Assembly (NCBI RefSeq): GCF_029910095.1 | Contig: NZ_CP094526.1 | Coordinates: 2,356,001-2,420,000, forward strand | DNA: 64,000 bases | Direction of reading: 5' to 3' | DNA from: Bradyrhizobium sp. ISRA464 | Lineage (GTDB): Bacteria; Pseudomonadota; Alphaproteobacteria; Rhizobiales; Xanthobacteraceae | Shown: positions 1-64,000 of the stretch, piece after piece | Position numbering within the stretch: the first letter of the stretch is position 1 | Layout of the letters: the number at the start of each line of letters is the position of its first letter | The notes under the pieces: model-generated | Database searches by the model: none | Told to the model about the DNA's origin: nothing | The model's input: only the letters and a program-made list of their open reading frames with translations | Position numbers and translations under genes: made by a program

Positions 1-212
1 CGGCCCAGGCTCCCTCCCCCCTTGCGGGGGAGGTTGGGGAGAGGGGTAAGCCGCGGACTGAGCTGATCGACGCGGGCGTTGACCTCGCAAATTGCTTTCG
101 CGTGTCGCTGTCGCGGATACGGAGAGTGCGCGTCGTGTGGCACCCCTCTCCCTAACCTCGAGTGCGAGCTTCGCTCGCCTCGGATCCCGCAAGGGGAGAG
201 GGAACCCTTCCG
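1..212. repeat. Dispersed GC-rich palindromic repeat fragments
   Basis: Two blocks rich in CCCCTC/GAGGGG motifs, near 10-48 and 141-205, flank a short unique stretch. The second block contains a GAGCTTCGCTC-type hairpin and an AAGGGGAGAGGG tail. The same motifs recur near 14903-15066 and 50903-51075 in this window, so this is a repeat family and not coding sequence. Open frames here are short, overlap on both strands and lack recognisable domains. Confidence 0.55.
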
Positions 213-420
213 CCGGTGCCTTCCTCATTTGCCAATCACTGAGTTGCCCGACGGCGCAAGCCCTCGCAGCAAAAATATTTCTGTTTTCCAGAAATGTAAC
301 TCAGTGTATGAATGCGCCCGTCTCACCCGCCTGAGGGGCGCTTCGCGATCGTCACGAGTGTTGGGTTGGGATGCGGTGGACGCCGATGTCACGGCTGACG
401 AGCGTGGCAGACAGCGGACG

Positions 421-612
421 GTGAAGTCGTGCAGGCCTGACGCCCTAGTGGCAGGTGTCTCATCAGCAGGAGGCCAAGCCTCTCGCTGATGACGGTGACA
501 ACAAAGCCCAGTCTCGCCGGGGAGAGCACGTATAAGCCGTAACCCAAAGCGCAGGCAAAGCCGGGATTGCTCCGGTTTCACCTGTGGTCCTACCCCGGTG
601 CTTTTTTGTTGC
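421..612 (+). ncRNA. Possible structured RNA within a multicopy intergenic repeat
   Basis: This stretch can fold into consecutive hairpins. TCATCAGC at 460-467 pairs with GCTGATGA at 485-492, with extra pairing inside. CAGG at 552-555 pairs with CCTG at 581-584 and encloses a CCGG stem. CCCGGTGC before the T6 run at 602-607 pairs with GCACCGGG after it. The T run next to a stem resembles a terminator, but the stem closes after it, so the 3' end is unclear. Similar sequence is, from memory, repeated in Bradyrhizobium genomes. It could equally be a non-transcribed repeat. No RNA family is assigned. Confidence 0.3.
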
Positions 613-1015
613 ACCGGGCCCATGGGTGCGATCGGCACCCGGCTTTCCCTGCGCCCTCTGATCTTCAGAGCGGCGAGAATTGCACCAAACCTCGGGCGCA
701 CCGCGTCGCGAGAATGCGAACGTATGACTCACAAACGGCGCAACAAACTCGATGTCGTCCTGGCGAAAGCCAGGACCCATTACCCCAGATGCTCATTGTT
801 GCGCGACGCTGGGGCCACGTTCCAGTCTACAATTAAATGCGGTGGTTATGGGGCCCCTGGCTTTCGCCACGACGACGGCGGTGGATGGGGCGCGATATTG
901 CCTTTGGCCTTCGCCGGGACAACAGCTGTGATGACATCGCGCTGTTCGAGAGTATCCTCCGGTGCTGGACGTCATCGCAACGACTGCATTCACCACGTTC
1001 ACGTCAAGAGGCGAC
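613..1015. repeat. Gene-free stretch with small palindromes
   Basis: No convincing gene is visible. GGGTGC/GCACCC lies near 624-640. A perfect CCTGGC-GAAA-GCCAGG hairpin with a GNRA-type loop lies at 759-774, inside a GTCGTCCTGGCG motif that resembles a common alphaproteobacterial intergenic repeat. Open frames in this stretch are short and repeat-like. No promoter for the downstream gene at 1016 could be identified. Confidence 0.4.
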
Positions 1016-1768
1016 ATGACCAGCACCCTTGAGGCTCCCGACAGCGGCTATCGTTTCATGCCCGGCGTCAGCCAGTATTCCTGCGGCATCGGCGCGCTTC
1101 CCGGCTTTGCCATCGAGCGCGTCAGGTTCAGCGCGCCGGTGCCGCTGGCGGCAGGCTTCGCTGGGATCGCGGACATTCTGAAAGCGGCGGGGCGTCCGCT
1201 CACGGCCTTCGGTGCCTGCGAGCTGCGCTCGCCGGCCCCGTTCACCGAGGAGGGCTTCAAGGCGTTCAACGACATCTACATCAAGACCCTGATCGAATGG
1301 GGCGTGATGCGGGACGGCGTCAATCCGGTGGCGCGCAGCAATGTCTGTCCGAAAATCGATCCGCCGAAGGAGCCGTGCTTCCACGCCTTCTCGTACACGG
1401 TGCCGGCACCGAAGGACGCGCCGGCGAGCTTCGTCGTCGCCGGCAGCGGCGAGTCGGTCGAGGGCAAGGGCAACTATCGCGACTATATCGTCGCGCCCGG
1501 CGACACCAGCCCGGCCGGCATGCTCGCCAAGGCAAAATGGGTGCTGGATGAGATGGAGCGCCGGATGAGCGCATTCGGCGCCACCTGGAAGGACACCACC
1601 GCAGTGCAACTCTACACGGTGCATGATGCTTATCCGATCCTCGAAAGCGAGCTCGGCCGCCGCGGCGTATTCCGCAACGGCCTCACCTGGCATTTCAATC
1701 GGCCGCCGGTGGTCGGGCTCGACTACGAAATGGATTGCCGTCGCGTGCATCTCGAACGCGTGGTCTGA
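1016..1768 (+). CDS. RidA/YjgF-superfamily-like protein
   Basis: The product is 250 aa, beginning MTSTLEAPDSGYRF, with no signal peptide. The ATG at 1016 was preferred over an in-frame start at 962 because it follows a GAGGCG-like ribosome site and the upstream codons are repeat DNA. The sequence resembles enlarged RidA/YjgF proteins, with a C-terminal segment about ATWKDTTAVQLYTVHD that fits the family. The characteristic active-site Arg motif of RidA is not obvious, so the family call is tentative and catalysis is not claimed. It leads a same-strand cluster with an amine oxidase, a cytochrome c and a second, clear RidA, so a role in handling an amine-derived intermediate is plausible. It would act in the cytoplasm, unlike the next four products. 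Confidence 0.5.
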   Translation: MTSTLEAPDSGYRFMPGVSQYSCGIGALPGFAIERVRFSAPVPLAAGFAGIADILKAAGRPLTAFGACELRSPAPFTEEGFKAFNDIYIKTLIEWGVMRDGVNPVARSNVCPKIDPPKEPCFHAFSYTVPAPKDAPASFVVAGSGESVEGKGNYRDYIVAPGDTSPAGMLAKAKWVLDEMERRMSAFGATWKDTTAVQLYTVHDAYPILESELGRRGVFRNGLTWHFNRPPVVGLDYEMDCRRVHLERVV

Positions 1769-1876
1769 CCCATCAAAAGCGCGTGTGGGTGCGCGCGCAA
1801 GGGTGCGCCCTTTCTTGACACCGGTCGCATCAACCGTTTCCTTTCTCAAACGATCAATGCGGCTGGGTGAGCGCCG

Positions 1877-3469
1877 GTGCAGAACGGATCTGTGATCAAG
1901 CGGCGCGATTTGCTCGCGCTGATCGGCACCATCGCCGGCAGTTCGGTGATGTATCAGGCGATGACGAGCCTCGGCTTCGCGTCGGAGTCCGCCTACAAGG
2001 GCCCGCTCAAGCTCGAAGGTAACCCGAAAGGGGCATCCGTGCTGATACTCGGCGCGGGGCTTGCGGGCATGACGGCGGCGCTGGAGCTGCGCAAGGCCGG
2101 CTACAAGGTCCAGATCCTCGAATTCAACAGCCGCCCTGGCGGCCGCAACTGGACGATCCGCGGCGGCGACAGCTTTGTCGAGCTCGGCGGTTTCAGGCAG
2201 ACATGCGAGTTCGAGCAAGGCTTGTACATCAATCCCGGTCCGTGGCGGATTCCCTATCACCACCGCGCGCTGCTCGATTACTGTCGACGGCTCAACGTGG
2301 CGCTGGAGCCTTTCATCCAGCTCAATCACAATGCGTATCTGCACGCGACGCGTGCATTCAACGGCAGGCCGCAACGCATCCGCAGCATCAAGGCGGATTT
2401 CCAGGGCCGGGTGTCGGAGCTGCTTGCCAAGGTCACGCAACAAGGCAAGCTCGACGAGACCGTGACCAAGGAAGACCAGGAGATCCTGCTGCAGTCGCTG
2501 CGGGCCTGGGGCGCGCTCGATCGCGACTACAAGTACAGCGCCAGTCTCGACTCCGCGGCATTCCGCGGCTATGCGCGCGATCCCGGCGGCGGGCTTACGG
2601 CCGATCCGCTGCCGAGCGACCCGATCTCGCTGTCGGACATCCTGCGCTCGCGGCTGTGGCGCTATCTGCAGGCCTTTGCGCGCTACAATTTCCAGACCAC
2701 GATGTTTCAGCCGGTCGGCGGCATGGACATGATCGGCAAGGCCTTCGCGCGCGAAGTCGGCGATCTCATTCGCTACAACGCCAAGGTGACCCAGGTCCAG
2801 CAGAACGGCACCGGCGTCACCGTGAGCTATGTCGATACGGCCAACCCGTCCGCCGTGCAGCAGGCGATCGCCGACTGGTGCATCTGCACCATCCCGCTGT
2901 CGATCCTGAGCCAGTTGCCGATCGATGTCGGCACACCGATGAAAAACGCGATCGATGCGCTGCCTTATGCTGCCTCGGTGAAGATCGGGCTGCAGTTCAA
3001 GCGCCGCTTCTGGGAGGAGGACGAGGCGATCTATGGCGGCATCAGCTTCACCGACCTGCCGATCCGGCAGATCGCCTATCCGAACTATGGCTTCAACCGC
3101 AACGGCCGCGGCATCCTGCTCGGCGGCTATCTGTTCGAGGGTGCCAATTCCTACGAGTTCACCGCGATGACGCCCGCCGAGCGGGTCAAGAGTGCGGTCG
3201 AGTTCGGCGCCATAATCCATCCACAGTACAAGGACGAGTTCGAAACCGGCATTGCGGTGGCCTGGCATCGCGTGCCCTTCACGCTCGGCTGCAGCGGCGA
3301 ATGGAGCGACGCCGGACGCGCGCAGCATTATCGCAACCTCTGTCAGATCGACGGCCGCATCCTGCTGGCGGGCGAGCATGCGTCCGACCTGCCGGCATGG
3401 CAGGAGGGCGCGATCCTGTCCTCGCTCGACGCCGTCACGCGGCTGCACGAACGCGTGGTGAAGACGTGA
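1877..3469 (+). CDS. Tat-exported flavin monoamine oxidase/dehydrogenase
   Basis: This 530-aa protein of the flavin-containing amine oxidase family oxidises amines to imines. The N-terminus has a twin-arginine motif (KRRDLLALIG, about residues 8-17) followed by a hydrophobic stretch, so export of the folded flavoprotein is likely. The dinucleotide fold GAGLAGMTAALELRKAGY (about 58-75) continues into the RPGGR motif. The C-terminus has the FAD-contacting LLAGEHASDLPAWQEGAI segment. The start is a GTG at 1877; a second in-frame GTG at 1892 would also keep the Tat motif. The stop overlaps the ATG of the next gene, a c-type cytochrome, so this enzyme may pass electrons to the cytochrome and not to oxygen, as known for NicA2 with CycN in Pseudomonas putida. 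The substrate cannot be read from the sequence. Confidence 0.85.
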   Translation: MQNGSVIKRRDLLALIGTIAGSSVMYQAMTSLGFASESAYKGPLKLEGNPKGASVLILGAGLAGMTAALELRKAGYKVQILEFNSRPGGRNWTIRGGDSFVELGGFRQTCEFEQGLYINPGPWRIPYHHRALLDYCRRLNVALEPFIQLNHNAYLHATRAFNGRPQRIRSIKADFQGRVSELLAKVTQQGKLDETVTKEDQEILLQSLRAWGALDRDYKYSASLDSAAFRGYARDPGGGLTADPLPSDPISLSDILRSRLWRYLQAFARYNFQTTMFQPVGGMDMIGKAFAREVGDLIRYNAKVTQVQQNGTGVTVSYVDTANPSAVQQAIADWCICTIPLSILSQLPIDVGTPMKNAIDALPYAASVKIGLQFKRRFWEEDEAIYGGISFTDLPIRQIAYPNYGFNRNGRGILLGGYLFEGANSYEFTAMTPAERVKSAVEFGAIIHPQYKDEFETGIAVAWHRVPFTLGCSGEWSDAGRAQHYRNLCQIDGRILLAGEHASDLPAWQEGAILSSLDAVTRLHERVVKT

Positions 3470-3876
3470 TGAGGTTGGCAAGGACATCGGCGGTTGCCGC
3501 GCTGACATTGCTGTCGGCCACTGCGGCCATCGGGCAGGACAGCGCCGCGAACCCGCGCACCTTCTCTTCCGGCTATCGCTTCGTGGAGATGACCGGCGAG
3601 GAATTGTTCGCCAATGTGTGTCAAGGTTGCCACATGCCGGATGCTATGGGGGCGATCGGCGCCGGGAGCTATCCCTCGCTGGCCGGCAACAAGAATCTCG
3701 AAACCGGCAGCTACCCGGTCTTCCTCATCCTCAACGGCCGCCGCGGCATGCCGGCATTCGGCGACATGATGACCGATGGTCAGGTCGCCGCCGTTGTGAA
3801 TTATGTGCGGACGCATTTCGGCAACAACTTTCAGGACGTGGTGACGGCCAAGGACGTTCAGGACGCCCGCCGCTAA
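3469..3876 (+). CDS. Exported monohaem c-type cytochrome
   Basis: A 135-aa protein with a Sec signal peptide (MRLARTSAVAALTLLSATAAIG), one haem-binding CQGCH motif at residues 51-55 and a candidate Met ligand in the later RGMPAFGDMM segment. This is the layout of a small soluble class I cytochrome c. Its ATG overlaps the stop of the amine oxidase gene (TGATG), which indicates translational coupling. It is the natural electron acceptor for the upstream flavoenzyme in the periplasm, passing electrons toward the respiratory chain. The role is inferred from gene order and from the NicA2-CycN precedent; the haem motif is seen directly. Confidence 0.88.
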   Translation: MRLARTSAVAALTLLSATAAIGQDSAANPRTFSSGYRFVEMTGEELFANVCQGCHMPDAMGAIGAGSYPSLAGNKNLETGSYPVFLILNGRRGMPAFGDMMTDGQVAAVVNYVRTHFGNNFQDVVTAKDVQDARR

Positions 3877-3902
3877 CCACGCGACAGATTCGGGGGAGAC
3901 TG

Positions 3903-4397
3903 ATGAAATTCGCCGCTATCGTGCTGGTCGCCGCATTGTCGGCCGTGGCGACCGCAGCCTCTGCCGATGTGATCAGGCATCCAATTCCGAACTCGACATT
4001 CCCGATTGCACAGTCTGTCACGGTCACCGGCAATGCCACGACCGTCTATGTCAGCGGCCAGGTGCCGCCGGTGGTCAACAAGGATGCCGATCCGGCGACC
4101 CCGCAGGCCTATGGCGATACCAAGACCCAGACCGTCGGCGTGCTCAATCGCATCAAGGGCATCCTCGAAGGCCAGGGGCTTGGCATGGGCGATGTCGTCA
4201 AGATGCAGGCGTTCCTGGTTCACACTCCGTCGGCGCCGATGGACTTCAAGGCCTTCATGGAAGGCTACACGCAGTTCTTCGGCGGCAGCCAGCCGAACCT
4301 GCCGGCACGCTCCGTGGTCGGCGTTGCCGCGCTCGCCAATCCCGGCTTCCTGGTCGAGATCGAGGTGGTCGCGGCCAAGGATACGGCTGCGAAGTAA
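3903..4397 (+). CDS. Exported RidA-family enamine/imine deaminase
   Basis: A 164-aa protein with a clear signal peptide (MKFAAIVLVAALSAVATAASA) ahead of a full RidA/YjgF domain. The catalytic Arg is present in LPARSVVGV (R136), and the terminal VEIEVVA strand supplies the conserved Glu. RidA proteins hydrolyse reactive enamine/imine intermediates to ketones and ammonia. Most are cytosolic, so a signal peptide is notable. It lies 26 bp after the cytochrome gene and just before an exported M20 peptidase. It may hydrolyse the imine released by the Tat-exported amine oxidase. The start was chosen for the GGGGGAGACTG ribosome site just upstream and for the signal peptide. Confidence 0.85.
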   Translation: MKFAAIVLVAALSAVATAASADVIRHPIPNSTFPIAQSVTVTGNATTVYVSGQVPPVVNKDADPATPQAYGDTKTQTVGVLNRIKGILEGQGLGMGDVVKMQAFLVHTPSAPMDFKAFMEGYTQFFGGSQPNLPARSVVGVAALANPGFLVEIEVVAAKDTAAK

Positions 4398-4513
4398 TGC
4401 ACGCGAAACAGCGGTGGCATGCGCGCGCAAATTGAATGGCTCGGCGTCTTGCCAAAGCAGGTGTCGCCTGTCTGAATTCGGCCGGTGAGGCTGTGGAATT
4501 CCGGGAGAGCACG

Positions 4514-5938
4514 ATGTCGCACAAGGCCAAAACAACAAGTCGATCGCTCCTGTTGTCGGCCGCCCTCGGTTCGGCGCTGCTGGCAACCGGCGCGGCGGCG
4601 CAAGGGTTGACCGAGCAGCAGCAGTTCGCCCGCGGCATCTACCAGGAGCTGGTCGAGATCAATACGACCACCGCGACCGGCGATACGCAGAAGGCGGCCG
4701 AGGCGATGGGCGCACGGCTGCGTGCGGCGGGCTTCCCCGAGAGTGACGTGCACGTGTTCTCGCCGGCGCCGCACAAGGGCAATCTGGTGGCGCGGCTGCA
4801 CGGTTCCGGTGCGCGCAAGCCGATCCTGCTCGTCGCCCATCTCGACGTGGTCCCCGCCAACCGCGAGGACTGGTCGGTCGATCCGTTCAAGCTCACCGAG
4901 CAGGACGGCTATTTCTACGGGCGCGGCAGCAGCGACGACAAGTACATGGCCTCCGCCTTCATCACCAATCTGATCCGCTACAAGAAGGAGGGCTACAAGC
5001 CCGACCGCGACATCATCGTGGCGCTGGAGACCGATGAGGAGATCCTCGATGCCAACGGTCTGGGCATGCAGTGGCTGATCAAGAACCACCGCGACCTGAT
5101 CGATGCCGAATTCGCGCTGAATGAAGGCGGCGGCGTCGGCCTGAAGGACGGCAAGGCGATCCGCAACACCGTGCAGACCAGCGAGAAGGTCTCGATCGGC
5201 TATCAGCTCACGGTCAAGGATCGCGGCGGCCACAGCTCATTGCCGCGCAAGGACAACGCGATCTATCGTCTCGCGGCAGGGCTCGTCAGGCTCTCCAATT
5301 TCAGCTTCCCGCCGAATTTCAACGAGACGACGCGGCTTTATTTCACGCGGATGGCGGAGCTGGACACCAAGCAGACCGCGGATGACATCCGGGCCGTGCT
5401 GGCGCCGCAACCCGATCCCGCGGCGTTGGCGCGTTTGTCGGAGAATGTCGGCTACAACGCGCAGCTCCGCACCACCTGCGTCGCGACCATGCTGCAAGGC
5501 GGCCATGCCATCAACGCGCTGCCGCAGCTGGCGACCGCCAAGGTGAATTGCCGGATCATGCCAGGTGAGCCGGTCGAGGGCGTGCAGGCGACGCTCGAGC
5601 GTGTGCTCGATGACAGGCAGATCGCGGTGGCGCCGACCGGCAAGGCGGTGCTCAGCCCGCCGTCGCCGCCGAACGAGGAGGTCATGGGGGCGATCGACAA
5701 GCTGTCGAAAGAGTTCTGGCCGGATGCCGCGATCATCCCCGTCATGAGCACCGGCGCGACGGACGGCAGCTATCTGCGTAATGCCGGGATCCCGACCTAC
5801 GGCCATTCCGGGCTTGCCGCCGATATCAAAGACAACAGGAATCATGGCAAGGACGAGCGTGTGCTCGTAAAGTCGTTCTACGAGGGCGAGGATTATCTCT
5901 ATCGCCTGGTCAAGATGCTCGCCGGAGGCAAGTCGTAA
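4514..5938 (+). CDS. Exported M20/M25/M40-family metallopeptidase
   Basis: A 474-aa protein with a signal peptide (ending near TGAAAQ) followed by an M20 fold. Metal-site landmarks are HLDVVP (first His and following Asp), GRGSSDDK (bridging Asp), ETDEEIL (catalytic and ligand Glu pair) and a C-terminal YGHSGL segment. The dimerisation domain insertion begins about ERVSIGYQLTV with the RGGHSSLP motif. M20 enzymes cleave small peptides or N-acyl amino acids using one or two zinc ions. Its place between an exported RidA and aspartate dehydrogenase suggests it releases amino compounds in the periplasm for the amine oxidase. The ATG at 4514 follows GGGAGAGCACG. Confidence 0.87.
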   Translation: MSHKAKTTSRSLLLSAALGSALLATGAAAQGLTEQQQFARGIYQELVEINTTTATGDTQKAAEAMGARLRAAGFPESDVHVFSPAPHKGNLVARLHGSGARKPILLVAHLDVVPANREDWSVDPFKLTEQDGYFYGRGSSDDKYMASAFITNLIRYKKEGYKPDRDIIVALETDEEILDANGLGMQWLIKNHRDLIDAEFALNEGGGVGLKDGKAIRNTVQTSEKVSIGYQLTVKDRGGHSSLPRKDNAIYRLAAGLVRLSNFSFPPNFNETTRLYFTRMAELDTKQTADDIRAVLAPQPDPAALARLSENVGYNAQLRTTCVATMLQGGHAINALPQLATAKVNCRIMPGEPVEGVQATLERVLDDRQIAVAPTGKAVLSPPSPPNEEVMGAIDKLSKEFWPDAAIIPVMSTGATDGSYLRNAGIPTYGHSGLAADIKDNRNHGKDERVLVKSFYEGEDYLYRLVKMLAGGKS

Positions 5939-5942
5939 CGCA

Positions 5943-6761
5943 ATGGCAGATTCCAGAACCAGGACCCGCGTGGCGGTGGCCGGCCTCGGCGCGATCGGGG
6001 CCGACGTCGTCAAGGCGCTCGATCGGGGTATCGACGGGCTGGCGCTTGCGGCGGTGTCGTCGCAGGATCCTGCGAAGCATCGCGCGTGGCTTGCCGAACT
6101 GAAGACGCAGCCGAAGGTGCTGCCGATCGCCGATCTCGCCGATGTTGCCGACATCGTCGTTGAATGTGCGCCGAGCAAGCTGGTGCGCTCGATCGTGGCG
6201 CCGGTGGTCGAGCGCGGCAAGACCGCCGTGGTGCTGAGCGTCGGCGCGCTGCTGCAGAACGAAGATCTGATCGGCCTTGCCGCCGCGCATGGCGGCCAGA
6301 TCATCGTGCCGACCGGCGCGCTGATCGGGCTCGACGCCGTGACCGCCGCGGCCATCGGAACCATCCATTCGGTGAGGATCGTGACACGCAAGCCGGTCGC
6401 GGGCCTGCTCGGCGCGCCACATCTGGTCGAGAACGACATCCGGATCGAAGGCATCGCCGAGCCGCTGCGGGTGTTCGAGGGCAGCGCGCGCGAGGCCGCG
6501 AAGGGTTTTCCGGCCAATCTCAATGTCGCGGTGGCGCTGTCGCTCGCCGGGATCGGCCCGGATCGCACCCGGGTCGAGATCTGGGCGGACCCGACGGTGA
6601 CGCGCAACACCCACCGCATCGAGGTCGATTCCGATTCCGCGCGGTTCTCGATGATGATCGAGAACATCCCGTCGGAGAACCCGAAGACCGGCCGCATCAC
6701 CGCGCTGTCGGTGATCGCCTGCCTGCGCAAGCTGCGCGCGCCGCTTCGGATTGGAACGTGA
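5943..6761 (+). CDS. nadX: L-aspartate dehydrogenase-like protein
   Basis: A 272-aa protein with an N-terminal Rossmann motif (VAVAGLGAIGADVVKALD) and the aspartate dehydrogenase core, including VECAPSKLV, VLSVGALL and NLNVAVALSLAGIGPDRTRVEIWADP. Family members oxidise L-aspartate with NAD(P) to iminoaspartate, which can feed quinolinate and NAD synthesis. The length matches the family and no signal peptide is seen. The gene starts 4 bp after the peptidase gene and is followed 7 bp later by nicotinamidase, so NAD metabolism or iminoaspartate release are both possible roles. In the reverse direction the enzyme could assimilate ammonia. Confidence 0.8.
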   Translation: MADSRTRTRVAVAGLGAIGADVVKALDRGIDGLALAAVSSQDPAKHRAWLAELKTQPKVLPIADLADVADIVVECAPSKLVRSIVAPVVERGKTAVVLSVGALLQNEDLIGLAAAHGGQIIVPTGALIGLDAVTAAAIGTIHSVRIVTRKPVAGLLGAPHLVENDIRIEGIAEPLRVFEGSAREAAKGFPANLNVAVALSLAGIGPDRTRVEIWADPTVTRNTHRIEVDSDSARFSMMIENIPSENPKTGRITALSVIACLRKLRAPLRIGT

Positions 6762-6768
6762 GGTGACG

Positions 6769-7389
6769 ATGACAATCCGGCCCGACGATCTCCTTCTCGT
6801 TATCGATGTGCAGAACGATTTCTGCCCCGGTGGCGCGCTGGCGGTCGCGGATGGCGATGCCGTGGTGCCCGTCGTCAATCGGCTCGCCGAGCGGTTCGAC
6901 CATGTGGTGCTGACCCAGGACTGGCATCCGGCGGGTCATAGCTCCTTTGCGTCATCGCATCCCGGCGCGGCGCCGTTCTCCTCCGTGACCATGCCCTACG
7001 GTCCGCAAACGCTGTGGCCGGACCATTGCGTCCAGGGCACGCCGGGCGCCGCCTTCCATCCGCAGCTCGCCACCGACAGGGCCGAGCTTGTGGTCCGCAA
7101 GGGCTTCCGCGCGGCGATCGATTCCTATTCGGCGTTCTTCGAGAACGACCGGACCACGCCGACCGGGCTCGCCGGCTATCTGCGCGAGCGCGGCCTGACG
7201 CGGATCGTCATGGCGGGGCTCGCGACGGACTACTGCGTGCATTATTCGGCGCTGGATGCGCGGCGGCTCGGCTTCGAGGCCACGGTCGTGCTGTCGGGCT
7301 GCCGCGCCATCGATCTTGCGGGCTCGCTCGCGGCCGCCACGGCGGCCATGCTTGCGGCCGGCGTCGTGCTGGTCGATGACATCGCCTGA
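6769..7389 (+). CDS. pncA: Nicotinamidase (PncA type)
   Basis: A 206-aa isochorismatase-fold hydrolase converting nicotinamide to nicotinate and ammonia in NAD salvage. The Asp-Lys-Cys triad is visible: D13 in VIDVQNDF, the Lys in VVRKGF and the Cys in ATDYCVHYSALDA. The metal site DWHPAGHSSF and the nicotinamidase signature LWPDHCVQGTPGA distinguish it from other family members such as maleamate or isochorismate hydrolases. The ATG at 6769 follows GTGAGGTGACG. It directly follows nadX-like DNA and is the last gene of the plus-strand cluster. Confidence 0.9.
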   Translation: MTIRPDDLLLVIDVQNDFCPGGALAVADGDAVVPVVNRLAERFDHVVLTQDWHPAGHSSFASSHPGAAPFSSVTMPYGPQTLWPDHCVQGTPGAAFHPQLATDRAELVVRKGFRAAIDSYSAFFENDRTTPTGLAGYLRERGLTRIVMAGLATDYCVHYSALDARRLGFEATVVLSGCRAIDLAGSLAAATAAMLAAGVVLVDDIA

Positions 7390-7476
7390 GCGTGTCTCTT
7401 CGGGGCAAAAACCGTTGTTTTGACTGGTCTTTTGCTTTAATCCCAGCCACTGACGGTCATTTGCAACGGAGATCCC

Positions 7477-8460
7477 GTGTCGGGACAGGCTTTACGGATC
7501 GGAACGCGCAAGAGCGCGATGGCGCTGGCGCAGACGGACGATGTCGCACGCCTGCTGCGCGCCGCCGTGCCGGATCTGGCCGTCGAAGTCGTCAAGTTCG
7601 AGACCCGCGGCGACCAGGATCAGACCAGCAAGCTGTTGCAACATGGTGGCAAGGGCGGCGCCTTCGTCGCCGAGATCCGGGAAGCGATGCGCGCCGGCAC
7701 GCTGCAGGCCGCGATGCATTCGCTGAAGGACGTGCCGGGCAACGAGGAGACGCCGGGCCTGGTTCTCGCCGCGATGCTGGCGCGGGATGCCGCCAACGAT
7801 TCGCTTGTGCTGCGGCCGGGACTGTCGCTCGAGACCCTCCGCGCCGCGCGCGGCAAGGGGTTCATGATCGGCACCAACGCGGTGCGGCGCGCCGCCTATC
7901 TGCGCCGGTTGTTCCCCGAAGCGACCGTGATCCATTTCCGCGGAGCCGCCGATACGCGGATCGCCAAGCTCGATCGCGGCGACAAGCAGCGCTTGCCGGA
8001 TGGCGGCGCGGTGGGGCCGGCGGATGCGCTGGTGATGGCGCGCGCCGGCCTCGAGCGCATCGGCATGGCCGCGCGCATCGCGCATGATTTTTCCGTCGAT
8101 GAAATGCTGCCGGCGGTGGGGCAGGGCATCGTCACGGTCGAATGTGTCGAAACCGACTGGGCGACGCGGTCGCGGCTCGCGACAATCGACAACGTCCAGT
8201 CGCGGCTCAGCGCCGAGGCCGAGCGCGAGGTGCTGTGGGTGCTCAACGGTCACTGCAATTCGCCGATCGCCGGTCACGCGACGCTCGCCGGCGCCGAGAT
8301 GACGCTGCGGGCGTCGGTGCTCGACGAAGCCGGCCGCTTCATCGAAGCGACGCGCCGCGGCCCGGCGAGCCGTCCGCGCGAGCTCGGCCGTGCCGTCGGG
8401 ATGGAGCTGCTGGAGAAGGGCGCCGCCGAGATCATCGCGCGCACCCGGCCGAAAGAATAG
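7477..8460 (+). CDS. hemC: Divergent hydroxymethylbilane synthase (HemC) paralogue
   Basis: A 327-aa protein with porphobilinogen deaminase architecture: LRIGTRKSAMALAQ at the N-terminus, MHSLKDVP with the catalytic Asp, VRR and FRGAADTR in the cofactor-binding region, PAVGQG, and a cofactor Cys in LNGHCNSPIAG. Canonical HemC reads SSLRR, RGN-TR and GGC-VPIG at these sites, so the essential Arg, Asp and Cys are kept but the surroundings differ. It would polymerise four porphobilinogens for tetrapyrrole synthesis. It is not next to hemD or a glycoprotease gene as is common in this group. It begins with GTG at 7477 after an 87-bp gap from pncA. It may be an extra copy with a specialised role. 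Confidence 0.75.
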   Translation: MSGQALRIGTRKSAMALAQTDDVARLLRAAVPDLAVEVVKFETRGDQDQTSKLLQHGGKGGAFVAEIREAMRAGTLQAAMHSLKDVPGNEETPGLVLAAMLARDAANDSLVLRPGLSLETLRAARGKGFMIGTNAVRRAAYLRRLFPEATVIHFRGAADTRIAKLDRGDKQRLPDGGAVGPADALVMARAGLERIGMAARIAHDFSVDEMLPAVGQGIVTVECVETDWATRSRLATIDNVQSRLSAEAEREVLWVLNGHCNSPIAGHATLAGAEMTLRASVLDEAGRFIEATRRGPASRPRELGRAVGMELLEKGAAEIIARTRPKE

Positions 8461-8519
8461 GCGTTCCCTCGTCTCCGGCAAGCGTCGCGCGAGCCCGGAC
8501 GACGAGAGTTGCCGTGTGA

Positions 8520-9218
8520 TCAATCTCGATCAGAGCGCAGCGGCCAGCTTGCGATGATCCGGAAGCGCGATGCGGCGTCGTCCTGCTTGAACAGCGCCAG
8601 GCGGTCGATCACAAGCGTCGTGAGACCGAGCGTCGCGAATCGCTCGCGCAGCCAGGCCATGATCGGGCCGCGTCGCTCGTCGCTCAACCGCCCCGTCAGC
8701 GTCATGTGGAAGCGGAACTCCTCCATGACGTAAGGGTAGCCCCAGCGGTCGAGATGCTCGCATTGCCGCGCCGAGAGCTTCTCGGGCTTGCGGTGGGCGC
8801 GATCTTCCGGCGTCAGCGGCGCGCGGAAGGCGTCGAAATCGGTGACGCAGTCGGTGGCAAGCTGTTGAAGATCGTCGGAACGCTGCGCCGGAATCACGGC
8901 GATGAAGCCGCTGATCGCGTCGACGACCGGCTCGATCACCGGAATGCGTCGCGCGCGGCCGGCGAAGGCGGCGCTGGCCTCAATGAGGTCGCCCTCGCGC
9001 TTGCCGTCGGCGAGCGTGAACGGCGCCTTCAGCGTGGCGTGAAACCCATATTTGCGCGGGTCCTGCGTTACCTCGTGCCAGTCGGGTGTGACACCATTGG
9101 GGAAGGGCAGGTCGTCGCCCGATGCGGCATCGTAGCCGAGCAGCGTCGCGCCGAAGCGGTGCAGCGGGCTGTCCGGTGACGGCGCATAGTAGATTGCGTA
9201 GCGCGGATGATTGGCCAT
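8520..9218 (-). CDS. DUF1045 2H-phosphoesterase-like phosphonate protein (TIGR03223-like)
   Basis: A 232-aa protein beginning MANHPRYAIYYAPSPDSPLH. Two HxTL motifs, FHATLKAPF and FHMTLTGRL, are the hallmark of 2H phosphoesterases, which act on cyclic and 2',3'-type phosphodiesters. The DUF1045 family is known as a C-P lyase neighbour of unsolved function. It is the last gene of a three-gene minus-strand operon after the hexapeptide transferase and a PhnM paralogue, 20 bp behind the latter. No phnP (cyclic ribose phosphodiesterase) is visible in the locus, so this protein is a candidate to open 5-phosphoribosyl 1,2-cyclic phosphate. That role is inference. Confidence 0.85.
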   Translation of the reverse strand: MANHPRYAIYYAPSPDSPLHRFGATLLGYDAASGDDLPFPNGVTPDWHEVTQDPRKYGFHATLKAPFTLADGKREGDLIEASAAFAGRARRIPVIEPVVDAISGFIAVIPAQRSDDLQQLATDCVTDFDAFRAPLTPEDRAHRKPEKLSARQCEHLDRWGYPYVMEEFRFHMTLTGRLSDERRGPIMAWLRERFATLGLTTLVIDRLALFKQDDAASRFRIIASWPLRSDRD

Positions 9219-9238
9219 GGCAGCAGAATAGATTGGGG

Positions 9239-10411
9239 TTACGCCGCCGCAACCGTCTTGCGCGGCGCGAGCGAATGAACGAGGCAGCTTGCATCAGCTA
9301 GATGCACCAATCGTCCGGCGGCAATCACTGCGACGATGCGTGGCCGCAGCGGCACCTTGTCGTCGACGATGACGATGTCGGCGCGGCGGCCCGTGGCCAG
9401 CACGCCGCGATCATCGAGCCCCGCGGCGCGCGCCGGCGCCGAGGAGATCAGGTCCCAGGCCTTGGCGAGTGGCAGGGTGCCGTCGGCCACCAGGCGGAAC
9501 GCTGCGAGCAACTGCGCTGGATAATAGTAGTCCGATGCCAGCACCGAGCAGAGGCCCTTCGCGATCATGTCGGATGCCTTGGTCCAGCCGGTGTGGCTGC
9601 CGCCGCGCACCACATTCGGGGCGCCGAACACGATGAAGTCACCGGCTGCGGCTGCGTCGCGCGCGGTCTCCTCGTTGATCGGGAATTCGGCGATCGCGGC
9701 GCCCCGTGCACGAAACTCCTGGCGCATGGCGGGGCTGCTGTCGTCATGTGAGAGCATGCGGATGCCGGCGGCGCGCGCCGCGGCGGCCAGACGCGCGATC
9801 GAGGCGGGTACGTCGGGGCGGCGGGCGACGATCCGGTCGAGCATCTCGTTGATCGCCTCGACCGAGAGCCCAGAGCGCTCGGCGAGCTGGTTGCGCTTGT
9901 TCGGCTTGACGTTGCTGTGATCGTTGAAGGCGAACAGATCGATGCGGCCCTCGGCGAGCCATTGCGTGATCTCGGCCTCGGCATCGAGATTGTGGGTCTC
10001 GTGGCGCAGGTGGAAGCGTGTATCGGCGGCAAGCTGCGGCCGCAAGGCCTCGATCGTATCGAGCAGTTTCCGCGCATTGTCGGCGCTGCGCAGGCCGGGC
10101 TCCCACGACCAGGTCGCGCCGTGGAACACGGTGGTGATGCCGTTGGCGATCGCCTGCCGGTCGCTGTCGACAAGCGCGACGTCGGTCGGGAAGTCGACGC
10201 CGGGGCGCGGCATCATCTGCCGCTCGAAGGCATCGCCGTGCAGGTCGACGATGCCGGGCAGCACCAACAGCCCGTTGGCGTCAAGATGAAGGGCCGCGCG
10301 GCCCTGCTCGGCGTCGAGCGACGCGATGTCGCGTCCCGTGGTTCGAAGCGATGTCTCGACGAACGCCCCGTCGATCAGCGCGCGGCCGCCTTCGATGAAA
10401 ATGTCGGTCAC
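9239..10411 (-). CDS. phnM: PhnM-family amidohydrolase, second copy
   Basis: A 390-aa amidohydrolase of the PhnM family, which removes diphosphate from alpha-D-ribose 1-methylphosphonate 5-triphosphate in the C-P lyase pathway. Visible motifs are the metal-binding [36 protein letters not shown] and [14 protein letters not shown]. Another PhnM (20478-21632) lies in the main operon. The two differ: this one has HGDAFERQ where the other has HTDHLEMH. The start is GTG at 10411, overlapping the stop of the upstream hexapeptide gene (GTGA). The two PhnM copies may handle different substrates, or one may be redundant. Confidence 0.85.
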
Positions 10412-11073
10412 GATGCGGCACTCCGCTGGTTTTCCTGTAATTCGGAAGCGCTCTCAGCTTCGTACTTGTCGAGGAAACCTTCCACCGGAAGCTTGCGAAA
10501 ATCGGGCAGGGCGCGGCGGAGCGTCTCATGGTCCCAGTCCCACCACGCCAGTGCGATGAGACGATTCGCGATTGCCGCGGAGAAACGCGGCTTGATTGGC
10601 CGCGCCGGATTGCTGGCAACGATCGTGTAGGCAGGCACGTCCTTGGTGACGATCGCGCCGGCGGCGACGACGGCGCCGGTGCCGATGTTCCGGCCCGGTA
10701 ATATGATCGCACCGTGACCGATCCAAACGTCATGGCCGATATGCACGTGATGCGCACGTCGCCAGCTGAAGAAGTCGGTGTCGTCGCTCTCTCCGGGAAA
10801 ATAGGCGCTGGCGCGGTAGGTGAAATGCGCTTGCGTGGCGCGATGCATCGGATGATTCCCGGGATTGATCCGGGTCATTGCTGCGATCGAGCAGAGCTTT
10901 CCGATCGTCGTATAGGTGATCTGGCTGTCATTCACGACGTAAGAGTAGTCGTCCATGCTCACTTCGAGCAGGATCGTGCGCGCGCCGACCTCGGTATAGG
11001 TGCCGAGCTTGCTCTCGCGCACCGACGCACTGGGATCGATCGTCGGTACGACCGAGAGTTTCTTTCCGGGCAT
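10408..11073 (-). CDS. Phosphonate-locus hexapeptide-repeat acyltransferase (TIGR03308-like)
   Basis: A 221-aa left-handed beta-helix transferase. The hexapeptide turns begin about [13 protein letters not shown] and resume about [47 protein letters not shown], typical of xenobiotic or chloramphenicol-type acetyltransferases. This subfamily is known from C-P lyase clusters. PhnO, the usual aminoalkylphosphonate N-acetyltransferase, is absent here, so this enzyme may do a comparable acyl transfer. It is the first gene of the minus-strand operon, divergent from phnC. The ATG lies at 11073. Confidence 0.8.
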
Positions 11074-11198
11074 CGGGGCCTCCGCAAATCATGGCTTCCG
11101 GGGAGATGCGCTCGTCTTCACGGTGCTTGATGACAAGATCATGACGTTGCGATGGCGGCAAGAGAGGTGGTGTGGACGATCGCCGCACCGCAGCAGCA

Positions 11199-11216
11199 TC
11201 GTCACATAACTGTAAG
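11199..11216 (+). promoter_or_regulatory. Weak candidate Pho box upstream of phnC
   Basis: TCGTCAC-ATAA-CTGTAAG matches 9 of 14 positions of the PhoB half-site pair CTGTCAT-N4-CTGTCAT. It lies about 48 bp before the phnC start, in the divergent gap to the hexapeptide gene. The match is weaker than the site at 15828-15845. Regulation is inferred from phosphate control of phn genes elsewhere. Confidence 0.4.
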
Positions 11217-11263
11217 ACAGCGGGGATAGCGATGGCCCCATCGAGACGCGGGTGGAGCATTGC

Positions 11264-12079
11264 ATGCTGTTGGTGGAAGGTCTGACGTGCCGTTTCGGCG
11301 CAAAAGCCGCGGTCGATAACGCGTCGTTCTCGATTGCGCCGGGCAGCTTCGTCGGCGTGATCGGCCGCTCCGGTGCCGGCAAGTCGACGCTGCTGCGGAT
11401 GATCAACCGCCTCGCCGCCCCGACCTCCGGCCGTATCCTGTTCGAAGGCACCGACGTCACCGCGCTGCGCGGCAAGGCGCTGCGGCAGTGGCGCGCGCGC
11501 TCGGCGATGATCTTTCAGCAATTCAATCTCGTCGGCAGGCTCGATGTTCTGACCAACGTGCTGATGGGGCGGCTTGCCGAAATCCCGTCGTGGCGCTCGC
11601 TGGCGCAGATGTGGCCGGAGCACGACCGGGCGCTTGCGATGTCCGCGCTCGAGCAGTTCGACATTGCGCAACTCGCCGCGCAGCGCGCCGACCAGCTCTC
11701 CGGCGGCCAGCAGCAGCGCGTCGCGATCGCCCGCGCGCTGGTGCAGGAACCCGACATCATCCTGGCCGACGAGCCGATCGCGTCGCTCGATCCGCGCAAT
11801 ACCAAGATCGTGATGGACGCGCTGCTGCGCATCAACAAGCATTTCGGCATCACCGTGCTCTGCAACCTGCATTCGCTCGATCTGGCGCGCACCTATTGCG
11901 ACCGCCTGATCGGCATGGCGGCCGGCCGCGTGGTGTTCGACGGTCAACCATCGATGCTGACCGACCACATCGCCCGAGAGCTCTACGACCTCGAGGCCAA
12001 TGACGTCATCGGCGCGGCGCCGTTGTCCGTGCCCGAGGGTACAAACGTTCCGGCGCTCGGCACCGCAGCTGCGGCCTGA
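11264..12079 (+). CDS. phnC: Phosphonate ABC transporter ATP-binding protein PhnC
   Basis: A 271-aa ABC ATPase of the phosphonate importer. Walker A is GRSGAGKST, the signature LSGGQQQR, Walker [14 protein letters not shown], and the switch His lies in NLHSLD. It powers uptake of phosphonates with PhnD and two PhnE permeases. The ATG at 11264 (MLLVEGL) is preferred to a GTG at 11252 because GGTGGAG at 11251-11257 gives a well-spaced ribosome site. A Pho-box-like element lies upstream. It heads the phnCDE1E2 operon. Confidence 0.92.
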
Positions 12080-12158
12080 GCGGCGCGCATTTTTCCGATC
12101 AGGATGGACGGGCATTTCGCCCGGCCAAACAGGCGTAACCACAACAAGGGGGTTTATC

Positions 12159-13088
12159 ATGATCACTCGTCGTACCGTTTTGGCCGGCGCTGCCTCGCTG
12201 GCGTTCGCCGGCTCGGCTTCGGCCTCGGACTGGAAGACGAAATATCCGGAGATCACCTTCGCCGTGATCCCGGCCGAGAACGGTTCCGGCGTCACCGAGC
12301 GCTTCGGGCCGCTTATCAGCTACTTGTCGAAGGAGCTCGGCATCAAGGTGAACCTGCGCGTCGCCAACGACTACGCGGCCGTGATCGAGGGCCAGCGCGC
12401 CGGCAACATTCAGATCGGCTATTACGGTCCGGCATCGTTCTCGCGCGCCCTTCTCACCGGCGTCAAGACCGACGCCTTCGTGATCGACGTCAATGCCGAC
12501 GGCTCCAAGGGCTACTATTCGGTGTTCTACGTGCTCGCCAAGAGCCCGTACCAGAAGGTCGAAGACCTCAAGGGCAAGAATCTCGGCCTGGTCGATCCCA
12601 ACTCGACCTCCGGCAACAACATGCCGCGCTTCAAGCTGAACCAGATGGGCATCGATCCGGACAGCTTCTTCTCCAAGGTGATCTTCACCGGCAGCCACGA
12701 GAACGCCGTGCTGGCGCTCGCGCAGGGCACCGTCGACGTTGCCGCCAACTGGTGGAACGCCGACGACGACTCCAACCTCACTCGCATGCTCAACAAGAAC
12801 ATGGTGAAGTCGAGCGACGGCACGCCGTTGAAGAAGGAGGACTTCCGCATCATCTCGAAGTCCGACCTCATCATCAACTCGCCCTATGCCTATCTCCGCG
12901 ACCTGCCCGACGACATGAAGGCCGCGATCAAGCAGGCGTTCCTGGATGCGGCGACGAAGGATCCGGAGGCCTTCAAGAAGCTGTCCGACGGCAAGAACCG
13001 TCCGTGGCAGCCGATCACCAACGCCGACTACGACAAGACCATCGAGCTGATCAAGTTCGTGGACAATCTGCGCAAGAAGGCGTCCTGA
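12159..13088 (+). CDS. phnD: Phosphonate-binding periplasmic protein PhnD
   Basis: A 309-aa periplasmic substrate-binding protein of the phosphate/phosphonate ABC importer. The signal sequence starts MITRRTVLAGAASLAFAG; the TRRTVLAG core resembles a Tat motif, though Sec export is also possible. The mature part carries the PhnD hallmarks FAVIPAENGSG, GYYGPASFSRA, DPNSTSGNNMPRF and GSHENAVLAL. The ATG at 12159 follows an AAGGGGG ribosome site. It follows phnC and is separated from phnE1 by a strong hairpin. Confidence 0.93.
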   Translation: MITRRTVLAGAASLAFAGSASASDWKTKYPEITFAVIPAENGSGVTERFGPLISYLSKELGIKVNLRVANDYAAVIEGQRAGNIQIGYYGPASFSRALLTGVKTDAFVIDVNADGSKGYYSVFYVLAKSPYQKVEDLKGKNLGLVDPNSTSGNNMPRFKLNQMGIDPDSFFSKVIFTGSHENAVLALAQGTVDVAANWWNADDDSNLTRMLNKNMVKSSDGTPLKKEDFRIISKSDLIINSPYAYLRDLPDDMKAAIKQAFLDAATKDPEAFKKLSDGKNRPWQPITNADYDKTIELIKFVDNLRKKAS

Positions 13089-13106
13089 TCGCGCACGCAT
13101 TGAATT

Positions 13107-13130
13107 GGGCCGGGTTCCATGACCCGGCCC
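13107..13130 (+). terminator. Intra-operon hairpin between phnD and phnE1
   Basis: GGGCCGGGT at 13107-13115 pairs perfectly with ACCCGGCCC at 13122-13130 over a 6-nt loop and is followed by TTTCTC. A hairpin after a binding-protein gene but before the permease genes often lowers expression of the downstream genes or protects the upstream mRNA. Partial termination is inferred. Confidence 0.6.
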
Positions 13131-13155
13131 TTTCTCCGTCTAACTTCTCGAGCAG

Positions 13156-14055
13156 ATGGGCCCCGCGTCGATGGCGACCGCCGTATCCATCCTTCCAGCC
13201 CAGCAACTGGCGGCGCTGAATGACGCCTATCGCAAGGCGGTCGCGCGCAAGCGGCTGAAGGCGACGCTGGCGATCGCCGTCTTTTGCGCGGCGCTTCTGA
13301 TCGCAGCGCTCGGCGCGGAAGTGAATCTGCGCACGCTGTTCGCCTATTTCGGCAACTTCGTCAGCTATTTCGATCGCATCCTCACCCTCGATTCAGGTGG
13401 ACGGGTCTGGACCAATCCGGCCGAGTGGTTCTGGGGCTGGAAGAAATGGTTGCGGTTGCTCGGCGAGACGCTCCTGATCAGCTATGTCGGCACGCTGATC
13501 GGCGCCGTGCTCGCCTTCGCGCTGAATTTCTTCGCCGCCCAGAACACCTCGCCGTCGCCATGGCTCCGCTTCACGGTGTGCCGCCTGCTGGAGTTCGCCC
13601 GCACGGTGCCCGGCATCGTGTTCGCGCTGATCTTCGTGATTGCCTTCGGCCTCGGACCGATGGCCGGCGTGCTGGCGATCGCGATTCACTCCACCGGCGC
13701 GCTCGGCAAATTGTTCGCCGAGATCGTCGAGAACGCGGACATGAAGCCGGTCGAAGGCATTCGCTCCACCGGCGCGAGCTGGCTGTCCTGCATGCGCTTC
13801 GCCGTGCTGCCCCAGGTCGCGGCGGGTTATGCCAGCTATGCGCTGCTGCGGTTCGAGATCAACGTCCGCGAGGCCTCGGTCATGGGCTTCGTCGGCGCCG
13901 GCGGCATCGGTCAGGAGCTCGTGGTCGCGATCCGCAAGTTCTATTATTCCGACGTCAGCGCCATCCTCGTGATGATCATCGTCACGGTCTTCATCATCGA
14001 CATCTCGACCGGTTGGCTGCGCGGCCGGCTGTTCGGCAAGGAGACGCGCCGGTGA
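13156..14055 (+). CDS. phnE: Phosphonate ABC transporter permease PhnE, first copy
   Basis: A 299-aa integral membrane permease with about six hydrophobic helices and the PhnE-type coupling loop ending in SVMGFVGAGGIGQELVVAIRKFYY. It forms the phosphonate channel with the second PhnE (14052-14900) and PhnC. The ATG at 13156 is used; a downstream ATG at 13171 would shorten it by five residues. Its TGA overlaps the GTG of the next gene by GTGA, indicating coupled translation. Confidence 0.9.
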   Translation: MGPASMATAVSILPAQQLAALNDAYRKAVARKRLKATLAIAVFCAALLIAALGAEVNLRTLFAYFGNFVSYFDRILTLDSGGRVWTNPAEWFWGWKKWLRLLGETLLISYVGTLIGAVLAFALNFFAAQNTSPSPWLRFTVCRLLEFARTVPGIVFALIFVIAFGLGPMAGVLAIAIHSTGALGKLFAEIVENADMKPVEGIRSTGASWLSCMRFAVLPQVAAGYASYALLRFEINVREASVMGFVGAGGIGQELVVAIRKFYYSDVSAILVMIIVTVFIIDISTGWLRGRLFGKETRR

Positions 14056-14900
14056 GCCAGCTGCCGAAGCCGGATACGGGCGAACTGCGGGCGAAATATC
14101 CCGATGTCTTCAACCGGCCCGCCTCGGCGCGGCTGGCGACGCCGGCGATGATCGTAGCTGCGCTCGCGATCTTCGTGTTCGGCCTGGTCGATCTCGATTT
14201 CTCGCCGACGAAACTGATTACCGGGATCGGTCAGCTCGGCTGGATCACCATGATGATGATCCCGCCGAATCCCGGCTCGTCGCTGCCGCTCTACATGCAG
14301 GCGCTCGGCGAGACGCTGTCGATTGCGCTGCTTGGCACCACGCTTGCGGCGTTGATGGCGCTGCCGGTCAGCCTGCTGGCGGCACGCAACATCATCCCGT
14401 CGAACCTGATCCGCTTTCCGGTGCGTCGCTTCCTGGATTCGATCCGCGGCGTCGATACGCTGATCTGGGCGCTGGTCTGGATCAACGTCGTTGGTCTCGG
14501 CCCGTTTGCCGGCGTGCTGGCGATCGCGGTGTCGGATTTCGGTGCGTTCGGAAAGCTGTTCTCCGAGGCGATCGAGGCGGCCGACCGCAAGCAGGTCGAG
14601 GGCATCAGGGCCTCCGGCGGCAATGCGCTGCATGAAATCCGCTTCGGCCTGTTGCCGCAGGTGCTGCCGGTCATCGCGGGGCAGGTGCTCTATTTCATCG
14701 AGTCCAACACTCGTTCGGCTACGATCATCGGCATCGTCGGCGCCGGCGGCATCGGCCTGCAGCTCGCCGAGCAGATCCGCGTGCTGGAGTGGCAGAAGGT
14801 GTCGTTCCTGATCCTGATGATCCTGATCGCGGTCGCCGCGATCGACTTCATCTCGAGCAGGTTGCGCTTCGCCATCATCGGGCAAAGGGCGGTGGCCTAG
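14052..14900 (+). CDS. phnE: Phosphonate ABC transporter permease PhnE, second copy
   Basis: A 282-aa permease starting at GTG 14052. It has a long N-terminal cytoplasmic segment, then the first helix about IVAALAIFVFGLVDLD, and the coupling motif SATIIGIVGAGGIGLQLAEQIRVLEW. Rhizobial phosphonate importers commonly have two PhnE subunits, forming a heterodimer. It overlaps phnE1 by 4 bp and ends the phnCDEE operon. A palindromic intergenic repeat follows. Confidence 0.9.
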   Translation: MSQLPKPDTGELRAKYPDVFNRPASARLATPAMIVAALAIFVFGLVDLDFSPTKLITGIGQLGWITMMMIPPNPGSSLPLYMQALGETLSIALLGTTLAALMALPVSLLAARNIIPSNLIRFPVRRFLDSIRGVDTLIWALVWINVVGLGPFAGVLAIAVSDFGAFGKLFSEAIEAADRKQVEGIRASGGNALHEIRFGLLPQVLPVIAGQVLYFIESNTRSATIIGIVGAGGIGLQLAEQIRVLEWQKVSFLILMILIAVAAIDFISSRLRFAIIGQRAVA

Positions 14901-14902
14901 CA

Positions 14903-15066
14903 AGTCACCTCGCCCCGCTCTTGCGGGGAGAGGTCGGATTGCGAAGCAATCCGGGTGAGGGGAGCTCCCCGCACTCATATCTGTCCAGTTCGCGGCAGCA
15001 GCCCCTCACCCCGACCCTCCAAGAGCGAGCTTCGCTCGTCTCGACCCCGTAAGAACGGGGAGAGGG
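14903..15066. repeat. Palindromic intergenic repeat between convergent genes
   Basis: Nested stem-loops fill this gap between phnE2 and phnF: CCCCGC/GCGGGG at 14913-14928 and CGGATTGC-GAA-GCAATCCG at 14935-14953, then GAGCGA-GCT-TCGCTC near 15025-15039 and another CCCCGT-type pair near 15045-15062. The same architecture is seen at 50903-51075. It could act as a bidirectional terminator for the two converging operons. Confidence 0.65.
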
Positions 15067-15074
15067 AGGGATAC

Positions 15075-15800
15075 TCAACTGTTCTCCACCAGAAACTCCA
15101 CGCGCTCGGCGGCGAAGCGAGAGCGCTTGGTGACCAGCGGTTTGTCAGCAGTGTCGACGTCGGTGGCATCGACGACGAGCACCGCGTGGCCCAGCGCGAG
15201 ATTGAGCCGCACGGCATCGGTGGCATCGACGATCGCTCCGGTGATCCGGGTCAAGGAGCGCCGGTAGTCCCTGACGCCGTAATGCGCCAGCAGTTTCGTC
15301 ATGGAGCGGACGTTGGCGAACACGTTGCCGGCATCGGGAAAGCGTTCGGCCGACAGCCAGGTGGTGGAGACGCAGATCGGCGTGCGGTCGGCGAGGCGGA
15401 CCGACTCGATCCGGATCAGCGGGGCGCCGAGTTTCAGGCCCAGCTCGCGGGCGATCTCGCGGGTGGCGACGTCGCCGCGGGCCTCGATCAGCTGGCCGCG
15501 CGGCTCGTGTCCGCCGGCGCCGACGATCTCGGAAAATCGGGTGCGTGAGCGCAGGGGATAGGCGAGGCGCTGCGCTTCGACATAGGTGCCGCTGCCGCGC
15601 TCGGCGCGCACCAGGCCGCGTTCCGCCAGCGCCGCGAGCGCGCGCCGCACGGTGTGGCGGTTGACGCGATAGGTCTCCGCGATCTCCATCTCGCCGGGCA
15701 GCTTTTCGCCGGCGACGAAGCGGCCGTCAGCGATGCCGCGCTCGATGCCGTCGGCGACCTGCCGCCACAAGGCGACGCCGGAACTTTCCTGCATGCTCAT
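15075..15800 (-). CDS. phnF: GntR-family phosphonate repressor PhnF
   Basis: A 241-aa regulator with an N-terminal GntR winged helix (ALWRQVADGIERGIADGRFVAGEKLPGEMEIAETYRVNRHTVRRAL, about residues 10-55) and a C-terminal UTRA ligand domain. This is the HutC/PhnF subfamily that represses phn genes until a phosphonate-derived ligand binds. It is divergent from phnG. A perfect 12-bp-arm palindrome at 15858-15887 is the likely operator for both promoters. The ATG is at 15800; an in-frame ATG at 15794 is an alternative. Confidence 0.9.
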   Translation of the reverse strand: MSMQESSGVALWRQVADGIERGIADGRFVAGEKLPGEMEIAETYRVNRHTVRRALAALAERGLVRAERGSGTYVEAQRLAYPLRSRTRFSEIVGAGGHEPRGQLIEARGDVATREIARELGLKLGAPLIRIESVRLADRTPICVSTTWLSAERFPDAGNVFANVRSMTKLLAHYGVRDYRRSLTRITGAIVDATDAVRLNLALGHAVLVVDATDVDTADKPLVTKRSRFAAERVEFLVENS

Positions 15801-15827
15801 GACGCCGTGATATCAGAAATCTTCAGT

Positions 15828-15845
15828 TTGTCACGAAACAGTCAT
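15828..15845 (+). promoter_or_regulatory. Pho box in the phnF-phnG intergenic region
   Basis: TTGTCAC-GAAA-CAGTCAT matches 11 of 14 positions of the PhoB consensus (two CTGTCAT half-sites, 4-bp spacer, 11-bp period). It lies 59 bp before the phnG start and 12 bp upstream of the PhnF-type palindrome. It implies activation of phnG-N during phosphate starvation; inferred from sequence only. Confidence 0.65.
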
Positions 15846-15857
15846 GGCGCTTCGCTA

Positions 15858-15887
15858 TCAAGTTGTCTATTAACGTAGACAACTTGA
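15858..15887. promoter_or_regulatory. Putative PhnF operator
   Basis: TCAAGTTGTCTA and TAGACAACTTGA are perfect inverted 12-bp arms around the 6-bp spacer TTAACG. The inner GTCTA/TAGAC arrangement fits GntR/HutC-type operators. It lies 17 bp before the phnG ATG and 57 bp from the phnF ATG. The location between a Pho box and phnG suggests that bound PhnF blocks transcription of the C-P lyase operon. Confidence 0.75.
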
Positions 15888-15904
15888 GTCAGGCAAGGTT
15901 GCTC

Positions 15905-16366
15905 ATGAGTTCGGCCGGTCGGAACAGCAAAGAGGCGCAGCGCAAGGCCGCAATGGCGGTGCTGGCGCATTCCGGCGCCGCCGAGATCGCGGAGCGAATG
16001 CGGCAGATCGCGGTGCCGGCGCATGAAAATCTCCGCGAGCCCGAGAATGGCCTCGTGATGCTGCGCGGCCGGGTCGGCGGCGACGGCGCGCCGTTCAATC
16101 TCGGCGAGGCGACGGTGTCGCGCGCCGCAGTGCGGCTTGCGACCGGCGAGGTGGGCTTCGGCTACACGCTCGGCCGCGATGCACAAAAGGCGCAGATGAT
16201 CGCGCTGTGTGACGCTATGGTGCAATCGGCGGAGTTGTCCGGCGAGGTGGAGGCGAAGGTGATCGCGCCGCTGCGTGCGGCGGTCGACGCTGAACGCAGC
16301 CGCAAGGCCGCCGAGACCGCGGCGACGCGGGTCGATTTCTACACCATGGTGCGCGGCGAAGGATGA
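15905..16366 (+). CDS. phnG: C-P lyase complex subunit PhnG
   Basis: A 153-aa subunit of the PhnGHIJ core complex that makes ribose 1-alkylphosphonate triphosphate and breaks the carbon-phosphorus bond. Recognisable PhnG features include LREPENGLVMLRGRVGGDGAPFNLGEATVSRAAVRL and GYTLGRDAQKA. The ATG at 15905 was chosen over an upstream in-frame position at 15863 because the latter falls inside the operator palindrome. It heads the phnGHIJKLMN operon. Confidence 0.92.
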   Translation: MSSAGRNSKEAQRKAAMAVLAHSGAAEIAERMRQIAVPAHENLREPENGLVMLRGRVGGDGAPFNLGEATVSRAAVRLATGEVGFGYTLGRDAQKAQMIALCDAMVQSAELSGEVEAKVIAPLRAAVDAERSRKAAETAATRVDFYTMVRGEG

Positions 16367-16370
16367 TACG

Positions 16371-16979
16371 ATGACGACGGTTGCCGAATTGCCCGCAGAT
16401 TTTTCCGACAAGGTGTTGTCGGCGCAGTCGACGTTCCGCTCGGTAATGGACGCAATGGCGCGCCCGGGCAGCGTCCAGCGCGTCGCGGCGCAGGCGGGGA
16501 CGCCCGCCGGCATGATGCGCGGCACGGCTGCGATTGCGCTGACGCTGTTCGATCACGACACGCCGATTTGGCTCGATGGCGCGATGTCGGCGACGCCGGA
16601 TGTCGCGAGATGGCTGAAGTTTCACACCAGCGCGCCGGTGATTGCGGATTCTACGGTCGCCAGTTTCGCGCTGATCGGCGATGCGGCGAGCCTGCCGGCG
16701 CTCGATCGCTTCGCGTTCGGCAGCAGCGAATATCCGGATCGCTCGACCGCGCTGATCCTGCAGGTGGACAGCCTGACGCAGGGGCCGGCCTTTGAGCTGA
16801 AGGGGCCGGGCATCGACGGCACGGCGCTGCTGCAGGCGATGATCCAGCCGCGCGACCTGTTCGGACGGCTCGCGATCAACGAAACTCTGTTCCCGCGCGG
16901 CATCGACGTCGTGCTGGTCCATGACGATGCCATTGTCGCGATCCCCCGCACCACGCGGTTGGTCGCAAGCGGAGTGTAA
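16371..16979 (+). CDS. phnH: C-P lyase complex subunit PhnH
   Basis: A 202-aa C-P lyase core subunit, a degenerate PLP-transferase-like fold that binds PhnJ in the complex. Family landmarks are FRSVMDAMARPGSV, ALTLFDHDTPIWLD, GSSEYPDRSTALILQV and LFPRGIDVVLVHDDAIVAIPRTTR. The ATG at 16371 lies 4 bp past the phnG stop. It is transcribed with phnG and phnI. Confidence 0.92.
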   Translation: MTTVAELPADFSDKVLSAQSTFRSVMDAMARPGSVQRVAAQAGTPAGMMRGTAAIALTLFDHDTPIWLDGAMSATPDVARWLKFHTSAPVIADSTVASFALIGDAASLPALDRFAFGSSEYPDRSTALILQVDSLTQGPAFELKGPGIDGTALLQAMIQPRDLFGRLAINETLFPRGIDVVLVHDDAIVAIPRTTRLVASGV

Positions 16980-16982
16980 GCG

Positions 16983-18086
16983 ATGTATGTAGCCGTCAAG
17001 GGAGGTGAACGCGCCATCGAGAACGCCCACCGCCTGCTCGCGCATGAACGGCGTGGCGACCGCGATGTGCCGGAGGTATCGCTGGCGCAGATCGCCGAAC
17101 AGCTCTCGCTCGGCGTCGATCGCGTCATGACCGAAGGCTCGCTCTACGATCGTGAGCTCGCGGCGCTGGCGATCAAGCAGGCGCGCGGCGACATGATCGA
17201 GGCGATCTTCCTGGTCCGCGCGTTCCGTGCCACGCTGCCGCGCTTCGGCGCGACCGAGCCGGTGAATACCGACGAGATGCAGGTGCGGCGTCGCATCTCC
17301 TCGACCTTCAAGGACATTCCGGGCGGCCAGATCCTGGGGCCGACCTTCGACTACACCCATCGCCTGCTCGATCCGCAGCTTGCCGAGGGTTTCGTGCCGG
17401 AGCAGCCGCTGACGGCGGAGGCGTCGCAGGCCGCGACGCCGCGCGTGACCGACATTCTCGGCCGTGACGGCCTGATCGAAGGCTCGCCGCAGGCGGATGC
17501 CGATGCACCGGTCGGCGACCTCACGCGCGAGCCGCTGAACTTTCCGGCCGACCGCGACCTGCGGCTGCAGAACCTGGCGCGTGGCGACGAAGGTTTCCTG
17601 CTTGCGCTCGGCTATTCGACGCAGCGCGGCTATGGCCGCAACCACCCCTTCGCCGGGGAGATCCGCTTCGGCGATGTCGAGGTCGAGTTCTTCGCCGAGG
17701 ATGCCGGCTTCGCGGTGCCGCTCGGTTCGATCGAACTGACCGAGTGCCAGATGGTCAACCAGTTCAAGGGCTCGGCGACCGAAGCGCCGTGCTTTACCCG
17801 CGGCTATGGCCTGGCCTTCGGGCAGAGCGAGCGCAAGACCATGTCGATGGCGCTGGTCGATCGCGCTCTTCGCGCGCGCGAGCTCGACGAGGAGGCGACC
17901 TCGCCGGCGCAGGACGAGGAGTTCGTGATGTCGCACTCCGACAATGTGCAGGCGACCGGCTTCGTCGAGCATCTGAAGCTGCCGCATTACGTCGACTTCC
18001 AGTCCGAGCTTGGCCTGTTGCGCAAGCTGCGGCAGGAATTCGCCGAGGCGAACGAGGCTCCCGAAATGCAGGAGGCCGCGGAATGA
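16983..18086 (+). CDS. phnI: C-P lyase complex subunit PhnI
   Basis: A 367-aa protein of the PhnI family, the core subunit that with PhnG, PhnH and PhnL catalyses displacement of adenine from ATP by methylphosphonate. The start MYVAVKGGERAIENAH and the segment GYGRNHPFAGEIRFGDVEVEF are typical. It starts 3 bp after phnH and its TGA overlaps the phnJ ATG (ATGA), so the order and coupling are those of a standard phn operon. Confidence 0.93.
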   Translation: MYVAVKGGERAIENAHRLLAHERRGDRDVPEVSLAQIAEQLSLGVDRVMTEGSLYDRELAALAIKQARGDMIEAIFLVRAFRATLPRFGATEPVNTDEMQVRRRISSTFKDIPGGQILGPTFDYTHRLLDPQLAEGFVPEQPLTAEASQAATPRVTDILGRDGLIEGSPQADADAPVGDLTREPLNFPADRDLRLQNLARGDEGFLLALGYSTQRGYGRNHPFAGEIRFGDVEVEFFAEDAGFAVPLGSIELTECQMVNQFKGSATEAPCFTRGYGLAFGQSERKTMSMALVDRALRARELDEEATSPAQDEEFVMSHSDNVQATGFVEHLKLPHYVDFQSELGLLRKLRQEFAEANEAPEMQEAAE

Positions 18087-18967
18087 ACGCGCCGACTTAC
18101 AACTTCGCCTATCTCGACGAGCAGACCAAACGGATGATCCGCCGTGCGATCCTGAAGGCGATCGCGATTCCCGGCTATCAGGTGCCGTTCGCGAGCCGCG
18201 AGATGCCGATGCCCTATGGCTGGGGCACCGGCGGCGTGCAGGTCACCGCGGCGATCCTCGGCCCGAACGACGTGCTGAAGGTGATCGACCAGGGCTCGGA
18301 CGACACCACCAATGCGATCTCGATTCGCAAGTTCTTCGGCAAGACCGCGGGTGTGGCGACCACGACCTCGACCACGGATGCGACCGTGATCCAGACCCGG
18401 CATCGCATTCCGGAGGCGCCGCTGCATGCGGGCCAGGTGCTGGTCTACCAGGTGCCGATCCCGGAGCCCTTGCGCTTCCTCGAGCCGCGCGAGACCGAGA
18501 CGCGGCGCATGCACGCGCTCGCCGAATACGGGCTGATGCATGTGAAGCTCTACGAGGACATCGCGCGGTTCGGCCACATCGCGACCGCCTACGCCTATCC
18601 GGTGAAGGTGAACGCGCGCTACGTGATGGATCCGTCGCCGACGCCGAAATTCGACAATCCGAAGATGGACAATTGCCCGGCGCTGCAATTGTTCGGCGCT
18701 GGCCGCGAGAAGCGCATCTACGCGATCCCGCCGCACACCACGGTGGTCTCGCTCGATTTCGAGGATCACCCGTTCACGCGCTACCGTTTCGATGCGCCGT
18801 GTGCGCTGTGCGGCGCCGACGATTCCTATCTCGACGAGATCGTGACCGACGACAAGGGCGGGCGGATGTTCGTCTGCTCCGACACCGATTTCTGCGAGCA
18901 GCGCCAGGAGGCCGGACATCACGGCGCGCTGAGCGCAGCGCCGCACAAGGAGAAGGCGCATGTCTGA
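18083..18967 (+). CDS. phnJ: C-P lyase PhnJ, radical SAM carbon-phosphorus lyase
   Basis: A 294-aa catalytic subunit that cleaves the C-P bond by radical SAM chemistry, releasing alkane and ribose cyclic phosphate. The cysteines of the iron-sulphur site are present as C240xxC243, then C265 and C271, one residue offset from E. coli C241, C244, C266 and C272. PhnJ does not use the usual CxxxCxxC motif, and none is expected. Other landmarks are MPYGWGTGGVQVTAA and TRHRIPE. Overlaps on both sides (ATGA with phnI, 8 bp with phnK) mark a tight operon. Confidence 0.95.
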   Translation: MNAPTYNFAYLDEQTKRMIRRAILKAIAIPGYQVPFASREMPMPYGWGTGGVQVTAAILGPNDVLKVIDQGSDDTTNAISIRKFFGKTAGVATTTSTTDATVIQTRHRIPEAPLHAGQVLVYQVPIPEPLRFLEPRETETRRMHALAEYGLMHVKLYEDIARFGHIATAYAYPVKVNARYVMDPSPTPKFDNPKMDNCPALQLFGAGREKRIYAIPPHTTVVSLDFEDHPFTRYRFDAPCALCGADDSYLDEIVTDDKGGRMFVCSDTDFCEQRQEAGHHGALSAAPHKEKAHV

Positions 18968-19757
18968 GCTGTCCCGCCTCGACAACGACCAGCCGCTGCT
19001 GGTCGCCGAAGGGCTTGCCAAGAACTATGGCCAGCTCGCGGCCTGTCGCGACGTCTCCTTCTCGCTCTATGCCGGCGAGGTGCTGGCGATCGTCGGCGAA
19101 TCCGGCTCGGGCAAGTCGACCCTGCTGCAGCTTCTGTCGGCGCAACTCGCGCCGAGCGCGGGACGGGTGTCCTACCGGATGCGCGACGGCGTGCTGCGCG
19201 ATCTTGCCGGCCTCGGCGAAGCCGAGCGGCGCTTTCTGTTCCGCACCGATTGGGGTTACGTGCACCAGGATCCAGCGCAGGGATTGCGCATGGCGGTCTC
19301 GGCCGGCGCCAATGTCGGCGAGCGGCTGATGGCGGTCGGCTGGAATCATTACGGCCGGATCCGCGACACCGCGTCAAACTGGCTTGAGCGGGTCGAGATC
19401 GATGTCGGCCGTATCGACGATGCACCCAAGACCTATTCGGGCGGCATGCGGCAGCGGCTGCAGATCGCGCGCAATCTCGTCACCGAGCCGCGGCTGGTGT
19501 TCATGGACGAGCCGACCGGGGGCCTCGACGTCTCGGTGCAGGCACGCCTGCTCGACCTGATGCGCAACCTCGTCAGCGAGCTCGGCCTCGCCGCCATCGT
19601 CGTCACCCACGATCTCGCCGTCGCGCGGTTGCTGTCGCACCGTGTGATGGTGATGAAGGGCGGCCGCGTCATCGAAACCGGATTGACCGACCAGGTGCTC
19701 GACGATCCGCGCGAGCCCTATACGCAAGTGCTCGTTTCCTCGATTCTGCCGCCATGA
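18960..19757 (+). CDS. phnK: C-P lyase ABC-type ATPase PhnK
   Basis: A 265-aa ABC-type protein that associates with the C-P lyase core and is not a membrane transporter component. Walker A GESGSGKST, signature SGGMRQR, Walker B FMDEPTGGLDVSVQARLLD and VTHDLAVARLL are intact. It overlaps phnJ by 8 bp and phnL by ATGA. Confidence 0.92.
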   Translation: MSELSRLDNDQPLLVAEGLAKNYGQLAACRDVSFSLYAGEVLAIVGESGSGKSTLLQLLSAQLAPSAGRVSYRMRDGVLRDLAGLGEAERRFLFRTDWGYVHQDPAQGLRMAVSAGANVGERLMAVGWNHYGRIRDTASNWLERVEIDVGRIDDAPKTYSGGMRQRLQIARNLVTEPRLVFMDEPTGGLDVSVQARLLDLMRNLVSELGLAAIVVTHDLAVARLLSHRVMVMKGGRVIETGLTDQVLDDPREPYTQVLVSSILPP

Positions 19758-20464
19758 GCCCGCCAATGACCGCGATGATCGAACTTGCCAATGCCGAAAA
19801 GACCTTCACCATGCATCTGCAGGGCGGTGTCGAACTGCCTGTGGTGCGCGGCGTGTCGTTCCACGTCGAGCCGGGCGAATGCGTGGTGCTGTCGGGCCCC
19901 TCGGGCGCCGGCAAATCCTCGATCCTGAAGATGATCTTCGGCAACTACCGCTGCGACAGCGGCCGGATCGGCATCCGCCACCATGGCACGGTGATCGACC
20001 TCGCCACGGCCGAGCCGCGCCAGGTGCTGAGCATCCGCCGCTCGACCATCGGCTATGTCAGCCAGTTCCTGCGCGCCGTGCCGCGGGTGGCGACGATCGA
20101 CGTCGTCGCCGAACCTCTGATCGCCAACGGCGTCGCGCGCGAGGAAGCTCGCGAGCGTGCCGGCCGCCTGCTGCGCCGGCTCAACATTCCGGAGCGGCTG
20201 TGGCCGCTGCCGCCCTCGACCTTCTCCGGCGGCGAGCAGCAGCGCGTCAACATCGCGCGTGGCTTCATCTCGGATTTGCCGATACTGCTGCTGGACGAGC
20301 CGACCGCCTCGCTCGATGCCGCGAATCGTGCCGTGGTGGTCGAGCTGATCGGCGAAAAGAAGACAAAGGGCGTCGCGATGGTCGCGATCGTTCATGACGA
20401 TGAGATCCGCCATTTGATTGCCGACCGCATCGTCGACGTGACCTCGTTTGCCGCTGCCGCCTGA
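19754..20464 (+). CDS. phnL: C-P lyase ABC-type ATPase PhnL
   Basis: A 236-aa ABC-type protein needed for the C-P lyase reaction. Walker A GPSGAGKSS, signature SGGEQQR and Walker B LLLDEPTASLDAAN are intact. The ATG at 19754 overlaps the phnK stop; an ATG at 19766 would drop four residues. phnM starts 13 bp downstream. Confidence 0.92.
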   Translation: MSPPMTAMIELANAEKTFTMHLQGGVELPVVRGVSFHVEPGECVVLSGPSGAGKSSILKMIFGNYRCDSGRIGIRHHGTVIDLATAEPRQVLSIRRSTIGYVSQFLRAVPRVATIDVVAEPLIANGVAREEARERAGRLLRRLNIPERLWPLPPSTFSGGEQQRVNIARGFISDLPILLLDEPTASLDAANRAVVVELIGEKKTKGVAMVAIVHDDEIRHLIADRIVDVTSFAAAA

Positions 20465-20477
20465 AGGACCGTTTGAA

Positions 20478-21632
20478 ATGACTGCCAAGCAAGACACCAT
20501 CATCGGCAACGCCCGGGTCGTCCTCGCCGATCGCGTGATCGAGCAGGGCTGGGTCGCCATCGCCGACGGCAAGATCGCCTGTTACGGCGAGGGCCGGGCG
20601 CCCGAGGCAACTGAGGACGCCGGCGGCGACCTGATCATGCCCGGGATGATCGAGCTGCACACCGATCATCTCGAGATGCACTACGTGCCGCGGCCCAAGG
20701 TGTACTGGGATCCGGTGGCGGCCGTGATCTCCTATGACGGGCAGCTCGCGACCTCCGGCATCACCACGGTGCTGGATTCGCTCCGCGTCTGGCGTGAGGA
20801 GGGCGCGGAGGGTGTCGATGGCCGCGCCGGTCTGCTGGCCGAGGCGATCGCGGCGGCGCGCGAGGAGAACCTGCTGCGCGCCGACCATTTCCTGCATCTG
20901 CGCTGCGAAATCCCGATGCCCGATGTGGTCGCGGAAGCCAAGGAGCTGATCGATCGCCCGGATGTGCGGCTGATGTCGCTGATGGACCACACGCCGGGCC
21001 AGCGCCAGTTCCGCGACGAGGTGAAGCTGCGCGACTACTACCGCGGCAAGGGCGGCGGCATGACCGACGCCCAGCTCGACGTGCTCTTCGCAAAGCGCTT
21101 CGCCTATCAGAAGGAATATGCCGCGACCAATATGCGCGCGATCGTGGCGCTGGCGCATGAGTACAAGATCCCGCTGGCGAGCCACGACGACACCACGGAC
21201 GAGAACGTCGCCGACGCCGTCAACGACAAGGTGTCGGTCGCGGAGTTTCCGACCACGATGGAAGCCGCGCGTGGGCTGCACGCCGCCGGCATCGACATCC
21301 TGATGGGAGCGCCGAACGTCGTGCGCGGCGGTTCGCATTCCGGCAACATCGCGGCCGTCGATCTGGCCCGCGAGGGCATGCTCGACATTCTGTCGTCGGA
21401 CTATATCCCGTCGAGCCTGTTGATGGCGGCGCTGCAATTGCCGCAGCGCGTGCCGACGATCGATCTCGCATCCGCCGTCCGCACCGTGACGAAAACACCG
21501 GCAGAGGCGGTCGGCCTCGCCGATCGTGGCGAGATCGCGGTCGGCAAGCGTGCCGATTTGATCCGCGTGCACATCGCGCGCGACCTGCCGGTCGTGCGCA
21601 GCGTCTGGCGCGAAGGGGGGCGGGTCGCATGA
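20478..21632 (+). CDS. phnM: PhnM, ribose 1-methylphosphonate 5-triphosphate diphosphatase
   Basis: A 384-aa amidohydrolase that removes pyrophosphate to give ribose 1-methylphosphonate 5-phosphate, the substrate of PhnJ. Metal-site motifs are MPGMIELHTDHLEMHYVPRP, ASHDDTTDENV and [15 protein letters not shown]. The start is ATG 20478. Its TGA overlaps the phnN start. A second PhnM-family copy at 9239-10411 differs at the first metal motif. This copy is the closer match to canonical PhnM. Confidence 0.93.
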   Translation: MTAKQDTIIGNARVVLADRVIEQGWVAIADGKIACYGEGRAPEATEDAGGDLIMPGMIELHTDHLEMHYVPRPKVYWDPVAAVISYDGQLATSGITTVLDSLRVWREEGAEGVDGRAGLLAEAIAAAREENLLRADHFLHLRCEIPMPDVVAEAKELIDRPDVRLMSLMDHTPGQRQFRDEVKLRDYYRGKGGGMTDAQLDVLFAKRFAYQKEYAATNMRAIVALAHEYKIPLASHDDTTDENVADAVNDKVSVAEFPTTMEAARGLHAAGIDILMGAPNVVRGGSHSGNIAAVDLAREGMLDILSSDYIPSSLLMAALQLPQRVPTIDLASAVRTVTKTPAEAVGLADRGEIAVGKRADLIRVHIARDLPVVRSVWREGGRVA

Positions 21633-22225
21633 GTAATGCTCCCGCCTTCACCGAGCCGCGTGCCGGCGCGATCGGCCCGGGACGGCTGGTGCTGGTGGTC
21701 GGTCCGAGCGGTGCCGGCAAGGACACGCTGCTGGGATTGGCGAAGACGGCCTGCGCCGACGACCGCAACATCGTGTTTCCGCGCCGCCTGATCACCCGCG
21801 AGGCGTCGGCTTCGGAAGACAACGAGGAGGTCAGCGCGGAGGCCTTCCAGCGCGCGGTGGCGGGCGGCGACTATGCCATGCACTGGGAAGCCCATGGGCA
21901 CCGCTATGCGCTGTCGCGGGCGATTGACGATGAGATCCGTGCCGGCCGCACCGTGATCGCTAACGTCTCGCGCACGGTGATATCGGCCGCGCGCCGCAAC
22001 TATGCCAATGTCGTGGTCGTTTTGATCACCGCGCCGCCGGATGTCCTCGCTGCGCGGCTCGCGATGCGGGCACGCGCCAGCGACGGACGGCTGGAGCAAC
22101 GGCTGGCGCGCACGATCGACGAGACCACCGCGTCGCCGGACTTCACCATCGTCAATTCGGGTACCGCCGAATATCACGCGCGGCAGCTTGTCCGCGTCAT
22201 CAAGGACGAGCGCTGGGACGGCTAG
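21629..22225 (+). CDS. phnN: PhnN, ribose 1,5-bisphosphokinase
   Basis: A 198-aa guanylate-kinase-fold enzyme that phosphorylates ribose 1,5-bisphosphate to PRPP, returning the C-P lyase sugar to nucleotide synthesis. The P-loop is GPSGAGKDTLL and the FPRRLITREAS segment is family-typical. It overlaps phnM by ATGA and ends the phnG-N operon. No phnP, phnO or phnQ follows. Confidence 0.92.
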   Translation: MSNAPAFTEPRAGAIGPGRLVLVVGPSGAGKDTLLGLAKTACADDRNIVFPRRLITREASASEDNEEVSAEAFQRAVAGGDYAMHWEAHGHRYALSRAIDDEIRAGRTVIANVSRTVISAARRNYANVVVVLITAPPDVLAARLAMRARASDGRLEQRLARTIDETTASPDFTIVNSGTAEYHARQLVRVIKDERWDG

Positions 22226-22252
22226 GCAACTTCCAAACGAGAAAGGGCACTG

Positions 22253-22864
22253 ATGTCGGTGATTGAAACGATCGAGCAGCTCGAGGCGATCTACGGCTTT
22301 CCAAACGACGCCTCGACCGTGAAGGTCGCGGACCGGGTCACGCCGCTCTACCGCGCGCTCATCGAAAAATCGCCGTTCGTGTCGCTTGCAACCGCCGGAC
22401 CCGAGGGACTCGATTGCTCGCCGCGCGGCGATCTGCCGGGATTCGTTCGCGTCCACGACGAGAAGACGCTGATGATGCCGGATCGCCGCGGCAACAACCG
22501 CTGCGATTCGCTGCGCAACATTGTTCGCGATCCCCGCGTCGGGCTGTTGTTCCTGATCCCGGGCTCGGGCAGCACGCTGCGCGTCAACGGCCGCGCCTAT
22601 GTCACAGCCGAGCCTGAGCTGCTTGCCTCGTTCAAGATGGAGGGGAAGGCGCCGCGCACGGTCATCGTGATGACCGTCGAGGAGATGTATTTCCAGTGTG
22701 CCCGCGCGATCGTGCGTTCCGACCTCTGGAATCCCGAGAAGCGGGTTGATCCCAAGACGTTGCCGACGCCCGGCCAGATCCTCGCCGAGATGAGCAAGAA
22801 CACAGTCGGTGGCGAAAAATACGATCGGGAATGGCCCGAGCGCGCGCGGCAGACGATGTGGTGA
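22253..22864 (+). CDS. Pyridoxamine 5'-phosphate oxidase-related FMN-binding protein
   Basis: A 203-aa split-barrel FMN-binding protein of the TIGR04025/DR2398-like group. Features include SPFVSLATAGPEGLDCSPRGD, MMPDRRGNNRCDSLRNIV and RVNGRAYVT. Members bind FMN and are mostly uncharacterised; this is not PdxH, which is at 58428-59069. It begins 27 bp after phnN, so it could be cotranscribed, with no obvious role in phosphonate use. A dispersed repeat and the IS array follow. Confidence 0.8.
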   Translation: MSVIETIEQLEAIYGFPNDASTVKVADRVTPLYRALIEKSPFVSLATAGPEGLDCSPRGDLPGFVRVHDEKTLMMPDRRGNNRCDSLRNIVRDPRVGLLFLIPGSGSTLRVNGRAYVTAEPELLASFKMEGKAPRTVIVMTVEEMYFQCARAIVRSDLWNPEKRVDPKTLPTPGQILAEMSKNTVGGEKYDREWPERARQTMW

Positions 22865-22866
22865 AA

Positions 22867-22968
22867 GCGTTTTCGAGCGAAGTGGACGCCGGTTCGCGTG
22901 AAGAAAACGCGTCAAAATAAGAATCCAGAGCTTCGGTTCTGATTCAATCAGCACCGACAACGCTCTAG
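22867..22968. repeat. Dispersed palindromic repeat ending at the IS array
   Basis: The stretch with GCGTTTTCGAGCGAAGTGG, a GTTCGCGTGAAGAAAACGC segment and GGTTCTGATTCAATCAG resembles a common rhizobial intergenic repeat, which often ends in GCTCTAG. The first CTAG (22965-22968) is exactly where the first IS701 copy is inserted. Only part of this family is visible in the window, so the repeat status is partly from memory. Confidence 0.5.
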
Positions 22969-24391
22969 CATTACAGTTGTAATTTTTGCTTGAGATGCGC
23001 TTTGCGCGCGTTGGCTTGATGAGCCCTGCGCCAGGATGACCATGCGAGGATGTGGGCATGCGGGATGCGCCGCTGGGCGAGCTTCATGGCGATGCGGCGG
23101 ATTTCCGGGATCGACCAGCGGATCAAGAACGATGCTTCGGTCGGGGCCGCGGTCGCGTTTTTTTAAGCAATGCTCCGGTGTTGGCCCGATGACGGATGAC
23201 GGCCATCGTGGCGAAGGCAAGCATGACCAGTGAGACATGGCGATGCCAGCCATGCCAGGAGCGGGTTTCGTTGTGATCAAGACCGAGCTCGTTCTTGGCG
23301 GTTTCGAAGCTGTCTTCGATGGCCCAGCGATGGCCTTCCACGGATACCAGCTTCTGCATGGACGTGCCCTTGGGGCACCATGTGGAGAAGAAGGCTAAGC
23401 TGTTGTCGGCAATATTGCGGCGGATCAGAAGACCTCGGGTCCATTCCCCGGCAAGGTCGTCGTTGTATTCGCCGGCGTCGAGATCGGCCAGCTCAAGATA
23501 GGCCCAGTCGTGCCAGCGCGGACCTTTGGTTCCTTCGCCGGACGGCAGGCGGCGCCAGGCCTTCTTGGGAAGGCTCTGCGCGATCGTAGAGGCAGTGCCG
23601 GCGACAGGCTGCTGCTTGCCCCAGGAATAGAACACGTGATTGGAAGCAACCCCCAGAACATAGCCTTTGCCCGCCTTGCGCAGCAGGGTTTCGATCGCTC
23701 CCGTGCCATACACGCTGTCCGCTGCTACGAACGAGAACGGCACCTTTGCGGCGATCGCGCGAGCGATCATTTGATGCGCGATCCGGGGCTTCGTCGCAAA
23801 GCTCACATCGCTCGGGACATGTGCGGCCTTCAGGCGAGCGGGTTCGTCCGTCCATTCCTTTGGCAGGTAGAGCGCCCGATCGATGAAGGCATGGCCATGC
23901 CGCGACACATAGGAGGCAAACACTCCGATCTGGCAATTGGTGATCTTGCCCGCCGAGCCAGTGTACTGGCGCGCGACCCCACACGAGGCCTTGCCCTGTT
24001 TCAAAAAGCCGGTCTCATCGATGACCAGAACCGCGTCCTCGTCACCCAGCGTTTCCAGCGCGTACTCACGTACAATATCGCGCAGCGCGTCGGCATCCCA
24101 CTGCCCCCGACCCAGAATCGCCTGCTGGCGCCACGGGCCTGGATCGCCAGCCGCTTCCGCCCGCATCCAACCCGTCTTGCGCGGCTCGTTGCCCAACAGT
24201 CCGTCGAGAAATTGCCCCGCCGAGGCCGCGACCCGCTCTTGCGTAAACAGCGGACGGATGCGTTGCTTGGCATCTCGCAACGACGAAGCCCACAGCGTCA
24301 GCGTATCCTCAACCGACGCGCCACCAATCATCAGATCCCGAATCATGGTCGCCCATAGATTCAGAACCTTCAGGAAGATGCAACTGTAGTG
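22969..24391 (-). mobile_element. IS701-family element, copy A
   Basis: A 1423-bp element with imperfect inverted ends: CATTACAGTTG at the left and CAACTGTAGTG at the right (one mismatch). It is flanked by CTAG. It is almost identical to copy B. Visible differences are at 23103 (CCGGG here, CCTGG in copy B) and in the right end (GTAGTG here, GTAATG in B). The transposase is intact. Confidence 0.9.
23123..24346 (-). CDS. IS701-family DDE transposase, copy A
   Basis: A 407-aa intact transposase. Landmarks include KTGWMRAEAAGDPGPWRQQ, VLVIDETGFLKQGKASCGVARQYTGSAGKITNCQIGVF (first Asp), VAADSVYGTG (second Asp) and a C-terminal region with VEGHRWAIEDSFETAKNELGLDHNETRSWHGWHRHV, where the last catalytic Glu lies. 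This catalyses cut-and-paste movement of its element. The protein is identical in copy B and about similar in length to copy C (416 aa), which is clearly diverged. Confidence 0.93.
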   Translation of the reverse strand: MIRDLMIGGASVEDTLTLWASSLRDAKQRIRPLFTQERVAASAGQFLDGLLGNEPRKTGWMRAEAAGDPGPWRQQAILGRGQWDADALRDIVREYALETLGDEDAVLVIDETGFLKQGKASCGVARQYTGSAGKITNCQIGVFASYVSRHGHAFIDRALYLPKEWTDEPARLKAAHVPSDVSFATKPRIAHQMIARAIAAKVPFSFVAADSVYGTGAIETLLRKAGKGYVLGVASNHVFYSWGKQQPVAGTASTIAQSLPKKAWRRLPSGEGTKGPRWHDWAYLELADLDAGEYNDDLAGEWTRGLLIRRNIADNSLAFFSTWCPKGTSMQKLVSVEGHRWAIEDSFETAKNELGLDHNETRSWHGWHRHVSLVMLAFATMAVIRHRANTGALLKKTRPRPRPKHRS

Positions 24392-24395
24392 CTAG

Positions 24396-25818
24396 CATTA
24401 CAGTTGTAATTTTTGCTTGAGATGCGCTTTGCGCGCGTTGGCTTGATGAGCCCTGCGCCAGGATGACCATGCGAGGATGTGGGCATGCGGGATGCGCCGC
24501 TGGGCGAGCTTCATGGCGATGCGGCGGATTTCCTGGATCGACCAGCGGATCAAGAACGATGCTTCGGTCGGGGCCGCGGTCGCGTTTTTTTAAGCAATGC
24601 TCCGGTGTTGGCCCGATGACGGATGACGGCCATCGTGGCGAAGGCAAGCATGACCAGTGAGACATGGCGATGCCAGCCATGCCAGGAGCGGGTTTCGTTG
24701 TGATCAAGACCGAGCTCGTTCTTGGCGGTTTCGAAGCTGTCTTCGATGGCCCAGCGATGGCCTTCCACGGATACCAGCTTCTGCATGGACGTGCCCTTGG
24801 GGCACCATGTGGAGAAGAAGGCTAAGCTGTTGTCGGCAATATTGCGGCGGATCAGAAGACCTCGGGTCCATTCCCCGGCAAGGTCGTCGTTGTATTCGCC
24901 GGCGTCGAGATCGGCCAGCTCAAGATAGGCCCAGTCGTGCCAGCGCGGACCTTTGGTTCCTTCGCCGGACGGCAGGCGGCGCCAGGCCTTCTTGGGAAGG
25001 CTCTGCGCGATCGTAGAGGCAGTGCCGGCGACAGGCTGCTGCTTGCCCCAGGAATAGAACACGTGATTGGAAGCAACCCCCAGAACATAGCCTTTGCCCG
25101 CCTTGCGCAGCAGGGTTTCGATCGCTCCCGTGCCATACACGCTGTCCGCTGCTACGAACGAGAACGGCACCTTTGCGGCGATCGCGCGAGCGATCATTTG
25201 ATGCGCGATCCGGGGCTTCGTCGCAAAGCTCACATCGCTCGGGACATGTGCGGCCTTCAGGCGAGCGGGTTCGTCCGTCCATTCCTTTGGCAGGTAGAGC
25301 GCCCGATCGATGAAGGCATGGCCATGCCGCGACACATAGGAGGCAAACACTCCGATCTGGCAATTGGTGATCTTGCCCGCCGAGCCAGTGTACTGGCGCG
25401 CGACCCCACACGAGGCCTTGCCCTGTTTCAAAAAGCCGGTCTCATCGATGACCAGAACCGCGTCCTCGTCACCCAGCGTTTCCAGCGCGTACTCACGTAC
25501 AATATCGCGCAGCGCGTCGGCATCCCACTGCCCCCGACCCAGAATCGCCTGCTGGCGCCACGGGCCTGGATCGCCAGCCGCTTCCGCCCGCATCCAACCC
25601 GTCTTGCGCGGCTCGTTGCCCAACAGTCCGTCGAGAAATTGCCCCGCCGAGGCCGCGACCCGCTCTTGCGTAAACAGCGGACGGATGCGTTGCTTGGCAT
25701 CTCGCAACGACGAAGCCCACAGCGTCAGCGTATCCTCAACCGACGCGCCACCAATCATCAGATCCCGAATCATGGTCGCCCATAGATTCAGAACCTTCAG
25801 GAAGATGCAACTGTAATG
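24396..25818 (-). mobile_element. IS701-family element, copy B
   Basis: A second 1423-bp element directly after copy A, in the same orientation, sharing the CTAG at 24392-24395. Its ends CATTACAGTTG and CAACTGTAATG are perfect 11-bp inverted repeats. Near identity with copy A points to a very recent duplication. Confidence 0.9.
24550..25773 (-). CDS. IS701-family DDE transposase, copy B
   Basis: A 407-aa transposase whose predicted sequence is identical to that of copy A. The DDE residues sit in IDETGFL, AADSVYG and the SFETAKNELG region. The single visible base difference between the copies (23103) lies downstream of the coding region on the minus strand. Both genes may be functional. Confidence 0.93.
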   Translation of the reverse strand: MIRDLMIGGASVEDTLTLWASSLRDAKQRIRPLFTQERVAASAGQFLDGLLGNEPRKTGWMRAEAAGDPGPWRQQAILGRGQWDADALRDIVREYALETLGDEDAVLVIDETGFLKQGKASCGVARQYTGSAGKITNCQIGVFASYVSRHGHAFIDRALYLPKEWTDEPARLKAAHVPSDVSFATKPRIAHQMIARAIAAKVPFSFVAADSVYGTGAIETLLRKAGKGYVLGVASNHVFYSWGKQQPVAGTASTIAQSLPKKAWRRLPSGEGTKGPRWHDWAYLELADLDAGEYNDDLAGEWTRGLLIRRNIADNSLAFFSTWCPKGTSMQKLVSVEGHRWAIEDSFETAKNELGLDHNETRSWHGWHRHVSLVMLAFATMAVIRHRANTGALLKKTRPRPRPKHRS

Positions 25819-25822
25819 CTAG

Positions 25823-26668
25823 GCGGTGTGGACACTTATCGCATCCATAGGACGATGGCGGCGAGAGTGACGACGGCGCGGTAATTTCGGGCGGTTTTTT
25901 CGAAGCGGGTAGCGACGCGACGGAACTGCTTGAGTTTGGAGAAGCAGCATTCCACGAGATGGCGCTGGGCATAGAGATGCTTGTCGAGCGGATATTTGAG
26001 CGCGCGTGACGGGTTGTTGGGGATCACGGCGAGCGCCTTTTTGGCGGCGATGTCTTGGCGCAAATGGTCGGCGTCATAGGCTGTGTCGGCGATGACGACC
26101 TCGGCGGGCAGTCCCTCGATCAATGCGGCGGCTTGCGGTGCATCGCCCTTCTGGCCTGCGGTGAGCGTGAACCGGACAGGACATCCAAGACCGCGAACGG
26201 CCATATGGATCTTCGTGCTCAGGCCGCCGCGCGAGCGGCCAAGCGCCTGATCTTCAGGCCCCCTTTTTTCGCCCCAGCGGCGTGCTGATGCGCCCGGACG
26301 ATGGTGGAATCGACGATTAGATATTCGAAGTCTGGGTCGTCGGACATCGCCTCGAAGATCCGCCACCAAACACCCTTGGTGCTCCATCGGCTGAAGCGCC
26401 GGAACACGCTGTTCCAGTCCCCGAACACCTCCGGAAGATCACGCCAGGGAGAGCCGGTCCGCACGATCCAAAGCACACCTTCCACGAACATCCGGTTGTC
26501 TCGCCCGGTCGAGCCCTTCTGGTCGGGCCGGCCGATGATCAGCGGCGCCATGCGCTCCCAGGCCGCGTCGCTCAACACCAAACGATCCATCACACCCAAG
26601 ACTGCCTCCCCAAAAGCAGCCTTGAATCTGATTTGCTCTCAAAAGGGAATCCTTAGAGTCCACACTGC
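25823..26668 (-). mobile_element. IS5-family (IS427-group-like) element
   Basis: An 846-bp element with near-matching ends: GCGGTGTGGAC at the left and GTCCACACTGC at the right. It lies between CTAG sites at 25819 and 26669. It carries a two-frame transposase typical of the IS427 group. Its target repeat is ambiguous: CTAG could be its own duplication or that of the neighbours. Confidence 0.85.
25836..26599 (-). CDS. IS5-family transposase, expressed by frameshift (two overlapping frames)
   Basis: Two overlapping frames form one transposase. Frame 1 (26219-26599) encodes MGVMDRLVLSDAAWERM through the first catalytic Asp in LIVDSTIVRAHQHAAG. Frame 2 (25836 to about 26260) continues GPEDQALGRSRGGLSTKIH, then the second Asp in ADTAYDAD and the Glu in ECCFSKLKQFRRVATRFEK. 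The shift point is at an A6G5 run on the minus strand (plus-strand T6 at 26264-26269), giving a -1 shift. This is a known programmed frameshift arrangement in IS427-like elements; damage is a less likely alternative. Confidence 0.85.
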
Positions 26669-26672
26669 CTAG

Positions 26673-28083
26673 CACTACAGTTGCATTTTTGATTTGAGAT
26701 GCGCCTTTCGAGCTGCGGCTTGATGGGCGCGTCGGAATGTGGACCATGCCAGGACGCGAACGATTGGGATCCGGCGCTGTGCAAGCTTTAAGATGAGGCG
26801 TCGGATTTCCTGGACCGACCAGCGGATGAGTCTTGCCGGTGCGTCGATTTCGTTTTTTTCGGCATCATCGCGTTCACCTGAGATCGGACGGTGGTCATGA
26901 CGGCGTAAGCCAGCATGACCAGGGAGACATGCCGGTGCCAGCCGTGCCAAGAGCGACTTTCATTGTGGTCGAGACCGAGCTCGCCCTTTGTCGTCTCAAA
27001 ATCTTCTTTGACACGCCATCGCGTTCCTTCAACACGAACGAGGCTCTCGATCGAGGTGCCCTCGGGACACCATGTGGTGAAGTAGGAGAGTTCACCGTCG
27101 GCAAGGCCGCGTCGGATCAGCAGCCCGCGGGTCCAGATGCCTGGCAGCTGCATGTCGTATTCGGCAGCGTCGAGATCGGCCAGCGGGCAATAGGCCCAAT
27201 CGTAGAGACGTTCGCCCTTGGTTCCATGACCTGCCGACAGGCGCTTCCACTTTTGGGCGGGGAGCGCCTCGGCAATCTCCTTTGCTTCACCAGCCACGAG
27301 GTAATCCGGGTGCCATGAGCTGAACCAGTGGTTGGCGTGGACGCCCAGCACGTAGCCTTTGCCGGCACGCCGCAGAGCCGCTTCGAGGTCGCCGACGCCA
27401 TACACACTGTCGGCAGCCACCCAAGCGAAGGGGACGTCGGCCGCGATCGCCCTCTTGACCATGCTGACGGCCAACTGCGGCTTGGTGGCAAATGCCACCG
27501 TCTCCGGCACATGGGTCGCTTTCAATCGGGTGGGATCGGATGTCCAGGCTTTCGGCAGATAGAGCGCACGATCAATGAAGGCGTGACCCTTGACGGATAC
27601 GTAGGAGGCGAACACGCCGATCTGGCAGTTGGTGATCTTGCCGGCAGAACCCGTGTATTGCCGCCCCACGCCGCACGAGGCCTTGCCCTGCTTGAGAAAG
27701 CCGGTCTCGTCGATCACCAGGACTGCGTTGTTGTCGCCCAGATGTTCGATGACATGATCACGAACGATGTCGCGCAAGTCGTCGGCATCCCAGCGCCCAC
27801 GACCCAGTAAGGCCTGCTGTCGCCACGGTCCGCTGTCGCCAGCTGCCTCGGCCCGCATCCAGCCTGTCTTGCGCGGCTCGTTGCCGAGCAACGCGTCGAG
27901 AAACTGGGCCGCCGAAGCGGCTACACGCTCCTGCGTGAACAAAGGTCGGATACGCTGCTTGGCCTCCCGCAATGACGCCGCCCACAGCGACAGCACATCC
28001 TCAACCGAAGCACCACCATTCATCTGATCCAGAATCATGGTTGCCCATAGATTCAGAACCGTCAGATAAATGCAACTGTAGTG
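26673..28083 (-). mobile_element. IS701-family element, copy C (diverged)
   Basis: A 1411-bp element with perfect 16-bp terminal inverted repeats CACTACAGTTGCATTT, flanked by CTAG at 26669 and 28084. It is clearly a relative of copies A and B but differs throughout. Its right boundary cuts the TetR gene at 28001-28687. Its end sequence CAACTGTAGTG is the same as the unusual right end of copy A. Confidence 0.9.
26788..28038 (-). CDS. IS701-family DDE transposase, copy C
   Basis: A 416-aa intact transposase homologous to copies A and B. Landmarks are KTGWMRAEAAGDSGPWRQQ, IDETGFLKQGKASCGVGRQ, VAADSVYGVGDLEAALRR and EDFETTKGELGLDHNESRSWHGW. The C-terminal tail is different (TKSTHRQDSSAGRSRKSDASS). 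Its start overlaps the frame into which the TetR gene now runs. Confidence 0.92.
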   Translation of the reverse strand: MILDQMNGGASVEDVLSLWAASLREAKQRIRPLFTQERVAASAAQFLDALLGNEPRKTGWMRAEAAGDSGPWRQQALLGRGRWDADDLRDIVRDHVIEHLGDNNAVLVIDETGFLKQGKASCGVGRQYTGSAGKITNCQIGVFASYVSVKGHAFIDRALYLPKAWTSDPTRLKATHVPETVAFATKPQLAVSMVKRAIAADVPFAWVAADSVYGVGDLEAALRRAGKGYVLGVHANHWFSSWHPDYLVAGEAKEIAEALPAQKWKRLSAGHGTKGERLYDWAYCPLADLDAAEYDMQLPGIWTRGLLIRRGLADGELSYFTTWCPEGTSIESLVRVEGTRWRVKEDFETTKGELGLDHNESRSWHGWHRHVSLVMLAYAVMTTVRSQVNAMMPKKTKSTHRQDSSAGRSRKSDASS

Positions 28084-28687
28084 CTAGGCGGCCGCTTGCT
28101 TGCCCTTCGAATGCCTTCAACGACACCGCCGCGACCTGACGCAATGCCTCGCGGTCGGCGCCGGAGGAGGCCATCACGCCCATGCCCGCGGTGACGGCGG
28201 AGAGATAGCGCGCAAGCGCGGCGGGATCGGCGGCCTCGCCGAGATCATGCTCGGCCTTCGCGCGCACGAAGCGCTCGCGCAACTGGTCCTCGGTCTGCGC
28301 GCGCCGTGCGGCCAGTTCGAACGGGACGTTTTCCGAGCCGGTGCCGCAGGCGAGGCCGCCCTGGACCAGCAGGCAGCCGGGCGGGTTGGCCGGATCGGTC
28401 TGGGTGTCGGCGGTCTCCATCAGCATCCGCTCTGCCACGTCGCGGGCGGTGGGCGCGCTGAGAACCTTCTCCATCCAGGCGTTGCGCTTTTCGGTGTATC
28501 GATCGAGGGCCGCTTTCAGGAGCCCCTCCTTGCTGCCGAAGGCGGCGTAGAGGCTCGGCGGATTGATGCACATGGCTTCGGTGAGCTGTGCGATGGTCGC
28601 CCCCTCATAGCCGTGTCGCCAGAATACCTCCATTGCCCGATCCAATGCCGCGTCGGCGTCGAAAGCGCGGGGACGTCCCATAGCCAT
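28001..28687 (-). CDS. TetR/AcrR-family regulator with IS-derived C-terminus
   Basis: A TetR-family protein of 228 aa with an intact N-terminal HTH (YEGATIAQLTEAMCINPPSLYAAFGSKEGLLKAAL). The reading frame crosses the IS701 copy C boundary at 28084-28087: native sequence ends at FEGQASGR, and LALQLHLSDG onward is encoded by the IS. Removing the array and one CTAG predicts the native end ASGRLERCRC then a stop. So only the last few residues were changed and replaced by about 27 IS-encoded ones. It is divergent from an RND efflux pair and probably represses it, but the altered tail may affect folding. Confidence 0.85.
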   Translation of the reverse strand: MAMGRPRAFDADAALDRAMEVFWRHGYEGATIAQLTEAMCINPPSLYAAFGSKEGLLKAALDRYTEKRNAWMEKVLSAPTARDVAERMLMETADTQTDPANPPGCLLVQGGLACGTGSENVPFELAARRAQTEDQLRERFVRAKAEHDLGEAADPAALARYLSAVTAGMGVMASSGADREALRQVAAVSLKAFEGQASGRLALQLHLSDGSESMGNHDSGSDEWWCFG

Positions 28688-28814
28688 CTTGCGTTACTCC
28701 CTGAGCCGGGTGCCGTTTCTGTGACGATTTTCCCCACTCTATCCTCTTGTTGAATTTGATCTTTCCCCTGACTTCCAGTTTCCCCAACAGTCTGCTAAGA
28801 ATTTCCTAGCGTCC

Positions 28815-28828
28815 GATACATAAGTATC
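28815..28828. promoter_or_regulatory. Candidate TetR operator
   Basis: GATAC-ATAA-GTATC is a perfect inverted repeat with a 4-bp spacer. It lies in the 202-bp gap between the TetR gene and the membrane-fusion protein gene, 62 bp before the latter. TetR-type RND repressors usually bind palindromes in such divergent gaps. The rest of the gap (28688-28889) holds no other obvious feature. Confidence 0.45.
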
Positions 28829-28889
28829 TTGCGGATCAGCGTCCAGCTCCACATCTGTAGCGAACACTACAGTTATCTGGAGCGCGCGA

Positions 28890-30134
28890 ATGCCCTCGTC
28901 AACTCAAAATCCCCGTTCCGGCCGTTTCCGACGCACCGTCGGCGGTATCGTGATCCTCGGTGCCGTCGCAGTGGCTGGTTCAATCGCCACCGGCCGCTAT
29001 TTCTATGCCGCGCAGGCGACCACCGCCGCGACCCCTCCCGAGCAGGCGGTCGCCGTGACGATCGCGGTCGTCGATCCGCGGCGGACCACGCTGTTCGATG
29101 ATTTCTCGGGCCGGCTCGAGGCCGTCGACCGCGTCCAGGTTCGGCCGCGGGTCGCCGGTGCGATCCTCGCGACCAATTTCACCGAGGGCGCCCTGGTGAA
29201 GGCCGGCGACGTTCTCTTCAAGATCGATCCGGCGCCCTATGCCGCGGAGGTCGACAAGGCCCAGGCGCAGCTCGAAGCCGCGAAGGCCCGCGCGGTCTTC
29301 ACTGCCAGCGAGGTCGAGCGCGGCGCACAGCTGGTCGGCAACAACATCGTGACCAAGCGTGATTTCGATCAGCGCGACAACGCCAACCGCGAGGCGATCG
29401 CCAATGTGAAGGCGGCCGAAGCCACGCTGCAGACGGCGAAGCTCAACCTCGACTACACCGAGGTGCGTGCGCCGGTCGATGGCCGGGTCGGCCGGATCGA
29501 GGTCACCGTCGGCAATCTCGTCGCCGCCGGCACCGCGTCGCCGGTGCTGACCACGCTGGTCTCGGTCAATCCGATCTACGCCAGCTTCGATGCGGACGAA
29601 GAGGTGGTGCTGCGCGCGCTGAATTCGATCGCCGACGCCTCCGGTAAGCGCGGCGATCTCGGCCGGATCCCGGTCGACATGACGACCTCCGGCGGCCTCA
29701 GCGCCCAGGGGCGCATCCAGCTCATCGACAACCAGGTCAACGGCCAGAGCGGCACCATCCGCGTCCGCGCCGTGTTCCGCAACGATGACGGCCGGCTGAT
29801 CCCCGGGCAGTTCGCGCGCGTGCGCATGGGGCAGCCGCAGCAGCAGACGCTGGTCCTGATCGACGAGCGCGCGGTCGGCACCGACCAGGACAAGAAGTTC
29901 GTCATGGTCGTCGGCGACGACAACCGCGCGGTCTACCGCTCGATCACGCTCGGCGGCTCGGTCGACGGGCTGCGCGTCGTGACGGCGGGCCTGAAATCGG
30001 GCGACCGCATCGTGGTCAACGGCCTGCAACGCGTGCGCCCCGGCGCACTCCTGAAGACCGAAGTCGCCGAGATGGGCGCGCGGGACATGCAGCAGGCATC
30101 TGCCGAGAACAACCAGCACACGGCGCAGCGCTAA
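28890..30134 (+). CDS. RND efflux periplasmic adaptor (AcrA/MexE family)
   Basis: A 414-aa membrane-fusion protein. An N-terminal membrane anchor (about residues 14-36) is followed by a lipoyl/barrel-sandwich domain (VQVRPRVAGAILATNFTEGALVKAGDVLFKIDPAPY), an alpha-helical hairpin about 118-185 with the downstream NLDYTEVRAPVDGRVGR motif, and a C-terminal beta-barrel. It links the inner-membrane pump to an outer-membrane channel. The pump gene follows after 27 bp. The tail is rich in Q and N and likely flexible. Confidence 0.92.
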   Translation: MPSSTQNPRSGRFRRTVGGIVILGAVAVAGSIATGRYFYAAQATTAATPPEQAVAVTIAVVDPRRTTLFDDFSGRLEAVDRVQVRPRVAGAILATNFTEGALVKAGDVLFKIDPAPYAAEVDKAQAQLEAAKARAVFTASEVERGAQLVGNNIVTKRDFDQRDNANREAIANVKAAEATLQTAKLNLDYTEVRAPVDGRVGRIEVTVGNLVAAGTASPVLTTLVSVNPIYASFDADEEVVLRALNSIADASGKRGDLGRIPVDMTTSGGLSAQGRIQLIDNQVNGQSGTIRVRAVFRNDDGRLIPGQFARVRMGQPQQQTLVLIDERAVGTDQDKKFVMVVGDDNRAVYRSITLGGSVDGLRVVTAGLKSGDRIVVNGLQRVRPGALLKTEVAEMGARDMQQASAENNQHTAQR

Positions 30135-30161
30135 GCATTTGCTGCGCCCGGGGGCATCACC

Positions 30162-33100
30162 ATGAATCTCTCAAAATTTTTCATCGACCGGCCGATCTTT
30201 GCCGGCGTGCTGTCGATCCTGATCTTCCTGGCCGGCCTGATTTCACTCTTGGCGATGCCGATCTCGGAATATCCCGACGTGGTGCCGCCGTCGGTCGTGG
30301 TGCGCGCGACCTATCCCGGCGCCAATCCGAAGGTGATCGCCGAGACGGTCGCGACCCCGATCGAGGAGCAGATCAACGGCGTTGAGGGCATGCTCTACAT
30401 GAGCAGCCAGGCGACCACCGACGGCGCGATGACGCTGACGGTAACGTTCCGTCTCGGCACCGATCCCGACAAGGCGACGCAGCTGGTGCAGAACCGCGTG
30501 CAGCAGGCCGAACCGCGCCTGCCGGCAGTGGTGCGCCAGCTCGGCATCATCACCAAGAAGAGCTCGCCCGACCTCACCATGGTCGTGCATCTGCTGTCGC
30601 CGAACAACCGCTACGACATGACTTATCTGCGCAATTACGCGGTGCTCAACGTCAAGGACCGGCTGGCGCGGATCGATGGTGTCGGCGATGTGCAGATCTA
30701 TGGTGCTGGCGACTATTCGATGCGGGTCTGGGTCGATCCGCAGAAGGCCGCCGAGCACAGCCTGACCGCGAGCGACATCGTGCGCGCGATCCAGGCGCAG
30801 AACGTCGAGGCCGCCGCCGGCGTGGTCGGCTCGTCGCCCAGCGTCAAGGGCATCGACCTGCAGCTTTCCGTTAACGCCGAAGGGCGGTTGTCGACCGAGG
30901 AGCAGTTCGGCGACATCGTGGTGAAGACCGGTTCGCGGGGCGAGGTGGTGCGGCTGCGGGACGTGGCGCGGATCGAGCTCGGCGCCTCCGAATATGGCCT
31001 GCGCTCGCTGCTCGACAACAAGCAGGCGGTCGCGCTGCCGATCTTCCAGGCTCCCGGCTCCAACGCGCTGCAGATCTCGGACAACGTCCGCGCCACGATG
31101 GCCGAGATCAAGAAGAACATGCCGGAAGGCGTGTCCTACCAGATCGTCTACGACCCGACGCAGTTCGTGCGCTCCTCGATCGAGGCAGTGGTCCATACCC
31201 TGCTGGAAGCCATCGTGCTGGTGGTGCTGGTCGTGATCCTGTTCCTGCAGACCTGGCGCGCATCCATCATTCCGCTGCTCGCCGTGCCGGTGTCGATCGT
31301 TGGCACCTTCGCGGTGATGCATGTGTTCGGATTCTCGATCAACGCGCTCAGCCTTTTCGGCCTGGTGCTGGCGATCGGCATCGTGGTCGACGACGCCATC
31401 GTCGTGGTCGAGAATGTCGAGCGCAACATCGAGGCCGGCCTGTCGCCGCGCGACGCCACCAATCAGGCGATGCGGGAGGTGTCGGGGCCGATCATCGCGA
31501 TAGCGCTGGTGCTGATCGCAGTGTTCGTGCCGCTTGCCTTCATCTCCGGCCTCACCGGGCAGTTCTACAAGCAGTTCGCGCTCACGATCGCGATCTCGAC
31601 CGTGATCTCGGCGATCAACTCGCTCACTCTGTCGCCCGCGCTGTCGGCGCTGCTGTTGAAAGGCCATCACGAGCCGAAGGATCGGCTGACGCTGATCATG
31701 GAGAAGGGGCTCGGCTGGTTCTTCCGCGGCTTCAACCGCGTCTTCACCCGCTCCTCGGAGAATTATGGCCGCACCGTCTCCAAGGTGATCTTCGGCAAGG
31801 CCGCGGTGATGGGCCTCTACGTGCTCCTGATCGGTGTCACCGTCGTGCTGTTCAAGCAGGTGCCGAGCGGCTTCGTCCCGGGCCAGGACAAGCAATATCT
31901 GGTCGGCTTTGCGCGACTGCCCGACGGCGCCACGCTCGACCGCACCGAGGAAGTGATCCGCAAGATGAGCGACATCGCGCTGACGCAGCCGGGCGTCGAG
32001 AGCTCGGTGGCGTTCCCCGGATTGTCGATCTCCGGCTTCACCAACTCCTCCAACGCCGGCATCGTGTTCTCGACGCTGAAGCCCTTTGACGAACGCAGGG
32101 ATCCCTCGCTGAGCGGTCCTGCGATCGCAGCCGAGCTGAACAAGAAATATGCCGGCATCCAGGAGGCCTTCATCGCCATGTTCCCGCCGCCGCCGGTCAA
32201 CGGTCTCGGCACCATCGGCGGCTTCAAGCTGCAGATCGAGGACCGCGCCGGCCTTGGCTATGAGGCGCTGAACGATGCGACCAAGGCCTTCATGGCGGCG
32301 ATGCAGAAGGCGCCGGAAATCGCCGGCGTGTTCTCCAGCTTCCAGGTCAACGTGCCGCAGCTGTTTGCCGACATCGATCGCACCAAGGCGCTGCAACTCG
32401 GCGTGCCCGTGACGGATGTGTTCAACACGCTGCAAATCTATCTGGGGTCGTACTACGTGAACGACTTCAACAAGTTCGGGCGCACCTATTCTGTCTATGT
32501 CCAGGCCGACGCTCCGTTCCGCGCGCGGGCCGACGATATCAGGCGGTTGAAGGTGCGCTCGTCCTCAGGCGACATGGTGCCGCTGTCGGCCCTGTTGAAG
32601 GTCCGCCAGAGCGCAGGTCCGGAACGGGCGATCCGCTACAACGGCTTCCTGTCATCCGACATCAACGCCGCCGCGGCGCCCGGCTATTCCTCCGGCCAGG
32701 CGCAGGAGGCGGCGACGCGGATCGCCGCCGAGGTACTGCCGCCCGGTTTTGCCTTCGAATGGACCGACCTGACCTATCAGGAGTTCATCGCCGGCAACTC
32801 GGGACTCTGGGTATTCCCGCTGGCGATCCTCTTGGTGTTCCTGGTGCTGGCCGCACTCTATGAGAGCCTGACGCTGCCGCTCTCGATCATCATGATCGTG
32901 CCGATGGGCCTGTTGGCGGCGATGTTCGGCGTCTGGCTCTCGAAGGGTGACAACAACGTCTTCACGCAGATCGGTCTGATCGTGCTGGTGGGGCTGTCGG
33001 CCAAGAACGCGATCCTGATCGTCGAGTTCGCGCGCGAGCTCGAATTCGCCGGGCGTTCGCCGATCCGCGCCGCGATCGAGGCAAGCCGGCTGCGCCTGCG

Positions 33101-33344
33101 GCCGATCCTGATGACGTCGATGGCGTTCATCATGGGCGTGTTGCCGCTGGTGCTCTCGACCGGCGCGGGCTCGGAGATGCGGCGCGCGATGGGCGTCGCC
33201 GTGTTCTCCGGCATGATCGGCGTCACGATCTTCGGCCTGTTCCTGACGCCGGTATTCTATGTGCTGCTGCGCAGGCTCACCGGGATGAAGCCGTTGACGC
33301 AGCACGGCGAGGCGACGATCCCGAACAAGGCGCACGCGGCATGA
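30162..33344 (+). CDS. RND multidrug efflux pump, inner-membrane subunit (HAE1 family)
   Basis: A 1060-aa proton-driven exporter of the AcrB/MexF type. It begins MNLSKFFIDRPIFAGVLS, has two large periplasmic loops and about twelve transmembrane helices. The proton relay residues are visible: the Asp pair in GIVVDDAIVVVENVER and the Lys in GLSAKNAILIVEFA. Full length matches the family. No outer-membrane factor gene is in this cluster, so it must use an OprM-like protein encoded elsewhere. It is probably repressed by the divergent TetR protein. Confidence 0.93.
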   Translation: MNLSKFFIDRPIFAGVLSILIFLAGLISLLAMPISEYPDVVPPSVVVRATYPGANPKVIAETVATPIEEQINGVEGMLYMSSQATTDGAMTLTVTFRLGTDPDKATQLVQNRVQQAEPRLPAVVRQLGIITKKSSPDLTMVVHLLSPNNRYDMTYLRNYAVLNVKDRLARIDGVGDVQIYGAGDYSMRVWVDPQKAAEHSLTASDIVRAIQAQNVEAAAGVVGSSPSVKGIDLQLSVNAEGRLSTEEQFGDIVVKTGSRGEVVRLRDVARIELGASEYGLRSLLDNKQAVALPIFQAPGSNALQISDNVRATMAEIKKNMPEGVSYQIVYDPTQFVRSSIEAVVHTLLEAIVLVVLVVILFLQTWRASIIPLLAVPVSIVGTFAVMHVFGFSINALSLFGLVLAIGIVVDDAIVVVENVERNIEAGLSPRDATNQAMREVSGPIIAIALVLIAVFVPLAFISGLTGQFYKQFALTIAISTVISAINSLTLSPALSALLLKGHHEPKDRLTLIMEKGLGWFFRGFNRVFTRSSENYGRTVSKVIFGKAAVMGLYVLLIGVTVVLFKQVPSGFVPGQDKQYLVGFARLPDGATLDRTEEVIRKMSDIALTQPGVESSVAFPGLSISGFTNSSNAGIVFSTLKPFDERRDPSLSGPAIAAELNKKYAGIQEAFIAMFPPPPVNGLGTIGGFKLQIEDRAGLGYEALNDATKAFMAAMQKAPEIAGVFSSFQVNVPQLFADIDRTKALQLGVPVTDVFNTLQIYLGSYYVNDFNKFGRTYSVYVQADAPFRARADDIRRLKVRSSSGDMVPLSALLKVRQSAGPERAIRYNGFLSSDINAAAAPGYSSGQAQEAATRIAAEVLPPGFAFEWTDLTYQEFIAGNSGLWVFPLAILLVFLVLAALYESLTLPLSIIMIVPMGLLAAMFGVWLSKGDNNVFTQIGLIVLVGLSAKNAILIVEFARELEFAGRSPIRAAIEASRLRLRPILMTSMAFIMGVLPLVLSTGAGSEMRRAMGVAVFSGMIGVTIFGLFLTPVFYVLLRRLTGMKPLTQHGEATIPNKAHAA

Positions 33345-33375
33345 TGCCGCGCGCATTCATGAACTTTTTGAAAGG

Positions 33376-33594
33376 TCAGGCTGCGATGTCCAGCAGCAGT
33401 TGCGAGGAACCGCGGACGAGCACCTTGCGGCCCGCAGGCGTCAACACAAACGAATCACCCCGCACCGCAACATAGCCGAGCGTGATGAGGCTTTCGACCG
33501 CAAACCGGCTCAGTTTTGAAGGGTTTGCCGCGGGAGCCCGCAGCGCTTTCAACGCGTCCCACTGATCAGGTCTGAGTTCGAGTTCTTCGCTCAT
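33376..33594 (-). CDS. Small conserved-looking hypothetical protein, possibly winged-helix-like
   Basis: A 72-aa protein starting MSEELELRPDQWDALKALR. The pattern of an amphipathic helical stretch followed by FAVESLITLGYVAVRGDSFVLTPAGRKVLVRG resembles a short winged-helix wing and turn, as in small regulators. The ATG at 33594 is preferred to a GTG at 33606 because GGAG lies 11 bp before it. It converges on the RND pump gene. No function is assigned; family membership cannot be tested here. Confidence 0.5.
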   Translation of the reverse strand: MSEELELRPDQWDALKALRAPAANPSKLSRFAVESLITLGYVAVRGDSFVLTPAGRKVLVRGSSQLLLDIAA

Positions 33595-33606
33595 GGATCT
33601 TTGCAC

Positions 33607-33780
33607 TCCAGCAATTCACGGAGTGCGAGATACAGAGCGCAGATGAATTTCGTGCGACCACAACGAGTCAGGATTTCGATTTATGTGGACCCGCCGTCAC
33701 ATCATCGTGTCATTGGATTATTTCAACTTTTTCGAATCGTGATGCGCAGCGACGCGTGATGTCGTCACACAGGTTAACCG
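33607..33780. other. Short gene-free gap before an IS, ending in the left target repeat
   Basis: No gene is visible. The final nine bases, GGTTAACCG at 33772-33780, are repeated at 35277-35285 on the other side of the inserted element, and GGTTAACC is itself a palindrome. Confidence 0.6.
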
Positions 33781-34048
33781 CTAGCAGGCTGTTGAAGAAG
33801 TCTTTGAACGATGTGCGATGAATGGGATGTTTGGCGCCGTTGAGGAGGCAGATCTCGCCTTCGAGTGAGCCGTCATCCTTTAGTTCGGCCCAGCCGTCAC
33901 CCTCGGCTGGCTCCATTTCGTCGTTTCCCTGCCAGCCGAACTCGACTGCATCGCCGTGGCAGGCTCCATGAATGGAGCCTGTGAGGCAATCGAAGGCGAA
34001 CTCACCGCCGTCCTTATCGAACAGGATGTAGGCGCCGGCCACGGCCAT
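33710..34048 (-). CDS. Possible passenger ORF in the IS, small acidic protein
   Basis: A frame downstream of the transposase gene encodes MAVAGAYILFDKDGGEFAFDCLTGSIHGACHGDAVEFGWQGN and other acidic, Gly-rich sequence with a protein-like composition. It continues upstream without a stop into the transposase end, and there is no good in-frame ATG before 34048. It runs through the terminal repeat (33781) into host DNA and stops at 33710, so the true end may be different in other copies. It may be a passenger or accessory gene of the element. No function is known to me. Confidence 0.45.
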   Translation of the reverse strand: MAVAGAYILFDKDGGEFAFDCLTGSIHGACHGDAVEFGWQGNDEMEPAEGDGWAELKDDGSLEGEICLLNGAKHPIHRTSFKDFFNSLLAVNLCDDITRRCASRFEKVEIIQ

Positions 34049-35276
34049 GTCGTAGCCCGGCGTCTCGACGACGCGCCATCTGCCCGGATGCTCATGCCGA
34101 TGACGCCAGAAGCTTGGGCAGCCGGATCAGATTGTAGGCCGCAAGCGCCAGGACGAAGACGGCATCCACGCGGTCGCGGCCTCGCAGCTTGACCTTGGCC
34201 AAGCCAGCGGAACTCTTGATCCAGCCGAAGACTTCTTCGATGCGTTTGCGGCAGCGCTGGCTGATGTCATAGCCGCTGTGACGCGTGGTACGCGCGTCGA
34301 TCGCCGTCTTGCGCCGCTTGCCGGTCTTACTCAGATGCCCGTCGATCGCGATATGCGGGGTAACTAATCTATCTCTGAGGTCGTGCACGAACTGCGTGAC
34401 GTCATAGGCCTTGTCCGCCCCCAGAGTGATCCGTTTCGTGCACCCGCGCGCATCGATCATGGCAAGCGCGATCTCCCGTTCGGCGGTGCCCGTCGCTTGG
34501 CTGACCCCGCCCAAAACCGCTAAACCATTGCGGTTCTCCATCAGCGCATGGCCTATGTAGCTCAGCTTGGCTGGCTGGCCGTCACCCTTCTTGTAGAGCC
34601 GTGCCTCGGGATCGGTCGTGCTCGCATGGGTCTCGTTCGATCGCTTCTCCTTGTGGAAGCTGCGCTCGGCATTGCGTCCCGGACCGTCCTGATCTTTGTC
34701 GCTGCCATCCTTCCTCCGGAAGCTCTTGGTCGAAGCCCAGGCTTCAATCAGCGTGCCATCCACCGAGAAGTGATCGCTCGATAGCAGACGCTTGACCTTC
34801 GGCTGCGCCAAAAGCGCGTTCAGGAACTTGGCCGCAATCTCGCCCTCAAGCAGCCGGTCGCGGTTCTTCGAGAAGGTTGAATGGTCCCAAACCGCATCAT
34901 CCACCCCAAGCCCGACGAACCAGCGGAACAGAAGATCGAACTCCATCCGTTCCATCAAATGCCGTTCCGAGCGAACCCCATAGAACGCTTGCAGGAGCAT
35001 CGCCCGAAGCAGCTTCTCCGGTGCGACCGAGGGGCGACCGAAGTCCGTATAGAGCTTGCCGAACTCCCCAGAAAGATCGCTCAGCGCTGCATTCGCCAAG
35101 TCCCGGATCACCCGTAACGGGTGGTCCACGCGAACCCGAGCCTCCAGGTCCACATAACTGAACAGCGAGCCCGACCGTTCGTCACTCCCCCGCATCGCGC
35201 CCCCAAGATAAAAATCCGATCCCAGAGAATCACGATCCGAAACGCTCCGCCACCAACTTCTTCAACAGCCTGCTAG
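33781..35276 (-). mobile_element. IS5/IS1182-superfamily element inserted at an SDR stop codon
   Basis: A 1496-bp element with perfect 21-bp inverted ends that start CTAGCAGGCTGTTGAAG. It is flanked by the direct repeat GGTTAACCG (33772-33780 and 35277-35285). The 9-bp duplication at a palindromic target suggests an IS1182-like insertion preference. Because CTAG is self-complementary, the boundary could also be read as a 4-bp CTAG duplication; the longer repeat outside favours the first reading. Confidence 0.85.
34092..35195 (-). CDS. IS5/IS1182-type DDE transposase
   Basis: A 367-aa transposase starting MRGSDERSGSLFSYVDLEARV. The N-terminal DUF772-type segment (LLRAMLLQAFYGVRSERHLMERMEFDLLFRWFVGLGVDD) is followed by the first Asp in HFSVDGTLIEAW, the second in LGADKAYDVTQF and the Glu in CRKRIEEVFGWIKSSAGL. 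All three catalytic regions are intact and the gene spans most of the element, so it could be active. Confidence 0.9.
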   Translation of the reverse strand: MRGSDERSGSLFSYVDLEARVRVDHPLRVIRDLANAALSDLSGEFGKLYTDFGRPSVAPEKLLRAMLLQAFYGVRSERHLMERMEFDLLFRWFVGLGVDDAVWDHSTFSKNRDRLLEGEIAAKFLNALLAQPKVKRLLSSDHFSVDGTLIEAWASTKSFRRKDGSDKDQDGPGRNAERSFHKEKRSNETHASTTDPEARLYKKGDGQPAKLSYIGHALMENRNGLAVLGGVSQATGTAEREIALAMIDARGCTKRITLGADKAYDVTQFVHDLRDRLVTPHIAIDGHLSKTGKRRKTAIDARTTRHSGYDISQRCRKRIEEVFGWIKSSAGLAKVKLRGRDRVDAVFVLALAAYNLIRLPKLLASSA

Positions 35277-35278
35277 GG

Positions 35279-36079
35279 TTAACCGCGCCGCACGCTCGCG
35301 CCCCCGTCGACCGGCAACGTGACACCGGTAATGAAGTTGGCTTCGTCGGAGGCGAGAAACAGCGTGGCGTTGGCGACGTCCCAGCCGGTACCCATCTTGT
35401 GGCGCAGCGGCACCCTGCTGTCGCGTTCGGCCTCGACTTCGGCGCGGCTCTTCTTGAATTCGCGGGCGCGAGTGTCGACCGCCATCGGCGTATTCATCAA
35501 TCCGGGCAGGATCACATTGGCGCGAATGCCGTATTGCGCGTTCTGGTAGGCGAGTTGCTCGGTGAAGGCGATCATCGCCGATTTCGTTGCCTTGTAGGCG
35601 ACATAGGGATAGGTCGTGATCGCGGCCATCGACGAGATGTTGATGATCGCGCCGCGCTGCTGTTGCCGCATGATCGGGATCACGTGCTTGGCGGCGAGAA
35701 CGCAACTCTTCAGGTTGATCGCCACGCAGCGATCGAACGCCTCTTCGGTGATGTCGAGCAGCTCGGCGTCGCCGCCGGACAGGCTGACGCCGACATTGTT
35801 GTGCAGGATGTCGACGCTGCCCCAGCGCGTATGCGCGTCCGTCACCATGGCCTTGATGTCGGCATTTCGCGTGACGTCGGCCTTGAAGGCGACGGCGGTG
35901 CCGCCCTTGGCCGCGATCAGGTCGACAGTCTCCTGCGCCGAGGCCAGATTGTGATCGACGCACAGCACCTTCGCGCCCTCGCGGGCGAAGGTCAGTGCGG
36001 TGGCGCGGCCGTTGCCGATGCCTTCGCCGGGACTTTGTCCGGCCCCGACGACGATGGCGACACGATCTTGCAGGCGCAT
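35279..36079 (-). CDS. SDR-family oxidoreductase
   Basis: A 266-aa classical short-chain dehydrogenase. It has a cofactor motif VVGAGQSPGEGIGNGRA (an extended variant of TGxxxGIG), HNNVG, the catalytic Ser in NISSMAA and YKATK. The stop TAA lies inside the GGTTAACCG target repeat of the adjacent IS, so the insertion kept the gene intact. It is the last gene of the MaoC/CMD/SDR operon, one base after the CMD stop. The substrate is unknown; the set suggests catabolism of an acyl or cyclic compound. Confidence 0.87.
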   Translation of the reverse strand: MRLQDRVAIVVGAGQSPGEGIGNGRATALTFAREGAKVLCVDHNLASAQETVDLIAAKGGTAVAFKADVTRNADIKAMVTDAHTRWGSVDILHNNVGVSLSGGDAELLDITEEAFDRCVAINLKSCVLAAKHVIPIMRQQQRGAIINISSMAAITTYPYVAYKATKSAMIAFTEQLAYQNAQYGIRANVILPGLMNTPMAVDTRAREFKKSRAEVEAERDSRVPLRHKMGTGWDVANATLFLASDEANFITGVTLPVDGGASVRRG

Positions 36080-36080
36080 G

Positions 36081-36635
36081 TCATTTCACTCCCTGTAACG
36101 GGTACTGCTGCAGTACCTCTTTGTAGGTAGGTTCGTTGTCGATCTTCATGGTGGCGAGCACGCGCACCACGGCGCAGTAGAACGCAATCGTCAGCACGAG
36201 GTCGGTCATGTGCTCGTCGGACAGCTGCGTCTTGATCTCGGCAAAGGTCGTATCCGACATCGCGAGCTCGCGGACCATCTCGCGGGCGCCTCTGAGGATC
36301 GCCCTGGCGAGCGGCTCGAGCTTCGACGGTTTGCCATCGGTCTCCGCGATCAGGCCCTCGATATCAGCGTCGGTGACGCCGAACTCCTTGCCGATCTTCA
36401 CATGATGGGTGAACTCATATTCCGACTTCTCGAGCCAACCGACCTGCAGGATTGCAAGTTCGCGTAAGCGCGGATCGAGCTTGCTCTTGAAGCGGATGTA
36501 GCCGCCGATCCCGTTGAAGGCGCGCGCCATGTCCGGCGAGTTGACCAGGAGCTTGTGCAGGTTGGTGTTGCGCTTGAGCATGTCCCGATATTCGGGCGCA
36601 ACCTGATCGGCTTCGAGATAGGGCAGGCGGGCCAT
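36081..36635 (-). CDS. Carboxymuconolactone decarboxylase/AhpD-family protein
   Basis: A 184-aa protein starting MARLPYLEADQVAPEYRDML. The CMD fold signature includes LRELAILQVGWLEKSEYEFTHHVKIGKEFGVTDADI. Here the CxxC of AhpD peroxidoreductases is absent, which leans toward the decarboxylase side or an unknown activity. The start at 36635 was chosen because upstream in-frame codons form a low-complexity Arg-rich run. It lies between the MaoC-like and SDR genes. Confidence 0.8.
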   Translation of the reverse strand: MARLPYLEADQVAPEYRDMLKRNTNLHKLLVNSPDMARAFNGIGGYIRFKSKLDPRLRELAILQVGWLEKSEYEFTHHVKIGKEFGVTDADIEGLIAETDGKPSKLEPLARAILRGAREMVRELAMSDTTFAEIKTQLSDEHMTDLVLTIAFYCAVVRVLATMKIDNEPTYKEVLQQYPLQGVK

Positions 36636-36682
36636 TGTTGTTGTCCTTGGTTTGGCGGCTTGCGGCATGCGCGGCGGTCGTT

Positions 36683-37633
36683 TCAGCCGTAGAGTGCTTT
36701 GTACTCGCGTTGATAGTTGGCGTAGGAATCCTTCATGCTGGCGCCGTTGAGCAGCATGGTCGCAACCGGAGTGTTGTCGGCGTCGAACACGGTTGTCCGC
36801 ACCCACATGCTCTCGGTGCGCTTGCTGCCGGAGAGCGCGACGACTTCGCGCTCGGCCCAATAGGTTTCGCCCGGGAACAGCGGCCCGCGCAGCAGCCGGA
36901 TCTCCTGGTCCGCGAACAGGCCGACGGCGGGACCGCGGACCGGCAGCCGGTCCTCGCGCGCGCGGTACTGAAACAGCACGCTCAGCATCTCCATCGGGAT
37001 GATGGCCCGGCCCCAGGGATTGTGCTCCAGCGAGTAGTAATCCGACGGTTCGGTGATCACCTTCAGCTTGTCGGTCAGCGAGAATGGGTAGAGATCGCCC
37101 ATGTTCTGGTCGAAATCCATCTTGATTGCCTGCCGGGGCGTCTTCATGCCGACCTTGATGTCGGCGAGGATGACGGGATCGGTCAGCGGCTTCAACTCGC
37201 CGAGCCGGTGGCTAAGGGCCGTCTCCGTGCCGTCGCCGTCAATGGAGGCGGTGCCGCGCAAGATCTCGGTGCCGTCGCGCTTGATCATCCCGATTGCGCA
37301 AACGGTCTGGCCCGGTTTCGGCTTCTCGATCTGGGCCTGGACCTCTTCGCCTTCGAAGGCGGGATTGCGGTAATGCGCGGATAGGCATCCGGTCATGAAC
37401 CAGGCTCGGCCCCAGATCCGCTCGCACAGTGGCGCGAACTGGCTGAAGTGGGTTGGTCCTTCGATCGTGCCGCCGCGGAAGCCGAGCTTCTGCGCGGTTG
37501 CATCGTCGTGGATCGAGGCGTGAGAGTCGTAGACCTGGGCCTGAAGCATCTGCTTCGGGCTGCGCCAGGGACCCACCAGCAGATTGCCGTTCTCCACGAT
37601 TTCGGTCGTGAACGCGGTTTCGACTGTAATCAT
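36683..37633 (-). CDS. MaoC-like (hotdog-fold) dehydratase/hydratase
   Basis: A 316-aa protein starting MITVETAFTTEIVENGNLLVGPW. The ATG at 37633 follows a GGGAGACCAAGG ribosome site. The sequence YDSHASIHDDATAQKLGFRGGTIEGPTHFSQFAPL resembles the substrate entry of hotdog hydratases, with a second hotdog-like half at the C-terminus. Such proteins hydrate enoyl-CoA-like substrates. It heads a minus-strand operon and is divergent from the indolepyruvate oxidoreductase gene across a 212-bp gap. The substrate cannot be deduced. Confidence 0.7.
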   Translation of the reverse strand: MITVETAFTTEIVENGNLLVGPWRSPKQMLQAQVYDSHASIHDDATAQKLGFRGGTIEGPTHFSQFAPLCERIWGRAWFMTGCLSAHYRNPAFEGEEVQAQIEKPKPGQTVCAIGMIKRDGTEILRGTASIDGDGTETALSHRLGELKPLTDPVILADIKVGMKTPRQAIKMDFDQNMGDLYPFSLTDKLKVITEPSDYYSLEHNPWGRAIIPMEMLSVLFQYRAREDRLPVRGPAVGLFADQEIRLLRGPLFPGETYWAEREVVALSGSKRTESMWVRTTVFDADNTPVATMLLNGASMKDSYANYQREYKALYG

Positions 37634-37742
37634 CCTTGGTCTCCCTTTGCGCGCCACCGTTTCAAAGAAGGCGCGGTTCGGCAAGGCCTCGCATATGCAG
37701 CAGGGAGAGGAGATATGTCTTGCCGCAAGGGGACAAGGCTGT

Positions 37743-37778
37743 TCATGCATAACAAAATCACTGCATGCTGATGCATGA
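37743..37778. promoter_or_regulatory. Inverted repeat in the divergent MaoC/IOR gap
   Basis: TCATGCAT at 37743-37750 and ATGCATGA at 37771-37778 are perfect 8-bp inverted arms with a 20-bp spacer. A further self-palindrome GCATGC lies between them (37763-37768). In a divergent promoter region this could be a dimeric regulator site. No regulator gene lies next to it. Confidence 0.4.
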
Positions 37779-37845
37779 TCCTGTCCGAAGCGAAACGAGA
37801 CCGGGTCGGACCGGCGCGGCAGAGACGGGATGGGGAGCCTGACGA

Positions 37846-40800
37846 ATGGGGTTGATGGAAGTTGGACTGGACGACAAGTACCGGTTGGACGCGAAACGAA
37901 TTTTCCTTTCCGGTACCCAGGCGCTGGTCCGATTGCCCATGTTGCAGCGCGAACGCGATCGTGCGCACGGGCTGAACACCGCGGGTTTCATCTCCGGCTA
38001 CCGCGGCTCGCCGCTCGGCATGTACGACCACGCGCTGTGGCGCGCGAAGTCTTTCCTGAAAGAACATGACATCGCATTCGTGCCGGGTCTCAACGAGGAC
38101 CTGGCGGCCACCGCGGTATGGGGCAGCCAGCAAGTCGGCATGTTTCCGGGCGCCAAGGTCGATGGCGTGTTCGGCATTTGGTACGGCAAGGGCCCCGGCG
38201 TCGACCGCTCGCTCGACGCGCTCAAGCACGCCAATTCCGCCGGCACCTCGCCCAATGGCGGCGTGATCGCGCTTGCCGGCGACGACCATGGCTGCCAGTC
38301 CTCCACCCTGGCCCATCAGAGCGAGCAGGTGTTCGCCTCGGCACTGATGCCGGTGGTCAATCCGGCGACGCTGCAGGACTATCTTGACCTCGGTATCCTC
38401 GGCTTTGCGTTGTCGCGCTATTCCGGCTGCTGGGTCGGCTTCAAGGCGATCTCGGAGACGGTGGAAAGCTCGGCCTCGATCGTCAGCGATCCCGATCGCA
38501 TCAAGATCATCATGCCCGACGATTTCGAGATGCCGCCGGGCGGACTGTCGATCCGCTGGCCGGATCCGCCGCTCGAGGCGGAGCGGCGGCTGCATGGGCC
38601 GAAGATGGAGGCGGTGGCTGCGTTTACCCGCGTCAACCGCTTCGACCGCATCGTGCTGGATTCGAAGCCGGCGCGGCTCGGCATCATGGCGACCGGCAAG
38701 GCCTATCTCGATCTGCGCCAGGCGCTGGCCGATCTCGGCCTCACGGATGCGGACGCGCAGGCGCTCGGCCTGCGCATCTACAAGGTGGCGCTGACCTGGC
38801 CGCTGGAGGAACGCGGGGCGCGCGCCTTCGCCGAGGGGCTGCAGGACGTGCTCGTGGTCGAGGAGAAGCGTGGCTTCATCGAGGATCAGCTCGTCCGCAT
38901 CCTCTACAACATGGATGCCTCGAAGCGGCCTTCGGTGGTCGGCAAGCGCGACGAGAGCGGCGCGATGCTCCTGCCGAGCGAAGGCGAGCTGACGCCGACC
39001 ATGGTGGCGGCCGCCGTGGTCGCGCGCCTGCGCAAGCTCGGGCATCGCAGCCCGATGCTGGAGCAGCGGCTGGCGAAGCTCGAGGCGTTCGATCGGCCGG
39101 CCGAAGGCACCGGCGCCGTCAAGCTGGCGCGCACCCCGTATTTCTGCTCGGGCTGCCCGCACAACACCTCCACCAAGATCCCCGAGGGCAGCCGCGCGAT
39201 GGCCGGCATCGGCTGTCACGGCATGGCGCTGTCGGTGCCGAACCGCCGCACCGCGACCATCTCGCATATGGGCGCGGAGGGCGTGAGCTGGATCGGGCAG
39301 GCCCCGTTCACCAGCGAAGAGCATGTGTTCCAGAATCTCGGCGACGGCACCTACACCCATTCCGGTCTGCTGGCGCTGCGTGCGGCCGCCGCGGCCGGCG
39401 TCAACATCACTTACAAGATCCTCTACAACGACGCGGTCGCAATGACTGGCGGCCAGCCCGCTGAAGGCGGCTTCACCGTGTCGCAGATCGCACACCAGGT
39501 CGCGGCCGAGGGCACCAAGCGGCTTGCGATCGTCTCCGACGATCCCGACAAGTACCCGGCCAACTATTTCCCGGCCGGTGCCACCGTGCATCATCGCCGC
39601 GAGCTCGATGCCGTGCAGCGGAGCTTGCGCGAGATCAAGGGCCTGACGGTTCTGATCTACGACCAGACCTGCGCCGCCGAGAAGCGCCGCCGCCGCAAGC
39701 GCGGGCTCTATCCCGATCCGGCGAAGCGCATCTTCATCAACGAACGGGTCTGTGAAGGGTGCGGCGACTGTTCGCAGGCCTCGAACTGCGTCTCGGTGCA
39801 GCCGCTGGAAACCGAGTTCGGCCGCAAGCGCCGCATCGACCAGTCGAACTGCAACAAGGATTTCTCCTGCATCGAGGGATTCTGCCCGAGCTTCGTCACC
39901 GTGCTCGATCCCAAGCTGCGCAAGGCGGACCGCACCGCGGCCGATCCGAAGGCGCTGTTCGCCGACCTGCCGACGCCGCCTGCGACCGCGCTCGCCGGAC
40001 CCTACAACATCCTGATCACCGGCATCGGCGGCACCGGCGTCATCACTATCGGCGCGCTGCTCGGCATGGCCGCGCATGTCCAGGGGCTGGCCTGCTCGAC
40101 GCTCGACTTCACCGGCCTGTCGCAGAAGAACGGCGCGGTCATGAGCCATGTCCGGCTCGCGCCGGCCGCTGACATGCTGACCACGGTGCGCATCGCGCCC
40201 GGCAATGCCAATCTGATCCTCGGCTGCGACCTTGTCGTTGCGACCAGCGCCCCGGCGTTGAGCCGGGCCGAGCGCGGCGTCACCCGCGCCGTCGTCAACG
40301 CCGACCTGCTGCCGACCGCGAGCTTCGTGATCAATCCGGACATCGATTTCGAGGCCGGCGCGATGCGCGATGCACTGAGCGGCGCGGTGACACCTGCTGA
40401 TCTCGACATCCTCGATGCCACGGGCCTGGCCACCGCGCTGATGGGCGACAGCATCGCGACCAACGCCTTCATGCTCGGCTTCGCGTTCCAGCGCGGCGCG
40501 ATCCCGCTGTCGCTGGAGGCGATCCTGAAGGCGATCGAGCTCAACGGTGCAGCGATCGAGATGAACAAGACGGCGTTCTCATGGGGCCGGCTCGCCGCGC
40601 ACGACCTGCAGCGCGTGGTCAGCGCCGCGCGGTTCAAGAGCGCGGGTGCTGCGCCCGCCAAGCGGACGCTGGACGAGGCGATCGCGTACCGCGCCAAGTT
40701 CCTCACCGATTATCAGGACGAGGCTTACGCCAGGCGCTATCTCGACGATGTCGCGCGCGTGCGTGCGGCCGAGGTTGCGGCCGCGCCGGGCTCGCAGGAG

Positions 40801-41319
40801 CTGACCGAGGCCTTCGCCAAGGGCCTGTTCAAGCTGATGGCCTACAAGGACGAGTATGAGGTCGCGCGGCTCTATTCCGACGGCGAGTTCGCCAGGGCCT
40901 TGCGGGAACAGTTCGACGGCAATCCGAAACTGAAGGTGCTGCTGGCGCCGCCGCTGCTCGCGCAGCGCGATCCCGTTACCGGCCGTCTGCAGAAGCGCGA
41001 GTTCGGCCCGTGGGTGTTCCAGGCCTTCAGCATCCTGGCGCGGCTGAAGGGCCTGCGCGGCACCGCGTTCGACATCTTCGGCTACACAGCCGAGCGCAGG
41101 ATGGAGCGCGCCTTGCCGGGCGAGTATTCCGCGATGATCCTGCGTCACCTCGACGGCAAGCAGCCGCTCGACCTGCCGCGGCTGGTGGCGCTGGCCAAGG
41201 CAGCCGATCTGGTGCGCGGCTACGGCCACATCAAGGAAGCCAACGTCGCCCGCTACCGCGGCGAATGCGCGCGGCTGGAAAGCGCAATCGGCCAGCCGGT
41301 GGCGCAGGCGGCCGAATAG
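37846..41319 (+). CDS. Fused indolepyruvate ferredoxin oxidoreductase
   Basis: A 1157-aa single-chain enzyme of the indolepyruvate ferredoxin oxidoreductase family. It decarboxylates arylpyruvates to aryl-acetyl-CoA. An N-terminal pyruvate oxidoreductase-like region (AGFISGYRGSPLGMYDHALW) is followed by a thiamine diphosphate region (GIGCHGMALSVPNRRTATISHMGAEG, then LYNDAVAMTGGQPAEGG), a cysteine-rich ferredoxin-like segment (CEGCGDCSQASNC and CNKDFSCIEGFCPS) and a C-terminal gamma domain (ITGIGGTGVITIGALLGMAAH). Archaeal enzymes have separate subunits; fusion is common in Proteobacteria. The ATG at 37846 follows GGGGAGC. It likely feeds aromatic amino acid or phenylacetate catabolism. Confidence 0.9.
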   Translation: MGLMEVGLDDKYRLDAKRIFLSGTQALVRLPMLQRERDRAHGLNTAGFISGYRGSPLGMYDHALWRAKSFLKEHDIAFVPGLNEDLAATAVWGSQQVGMFPGAKVDGVFGIWYGKGPGVDRSLDALKHANSAGTSPNGGVIALAGDDHGCQSSTLAHQSEQVFASALMPVVNPATLQDYLDLGILGFALSRYSGCWVGFKAISETVESSASIVSDPDRIKIIMPDDFEMPPGGLSIRWPDPPLEAERRLHGPKMEAVAAFTRVNRFDRIVLDSKPARLGIMATGKAYLDLRQALADLGLTDADAQALGLRIYKVALTWPLEERGARAFAEGLQDVLVVEEKRGFIEDQLVRILYNMDASKRPSVVGKRDESGAMLLPSEGELTPTMVAAAVVARLRKLGHRSPMLEQRLAKLEAFDRPAEGTGAVKLARTPYFCSGCPHNTSTKIPEGSRAMAGIGCHGMALSVPNRRTATISHMGAEGVSWIGQAPFTSEEHVFQNLGDGTYTHSGLLALRAAAAAGVNITYKILYNDAVAMTGGQPAEGGFTVSQIAHQVAAEGTKRLAIVSDDPDKYPANYFPAGATVHHRRELDAVQRSLREIKGLTVLIYDQTCAAEKRRRRKRGLYPDPAKRIFINERVCEGCGDCSQASNCVSVQPLETEFGRKRRIDQSNCNKDFSCIEGFCPSFVTVLDPKLRKADRTAADPKALFADLPTPPATALAGPYNILITGIGGTGVITIGALLGMAAHVQGLACSTLDFTGLSQKNGAVMSHVRLAPAADMLTTVRIAPGNANLILGCDLVVATSAPALSRAERGVTRAVVNADLLPTASFVINPDIDFEAGAMRDALSGAVTPADLDILDATGLATALMGDSIATNAFMLGFAFQRGAIPLSLEAILKAIELNGAAIEMNKTAFSWGRLAAHDLQRVVSAARFKSAGAAPAKRTLDEAIAYRAKFLTDYQDEAYARRYLDDVARVRAAEVAAAPGSQELTEAFAKGLFKLMAYKDEYEVARLYSDGEFARALREQFDGNPKLKVLLAPPLLAQRDPVTGRLQKREFGPWVFQAFSILARLKGLRGTAFDIFGYTAERRMERALPGEYSAMILRHLDGKQPLDLPRLVALAKAADLVRGYGHIKEANVARYRGECARLESAIGQPVAQAAE

Positions 41320-41329
41320 GACCGATGAG

Positions 41330-41361
41330 GCCGGCCGCGGTGGGAACTTTCCGCGGCCGGC
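41330..41361 (+). terminator. Hairpin terminator after the indolepyruvate oxidoreductase gene
   Basis: GCCGGCCGCGG at 41330-41340 pairs with CCGCGGCCGGC at 41351-41361 over a 10-nt loop, 11 bp after the stop. The T tract that follows is short (ATTGTTG), so termination strength is uncertain. Confidence 0.6.
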
Positions 41362-41461
41362 ATTGTTGAGCGGTAACCCTGCCCGCAGCATCGGCTGGAT
41401 TTGGGCGGCGGGGCTCCTACATGATCACGGTAGTATTTGAGTGATTTCAGGAGGCCGTTTG

Positions 41462-41923
41462 ATGGTCCTGAAAAGCGCTTTTGTTGCCACCGTTTGTACC
41501 GCGTCCCTGGTGTTGGGTGGCGTGGCGTTGGCTGATGAGTACCGCCCGGACGAGTTCTTCAGCCTCGATCTCTCCAAGGCCGTGCTGTCGCCGAAGCGGC
41601 TCGGCCCGCCCGCCCAGTTCGAGCCGGTCCCCGTCGAAGCCAATTCCGACCGCAGCGCGAACGGGCCGACGCCGCAGGCCAATGCCGAACCGAAGGTTGA
41701 GGACACGAAGGTTGCGCCGCAGAAGGCGGTACGCACCGCCAGGGTGACGGCGACGCGGGTCGAGAAGAAGGCGCCGGTCGAGAAGAAGCGGGAAGCCAGG
41801 CGCGTTCCTGCACGGGCCAAGCTGGCGCGTCGCCACAGTAACCCGCTCGACGCCCAGGCCCGCGACACGCGGATCCAGACCTGGCCGTGCCGCTCCGGCG
41901 GCATCTGCAACTGGAAGCGATGA
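41462..41923 (+). CDS. Exported hypothetical protein
   Basis: A 153-aa protein starting MVLKSAFVATVCTASLVLGGVALA, a clear Sec signal peptide cleaved after ALA. The mature part is low-complexity, with Pro and Ala followed by a Lys/Arg-rich region (EKKAPVEKKREARRVPARAKLARR) and a final WPCRSGGICNWKR with two Cys that could form a disulphide. The ATG at 41462 is placed after an AGGAGG ribosome site. No family is recognised. The Lys/Arg-rich mature part might bind anionic envelope components. Confidence 0.65.
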   Translation: MVLKSAFVATVCTASLVLGGVALADEYRPDEFFSLDLSKAVLSPKRLGPPAQFEPVPVEANSDRSANGPTPQANAEPKVEDTKVAPQKAVRTARVTATRVEKKAPVEKKREARRVPARAKLARRHSNPLDAQARDTRIQTWPCRSGGICNWKR

Positions 41924-42318
41924 GATACTCCTCGCATCTCTGCTCTCTTATTCCCGCGTCAATACCAAACCCGTTATCCTGAGGAAGCGCATTAGCGCCG
42001 TCTCGAAGGATCGACGGCCAGGCTGCAAGATCAGGGCCGTGCATCTTTCGAGACGCGCGCGAGAACGCGCTCCTCAGATGACGGGTTCGCTGTTCCCGCG
42101 CGGTGATCCGGGCCCGCACCGATCTCGCCGCGGCCCGGCGAGATTATGGCGCAACACATCTAGGCGCGTCGCGACATCTTGATGGCCGACGTCTTGCGGA
42201 AGCGGCGGGTTTGCAGGCAGACTACGCGTCGGCAGTCCTGCCAATTTCATTCCCACCAAACGATTTGCTGGCGTGACGTCGTCGATGGCATCGGCGTTCC
42301 ACGCGTCAGGAGCACTCC
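41924..42318. repeat. Intergenic repeat between two plus-strand genes
   Basis: No gene is visible. ACCCGTTATCCTGAGGAAGC near 41969-41988 and a CCTCAGATGACGGGT segment near 42075 form an imperfect inverted pair around a CTCGAAGGATCG / CTTTCGAGACGC-type core, the pattern of a frequent Bradyrhizobium repeat. The last 150 bp hold no obvious motif beyond a weak ribosome site before 42319. Confidence 0.45.
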
Positions 42319-43137
42319 ATGGACAATCTGCAGACACAGGGCATCAGCCTGCCCCGGCTCGGGCTCGGCACCTTCCGCATGCAGGGCGACGCGTGCCGCG
42401 CGGCGGTCGAGAGTGCGCTCGGGCTCGGCTATCGGCACATCGACACCGCCGAAATGTACGCCAATGAAGAGCCGATCGGAGCTGCAATCGCGACCTCGAA
42501 GGTCGCGCGCCAGGACCTGCACGTGACCACGAAGGTCTGGCACGAGAACCTGGCGCCCGATGCGATCCGCAAAGCCTTCGATGCCAGCCTGAAGAAACTG
42601 CGCCTCGATCACGTCGATCTCTATTTGGTGCATTGGCCGTCGCGCTCCATGAACCTGCCGGCGATCTTCGAGACGTTGATGCAGCTGAAGGAGGAAGGCC
42701 GCACTCGCGCGATCGGCGTTGCGAACTTCACGACGGCGCTGCTCAAGACGGTGGTCGAGGACGTCAGGGCGCCGATCGCCTGCAATCAGATCGAATATCA
42801 CGCGATGCTGGACCAGACGCCGGTGCGGAGATATCTCGCCGCAAAATCCATCCCGCTGGTCGCTTACTGTCCGCTGGCGCAGGGCCGTATCGCCAAGGAC
42901 GAAACGCTCGGCAGGATCGGCCGCAAGCACGATGCGACCGCGGCGCAAGTGGCGCTGAGATGGTTGCTCGACCAGGACGGTGTCGCGGCGATTCCGAAAG
43001 CCTCGCGCGCCGAAAGCCAGAGGGCCAATCTCGACGCACTGAAGGTCAGGCTTGACGATGACGATCGCAAGGCAATTGCCTCATTGCCCAAGGACATGCG
43101 TTGCGTCAATCCGGGCTTCGCGCCGGCCTGGGATTGA
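42319..43137 (+). CDS. Aldo/keto reductase
   Basis: A 272-aa NADPH-dependent aldehyde/ketone reductase of the bacterial 2,5-diketo-D-gluconate reductase-like group. The catalytic tetrad is visible as Asp in GYRHIDTAEMYANE, Tyr in the same motif, Lys in TTKVWHENL and His in LVHWPS. The NADPH site AIPKASRAES is at the C-terminus. The start ATG follows AGGAGC. It is followed by a bidirectional hairpin. Confidence 0.9.
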   Translation: MDNLQTQGISLPRLGLGTFRMQGDACRAAVESALGLGYRHIDTAEMYANEEPIGAAIATSKVARQDLHVTTKVWHENLAPDAIRKAFDASLKKLRLDHVDLYLVHWPSRSMNLPAIFETLMQLKEEGRTRAIGVANFTTALLKTVVEDVRAPIACNQIEYHAMLDQTPVRRYLAAKSIPLVAYCPLAQGRIAKDETLGRIGRKHDATAAQVALRWLLDQDGVAAIPKASRAESQRANLDALKVRLDDDDRKAIASLPKDMRCVNPGFAPAWD

Positions 43138-43180
43138 TGAGCGGGCATTACTCTCTCGCAGCGACTTTGTCGCGCCTCCA

Positions 43181-43218
43181 CAAAGAAAATGGCTCCGCGA
43201 GGAGCCATTTTCCCTTTG
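43181..43218. terminator. Bidirectional rho-independent terminator
   Basis: AAAATGGCTCC at 43186-43196 pairs with GGAGCCATTTT at 43201-43211 over a GCGA loop, with outer CAAAG/CTTTG pairing. A-rich and T-rich flanks serve both strands. It lies between the convergent aldo/keto reductase gene and the His-rich peptide gene. Confidence 0.8.
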
Positions 43219-43234
43219 TGTCGGCCTTATTTGA

Positions 43235-43444
43235 TCAATAGCGATGTCGCTTGATCACCACGACGCGATCATGATGGTGCCAGCCGCGATGCCAGCCGTG
43301 ATCGCGCATTTCGGCGCGGGCGTGCCAACCATGGTCCCAATAATGGCCGCCACGTTTCACCACAACGGTTTCGGCGCTCGCGATCGACGGCACCGCCAAT
43401 GCGAGTGCGCCGATTGCAGCAGCAACATATCCAAACTCCTTCAT
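43235..43444 (-). CDS. Small exported His-rich protein
   Basis: A 69-aa protein starting MKEFGYVAAAIGALALAVPSIASA, a full Sec signal peptide, with a short mature part rich in His and Trp (HYWDHGWHARAEMRDHGWHRGWHHHDR) and basic C-terminus (KRHRY). Repeated HGWH motifs suggest metal binding in the periplasm, but this is inference. A strong ribosome site GAGGAGG precedes the ATG at 43444. No family is recognised. Confidence 0.7.
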   Translation of the reverse strand: MKEFGYVAAAIGALALAVPSIASAETVVVKRGGHYWDHGWHARAEMRDHGWHRGWHHHDRVVVIKRHRY

Positions 43445-43598
43445 CTCATCCTCCTCAATTGAGCGAGAATGAAACAGCGCAGCCTATTGAAACGTTCCTG
43501 TGAAACTCAGAGAGTTTTCTGAACGCTTGTTCAGCAAGTGCGCGTCGATTCGCTACTGCGACCGGAACGAATCGATCCATCGTGCTGCGAGCCGATCG

Positions 43599-44837
43599 CT
43601 AACCGCGCTTCTCCACATTGCTGCTCCGCGTCGGCACGCCGAATTCCTTCCGGCACACCTCTGCAAGCACGGCGATGCCCTCGCGGATCTGCTGATGCGA
43701 GGGGCTCGCGAAGCAGAGCCTGAGCCGGCTGCCCGAGTGAGCCTTGTTGGTCGACCATTCCGGTCCCGGATTGATCGAGACGCCGGCCGCGAGCGCCGCC
43801 TGATACAGCTTCATCGTATCGACATTGTCGGGCAGCTTGACCCACAGGAAGATGCCGCCCTTGGGTGCTTCGAATTCGGCCGCGGTGCCGAACTGCTCGT
43901 TCAAAGCCTCCATCAGCGTGTCGAGTTTTGCGCGCAGGCCGCGCGTCAGCCGCGGCACGTGGGTCGCGAAATGCGGCGCGCAATATTCGGCGAGCACCAT
44001 CTGCTCCAGCGCGCCGGAGCCGGCATCTGTCTTTAGCGCCAGCATCCGCGACATCATCTCCCAGGGCGCCACGATGAAGCCGACGCGCAGCGCCGGCGCG
44101 ATCGATTTCGAGAACGAGCCGATATGGATCACGCCGCCATGCTTGCTCATGGCGTAGACCGCGGGCGGCCGCTCGCCGCTCCAGATGAGGTCGGCGTAGC
44201 AATCGTCCTCGAAGATCGGCACGCCGTATTCCTGCGAGAGCCTCAGCATCTCGGCACGGCGGCCTTCGGGAAGGATCGAGCCGGTCGGGTTTTGCACCGT
44301 CGGGATGGTGTAGATGTATTTCGGCGTGATGCCCCGGCGCTTGTGGTCGGCGAGCGCTGCGGCCAGCGCATCCATCCGCATGCCTTCGCCATCAAGCGGA
44401 ATCCCGACCGCGTTGACGCCGAGCCGCGTCAGCCGGTTCAGCGAGCCCTGATAGGTCTCCTGCTCGATCAGCACGGTGTCGCCTTTGGCCAGCAGGGTGT
44501 GATTGACGAGGTCGAGCGCCTGCAGCGAGCCGGACACGATCATGATCTCGTCCGGCGTGCAGGCGATAGCGGCGTCGCGCTTCAGCTTTTGTGCCAGGAA
44601 TTCACGCAAGGGCAGGTAACCCTGCGGCCCGTGGGCGAGGTTGTAGGTCGCGAGATTGCGGCCCTCGCGCTTCAGCACGGCATTGACCGCCTCCAGCAGC
44701 CCGTCGACCGGGACCTGCTCGGGATCGTTGTTGCCGCCGACGAAGCTGTACTTGGCAAGACCGGTCCACCGCGCGGCCGGCGCGGGCAGTCCGGCCGGGA
44801 GCAGGGGTGCAAAGTCGAACTGGGCTGAGGTGGACAT
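43599..44837 (-). CDS. PLP-dependent fold I aminotransferase (class I/II, LysN-like)
   Basis: A 412-aa protein starting MSTSAQFDFAPLLP. The AAT-I fold is clear, with SGSLQALDLV, PTVQNPTGSIL, FEDDCYADL, the PLP-binding Lys in GSFSKSIAPALRVGFI and the C-terminal Arg in LRLCFASPS. It resembles 2-aminoadipate and aromatic aminotransferases of the MocR-type aminotransferase domain without the HTH. The ATG at 44837 was used because upstream in-frame codons overlap the neighbouring gap and look non-coding. Its substrate is unknown. Confidence 0.85.
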   Translation of the reverse strand: MSTSAQFDFAPLLPAGLPAPAARWTGLAKYSFVGGNNDPEQVPVDGLLEAVNAVLKREGRNLATYNLAHGPQGYLPLREFLAQKLKRDAAIACTPDEIMIVSGSLQALDLVNHTLLAKGDTVLIEQETYQGSLNRLTRLGVNAVGIPLDGEGMRMDALAAALADHKRRGITPKYIYTIPTVQNPTGSILPEGRRAEMLRLSQEYGVPIFEDDCYADLIWSGERPPAVYAMSKHGGVIHIGSFSKSIAPALRVGFIVAPWEMMSRMLALKTDAGSGALEQMVLAEYCAPHFATHVPRLTRGLRAKLDTLMEALNEQFGTAAEFEAPKGGIFLWVKLPDNVDTMKLYQAALAAGVSINPGPEWSTNKAHSGSRLRLCFASPSHQQIREGIAVLAEVCRKEFGVPTRSSNVEKRG

Positions 44838-44895
44838 GGGTGCTTCGCTCCGTCTTGTTGTCGTTGAGAAGGCCGTGTCGCGGCCTTCCATGAGG

Positions 44896-45438
44896 TTAGT
44901 TCTTGCCGACCAGCTTGATCGGCCGGCCCTGGGTAATGAAGGCATAGTGTCCGGCGCCGACGCTGCCGATCATCAGGGCCTCGACCACCGGTTCAGCGAT
45001 CTCGCCGGTCGCCGCCCAGTCGACCACGAAATTGGCGCCGGTGCCGCCGCGGGTATCGGTGGTGGCGATGACGACCTCGACGGTCGCGAACGGTTTTAGC
45101 GCCACCGGCGATTTGAGGTAGCTCTCCACCATCTTGCCTGATGTGTCGAAATAGGCGATCCGCTTCAGCACCAGCGGCCTCGTCTCCGAGGCGTTGTGCA
45201 CGCTGAGCGTCACCGAGAAATCTGCCCTGAGCTTGCCCTGGCTCATCGACACGCTGGAATAGGCCGGCACGTAGAACGCGCCGGAGACCGCGAGATTTTC
45301 GGTCGGCATCGTGGTGAGCGAATTCGCAAAATTTTGCTCAATGCTTCCGGCGGCTTGCGCAGTCGCCCGTCCCATGTGCAACGTGAGCAGACAGGCGAGA
45401 ATCGCCAGCAAAAGGCCGCCTGCGCGGATGTGACACAT
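44896..45438 (-). CDS. DUF3124-family exported protein
   Basis: A 180-aa protein with a signal peptide-like N-terminus (MCHIRAGGLLLAILACLLTLHMGRATAQA) and a DUF3124-like body, including GAFYVPAYSSV, VTLSVHNASETRPL and DTSGKMVESYL. An in-frame ATG at 45480 or GTG at 45456 would be an alternative start; 45438 keeps the signal peptide near the N-terminus. It is divergent from a CPA2 antiporter. Its function is unknown. Confidence 0.65.
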   Translation of the reverse strand: MCHIRAGGLLLAILACLLTLHMGRATAQAAGSIEQNFANSLTTMPTENLAVSGAFYVPAYSSVSMSQGKLRADFSVTLSVHNASETRPLVLKRIAYFDTSGKMVESYLKSPVALKPFATVEVVIATTDTRGGTGANFVVDWAATGEIAEPVVEALMIGSVGAGHYAFITQGRPIKLVGKN

Positions 45439-45496
45439 TGCTTGTTTGATCCTCACGCCCAGCCCTCTAGGTTGCGGCATCGGGAAATTTTGACGC

Positions 45497-47224
45497 ATGC
45501 ACGAACTTATCCGCGATATCACGCTCTGTATCCTGTTCGCCTGGGGGCTCGGGCTGTTGGCCCATTTCTCCCGGCAGCCGCTGATCCTGGCCTACCTTAT
45601 CGCCGGCTTTTTCATCGGTCCATTCGGCATGGGCTGGGTCGAGTCGCAGGAGTCGATCAGCGTCATCTCCGAGCTCGGCCTGATCTTCATGCTGTTCATG
45701 ATCGGGCTGGAGATCGACCTGAAGAAGATCGTCCGCGCCGGCAAGGTGATCCTGTTCGCCGGCGCCGGCCAGCTTCTCGGCGGCTGCCTGCTCGGCATCC
45801 TGTTCTTTGCGGGAATTGGGCTCGCGATCGGCGGCCGCAAGTTCGATGCGCTCTATCTCTGCGTCGCCTGCGCGCTGTCCTCGACCGTGATCATCGTCAA
45901 GGTGCTCTACGAGAAGCGCGAGCTCGACACGCTGCCGGGCCGGATCACGCTCGGCGTGCTGGTCTTGCAGGACATCTTCGCGATCCTGTTCCTGGCGGTC
46001 CAGCCGAGCCTCGACAACCTGCAGATCGGTGTGGTGCTGCTGTCGATCGCCCGCGTCGCCGTCCTGGTCGCGACCGCGCTGGTGTTGAGCCGCTACGTGC
46101 TGCCGCGGCTGTTCCACCAGATCGCGCGCCGGCCCGAACTGGTGCTGCTCGGCGCGCTCGCCTGGTGCTTTCTGATCGGCGAGATCGCCGAACGGTTGCA
46201 TCTGTCGCGCGAGATGGGCTCGCTGGTCGCCGGCGTCTCGATCTCGACCTTCCCCTATGCGCTCGACGTCACCGCGAAGGTCACGACGCTCAGGGATTTC
46301 TTCATCACCCTGTTCTTCGTCGCGCTCGGCATGACGATCCCGATTCCGGGCCTCTCGGTGATCGGGCTGGCGCTTGTCATCGCGGCATTCACCGTGGCGA
46401 GCCGCCTGGCGACGACGTTCACGCCGCTCTATCTGATGAAGCAGGGCCTGCGTGCCAGCCTGCTGCCGGCGATCAACCTGGCGCAGATCTCCGAGTTCTC
46501 GTTGGTTGTGATCCAGACCGGAACCGCCGCCAGCCACATATCGACCGAGACCGCGAGCGCCGCCTCGTTCGCGTTCGTGGTGCTGGCGGTGCTCTCGACC
46601 TTTGCGATGGGGCGCAGCGACCAGGTCGTGCGCGGCCTGATCGGTCCGTTGAAACGGATCGGACTGCGCGACCTCGGCCACGCCCAGGAAACCGAGGGGG
46701 CGGGCGAGGGCGGCCATGGCGAGATCAGGCGCATCGTCATCCTCGGCTTTTTCCGCGCGGCGAGCGCGCTGCTCAACCAGATCGAGCGGCAGAACCAGTC
46801 GCTGCTCGAGCAGATCAGCGTCATCGACTTCAATCCGCTGGTGTTCCGCACGTTGTCCGACCGCGGGCTGCACGTGATCTACGGCGACATCAGCAATGTC
46901 GACACGCTGGTCCATGCCGGTATCGGCAAGGCCGAGATTATCATCCTCAGCGTGCCGGATTTCCTGCTCGTCGGCGCCGACAACGAGAAGCTGGTGCGTC
47001 ACGTCCGGACCTTGAACCCGACCGCGAGGATCGTCGCGACCGCCGACCTGCTGGCCGACGTCGAGGATCTCTACAAGGCCGGCGCCGACTACGTCACGGT
47101 GACCCGGATCAGCGACGCCGGTGAGCTCTATGCCGTGATCGAGGCCACCGACGCCGGCCTGCTCGACGACAAGCGCGCCGAGATGGATGCCCGGCTGGCC
47201 GATCGGCGCGAGGTCTTGCCGTAA
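45497..47224 (+). CDS. CPA2-family cation:proton antiporter with NAD-binding domain
   Basis: A 575-aa protein with about twelve hydrophobic helices (residues 1-390) followed by a TrkA-N type NAD-binding domain (about 420-545: RRIVILGFFRAASALLNQIE, GDISNVDTLVHAG). This is the KefB/KefC-type layout, with K+/Na+ efflux in exchange for H+. The helix region carries the conserved FMIGLEIDLKK and ALSSTVIIVK motifs. It has no ancillary KefF/KefG-like gene nearby, so glutathione gating is unproven. Confidence 0.85.
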   Translation: MHELIRDITLCILFAWGLGLLAHFSRQPLILAYLIAGFFIGPFGMGWVESQESISVISELGLIFMLFMIGLEIDLKKIVRAGKVILFAGAGQLLGGCLLGILFFAGIGLAIGGRKFDALYLCVACALSSTVIIVKVLYEKRELDTLPGRITLGVLVLQDIFAILFLAVQPSLDNLQIGVVLLSIARVAVLVATALVLSRYVLPRLFHQIARRPELVLLGALAWCFLIGEIAERLHLSREMGSLVAGVSISTFPYALDVTAKVTTLRDFFITLFFVALGMTIPIPGLSVIGLALVIAAFTVASRLATTFTPLYLMKQGLRASLLPAINLAQISEFSLVVIQTGTAASHISTETASAASFAFVVLAVLSTFAMGRSDQVVRGLIGPLKRIGLRDLGHAQETEGAGEGGHGEIRRIVILGFFRAASALLNQIERQNQSLLEQISVIDFNPLVFRTLSDRGLHVIYGDISNVDTLVHAGIGKAEIIILSVPDFLLVGADNEKLVRHVRTLNPTARIVATADLLADVEDLYKAGADYVTVTRISDAGELYAVIEATDAGLLDDKRAEMDARLADRREVLP

Positions 47225-47368
47225 AGCGCTCGGTCTCCTCCGGACCTCCCGCAGGGGCAACCTTTTCCTGGTATGCCTGTTCAACGCATACCGGGTTGCA
47301 TAATGATACTGGCGCGGGCTTCGGAACCCGGCTAATCCACTGCCTGCACATAGCGAGATGTTAGGACA

Positions 47369-48445
47369 ATGGCCGATACGATCCAGGAAGTGCTGCAGGC
47401 GTTTGCGGGGGGAGAACTCGTCGTCGTCACCGATGATGACGACCGTGAGGGCGAGGGCGACCTGATCGTCGCGGCGTCGTTCTGTACGGCGGAAAAGATG
47501 GCCTTCATCATCCGCCACACCTCCGGCATCGTCTGCGCGCCAATCACCACCGACGACGCGCGCCGGCTGCGGCTCGACCCGATGGTGGCGCACAACGAGT
47601 CCAGCCACACCACAGCCTTCACGGTCTCGATCGACTACAAGCCCGACGGCGGCACCGGCATCTCCGCGGAGGAGCGCGCCTCCTGCTGCCGCGCGCTCGC
47701 CAACCCTAATGCCGGCGGCAACGACTTCGCGCGGCCCGGTCACATCTTCCCGTTGATCGCCCGCGACGGCGGCGTGCTGATGCGTTCCGGCCATACCGAA
47801 GCCGCGGTCGATCTCTGCAAGCTCACCGGCCTGCCGCCGGTCGGTGTCATCAGCGAGTTGATGAATGACGATGGAACCGTGATGAAGGGTGAGCAGGTCG
47901 CGAAATTCGCCGCCGCCCACAAGCTCAAGCACGTCACGATCGCGGACCTCATCGCCTACCGCCAGGCGCGCGAGAAGCTGATCGAGCGGGTCGCGACCTT
48001 CACCACGGAAAGCCCGATCGGGCCGCTCCAGGGCTATGCCTATCGCTCGCCATTCGACGAGATCATGCATGCCGCCTTCGTCTATAATGGCATCGGCGAC
48101 GGCAGGAACGTGCTGACGCGGCTGCACAAGCCCAACATCGTCAAGGACCTGTTCACGGGACAGGCGCGGATGGAAGCCGTGCTGCGGCAGTTCAAGAATG
48201 CGGGCCGTGGCGTGCTGGTGTATCTGCGCGATGGTGCAGCGGGCGTTCCGGTCGAACCGGTCGGCGAGCCGAACAGCGCGGAAGCCGATCGCAACAGGCA
48301 GTGGCGCGAGGTCGGCGTTGGCGCGCAGATCCTGCGCGATCTCGGCGTCACCTCGATCCGAAACCTGACCTCGTCGGTGCACGACTACAAGGGCCTGTCC
48401 GGCTTTGGCATCGAGATCGTGTCCAACGAGAAGCTCGAGCATTAG
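47369..48445 (+). CDS. ribB: 3,4-dihydroxy-2-butanone 4-phosphate synthase with degenerate GTP cyclohydrolase II-like domain
   Basis: A 358-aa protein. The N-terminal domain (about 1-205) makes the four-carbon precursor of riboflavin. Its motifs are VVTDDDDREGEGDLIVAA and RSGHTEAAVDLCKLTGL. The C-terminal domain (about 210-358) resembles GTP cyclohydrolase II by position, but the Cys ligands of the zinc site are absent, so it is unlikely to be bifunctional. A separate RibA must exist. The 144-bp upstream gap holds no convincing FMN riboswitch. Confidence 0.88.
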   Translation: MADTIQEVLQAFAGGELVVVTDDDDREGEGDLIVAASFCTAEKMAFIIRHTSGIVCAPITTDDARRLRLDPMVAHNESSHTTAFTVSIDYKPDGGTGISAEERASCCRALANPNAGGNDFARPGHIFPLIARDGGVLMRSGHTEAAVDLCKLTGLPPVGVISELMNDDGTVMKGEQVAKFAAAHKLKHVTIADLIAYRQAREKLIERVATFTTESPIGPLQGYAYRSPFDEIMHAAFVYNGIGDGRNVLTRLHKPNIVKDLFTGQARMEAVLRQFKNAGRGVLVYLRDGAAGVPVEPVGEPNSAEADRNRQWREVGVGAQILRDLGVTSIRNLTSSVHDYKGLSGFGIEIVSNEKLEH

Positions 48446-48619
48446 CACTTGTCATTCCGGGCGATGCGCATGCATCGAACTTCGGGGGCGCAATTGCGTA
48501 CCCTGGTTCACGCTGCCGCGTGCCCCGGAACGACCGTGATCCCAATTCAATTGCGCTTTGCAGCATAGCGCTTTAATTTAGCCACCAAATTCCGAAAGAC
48601 CTATGCGAAAGGATGTTTC
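48446..48619. repeat. Intergenic repeat before the glutaryl-CoA dehydrogenase gene
   Basis: The GTCATTCCGGGCG and CCCCGGAACGACCG segments at about 48452-48533 form an imperfect inverted pair, typical of repeated intergenic sequence. A ribosome site GAAAGGATG precedes the ATG at 48620. Confidence 0.4.
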
Positions 48620-49834
48620 ATGAGCGTGCGCCCCCAGGCCAAGGACAAGCCGGCTGCCGCCAGCTTCCAGTGGGATGATCCGTTCCTGCTTGACGACCAG
48701 CTCACCGAAGACGAGCGCCTGATCCGCGACACCGCGCGGGCCTATGCGCAGGACAAGCTCCTGCCACGCGTCACCAAAGCCTATCTCGAAGAGAAGACCG
48801 ACCGCGAGATCTTCAACGAGATGGGCGAGCTCGGTCTGATCGGCGTCACGCTGCCGGAGGAATATGGCTGCGCCAATGCGAGCTATGTGGCCTACGGCCT
48901 CGTGGCGCGCGAGATCGAGCGCGTCGACAGCGGCTATCGTTCGATGAACTCGGTGCAGTCGTCGCTGGTGATGTATCCGATCTACGCCTATGGCGACGAA
49001 AACCAGCGCAAGAAATATCTGCCCAAGCTCGCGACCGGCGAGTGGGTCGGCTGCTTCGGCCTGACCGAGCCGGACGCCGGTTCCGATCCCGGCGGCATGA
49101 AGACCCGCGCGGAAAAGGTGTCCGACGGCTACAAGCTCAACGGCAGCAAGATGTGGATCTCGAACGCGCCGATCGCCGACGTCTTCGTGGTCTGGGCCAA
49201 GTCGGCCGCGCATGACAATCAGATCCGCGGCTTCATCCTGGAGAAGGGCATGAAGGGCTTGTCGGCGCCGAAGGTCGGCGGCAAGCTCAGCTTGCGCGCC
49301 TCGATCACCGGCGAGATCGTGCTCGACAATGTGGTGGTGCCGGACAGCGCGCTGCTGCCCAACGTTTCCGGCCTGAAGGGGCCGTTCGGCTGTCTCAACC
49401 GCGCCCGCTACGGCATCTCGTGGGGCGCGATGGGCGCCGCCGAGGACTGCATGCACCGCGCGCGCCAGTACACGCTCGACCGCAAGCAGTTCAACCGGCC
49501 GCTCGCCGCCACCCAGCTCGTGCAGAAGAAGCTCGCCGACATGGAGACCGAGATCGCGCTCGGCCTGCAGGCCTCCTTGCGCGTCGGCCGCCTGATGGAC
49601 GAAGGCAAGATGGCGCCGGAGATGATCTCGATCGTCAAGCGCAACAATTGCGGCAAGGCGCTCGACATCGCCCGCATGGCGCGCGACATGCACGGCGGCA
49701 ACGGCATCCAGATCGAGTATCACGTGATGCGTCACACCGCGAACCTGGAAACCGTGAACACCTACGAGGGCACCCACGACGTCCACGCCCTGATCCTTGG
49801 CCGCGCGATCACCGGCATCCAGGCATTCTCGTAA
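48620..49834 (+). CDS. gcdH: Glutaryl-CoA dehydrogenase (acyl-CoA dehydrogenase family)
   Basis: A 404-aa flavoprotein that oxidises and decarboxylates glutaryl-CoA to crotonyl-CoA in lysine and tryptophan degradation. The family signature [17 protein letters not shown] and [15 protein letters not shown] are seen. The catalytic Glu lies in [20 protein letters not shown]. These match GCDH more than short-chain acyl-CoA dehydrogenases. Specific substrate assignment rests on family similarity. Confidence 0.88.
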
Positions 49835-49852
49835 CGGCGCTTGGGTTGTGAT

Positions 49853-49962
49853 CCACCGGAAGTAACCACAGATGTCGACATGGCCGGGCTCGTCCCGGCC
49901 ATCCACGTCTTGGCTTGCGGAAAAGACATGGATGCCCCGGGTCAAGCCCGGGCATGACGATC
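49853..49962. repeat. Intergenic repeat of two GC hairpins
   Basis: ATGGCCGGG at 49880-49888 pairs with CCCGGCCAT at 49894-49902. A second, imperfect stem, ATGCCCCGGG / CCCGGGCAT, lies at 49932-49955. Similar two-hairpin sequences are frequent in rhizobial gaps. It may also terminate the upstream gene. Confidence 0.5.
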
Positions 49963-49981
49963 GAAATGCAGGGAGGTCACC

Positions 49982-50902
49982 ATGACCGATAACGACGACA
50001 TCCCGTTCAACCGCAACTTCCCGCTCAAGCCCGGCGTGGTCGAGGAGGTTCGCCCGGGCGTGCGCCGCGTCCTCTGCAACAATCCAAGCCCGTTCACCTT
50101 CACCGGCACGGTCAGCTACATCGTGGGGAAAGGCAAGGTCGCGATCATCGATCCCGGCCCGGATGACGAGGCGCATGCGAAAGCGCTGCTCGATGCCGTC
50201 AGGGGCGAGACAGTAACCCACATCCTGGTCACCCATACCCACCGCGACCATTCGCCGAACACCCCGCGGATCAAGGCCGCGACCGGCGCGCCTGTCTATG
50301 CCGAGGGGCCGCATCGCGCCTCGCGTCCGCGCTTCGAGAGCGAGAAGCACAATCCGGAATCCGGCGCCGACCGCGATTTCCGTCCCGACGTGCAGGTGAA
50401 ACACGGCGACGTCATCGAAGGCGCGGGCTTTGCGCTGGAGGCGGTCGCCACTCCCGGCCACACCGCCAATCATCTGGCGTTTGCATGGGCCGAGCGCAGC
50501 ATCAATTTCGTCGGCGACCACGTGATGGGCTGGTCGACCTCGATCGTGGCGCCGCCCGACGGCTCGATGATCGACTACATGGCCTCACTGGAGCGGCTGG
50601 AGCAGCGGCCCGAGCAGCTCTATTTCTCGGGCCATGGGCCGGAGATCACCGAAGGTCCGCGCTACGTCCGCTTCCTGGCGCGGCATCGCCGGGCGCGCGA
50701 GGCGTCGATCCTGCATCGCCTCGGCAAGGGCGAGGCCGACATCCCGACGATGGTGCGTGCGATCTATATCGGGCTCGATCCGCGCCTCGCCACCGCTGCC
50801 GGCTATTCCGTGCTGGCGCATCTGGAGGACCTCGTCGGACGCGGGATTGTCGTGACCGATGGCGATCCCGTGATCGGCGGGACGTATCGGCTGGCTTCTT
50901 AA
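49982..50902 (+). CDS. MBL-fold metallo-hydrolase (LACTB2/RNase-like group)
   Basis: A 306-aa metallo-beta-lactamase-fold hydrolase. The zinc motif THTHRDHSPN (HxHxDH) is followed by the His of GHTANH, the Asp of VGDHVMGW and the His of SGHGPEI. A C-terminal winged-helix-like region (ILHRLGKGEADIPTMVRAIYIGL...VLAHLEDLVGRGIV) resembles LACTB2-type proteins. Substrate unknown. Confidence 0.88.
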   Translation: MTDNDDIPFNRNFPLKPGVVEEVRPGVRRVLCNNPSPFTFTGTVSYIVGKGKVAIIDPGPDDEAHAKALLDAVRGETVTHILVTHTHRDHSPNTPRIKAATGAPVYAEGPHRASRPRFESEKHNPESGADRDFRPDVQVKHGDVIEGAGFALEAVATPGHTANHLAFAWAERSINFVGDHVMGWSTSIVAPPDGSMIDYMASLERLEQRPEQLYFSGHGPEITEGPRYVRFLARHRRAREASILHRLGKGEADIPTMVRAIYIGLDPRLATAAGYSVLAHLEDLVGRGIVVTDGDPVIGGTYRLAS

Positions 50903-51075
50903 CCTCGCCCTGTTCTTCACGGGGAGAGGTCGAAATTCGAGCGTAGCTCGAATTTCGGGTGAGGGGCATGCCACAAGCTCGGTCCTGCCATTGCGCTCGC
51001 GGATAGAAGCCTCTCACCCCAACCCTCTAAGAGCGAGCTCCGCTCGTCTCGACCGCGCAAGAGCGGGGCGAGGGA
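50903..51075. repeat. Palindromic intergenic repeat between convergent genes
   Basis: Same architecture as 14903-15066. CGAAATTCGAGC at 50931-50942 and GCTCGAATTTCG at 50946-50957 are perfect 12-bp arms with a GTA loop, followed by GAGGGGCATGCC and later a GAGCGAGCTCCGCTC hairpin and GCGGGGCGAGGGAG. It may terminate transcription from both sides. Confidence 0.65.
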
Positions 51076-51099
51076 GCGCACCGGTGACGCGGGGAGACG

Positions 51100-51951
51100 C
51101 TACTTCTTCACCGTCTTCGCCGGCGCCTTCGGTGGAGCCTGCGGCTTCTTCACCGGCTTGGAGTTGTCGTTGTCGACCGCGGTGTTGATGTCCTCGATCA
51201 GCCTGGTCACCCGCGCGGCGTTGCTGCCGAGATCGGCGTCGAAGTAACGCGAGGCCGAGCGGATATCGACGCGCGAGTCCTCGCCATCGGGCGTCACCCG
51301 GATCGAGACATCCTCGCGGAACCCCATGATCGGGGTGCGCGCCACCGCCTCGATCCGGCCGACGTTGCGCGGCGGCTGCGGCGCGCGCTCGTCGATGACG
51401 AGCCATTTGCGGCGGTTCACCAGCCGCAGCGTCAGCTCGAAGGCGCGGGTGGCCGGCACCTCGAGCTCGACGGTCTCGATGTCAGGATAGGCCCGGCGCT
51501 GCTGCTCGGCCGAATAGAGGCCGGCATAGACCGCAGGATTGGTGCCTTCACCAGTGCGTAGGCGCGCCAGCGCCTCGAATTTCGGCGGGTCGATCGGATC
51601 GGTGGTGACGTCGTAGATCCGCGGCAGCTTGCGGTACTGATAGAGGAGGTAGGCGGGGTAGGCGAGCACGGCAGCGTCGATCAGCAAGGCGAGCAGGATC
51701 CGGCCCATGCCGCGGGTGCCGTTCTGCCAGATTGCGGCGAAGGCGCCGAGGCCGACCAGGATCGAGAGGCCGGCGCAGCCGAGCGCGCCGAAGAAGGTCG
51801 CCAGTGCCGGCTTCACCTCCAGGAATCCGAAGCGGACGATGAGGATCGAAACCAGCACCGCGACGACGGAGAAGATGGCGAGGTTGCGTGACCAGGTGGC
51901 GAGACCGGACACGGGCTCCTGCTGGTAGGGAGCGGAAAACCTGCGGGCCAT
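51100..51951 (-). CDS. DUF1499-family membrane protein
   Basis: A 283-aa protein starting MARRFSAPYQQEPVSG. About three hydrophobic segments (within residues 23-115) are followed by the DUF1499 domain (YPDIETVELEVPATRAFELTLRLVNRRKWLVIDERAPQPPRNVGRIEAVARTPIMGFREDVSIRV) and a Lys/Pro-rich tail. The ATG at 51951 was chosen because the in-frame extension upstream has no ribosome site. Its function is unknown. Confidence 0.8.
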   Translation of the reverse strand: MARRFSAPYQQEPVSGLATWSRNLAIFSVVAVLVSILIVRFGFLEVKPALATFFGALGCAGLSILVGLGAFAAIWQNGTRGMGRILLALLIDAAVLAYPAYLLYQYRKLPRIYDVTTDPIDPPKFEALARLRTGEGTNPAVYAGLYSAEQQRRAYPDIETVELEVPATRAFELTLRLVNRRKWLVIDERAPQPPRNVGRIEAVARTPIMGFREDVSIRVTPDGEDSRVDIRSASRYFDADLGSNAARVTRLIEDINTAVDNDNSKPVKKPQAPPKAPAKTVKK

Positions 51952-52085
51952 CGTCGAAAAAATCTCCCGGTTGAGATTCGCCGGGGCGACCAATGCCGCC
52001 GTGACTGATCCGTGTGAGACCACGGACCTGCGGCAAATTCAAGGGAATTTGGCCGGTGTTCTCACCCCTCTGGAGGGCCCCTCCA

Positions 52086-52223
52086 GGGGAGGGCTATCGC
52101 ATATGCTGATCACACTGCGCGTTCGATGCATGCGGTTTGGTTGGTCTACCCACAAGCCCGGCCATGACGACGTGGGGACGTCAGCCCCGGAGCCCGCCGA
52201 TGTCATATGCGATAGCCCTCCCC
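52086..52223. repeat. 20-bp inverted repeat around a 98-bp spacer
   Basis: GGGGAGGGCTATCGCATATG (52086-52105) and its exact complement at 52204-52223 flank 98 bp of non-coding DNA. The pairing continues outwards imperfectly into CTCCA/TTGGAG. It looks like a miniature inverted-repeat element, or a long stem in an intergenic RNA, between the DUF1499 gene and the acyl-CoA ligase gene. No coding frame is credible inside. Confidence 0.65.
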
Positions 52224-52248
52224 TTGGAGGGGAGGATGGGAGCCCGCA

Positions 52249-53877
52249 TCACGCCGCTGCTGTCGGGAGCCTGTAGTCCTTGAACTGGTCGCGCAGCGCC
52301 GTTTTCAGGATCTTGCCGGTTGCGGTGTGCGGAATGCCGTCGACGAAGGCGACGTCGTCGGGCATCCACCATTTCGCGATCTTGCCGTCCATGTATTTCA
52401 GGATGTCGTCGCGCGTGGCGCTCTGGCCCTGCTTGAGCTGCACGATCAGCAGCGGGCGCTCGTCCCATTTCGGATGATGGACGCCGATCACGGCCGCTTC
52501 CGCGACGGCAGGATGGCCGACCGCGAGGTTCTCGAGGTCAATCGACGAAATCCATTCGCCGCCGGACTTGATCACGTCCTTGGAGCGGTCTGTGATCCGC
52601 ATGTAGCCGTATGGGTCGATCGTGGAGACGTCGCCGGTGTCGAAATAGCCTTCCTCGTCGAGGATGTTGCTGTCGACCCTGAAATAGGCCTTTGCGATCG
52701 CAGGGCCGGAGACCTTCAGCCGCCCGAAGGTCCTGCCGTCCCACGGCAACTCCTTGCCGGCATCGTCGGTGATCTTCATCTGCACGCCGAACGGCGGATA
52801 GCCCTGAGTCTGCAGGACGTCGAGCCGTTCCTCGCCGGTGCGCTCGGAGAATGGCGGCTTGAGCGTGGCGAGCGTGCCGAGCGGGCTCATCTCGGTCATG
52901 CCCCAGGCGTGGCGCACCTGCGTCCCCATGTCGAGGAAAGCCTGGATCATCGAGCGCGGCATCGCCGAACCGCCGCACACCACCATCTGCAGATCCGGCA
53001 GCTTGAGATTGTTGGCCGCCATGTATTGCAGCAGCATCAGCCACACCGTCGGCACGCCGGCCGTATGCGTGACCTTCTCGGTCTGCATCAATTCATAGAC
53101 CGAGGCGCCGTCGAGCTTCGGGCCGGGCATCACGAGCTTGGTGCCCATCGAGGGGGCGGAGAAGGCGATGCCCCAGCTGTTGGCATGGAACAACGGGACG
53201 ACCGGAAGCATTGTGTCTGCGGCGGAGGTGCCGAGCGCGTCCTTCGAGTTGGCCATCAGCGCATGCAACACGTTGGACCGGTGCGAATAGAGCACACCCT
53301 TGGGATCGCCCGTCGTGCCGGACGTGTAGCACATCGCCGCCGCGGTGTTTTCGTCGAAGGTCTTCCACTGGAACTTGCCGTCAGACGCTGCGATCCAGTC
53401 TTCATAGGCGACCGCGTTCTTCAGCGTGGTCTGCGGCATATGCGCCTTGTCGGTCAGCACCACGTAGCGCTCGACGCTCGGCAGCTGGTCTGCAATTTTC
53501 TCCAGCACCGGAACGAAAGTGAGATCGGTGACGACGATGCGATCCTGGGCGTGGTTGACGATCCAGGCAATCTGTTCCGGAAACAGGCGCGGATTCACCG
53601 TATGGCAGATCGCGCCGATCCCCATGATGCCGTACCAGACCTCGAGATGGCGCCAGGTGTTCCAGGCGATGGTGGCGATGCGGTCGCCGAGCTTGATGCC
53701 GTCGCGTTCCAGGCTCTGCGAAACCTTCAGCGCGCGGGCATGGATCTCGGCGTAAGTGGTGCGATGAATGGGTCCTTCGACCGACCGTGTCACGACTTCC
53801 TGGGTGCCGTGATATTTCGCGGCGTGCTCAATAATCTTGTGACACAGCAAGGGCCAATCTTGCATCAAGCCAAGCAT
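52249..53877 (-). CDS. Long-chain/medium-chain fatty-acyl-CoA ligase
   Basis: A 542-aa AMP-forming acyl-CoA synthetase. It starts [24 protein letters not shown] after a GGAGGGATTT ribosome site. The AMP-binding motif is [20 protein letters not shown], then [27 protein letters not shown] and the catalytic Lys in [16 protein letters not shown]. It activates a carboxylic acid, probably a fatty or aromatic one, to a CoA thioester. It is divergent from the extensin-like gene. Confidence 0.87.
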
Positions 53878-53953
53878 ACGCAAATCCCTCCTCAATCCTC
53901 GCGCATGATCCGCCGGCATCTTGGGCGGCCGGCAGTGAAATCATGGAATTGAC

Positions 53954-55120
53954 ATGAACTTTAGCGCGGAGAAAGCAAGCCGAAAATGGGCTGATGGCGC
54001 GTTTCGTCGCGGAGGCGCGGCAATAGTTACCGCCGTTGCAGCGTTGCTCTGGCTTGGCATGCAAGCTAGTCCGGCAGAGGCCGCCCGGCATTCGGCAGGC
54101 TTTCCATGGGATGACCTGTTCCGCACCCGCCCGGTGAAGCCGCGCGTGGTCAAGCGCCGCGCCGCCGTGCCATTGCCGAAGCCGCGCCCCGCCGAGGCGC
54201 CGGCTGTGGCCGAGCCTGAGCAGCCCGCTGTCGTGACGCAGCCCCCGGCTGAGACGGCGCGGCCCACGGAGCCCGCCAAGCCTGCGGAGCCCCCAAAGCC
54301 GCCGGAGCCCGCCGCACCGCAGCCCTCGGCCTGCCGGCAGGCGTTGACCGAGGAGATCGCGATCGCGCCGAGCATCCCTGACATCCACGGGCCCGGCGGC
54401 TGCGGCGGCGAGGACCTTGTGCGGCTGGAGGCGATCGTGCTGCCGGACAAGCGGAAGGTCGCGGTGAAGCCGGCTGCGATCCTCCGCTGCAAGATGGCAA
54501 CCGCGATCGCTGATTGGGTTCGCACCGACATCGCCCCGCTCGCCGAGGGTCTCGGCAGCACGGTCAGCGATCTCGATAATTTCGACTCCTTCGAGTGCCG
54601 CGGCCGCAACCGGGTGGTCGGCGCGCAACTCTCCGAGCATGGCCGCGCCAATGCGCTCGACGTGCGCGCCTTCAAGCTCGCCAACGGCAGATCGATCTCG
54701 CTGACCGACCGCACGGTGCCGCGCAGCTTGCGCGAGACCGTGTTGCATTCGGTCTGCGCCCGCTTCTCCACCGTGCTGGGTCCGGGCTCAGACTGGTACC
54801 ATGAGGACCACATCCATCTCGACCTGATGGAGCGTCGCAACAACTACCGGATCTGCCAGTGGAACGTGTACGACCCGCTGCCGCAGGTCGCGCCGCTGCT
54901 GCCGGCCGCGCGCCCGGAGGATGCTCCGCCGCGCGAAGTGGCGGCAAAATCTGATGGGTCGAAGCCTGATGCGCCCGACGCTGACACGTCCAAGCGTGAC
55001 ACGTCAAAGGCTCACGGCAGCAAACCGGACGCAACGAAAGCAGAAGATGCGGCCGCACCCGCCGCCGCGGCAGCCAAGCCGCAGCCAACAAGAAAGCGCC
55101 GGCAAAGCCGGCGCCCTTGA
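53954..55120 (+). CDS. Extensin-like C-terminal domain protein
   Basis: A 388-aa envelope protein. The N-terminal segment IVTAVAALLWLGMQASPAEAA (about residues 24-44) is a signal peptide or anchor. A Pro-rich stretch (about 50-125) is followed by the extensin-like domain (about 125-300) with LSEHGRANALDVRAF and YHEDHIHLDLMERR, which resembles the metal-site motifs of D,D-peptidase-like folds. The tail is Ala, Lys and Pro rich. It could act on or bind peptidoglycan. Direct activity is inferred. Confidence 0.83.
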   Translation: MNFSAEKASRKWADGAFRRGGAAIVTAVAALLWLGMQASPAEAARHSAGFPWDDLFRTRPVKPRVVKRRAAVPLPKPRPAEAPAVAEPEQPAVVTQPPAETARPTEPAKPAEPPKPPEPAAPQPSACRQALTEEIAIAPSIPDIHGPGGCGGEDLVRLEAIVLPDKRKVAVKPAAILRCKMATAIADWVRTDIAPLAEGLGSTVSDLDNFDSFECRGRNRVVGAQLSEHGRANALDVRAFKLANGRSISLTDRTVPRSLRETVLHSVCARFSTVLGPGSDWYHEDHIHLDLMERRNNYRICQWNVYDPLPQVAPLLPAARPEDAPPREVAAKSDGSKPDAPDADTSKRDTSKAHGSKPDATKAEDAAAPAAAAAKPQPTRKRRQSRRP

Positions 55121-55144
55121 TGTCGTCCACGATGGTCGAGCGGA

Positions 55145-55822
55145 TCAGTAGGTCGTGTTGCCGCCGCCGCCCTGCAGCGCCATCCGCGAGTTGAACGGCG
55201 AGTCGCCATGCTTCGGCTCCAGCACCACCACGATGGTGCCGAGCTTGACGCGGTTGTAGAGGTCGATGACGTCTTCGTTGGTCATGCGGATGCAGCCCGA
55301 CGAGATCGACGCGCCGATATATTCCGGCTGGTTGGTGCCGTGGATGCGGAACAGCGTGTCCTTGCCGCCCGAGTAGAGATACATCGCGCGCGAGCCCATC
55401 GGATTATCCGGGCCCGGGGCCACGTAGCTGGGAACGCCAAGGCGGGAGATCTCGCCGGGGGTCGGGTGCCAGGCCGGCCATTCGGTCATGGCGCCAACCT
55501 TGGCAATGCCGGACCATGCCATCGCCTCTTCGCCGACGGTGATGCCGTAGCGGATCGCCTTGCCGCCGTCCATCACGTAGTAGAGGTAGTGGTTGTCGGA
55601 ATCGACCACGATCGAGCCGGGGGCTTCCTTGCGGTGATATTCGACGATGGCGCGGCGGAACGGCTCGGCGACCGGCGTCTTGACGAAGGTGCTCTTCGCC
55701 AGCAGTTCCTTGTCGCGCGGCTTGAAGTTCGCGGTGTTTGTTGCCTCGTAGGTCGTGGCCTGCATGCAGCCCGACAACATCAGGCCCGCGGCCAGAATCC
55801 CGAAGGTAACTTTGAGCGACAT
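55145..55822 (-). CDS. L,D-transpeptidase (YkuD family) lipoprotein
   Basis: A 225-aa protein starting MSLKVTFGILAAGLMLSGC, with a lipobox (LSGC) for lipidation. The YkuD catalytic motif is HGTNQPEYIGASISSGCIRM with the nucleophilic Cys, and a second segment is YYVMDGGKAIRYGITVG. It cross-links peptidoglycan stems or attaches proteins to them. The ATG at 55822 was chosen because it begins the lipoprotein signal sequence. It converges on the extensin-like gene. Confidence 0.9.
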   Translation of the reverse strand: MSLKVTFGILAAGLMLSGCMQATTYEATNTANFKPRDKELLAKSTFVKTPVAEPFRRAIVEYHRKEAPGSIVVDSDNHYLYYVMDGGKAIRYGITVGEEAMAWSGIAKVGAMTEWPAWHPTPGEISRLGVPSYVAPGPDNPMGSRAMYLYSGGKDTLFRIHGTNQPEYIGASISSGCIRMTNEDVIDLYNRVKLGTIVVVLEPKHGDSPFNSRMALQGGGGNTTY

Positions 55823-56158
55823 GATACGGTCCAATCGAAAATCCGCGCCCCAAAGCGCCATTATTGCGCCCCAAACGCCACGATTCCATTAATGGCATTA
55901 TTGCCGAACCCCTCCGTCATTCCCAGCGTTTAGATGCTCTTCCCGCGTTGCGGGACGCCATCTGTGGCTTTTTTGCCGCAAGTTTTCTGGCGCTGGGCCG
56001 TCTTTCTGTGCAAACAGGCAACGGTCGGGAAGGGGGACGTCGCGTCGCCGCCACCTAGCCGCCACAAATCGGGGCGGCCGATTCATGTGCCGGTCATGAA
56101 CCGCCAGCCAGAATCGGGCTAAGTCCACGAGTCTGCCAGCCGTTTCCCGGAGTTCCTT
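55823..56158. other. Gene-free gap with small palindromes
   Basis: This 336-bp gap between divergent genes holds CCATTAATGG at 55886-55895 and a TCCCGC-GTT-GCGGGA hairpin at 55941-55955. No gene, riboswitch or repeat family could be supported. Confidence 0.5.
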
Positions 56159-57136
56159 ATGCTGTCGGTGTTCGTTCCCTCCGATACGTCCCTCAAGAAG
56201 ACCGCCGCCACCGACCTCGCGGGGCTGCCCGACAACGCGGTCTGGGTCGATCTGGTGAACCCGACCGTGGAGGAGGACCGGGCCGTCGAGAGGCTGGCCA
56301 AGATCGCGGTCCCGACGCGGGAAGACATGCAGGAGATCGAGATCTCCAGCCGGCTCTATATCGAGAACGGCGCGCGCTACATGACCGCAACGCTGATGTG
56401 CCAGTCCGACACTGATATGCCACGGACCACGGCCGTCACTTTCATCCTGACCGGCCATCGCCTTGTCACGGTGCGCTACGACCTGCCCAAGCCATTCGCG
56501 CTGGTTGAGAACAAGCTGGCGCGCGCCTGCCCGCCCGGCATCACCGGCGAGCAGGTGCTGATGGAACTTCTGGACGCGGTGATCGACCGCTGCGCCGACA
56601 TTCTGGAGCGCTGCGGCGCCGATATCGACCAGGTCTCGCATGACATTTTCGAGCCCGAAAGCGAGCGCCATGGCCACGCCAAGCAATATTCGCAGATCCT
56701 GATCGCCATCGGCCGCAAGGGTGACCTGACCTCGAAGGTCCGTGAGAGCCTGGTCTCGATCGGCCGCCTCGTCACCTTCCTGTCCGCTGTCGTGGAAGGG
56801 GTGAAATGGTCGAAGGATATGCGCGAGCAGCTCAAGACCATGCAGCGTGACGTGGCGTCACTGACGGACCACGCCTCCTATCTCTCCAACAAGATCACCT
56901 TCGTGCTCGACGCCATGCTCGGCGTCGTCAACCTCGAGCAGAACAACATCATCAAGCTGTTCTCGGTGATGGCGGTGGTGTTGATGCCGCCGACGCTGAT
57001 CGCCTCGATCTACGGCATGAACTTCAAGGTGATGCCGGAACTCGAATGGACGCACGGCTATCCGCTGGCACTCGTCGCCATGCTCGCCGCGGCGATCGTG
57101 CCGTACTGGATCTTCAAGTGGAAGAAGTGGCTGTAA
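56159..57136 (+). CDS. corA: CorA-family magnesium transporter
   Basis: A 325-aa membrane protein that imports Mg2+ (also Co2+/Ni2+) as a pentamer. The C-terminal signature YGMNFKVMPELEW and two hydrophobic segments at the end (about 255-320) are typical. It starts MLSVFVPSDTSL with an ATG at 56159. No magnesium riboswitch is visible upstream. Confidence 0.92.
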   Translation: MLSVFVPSDTSLKKTAATDLAGLPDNAVWVDLVNPTVEEDRAVERLAKIAVPTREDMQEIEISSRLYIENGARYMTATLMCQSDTDMPRTTAVTFILTGHRLVTVRYDLPKPFALVENKLARACPPGITGEQVLMELLDAVIDRCADILERCGADIDQVSHDIFEPESERHGHAKQYSQILIAIGRKGDLTSKVRESLVSIGRLVTFLSAVVEGVKWSKDMREQLKTMQRDVASLTDHASYLSNKITFVLDAMLGVVNLEQNNIIKLFSVMAVVLMPPTLIASIYGMNFKVMPELEWTHGYPLALVAMLAAAIVPYWIFKWKKWL

Positions 57137-57275
57137 GGCCTGTTTTCAGCGCGTGCGTCGCGTTTTGGGATTGCGGCGGGCTGCCTTATTTCCTCTCCTA
57201 AAATTTGAGTGTTGCGCTGAACGTTTGGGCGAAACTTGTCTGCGATAACGCCAGTCTCGAAGCCGGAGGACAGCA

Positions 57276-57497
57276 ATGGTTGAGAAAATCATAACGCCAC
57301 GGCGTAACGTCATCGACTTTGCGCGCTATCAACGAGACCGCGCAGCAGGCAAGGTGCAGGCGATCTCGCCGAGGCTTTGCCGATACTGTGGCGCTGCGTT
57401 GCTGGACGGTGAAGACGAAGACGACTGCTCCAGCGCGTTGAATGACGTCGCGCTGCGGCCGCTTGAGAAGAAGCCGCGCAGGTTCTACGCGGAATAG
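57276..57497 (+). CDS. Small hypothetical protein with a CxxC motif
   Basis: A 73-aa protein starting MVEKIITPRRNVIDFARYQ. CRYCGAALLDGEDEDDC contains three Cys and could form part of a zinc ribbon, but a fourth ligand is not evident. A GGAGGACAGCA ribosome site precedes the ATG at 57276. No family is recognised. It is followed by an SDR gene on the other strand. Confidence 0.65.
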   Translation: MVEKIITPRRNVIDFARYQRDRAAGKVQAISPRLCRYCGAALLDGEDEDDCSSALNDVALRPLEKKPRRFYAE

Positions 57498-57633
57498 AGG
57501 CAGAAGCCTCGGAGGCAGAAGCCTCCTTGCGTCGTTGCATCCGCAATCGAAGCAATCCCTGGAATACGGCCGCGGCGGCGGCCGGGGATCGCTTCGTCGC
57601 TCTCCCTCCCAGTAATGACGTCCCAACCCACTC

Positions 57634-58386
57634 TTATACGTGCTGACCACCGTTGATGTGGATCTCCGCACCGTTCACGTAAGAGCTGGTTTCCGTGCAT
57701 AGCACGTAGATGATCTTGGCGACCTCGTCCGGCGTGCCGAGGCGATGCATCGGGATCTGCTGGTCGACGATCTTCTCGGTGCCCGGCGACAGGATCGCGG
57801 TGTCGATCTCGCCCGGCGCGATCGCGTTGACGCGGACGCCGACGCGGCCGAAGTCCGATGCCATCTCGCGCGTCAGAGCCGCCAGCGCCGCCTTCGACGT
57901 CGCATAGGCCGCGCCGGCAAAGGGATGCACGCGGGAGCCCGCGATCGAGGTGACGTTCACCACCGCGCCGCGCGCGTGCTTCAACTCCTCGATCAGCCCG
58001 CGCGCGATCATGATCGGCGCGAAGAAGTTGACGTGAAAAACCTGGTTCCAGGTTTCGACATCGGTATCCATGGTGCCGAGCCGTCCACCGCCCGGAGCTT
58101 TCGGCGAGATCGCGGCATTGTTCACCAGCGCATGGAGTTCGTCGTTTTCGAGCCGTCGCCTGATTTCGGAGATCGCGCGCACGGTGTCGTCGTGGCTGCC
58201 GAGGTCGACCTCGATATGGTCTTCCGGCCCCGCGCCCCACGGACAGACTTCGGGAAAGGCGTGCCGCGAGCAGGTGATGACGCGCCAGCCGGCGGATGAG
58301 AACCGGATCGCGGTGGCATGGCCGATGCCGCGGCTGGCGCCGGTCAGGAGCAGCGTGCGGCGGGGCGCGTTGGATGTGGGAGGCAT
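57634..58386 (-). CDS. SDR-family oxidoreductase
   Basis: A 250-aa short-chain dehydrogenase with TGASRGIGHA (cofactor site), NNAAI, the catalytic Ser in VNVTSIAGS, YATSK and NGGQHV at the end. The start ATG is at 58386. It is next to pdxH on the same strand (41-bp gap). Substrate unknown. Confidence 0.87.
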   Translation of the reverse strand: MPPTSNAPRRTLLLTGASRGIGHATAIRFSSAGWRVITCSRHAFPEVCPWGAGPEDHIEVDLGSHDDTVRAISEIRRRLENDELHALVNNAAISPKAPGGGRLGTMDTDVETWNQVFHVNFFAPIMIARGLIEELKHARGAVVNVTSIAGSRVHPFAGAAYATSKAALAALTREMASDFGRVGVRVNAIAPGEIDTAILSPGTEKIVDQQIPMHRLGTPDEVAKIIYVLCTETSSYVNGAEIHINGGQHV

Positions 58387-58427
58387 GGGGACCTTTCAGC
58401 GTTGAACGGCGTCAGCGTCCGTTGGCA

Positions 58428-59069
58428 TCAGGGATAGAGCCGCACTTTCGACCACGCGCTGCCGGCGCCGTCGCGGCGGAATTCGATGCGGTCGTGCAGG
58501 CGGAACGGTCGGTCATGCCAGAACTCGATGCGCACCGGCGTGATCCGCCATCCGCTCCAGCCCGGCGGGCGCGGCACCTCGCCGATGAGGTATTTCGCAC
58601 CGACCTTGGCGATCGCCTGCTCGAAGGCGAAGCGGCTCTCCAGCGGCTGCGATTGCTTGCTGGCCCATGCGCCGATCTGCGCCTGCTTCGGCCGCGTGGC
58701 GAAATAAGCATCGGCCTCGGCATCGGTCACTGGCGCGACCAGCCCGCGGATGCGCACCTGACGGCGCAGCGATTTCCAGTGAAACAGCAAAGCCGCCTTC
58801 GGGTTTGCGGCCAATTCGCGGCCCTTGGCGGAGGCGATGTGGCTGTAGAAGACGAAGCCATCGGCATCGAAGCCCTTCATCAGCACCATCCGTACGTCGG
58901 GCAGCCCGTCGGCGTCGACGGTGGCGAGCGCCATCGCATTCGGATCATTCGGCTCGGACTTGGCAGCCTCCGCAAACCATTCACCGAACAGCGCGAACGG
59001 CTCCTCCGCCGCTGTAAAATCACCCGATGTTAACGGTGTCGGGTGTTTGATGGAGGTCGTGTCGGTCAT
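58428..59069 (-). CDS. pdxH: Pyridoxamine 5'-phosphate oxidase
   Basis: A 213-aa FMN-dependent enzyme making pyridoxal 5'-phosphate, essential for PLP enzymes. It contains [49 protein letters not shown], the [12 protein letters not shown] motif and a C-terminal WSKVRLYP. Length matches the family. It starts ATG 59069. A lipoprotein-like gene begins on the opposite strand from about 59112. Confidence 0.93.
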
Positions 59070-59111
59070 GTCAGGGGTCCCGATTTGCTTCCGCCCGCGT
59101 CACAAAACGCG

Positions 59112-59585
59112 TTGCTCGCCCTATATAGGGCATGGGGGCGCATTGGCCTATCGGCGATCCGTCCCGCAGGCACGGTGGTTATACTGATTCTCATCGGTGT
59201 CGGCGCAAGCGGCTGCAGCCTGTCGCAGGTCGATGCCTTCGCGCGGATGGACGACAAGGATGTGACGGGCTCGATCCGCGCGACGCCGGTTAACGCGGTG
59301 GCGCCGACCGACAGCGACCTTGCCTTCGCTCGCAACGCTGCCTCCGACGTGCTGACCAAGGGCGACAAGGATTCCAGCCAGCCCTGGGAGAATCCGCAGA
59401 CCGGTGCGCGCGGATCGGTGACGCCGCTGGCTCAGGCCTATTCGGGCGAGGATGGCCGGGTCTGCCGCGACTTCCTCGCAAGCTACGTCAACGGAACTAC
59501 CGAGAGTTGGTTGCAGGGCGCTGCCTGCAAGACTGGACGAGGACGGTGGGAAATCCGTAGCATGACGCCGTGGAGAAAGTCCTGA
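59112..59585 (+). CDS. Putative surface lipoprotein (17 kDa antigen-like/RT0821-like)
   Basis: A protein of about 157 aa with a lipobox in LILIGVGASGC. A C-terminal block (LAQAYSGEDGRVCRDFLASYVNGTTESWLQGAACKTGRGRWEIRSM) fits the 17 kDa surface antigen-like pattern. The start is uncertain: TTG at 59112 gives a plausible lipoprotein signal, GTG at 59175 gives a very short one, and GTG at 59043 overlaps pdxH. It would sit in the outer membrane. Function unknown. Confidence 0.6.
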   Translation: MLALYRAWGRIGLSAIRPAGTVVILILIGVGASGCSLSQVDAFARMDDKDVTGSIRATPVNAVAPTDSDLAFARNAASDVLTKGDKDSSQPWENPQTGARGSVTPLAQAYSGEDGRVCRDFLASYVNGTTESWLQGAACKTGRGRWEIRSMTPWRKS

Positions 59586-59720
59586 GCGCCGTCGGTATTT
59601 TGAGGTGGCGACGGCGCCGGGCTAGTTGCAAAAATGCCACTGAACCCCCAGATGAAGGCAAAGTGGGCCCGGACGGGTTCCTGATTCTGGACTGATTTTC
59701 CCGTGAAGGAGACCTGACGG

Positions 59721-60680
59721 ATGCGCGACCCCTATGAAGTCTTGGGGGTGCAGCGGAGCGCCAGCGCTGCGACGATCAAGAGCGCCTATCGCAAGCTCGC
59801 CAAGAAGCATCATCCCGACAATAATAAGGGTGATCCCAAGGCGGCCGCCCGCTTTGCCGAGATCAATTCCGCCAACGAGATCATCGGCGACGAGGACAAG
59901 CGCCGGCAGTTCGACCGAGGCGAGATCGATGCCGAAGGCAAGCCGCGCTTCCAGGGATTCCCCGGCGGCGGCGCCGGTGCCAGCGGCCGTGCCGGTCCGG
60001 GCGGCTTCGAGTACAGCTTCCGCACCGGCCCGGGCGGTGGCATGGGCGGCGGCAGCTTCGAGGACATCCTCAACAGCATGTTCGGCAACGCGACCCGCGC
60101 TGGCCGCGCCGGGCGATCAAGCCCGTTTGAATTCGACGCCGGCGGCGGGGTCGGGGTCGACCTCGACCTTTCGGTTGCCATGACGGTGTCGCTGGAGGAA
60201 TCTGTCAAGGGCGGCGAGAAACGCGTTCGGCTGCCGACCGGCCGCGAGCTCAATGTCAAGATTCCCGCAGGCGTCGCCGCCGGCCAGCAGATCCGGCTGA
60301 AGGGACAGGGGGAGACCGCGCGCGGCCATCCGCCCGGCGATCTCCTGATCACGATCTCGATCGCGCCGCATCCGTTCTTCAAGGTCGACGGCAACGATCT
60401 CAGGATCGACTTGCCGATCACGCTGTATGAGGCGGTGCTCGGCAGCAAGGTCCGCGTGCCGACGCTCGGCAGCGCAGTCGAACTGTCGATCCCGAAGAAT
60501 ACCTCCAGCGGCCGCACCTTCCGCCTCAAGGGCAAGGGTCTGCCGAAGGCGGGCGCGACCGGCGACCTCTACGTCACCACCCGCATCATCCTTCCCGACG
60601 GCAACGATGGCGATCTTGAGGCATTGATGCAGACGTGGCGGGATCGACACCCCTACAATCCGCGCAGCGATCTCGGCTGA
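59721..60680 (+). CDS. DnaJ-class co-chaperone (CbpA-like)
   Basis: A 319-aa protein with an N-terminal J domain (MRDPYEVLGVQRSASAATIKSAYRKLAKKHHPDNNKGD, with HPD) and a Gly-rich linker (about 75-115) followed by the DnaJ C-terminal client-binding domain (VDLDLSVAMTVSLEESVKGGEKRVRLPTGRELNVKIPAGV and VDGNDLRIDLPITLYEAVLGSKVRVPTL). It lacks the zinc-finger region of DnaJ, so it is the CbpA type, stimulating DnaK-type ATPases. The ATG at 59721 follows a GAAGGAGACC site. Confidence 0.9.
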   Translation: MRDPYEVLGVQRSASAATIKSAYRKLAKKHHPDNNKGDPKAAARFAEINSANEIIGDEDKRRQFDRGEIDAEGKPRFQGFPGGGAGASGRAGPGGFEYSFRTGPGGGMGGGSFEDILNSMFGNATRAGRAGRSSPFEFDAGGGVGVDLDLSVAMTVSLEESVKGGEKRVRLPTGRELNVKIPAGVAAGQQIRLKGQGETARGHPPGDLLITISIAPHPFFKVDGNDLRIDLPITLYEAVLGSKVRVPTLGSAVELSIPKNTSSGRTFRLKGKGLPKAGATGDLYVTTRIILPDGNDGDLEALMQTWRDRHPYNPRSDLG

Positions 60681-61045
60681 CAGCCGACAGCGCTCGAGAT
60701 GCGAAACTGAACTGCCCCGGAGTCGTCCGGGGTAGACGGTGTGCATCGCAACCGCGTTAAAGCATGGCAGGCCGCTCCGTCCAGTTCTGCGGCGAGCAGA
60801 CGGTCCGGGCAGCGGATGAAGGAGTGCGGCCTCGAGAGGGGGACCAGCGCGGTACAAAACCCCAATCGAGGCCGCGAGCGCCGATCGGCGGATCGAGCGC
60901 AGATCATCTTCGCGTGATCATCCGGTGCGATATTGAGACGCGCCAATGACACGATTCGAAATTTTCAATGTCCGAATTGGGACGTCGAATGAGGCAAGAT
61001 TCATTCAACGTCGGCACGTCGTGGCTTCCTCCGTAGAATTGCGGG
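60681..61045. terminator. Gene-free gap with a GC hairpin after the DnaJ-like gene
   Basis: CCCCGGA at 60715-60721 pairs with TCCGGGG at 60726-60732 over GTCG, 34 bp after the stop. No T tract follows, so termination is uncertain. The rest of the gap, to the anti-sigma gene, shows no clear feature. Confidence 0.4.
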
Positions 61046-61810
61046 CTACCCGCCGCTCTTTTCCATCTGGTCGTAGACCGCCTGGGCGACCTGGGTCAGG
61101 CGGGAGCGGTCGGTGCCGCCGCTGACGACATAGGCGACGCCGCGATCGGCCCAGAACAGGGCGCCGTCATTGCCCTGCACGGCGTATCGCATCTGCGTCG
61201 CCTCGGTCTTCGCCTTCGCGGTGTAGATCGTGTAGCGCTCGCCGGAGGCGCTCTCATACATCAGGAACGACGCCGGCCCGCTCGGCCCGGGCAGCAGCCG
61301 GCCGCCGATCAGCTTCAGCCCGGCAAGCTCCGGCGCGCGGACGTCCCAGCCGCAGCGCTTGGTCAGCCATGCCTGCAGATGCGCACGCTCGCTGCCGGGC
61401 ACCTCGACGGGATGGCGGACCTCGACGACGTAGAGCCGGTGTGCATCGAGGGCATCGAGCGTGAAGCTCTGGAAGGTCGACGGCGCCGCCGCCACGCCGC
61501 GCGCGACCCAGCCGAGGCCGCCGCCGGCGACGAAGGCGACGAGCGTTGCTGCAACCGCGCCATAGATCCAGCGCCGTGGCTGGCGTACCAGCCGCTCGAG
61601 TTCGAGCCGCTTCGGCACCGCCTCGTCGAGCACGGAGTCGTAGCGCACATGCAGCGCATCCGCCATCGCACGCCACGACTGCACCCGCGCCGCTTCGTCG
61701 GGATGCGCCGCGAGCCACGCCTCGACATCGCCGCGGCGTTCGGCCGGCAGCTCGTTGTCGACGTAAGCATGCAGCTCATCTTCGGTCACGGGAATCTTCG
61801 GGTCGGTCAT
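61046..61810 (-). CDS. Membrane anti-sigma factor
   Basis: A 254-aa protein starting MTDPKIPVTEDELHAYVDNELPAERRGDVEAWLAAHPDEAARVQSW, the helical anti-sigma N-domain pattern. One transmembrane helix follows (RRWIYGAVAATLVAFVAGGGLGWVARG, about 80-105). The periplasmic C-terminal part may sense a signal. No HxxxCxxC zinc anti-sigma motif is present. A further ATG 18 bp upstream (61828) is the alternative start. It lies downstream of, and on the same strand as, the ECF sigma gene and would hold that sigma at the membrane. Confidence 0.8.
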   Translation of the reverse strand: MTDPKIPVTEDELHAYVDNELPAERRGDVEAWLAAHPDEAARVQSWRAMADALHVRYDSVLDEAVPKRLELERLVRQPRRWIYGAVAATLVAFVAGGGLGWVARGVAAAPSTFQSFTLDALDAHRLYVVEVRHPVEVPGSERAHLQAWLTKRCGWDVRAPELAGLKLIGGRLLPGPSGPASFLMYESASGERYTIYTAKAKTEATQMRYAVQGNDGALFWADRGVAYVVSGGTDRSRLTQVAQAVYDQMEKSGG

Positions 61811-61877
61811 ATCAGTCGTCTCTGTCAAATCTTGATTGGAAATCGTTCACGCGTAACGCCGTCCATCATGCACAGTG

Positions 61878-62366
61878 TCATTTCACCCGCCTGAGCGCCG
61901 GGCGCTCGCCGTCCAGCGAGGCTCTCACATGGGCGCGGGCGCGGGCGAGCCGGGACATCACCGTGCCGATCGGTACCCCCTGGATGTCGGCGACCTCGCG
62001 GTAGCTCAGGCCTTCCAGCATCACCAGCAGCAGCACCGAGCGCTGCTCCTCCACCAACGTCGACAGCGCGCGCTCGATATCGCGTCCCTCGGCCTCGGTG
62101 CCGCTGGCGTCGGCATTGTTGTCGAGCAGCGGCATCAGCGGCGGCCGCCGCGCCAGCGAGCGCCGGCGGTTCTTGTTCAGGTTGGTCAGGATCGTGTACA
62201 GCCAGCTCCTGATATCGCCGCCGAGGAACAGCCGCTCCGAGCGCAGCGCCCGCACCAGCGTGTCCTGCACCAGATCGTCGGCGATGTCGGCGTCACGCGC
62301 GAGCGCGCGCGCGTAGCGCCGGAGCGCCGGTATCATGGCCTCGACGCTTTGACGAAAGGCGGTCAT
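61878..62366 (-). CDS. ECF sigma-70 family RNA polymerase sigma factor
   Basis: A 162-aa sigma factor with region 2 (YARALARDADIADDLVQDTLVRALR, with DIRSWLYTILTNLNKNRRR) and region 4 (LSTLVEEQRSVLLLVMLEGLSYREVADIQGVPIGTVMSRLARARAHVRASL). The start ATG at 62366 was chosen because the upstream frame is unlike coding DNA. It directs RNA polymerase to a special promoter set, probably with the adjacent anti-sigma. The stimulus is unknown. Confidence 0.9.
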   Translation of the reverse strand: MTAFRQSVEAMIPALRRYARALARDADIADDLVQDTLVRALRSERLFLGGDIRSWLYTILTNLNKNRRRSLARRPPLMPLLDNNADASGTEAEGRDIERALSTLVEEQRSVLLLVMLEGLSYREVADIQGVPIGTVMSRLARARAHVRASLDGERPALRRVK

Positions 62367-62570
62367 GCATCCCTGTCTTCGATGGTTGCGGCGGCAGCCG
62401 CCTTGCGCAACATAACACCCCAATGACGTGACTATTCCGATTGCGTGGATTTGTCCGCACGGCGCGTCAGCCAAGAGCCGATTTGGGCTGTACCCGGTGT
62501 GTCGATTCCGGCTACCACGTGTTCGGCATGAAGCAGCACATCTCGCTCAGCAAGGATTAGTCATCACGCA

Positions 62571-63170
62571 ATGCCGGTGCCGACGATCTACTATATCCGC
62601 CACGGCGAGACCTCCTGGAATGCGGAAGGCCGGCTGCAGGGCGTGCGGGACATCGCACTGAACGAGCTCGGCCGCCGGCAGGCGGCGCATGCCGGGCGCA
62701 TCCTCGCCGACCTGTTCGCGCGCGACGGCCGCGACCAGGCGCAGCTCGCCTTCGTTGCAAGCCCCCTGATCCGGGCGCGAGCAACCATGGAGCTGGTGCG
62801 CGCGGAGCTCGGCGTGCCGCCGGGCGGCTATGCGCTCGACGATCGACTGCGCGAGATCGGCTACGGCACATGGGAAGGCTCGACGCTCAAGGAAGCGCAG
62901 GCCGCCGCCCCCGCGCTCTATGCCCGGCGCCTGGTCGAGAAGTGGACGGTGGCGGCACCGGGCGGTGAAAGCTATGTCGAGGTGCAGGCGCGGATGACCG
63001 ACTGGTACCATTCGGTGGCCTCGGACATGGTCACTGTTGCCCATGGCGGCACTGCGCGGGCGCTGATGGTGGCGCTCGGCTTCGAGACCCCGGCCAGCGC
63101 GGCGGATCTCACCATCGAGCAGGGTGCGGTCTATGTGTTCGATGAGGCCGGCTTGCGGAAATATAGTTAA
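62571..63170 (+). CDS. Histidine phosphatase-family protein (phosphoglycerate mutase-like)
   Basis: A 199-aa protein starting MPVPTIYYIRHGETSWNAEGRLQG, with the catalytic RHGE motif and the second His in TVAHGGTARAL, plus the FVASPLIRARATMEL pattern. It may act as a phosphatase or a cofactor-dependent mutase. It is upstream of aroC on the same strand by 116 bp. Confidence 0.88.
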   Translation: MPVPTIYYIRHGETSWNAEGRLQGVRDIALNELGRRQAAHAGRILADLFARDGRDQAQLAFVASPLIRARATMELVRAELGVPPGGYALDDRLREIGYGTWEGSTLKEAQAAAPALYARRLVEKWTVAAPGGESYVEVQARMTDWYHSVASDMVTVAHGGTARALMVALGFETPASAADLTIEQGAVYVFDEAGLRKYS

Positions 63171-63286
63171 GGTAGGCGCTCACCACGCCACCCGTCGTGG
63201 CCGGGACAAGCCCGAAGGGGAGGTTTGACCCACGTGACGCGTGGCGCTACCAACATCAGGCATCGCTTTACTTCCGGACCAACCAG

Positions 63287-64000
63287 ATGTCCTTCAACAC
63301 CTTCGGCCATATGTTCCGCGTCACGACCTTCGGTGAAAGCCATGGGGTCGCGATCGGCTGCGTGGTCGATGGCTGCCCGCCGCTGATCCCGCTTGGCGTG
63401 GAGGAGATCCAGCACGACCTAGATCGCCGCCGCCCCGGCCAGTCGCGCTTCACCACCCAGCGCCAGGAGCCGGATGCGGTGAAGATCCTGTCCGGCGTGA
63501 TGGCGCACCCGGAGACCGGCGTGCAGGTGACGACGGGCACGCCGATCGCGCTGCTGATCGAGAACACCGACCAGCGTTCCAAGGATTATTCCGAGATCAA
63601 GGACAAGTTCCGCCCCGGTCACGCCGACTTCACCTATGAGGCGAAATACGGCCTGCGCGACTATCGCGGCGGCGGTCGCTCCTCGGCGCGCGAGACCGCG
63701 ACCCGCGTCGCGGCCGGCGCGATCGCGCGCAAGGTCCTGCCTGGCGTGAAGGTGCGCGGCGCGCTGGTGCAGATGGGCCCGCACAAGATCGATCGCGACA
63801 AGTGGGACTGGGACGAGATCGCCAAGAATCCGTTCTTCTGCCCGGACAAGGACAAGGCGGCGTTCTTCGAAAGCTATCTCGACGGCATCAGGAAGAGCGG
63901 CTCCTCGATCGGTGCCGTGATCGAGGTCGTCGCCGAGGGCGTGCCGGCCGGGCTCGGTGCGCCGATCTATGCCAAGCTCGACAGCGAGCTGGCGGCGGCG
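63287..64000 (+). CDS. aroC: Chorismate synthase, 5' part (truncated by window end)
   Basis: The first 238 codons of chorismate synthase, which makes chorismate from EPSP in the shikimate pathway. It starts [33 protein letters not shown]. The family motifs GESHG and [20 protein letters not shown] are seen. The reading frame is open to the last base and is in frame at the end, so the 3' third lies outside the window. The ATG at 63287 is the first credible start after the histidine phosphatase gene. Confidence 0.93.

Follow-up and report, generated by a model that had tools for sequence, protein, structure and literature searches.

The lao-cccA-ridA cluster of Gluconacetobacter diazotrophicus PAL5 (GDI2456-GDI2454) was described in 2016 (PMC5053998). 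In that work, lao mutants formed no IAA from tryptophan, one of them had reduced transcripts of all three genes, and ccm (cytochrome c maturation) mutants are cited as retaining 5% of the IAA. Among flavin amine oxidoreductases, a Tat signal combined with a cytochrome gene next door correctly indicated dehydrogenase function for the majority of tested pairs, though not for every one, and the adjacent cytochrome was the stronger predictor (PMC12224317). Rid3 proteins are characterized by a conserved Arg and Glu and by an Ile in place of the RidA Tyr (PMC4433059), and imines generated by L-amino-acid oxidase are substrates for two of them, PFL_1385 and PSPTO_3006 (PMC5619798).

Here, we analyzed a 64,000-nucleotide stretch of the Bradyrhizobium sp. 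ISRA464 genome (contig NZ_CP094526.1, positions 2,356,001 to 2,420,000; hereafter, the window). We consider it probable, at roughly 0.72, that the locus near its start encodes a periplasmic L-amino-acid dehydrogenase in which Lao would deliver electrons to cytochrome c with the assistance of a Rid3 protein, an M20 hydrolase having been added to the set.

Locus organization and predicted export

The locus contains four consecutive genes, all on the forward strand (Table 1). The cytochrome start codon shares one base with the lao stop codon (3467-3469), and lao, the cytochrome gene and rid are adjacent and co-directional, as in the lao-cccA-ridA cluster. Export signals were called from motif and hydrophobicity. 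The Lao N-terminus contained a twin arginine (KRRDLLALIG) followed by a hydrophobic stretch, while the cytochrome, Rid and M20 products had hydrophobic N-termini ending in Ala-rich sites. These features support the prediction that all four products share a compartment outside the inner membrane. Coordinates, Pfam matches and N-terminal motifs thus agree with the initial annotation, which had described four same-strand genes with export signals and a Tat-type oxidase overlapping a CQGCH cytochrome. Lao residues are numbered from the second GTG at 1892 (525 aa), which was also the query start; a start of the form (M/V)QNE, matching GTG 1877, was also present in some lao relatives.

Table 1. Features of the lao locus (window coordinates).
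Feature	Position	Strand	Basis or remark
lao, Tat-type FAD L-amino-acid oxidase/dehydrogenase (predicted)	1877..3469	+	530 aa from GTG 1877
Twin-arginine N-terminal segment of lao (VIKRRDLLALIGTIAGSSVMYQAMTSLGFASES)	1892..1990	+	RR and hydrophobic stretch
Monoheme cytochrome c with signal peptide	3469..3876	+	Pfam Cytochrome_CBB3 / Cytochrom_C
rid, exported Rid3-type imine deaminase (predicted)	3903..4397	+	Pfam Ribonuc_L-PSP; PDB matches; Ile35, Arg136, Glu154
M20 metallopeptidase, exported (predicted), PRK09133 group	4514..5938	+	NF006596; optional, mostly clade-limited

Genes were tallied in 80 relatives and 29 phylum loci, and partners were counted when they lay on the oxidase strand and at most 3.8 kb downstream. 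Since the arrangement was seen again in other genera and families, it is more than chance. Upstream of lao, a CnbZ-like gene (1016-1768) was found in 23 of the 80 relatives, all titled Bradyrhizobium. Its product had no match among PDB sequences at E 0.001, and its AlphaFold model, built from 15 close sequences, was too poor to use, with a mean pLDDT of 43.9; the product may be an additional imine deaminase belonging to the module. A terminator-like hairpin (1787-1810) lies between this gene and lao, in a region whose six hairpins are near the mean of shuffled sequences (4.4, sd 2.4).

Lao resembles R. opacus L-amino-acid oxidase

The lao product matched Pfam Amino_oxidase with 169.6 bits. R. 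opacus LAAO (2jae) was its closest solved structure both by sequence and by model, and the match to the solved LAAO, which covered the full-length sequence and the fold, was far above those to other amine oxidases. Arg119 and Lys364 were invariant among 45 homologues and Tyr413 was kept in at least 90% of them. By our own count in an alignment made by eye, Arg119 corresponds to 2jae residue 83, within a GATRIP stretch; we take Arg119 and Tyr413 to be the carboxylate-binding Arg and Tyr of R. opacus-type LAAO. Sequence and modeled fold place Lao among the R. opacus-type L-amino-acid oxidases of the flavin amine oxidoreductase superfamily, with predicted activity on L-amino acids. A general amine or acyl-amine oxidase identity was ruled out by sequence and fold.

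The twin arginine with a hydrophobic stretch above threshold was present in 75 of the 80 relatives. Two others were cut by contig ends (L083 and L085), and three had the twin arginine with a weaker stretch (L082, L084 and L087). Among the phylum loci, 23 of 29 were above threshold, five had a twin arginine with a weaker stretch and one had Lys-Arg (L125). Across 79 relatives, identity to the window Lao was 75% in the twin-arginine segment compared with 78% in the body. Such N-terminal conservation is uncommon for a cleaved signal, and we counted it against our preferred explanation. AlphaFold gave this tail no firm placement (block means of 71, 63, 55 and 74 over residues 1-40). No lao-cytochrome fusion was found by Pfam lists among the 120 of 7975 proteins listed.

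The cytochrome is the most stable partner

The cytochrome carried CQGCH at residues 51-55 and matched Cytochrome_CBB3 with 51.2 bits; the C..CH motif and Met94 were kept in 94/94 aligned relatives. It was located directly downstream of the oxidase in 76 of the 80 relatives. The four relatives lacking it (L029, L031, L033 and L083) were all extra Bradyrhizobium copies, from strains in which a complete locus is present as well (L025, L016, L020 and L015). In the phylum set, 8 of 29 loci had an oxidase with no adjoining cytochrome. On the 61-row oxidase tree, the presence or absence of the cytochrome changed state only three times, and a deeper branch carried the oxidase with no adjacent cytochrome. 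The oxidase-cytochrome pair is the conserved core of the locus.

By motif and hydrophobicity, the locus combines a Tat signal on the oxidase with an adjacent Sec-signal cytochrome c, the combination used to recognize NicA2/Pnao-type enzymes. Electron transfer to the cytochrome rather than to oxygen, as the initial annotation had suggested, appears to be the likeliest route, and we favor dehydrogenase function because of the 76 adjoining cytochromes and the three changes on the tree. It is quite improbable that Lao is a true H2O2-forming periplasmic L-amino-acid oxidase whose cytochrome serves peroxide removal, a neighboring pathway or something similar. The nearest solved relative bears the oxidase name, and R. 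opacus and snake LAAOs are oxidases; the four cytochrome-less copies and the deeper branch also fit peroxide formation. Against it stand the stability of the cytochrome partner and the predictive value of an adjacent cytochrome noted above (PMC12224317). The same study counts against a dehydrogenase in one respect, as its clade 1 pairs reacted slowly with their own cytochromes.

For the dehydrogenase, we propose that Lao folds with FAD in the cytoplasm and would then be exported by Tat. It would convert L-amino acids to 2-imino acids and pass two electrons singly to the Sec-exported cytochrome c encoded by the next gene, which would feed the respiratory chain with a small H2O2 yield. Exported Rid3 may accelerate hydrolysis of the imino acid to a 2-oxo acid and ammonium. 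In this scheme, the protein families, catalytic residues, export signals and order of the genes come from the sequence itself, whereas the electron route, the substrate and the role of M20 are inferred. If this electron route is right, many 'L-amino-acid/monoamine oxidases' of Pseudomonadota would be respiratory dehydrogenases forming little peroxide, and the lao-cytochrome gene pair allows a direct test of the route.

Rid fits the Rid3 subfamily

The rid product matched Ribonuc_L-PSP (73 bits) and, among PDB sequences, 9bka PSPTO3006 (5.1e-31) and 9bkc PFL1385 (8.7e-25). R136, within the LPARS motif, and E154 were each kept in 79 of the 80 relatives, the remaining one (L076) having a gap, and Ile35 replaced the RidA Tyr in 80/80 relatives aligned to the window protein. 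By these residues, the window Rid fits the Rid3 subfamily. An exported RidA retaining its Arg and Glu had been noted initially, and the proposed imine hydrolysis in the same compartment is consistent with a predicted exported Rid whose catalytic residues are present.

A hydrophobic start was found on the rid product in 78 of the 80 loci with rid. The two signal-less proteins (L147 and L148) both adjoin oxidases with a weak stretch after the twin arginine, yet L122 and L124, whose oxidase stretches are equally weak, have rids with predicted export. Rid export therefore does not closely track the strength of the oxidase signal. In 22 of the 80 relatives, including three loci that end within 1.5 kb (L078, L084 and L086), and in 7 of the 29 phylum loci, the downstream region yielded no rid; rid is therefore not needed. 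Loci with rid provide a well-defined natural collection of Rid proteins with predicted export, encoded next to an exported enzyme that would make imines.

M20 is mostly limited to Bradyrhizobium and near kin

The M20 product matched Peptidase_M20 (105.5 bits) and NF006596 (628 bits, cut-off 349). M20 enzymes have the metal-ligand set H-x-D / D / E-E / E / H, and seven metal/catalytic positions were complete in 34/34 aligned relatives above 300 bits (L039 not included). No other close M20 homologue was found in the genome at E 1e-10. M20 is mostly limited to Bradyrhizobium and near kin: it lay downstream in 34 of the 80 relatives (including L039), five of which had no rid (L034, L035, L041, L045 and L047), and in only one of the 29 phylum loci (L120, same genus). 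A conserved four-gene order was thus recovered only in part; the oxidase-cytochrome core held, while Rid was optional. The partner tallies in both sets refute a single conserved four-gene module.

In the Bradyrhizobium line, the exported M20 may free an amino acid from a dipeptide or an N-acyl form; the initial proposal of substrate supply by peptide or acyl cleavage is a guess. Membership of M20 in the module, giving a wholly periplasmic route from peptide or N-acyl-amino-acid to 2-oxo-acid, is possible, and we lean against it. The predicted export, the complete active site and the recurrence downstream, even where rid is missing, speak for it, as does the distant diheme-type locus L139, where an M20 (368 bits, signal-like start) lies upstream of the oxidase on the other strand. 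Its near absence from the phylum set argues against this role, and many Aminobacter/Mesorhizobium loci have only weak partial M20 matches at this position; the one Aminobacter locus examined (L062) has a different, signal-less M20 of ArgE/DapE type (NF009558, 762 bits). Moreover, M20 is separated by 4 bases from an aspartate dehydrogenase gene, and may therefore belong with the downstream genes.

If tryptophan were the substrate, indole-3-pyruvate would be formed, as found in G. diazotrophicus. We regard as unlikely an auxin-making device that acts mainly on tryptophan, with indole-3-pyruvate as its intended product. LAAOs are usually broad in substrate, and the M20 here and the peptide- or nickel-type ABC transporter in L062 suggest other uses. 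An indolepyruvate decarboxylase (TIGR03394) above cut-off was also absent from the genome, which had 13 weaker matches; this is a weak point because 14 control genomes likewise had none above cut-off. Besides the IAA loss in lao mutants, auxin formation is supported by smaller roots in rice inoculated with one mutant (PMC5053998) and by a requirement for LAO1 in IAA formation from tryptophan in Chlamydomonas (PMC10805672). For plant-associated bacteria, the locus bears on the site of indole-3-pyruvate and ammonium formation.

Comparison with described systems

Our literature searches found no paper joining LAAO with twin-arginine export and a cytochrome c dehydrogenase, none on the residues of R. 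opacus LAAO, and none whose listing describes an M20 in an LAAO cluster. We consider rather doubtful a broader reading in which the LAAO branch forms a separate additional lineage of dehydrogenases that use cytochrome c, within a superfamily whose members were long regarded as oxidases. In that reading, the Tat segment would remain after export as an anchor or cytochrome dock, and the exported Bradyrhizobium M20 would complete a pathway, wholly in the periplasm, by which peptides or N-acyl amino acids yield 2-oxo acids, ammonium and electrons for respiration.

NicA2/CycN/Pnao of Pseudomonas putida S16 and the dehydrogenases of PMC12224317 similarly pair a Tat flavin amine oxidoreductase with an adjacent Sec cytochrome c. 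The latter differ in having been found starting from NicA2, and the terms 'L-amino acid', 'LAAO', 'Rid' and 'Bradyrhizobium' are absent from the main text of that paper. R. opacus LAAO is described as an oxidase, and its aligned chain begins at the Lao body, at model residue 38. PSPTO_3006 and PFL_1385, the closest solved Rid relatives, share the Ile for the RidA Tyr and the catalytic Arg and Glu; the PSPTO_3006 chain aligns only from window Rid residue 31, past the signal, whereas in PFL_1385 the signal of the window Rid is matched by an aligned hydrophobic N-terminus.

The initial remark that no described system with the full set was known does not hold for lao, the cytochrome gene and rid. 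PMC10805672 discusses Chlamydomonas LAO1/LAO2(RIDA), in which an L-amino-acid oxidase of the periplasm is partnered by RidA; it is eukaryotic and produces H2O2, and no cytochrome partner is mentioned in the passages covered. The PAL5 cluster likewise has the three genes adjacent, with a Tat signal on the oxidase and the cytochrome and RidA proposed as its helpers; function there is tied to IAA, and the passages of PMC5053998 covered report no M20 and do not discuss RidA export. Peptides from the PAL5 RT-qPCR primers gave best matches to the loci here of 5/7, 5/7, 5/7, 6/6, 5/7 and 5/6 residues, which are short and carry no statistics. Because very similar sets are present in other bacteria, the window locus is a good example of already described gene sets, with one added enzyme.

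Gene organization of the oxidase locus

The window sits within one contig of 8.46 Mb. The four successive genes noticed by the initial annotation were all found on the + strand, confirming that observation. One base is common to the lao stop and the cytochrome start, and gaps of 26 and 116 bases separate the cytochrome gene from rid and rid from the M20 gene, respectively. No signal was seen in the CnbZ-like gene, which was present in 23/80 relatives (best 80 of 263).

Features of the oxidase locus and its surroundings (window positions)
Feature	Position	Strand	Remarks
CnbZ-like gene (2-amino-5-chloromuconate deaminase family)	1016-1768		just upstream of lao; NF049982, 390 bits
lao	1877-3469	+	first of four successive genes
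Twin-arginine (Tat) segment of oxidase	1892-1990		RRDLLALIG...MYQAMTSLG
Cytochrome c gene	3469-3876	+	second of four
rid	3903-4397	+	third of four
M20 peptidase gene	4514-5938	+	fourth of four
Aspartate dehydrogenase gene	starts 4 bases past M20		NF009825, 450 bits
Nicotinamidase gene	closely after aspartate dehydrogenase gene		NF008623
PhnM-like phosphonate gene	9239-10411	-	677 bits
PhnD-like binding protein gene (phosphonate)	12000-13088		338 bits

Core and optional genes

The nearest relatives of the oxidase were from Bradyrhizobium, with identities of 92% in loci L009-L012 and 98% to a protein attributed by name to Bradyrhizobium sp. ISRA443. Within the genus, the oxidase was found (E 1e-100) in 37 of 146 genomes, the window genome included, and is thus an accessory trait. 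Of 263 confirmed relatives, the best 80 were kept, and their partner genes were tallied with our own profiles, downstream, on the same strand and within 3.8 kb. A C..CH cytochrome was present in 76/80 loci, and rid in 58/80, all 58 with a hydrophobic N-terminus; three of the 22 rid-less loci (L078, L084 and L086) end 1.5 kb or less from the oxidase, where rid is not judgeable. An M20 peptidase scoring >300 bits was found in 33/80; with the M20 of L039, added in a recount, the total is 34/80, and 29 of these 34 also carry cytochrome and rid. The four loci without cytochrome (L029, L031, L033 and L083) are extra oxidase copies, and their host strains each have a complete locus as well. These copies were also without rid, and the one in L031 precedes a gene for an MFS transporter (RhtX/FptX/AmpG kind).

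A close oxidase relative (E 1e-60 or better) was present in 27 of 398 sampled same-phylum genomes, the window genome included. We scored 29 of the 30 matches outside the window genome, leaving out the second oxidase of L125, which has its own cytochrome and rid. These 29 loci contained a monoheme cytochrome (18), a diheme cytochrome (3) or neither (8); rid was present in 22, and 20 of these rids had a hydrophobic start; in L142 and L146, rid lies at a distance of over 3 kb. M20 was downstream in one locus. The loci with a diheme cytochrome are L139, L140 and L144, where it stands between oxidase and rid in place of a monoheme one (Pfam check: L140).

On an oxidase tree of 61 rows (31 hand-chosen from the 80 relatives, the 29 phylum loci and the window; N-tail omitted), built by a quick method and with some long branches, the cytochrome state changed 3 times compared with 13 times for rid, where entering the cut loci L084 and L086 as 'no rid' may add up to two changes. 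Therefore, oxidase and cytochrome form the core, Rid is an option and M20 is mainly a local addition; the four genes do not make up a single conserved module.

Rid and its export

The nearest solved proteins to Rid were PSPTO_3006 and PFL_1385, which are assigned to the Rid3 subfamily (PMC5619798). The Rid3 mark, an Ile replacing the RidA Tyr (PMC4433059), was kept in all 80 relatives when these were aligned to the window protein; the Arg and the Glu were each kept in 79/80. RidA genes, and sometimes Rid3 genes, are described as clustering with FAD amine oxidases (PMC4433059). Among eight Rid loci compared in the window genome, only the window rid had a hydrophobic N-terminus. The genome also encodes a multi-domain Rid protein (G000:C1:6609316-6610377), whose single 572-aa frame matches PF01042 three times.

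A hydrophobic start was present in 78 of 80 rids (58 from close relatives and 22 from phylum loci). The two exceptions, L147 and L148, adjoin oxidases that have a weak stretch after RR and no cytochrome; as these oxidases are 89% identical, the two cases perhaps reflect one event. Signal-less rids beside weak-signal oxidases fit a shared compartment, but this link is suggestive only, because the oxidase stretch is equally weak by our own measure in L122 and L124, yet their rids are exported by predicted signal.

The twin-arginine segment of the oxidase

Signal peptides usually drift. Accordingly low signal identities to the window were found for the cytochrome (37% vs 68% in the mature part; 76 relatives), Rid (46% vs 76%; 57 relatives) and M20 (46% vs 83%; 36 relatives), with borders set by hand; misplaced starts would lower the signal figures. 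In contrast, the oxidase twin-arginine segment showed 75% identity, compared with 78% for the rest (79 relatives), and is thus as conserved as the enzyme body. In a 45-row alignment, segment and body showed 75% and 73% in 18 close rows, 52% and 54% in 16 far rows with cytochrome, and 35% and 36% in 10 rows without cytochrome or with a diheme one. This conservation suggests a task beyond export, e.g., anchoring the oxidase without being cleaved or docking the cytochrome, and the segment may be kept after export; the structure model gives it no firm placement.

The M20 peptidase

The M20 peptidase belongs to NF006596 (PRK09133), a family of unnamed function, and all seven active-site positions were kept in 34/34 aligned relatives. 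By eye, its start was signal-like in most loci; those of L032, L039 and L040 were not among the starts resolved. No second close homologue was found in the window genome at E 1e-10. M20 may supply amino acids to the oxidase, and it may as well belong with the downstream aspartate dehydrogenase gene instead.

L139, a distant locus with a diheme cytochrome, also has an M20, although it is outside the main M20 group; this M20 has a signal-like start and lies upstream of the oxidase on the opposite strand. In one Aminobacter locus (L062 9732-13801), an ArgE/DapE-type M20 lacking a signal comes after the cluster, as does a family-5 solute-binding protein with an ABC permease.

Comparison with known systems

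The initial annotation interpreted the four genes as an all-periplasmic module and knew of no described system with the full set; overall, this interpretation was partly right, but a set of three of these genes has been described. In the literature listings searched, from which subscription journals were largely absent, we saw neither an experiment on whether an L-amino-acid oxidase from this branch reduces its cytochrome nor an M20 in such a cluster. The lao-cccA-ridA genes of Gluconacetobacter diazotrophicus have been described, where Tn5 insertions in lao abolish IAA formation from tryptophan and lower the transcripts of lao, cccA and ridA; a Tat signal was predicted for the oxidase, cytochrome c and RidA were proposed as its helpers, and the authors state that Caulobacter and Xanthomonas keep the same gene order (PMC5053998). 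Dehydrogenase function is reported for most Tat amine oxidoreductases encoded next to a cytochrome c, in a study whose main text does not name L-amino-acid oxidases (PMC12224317), and LAO1 and LAO2/RIDA have been placed together in the Chlamydomonas periplasm (PMC10805672). Given these reports, the lao-cytochrome-rid module is already known.
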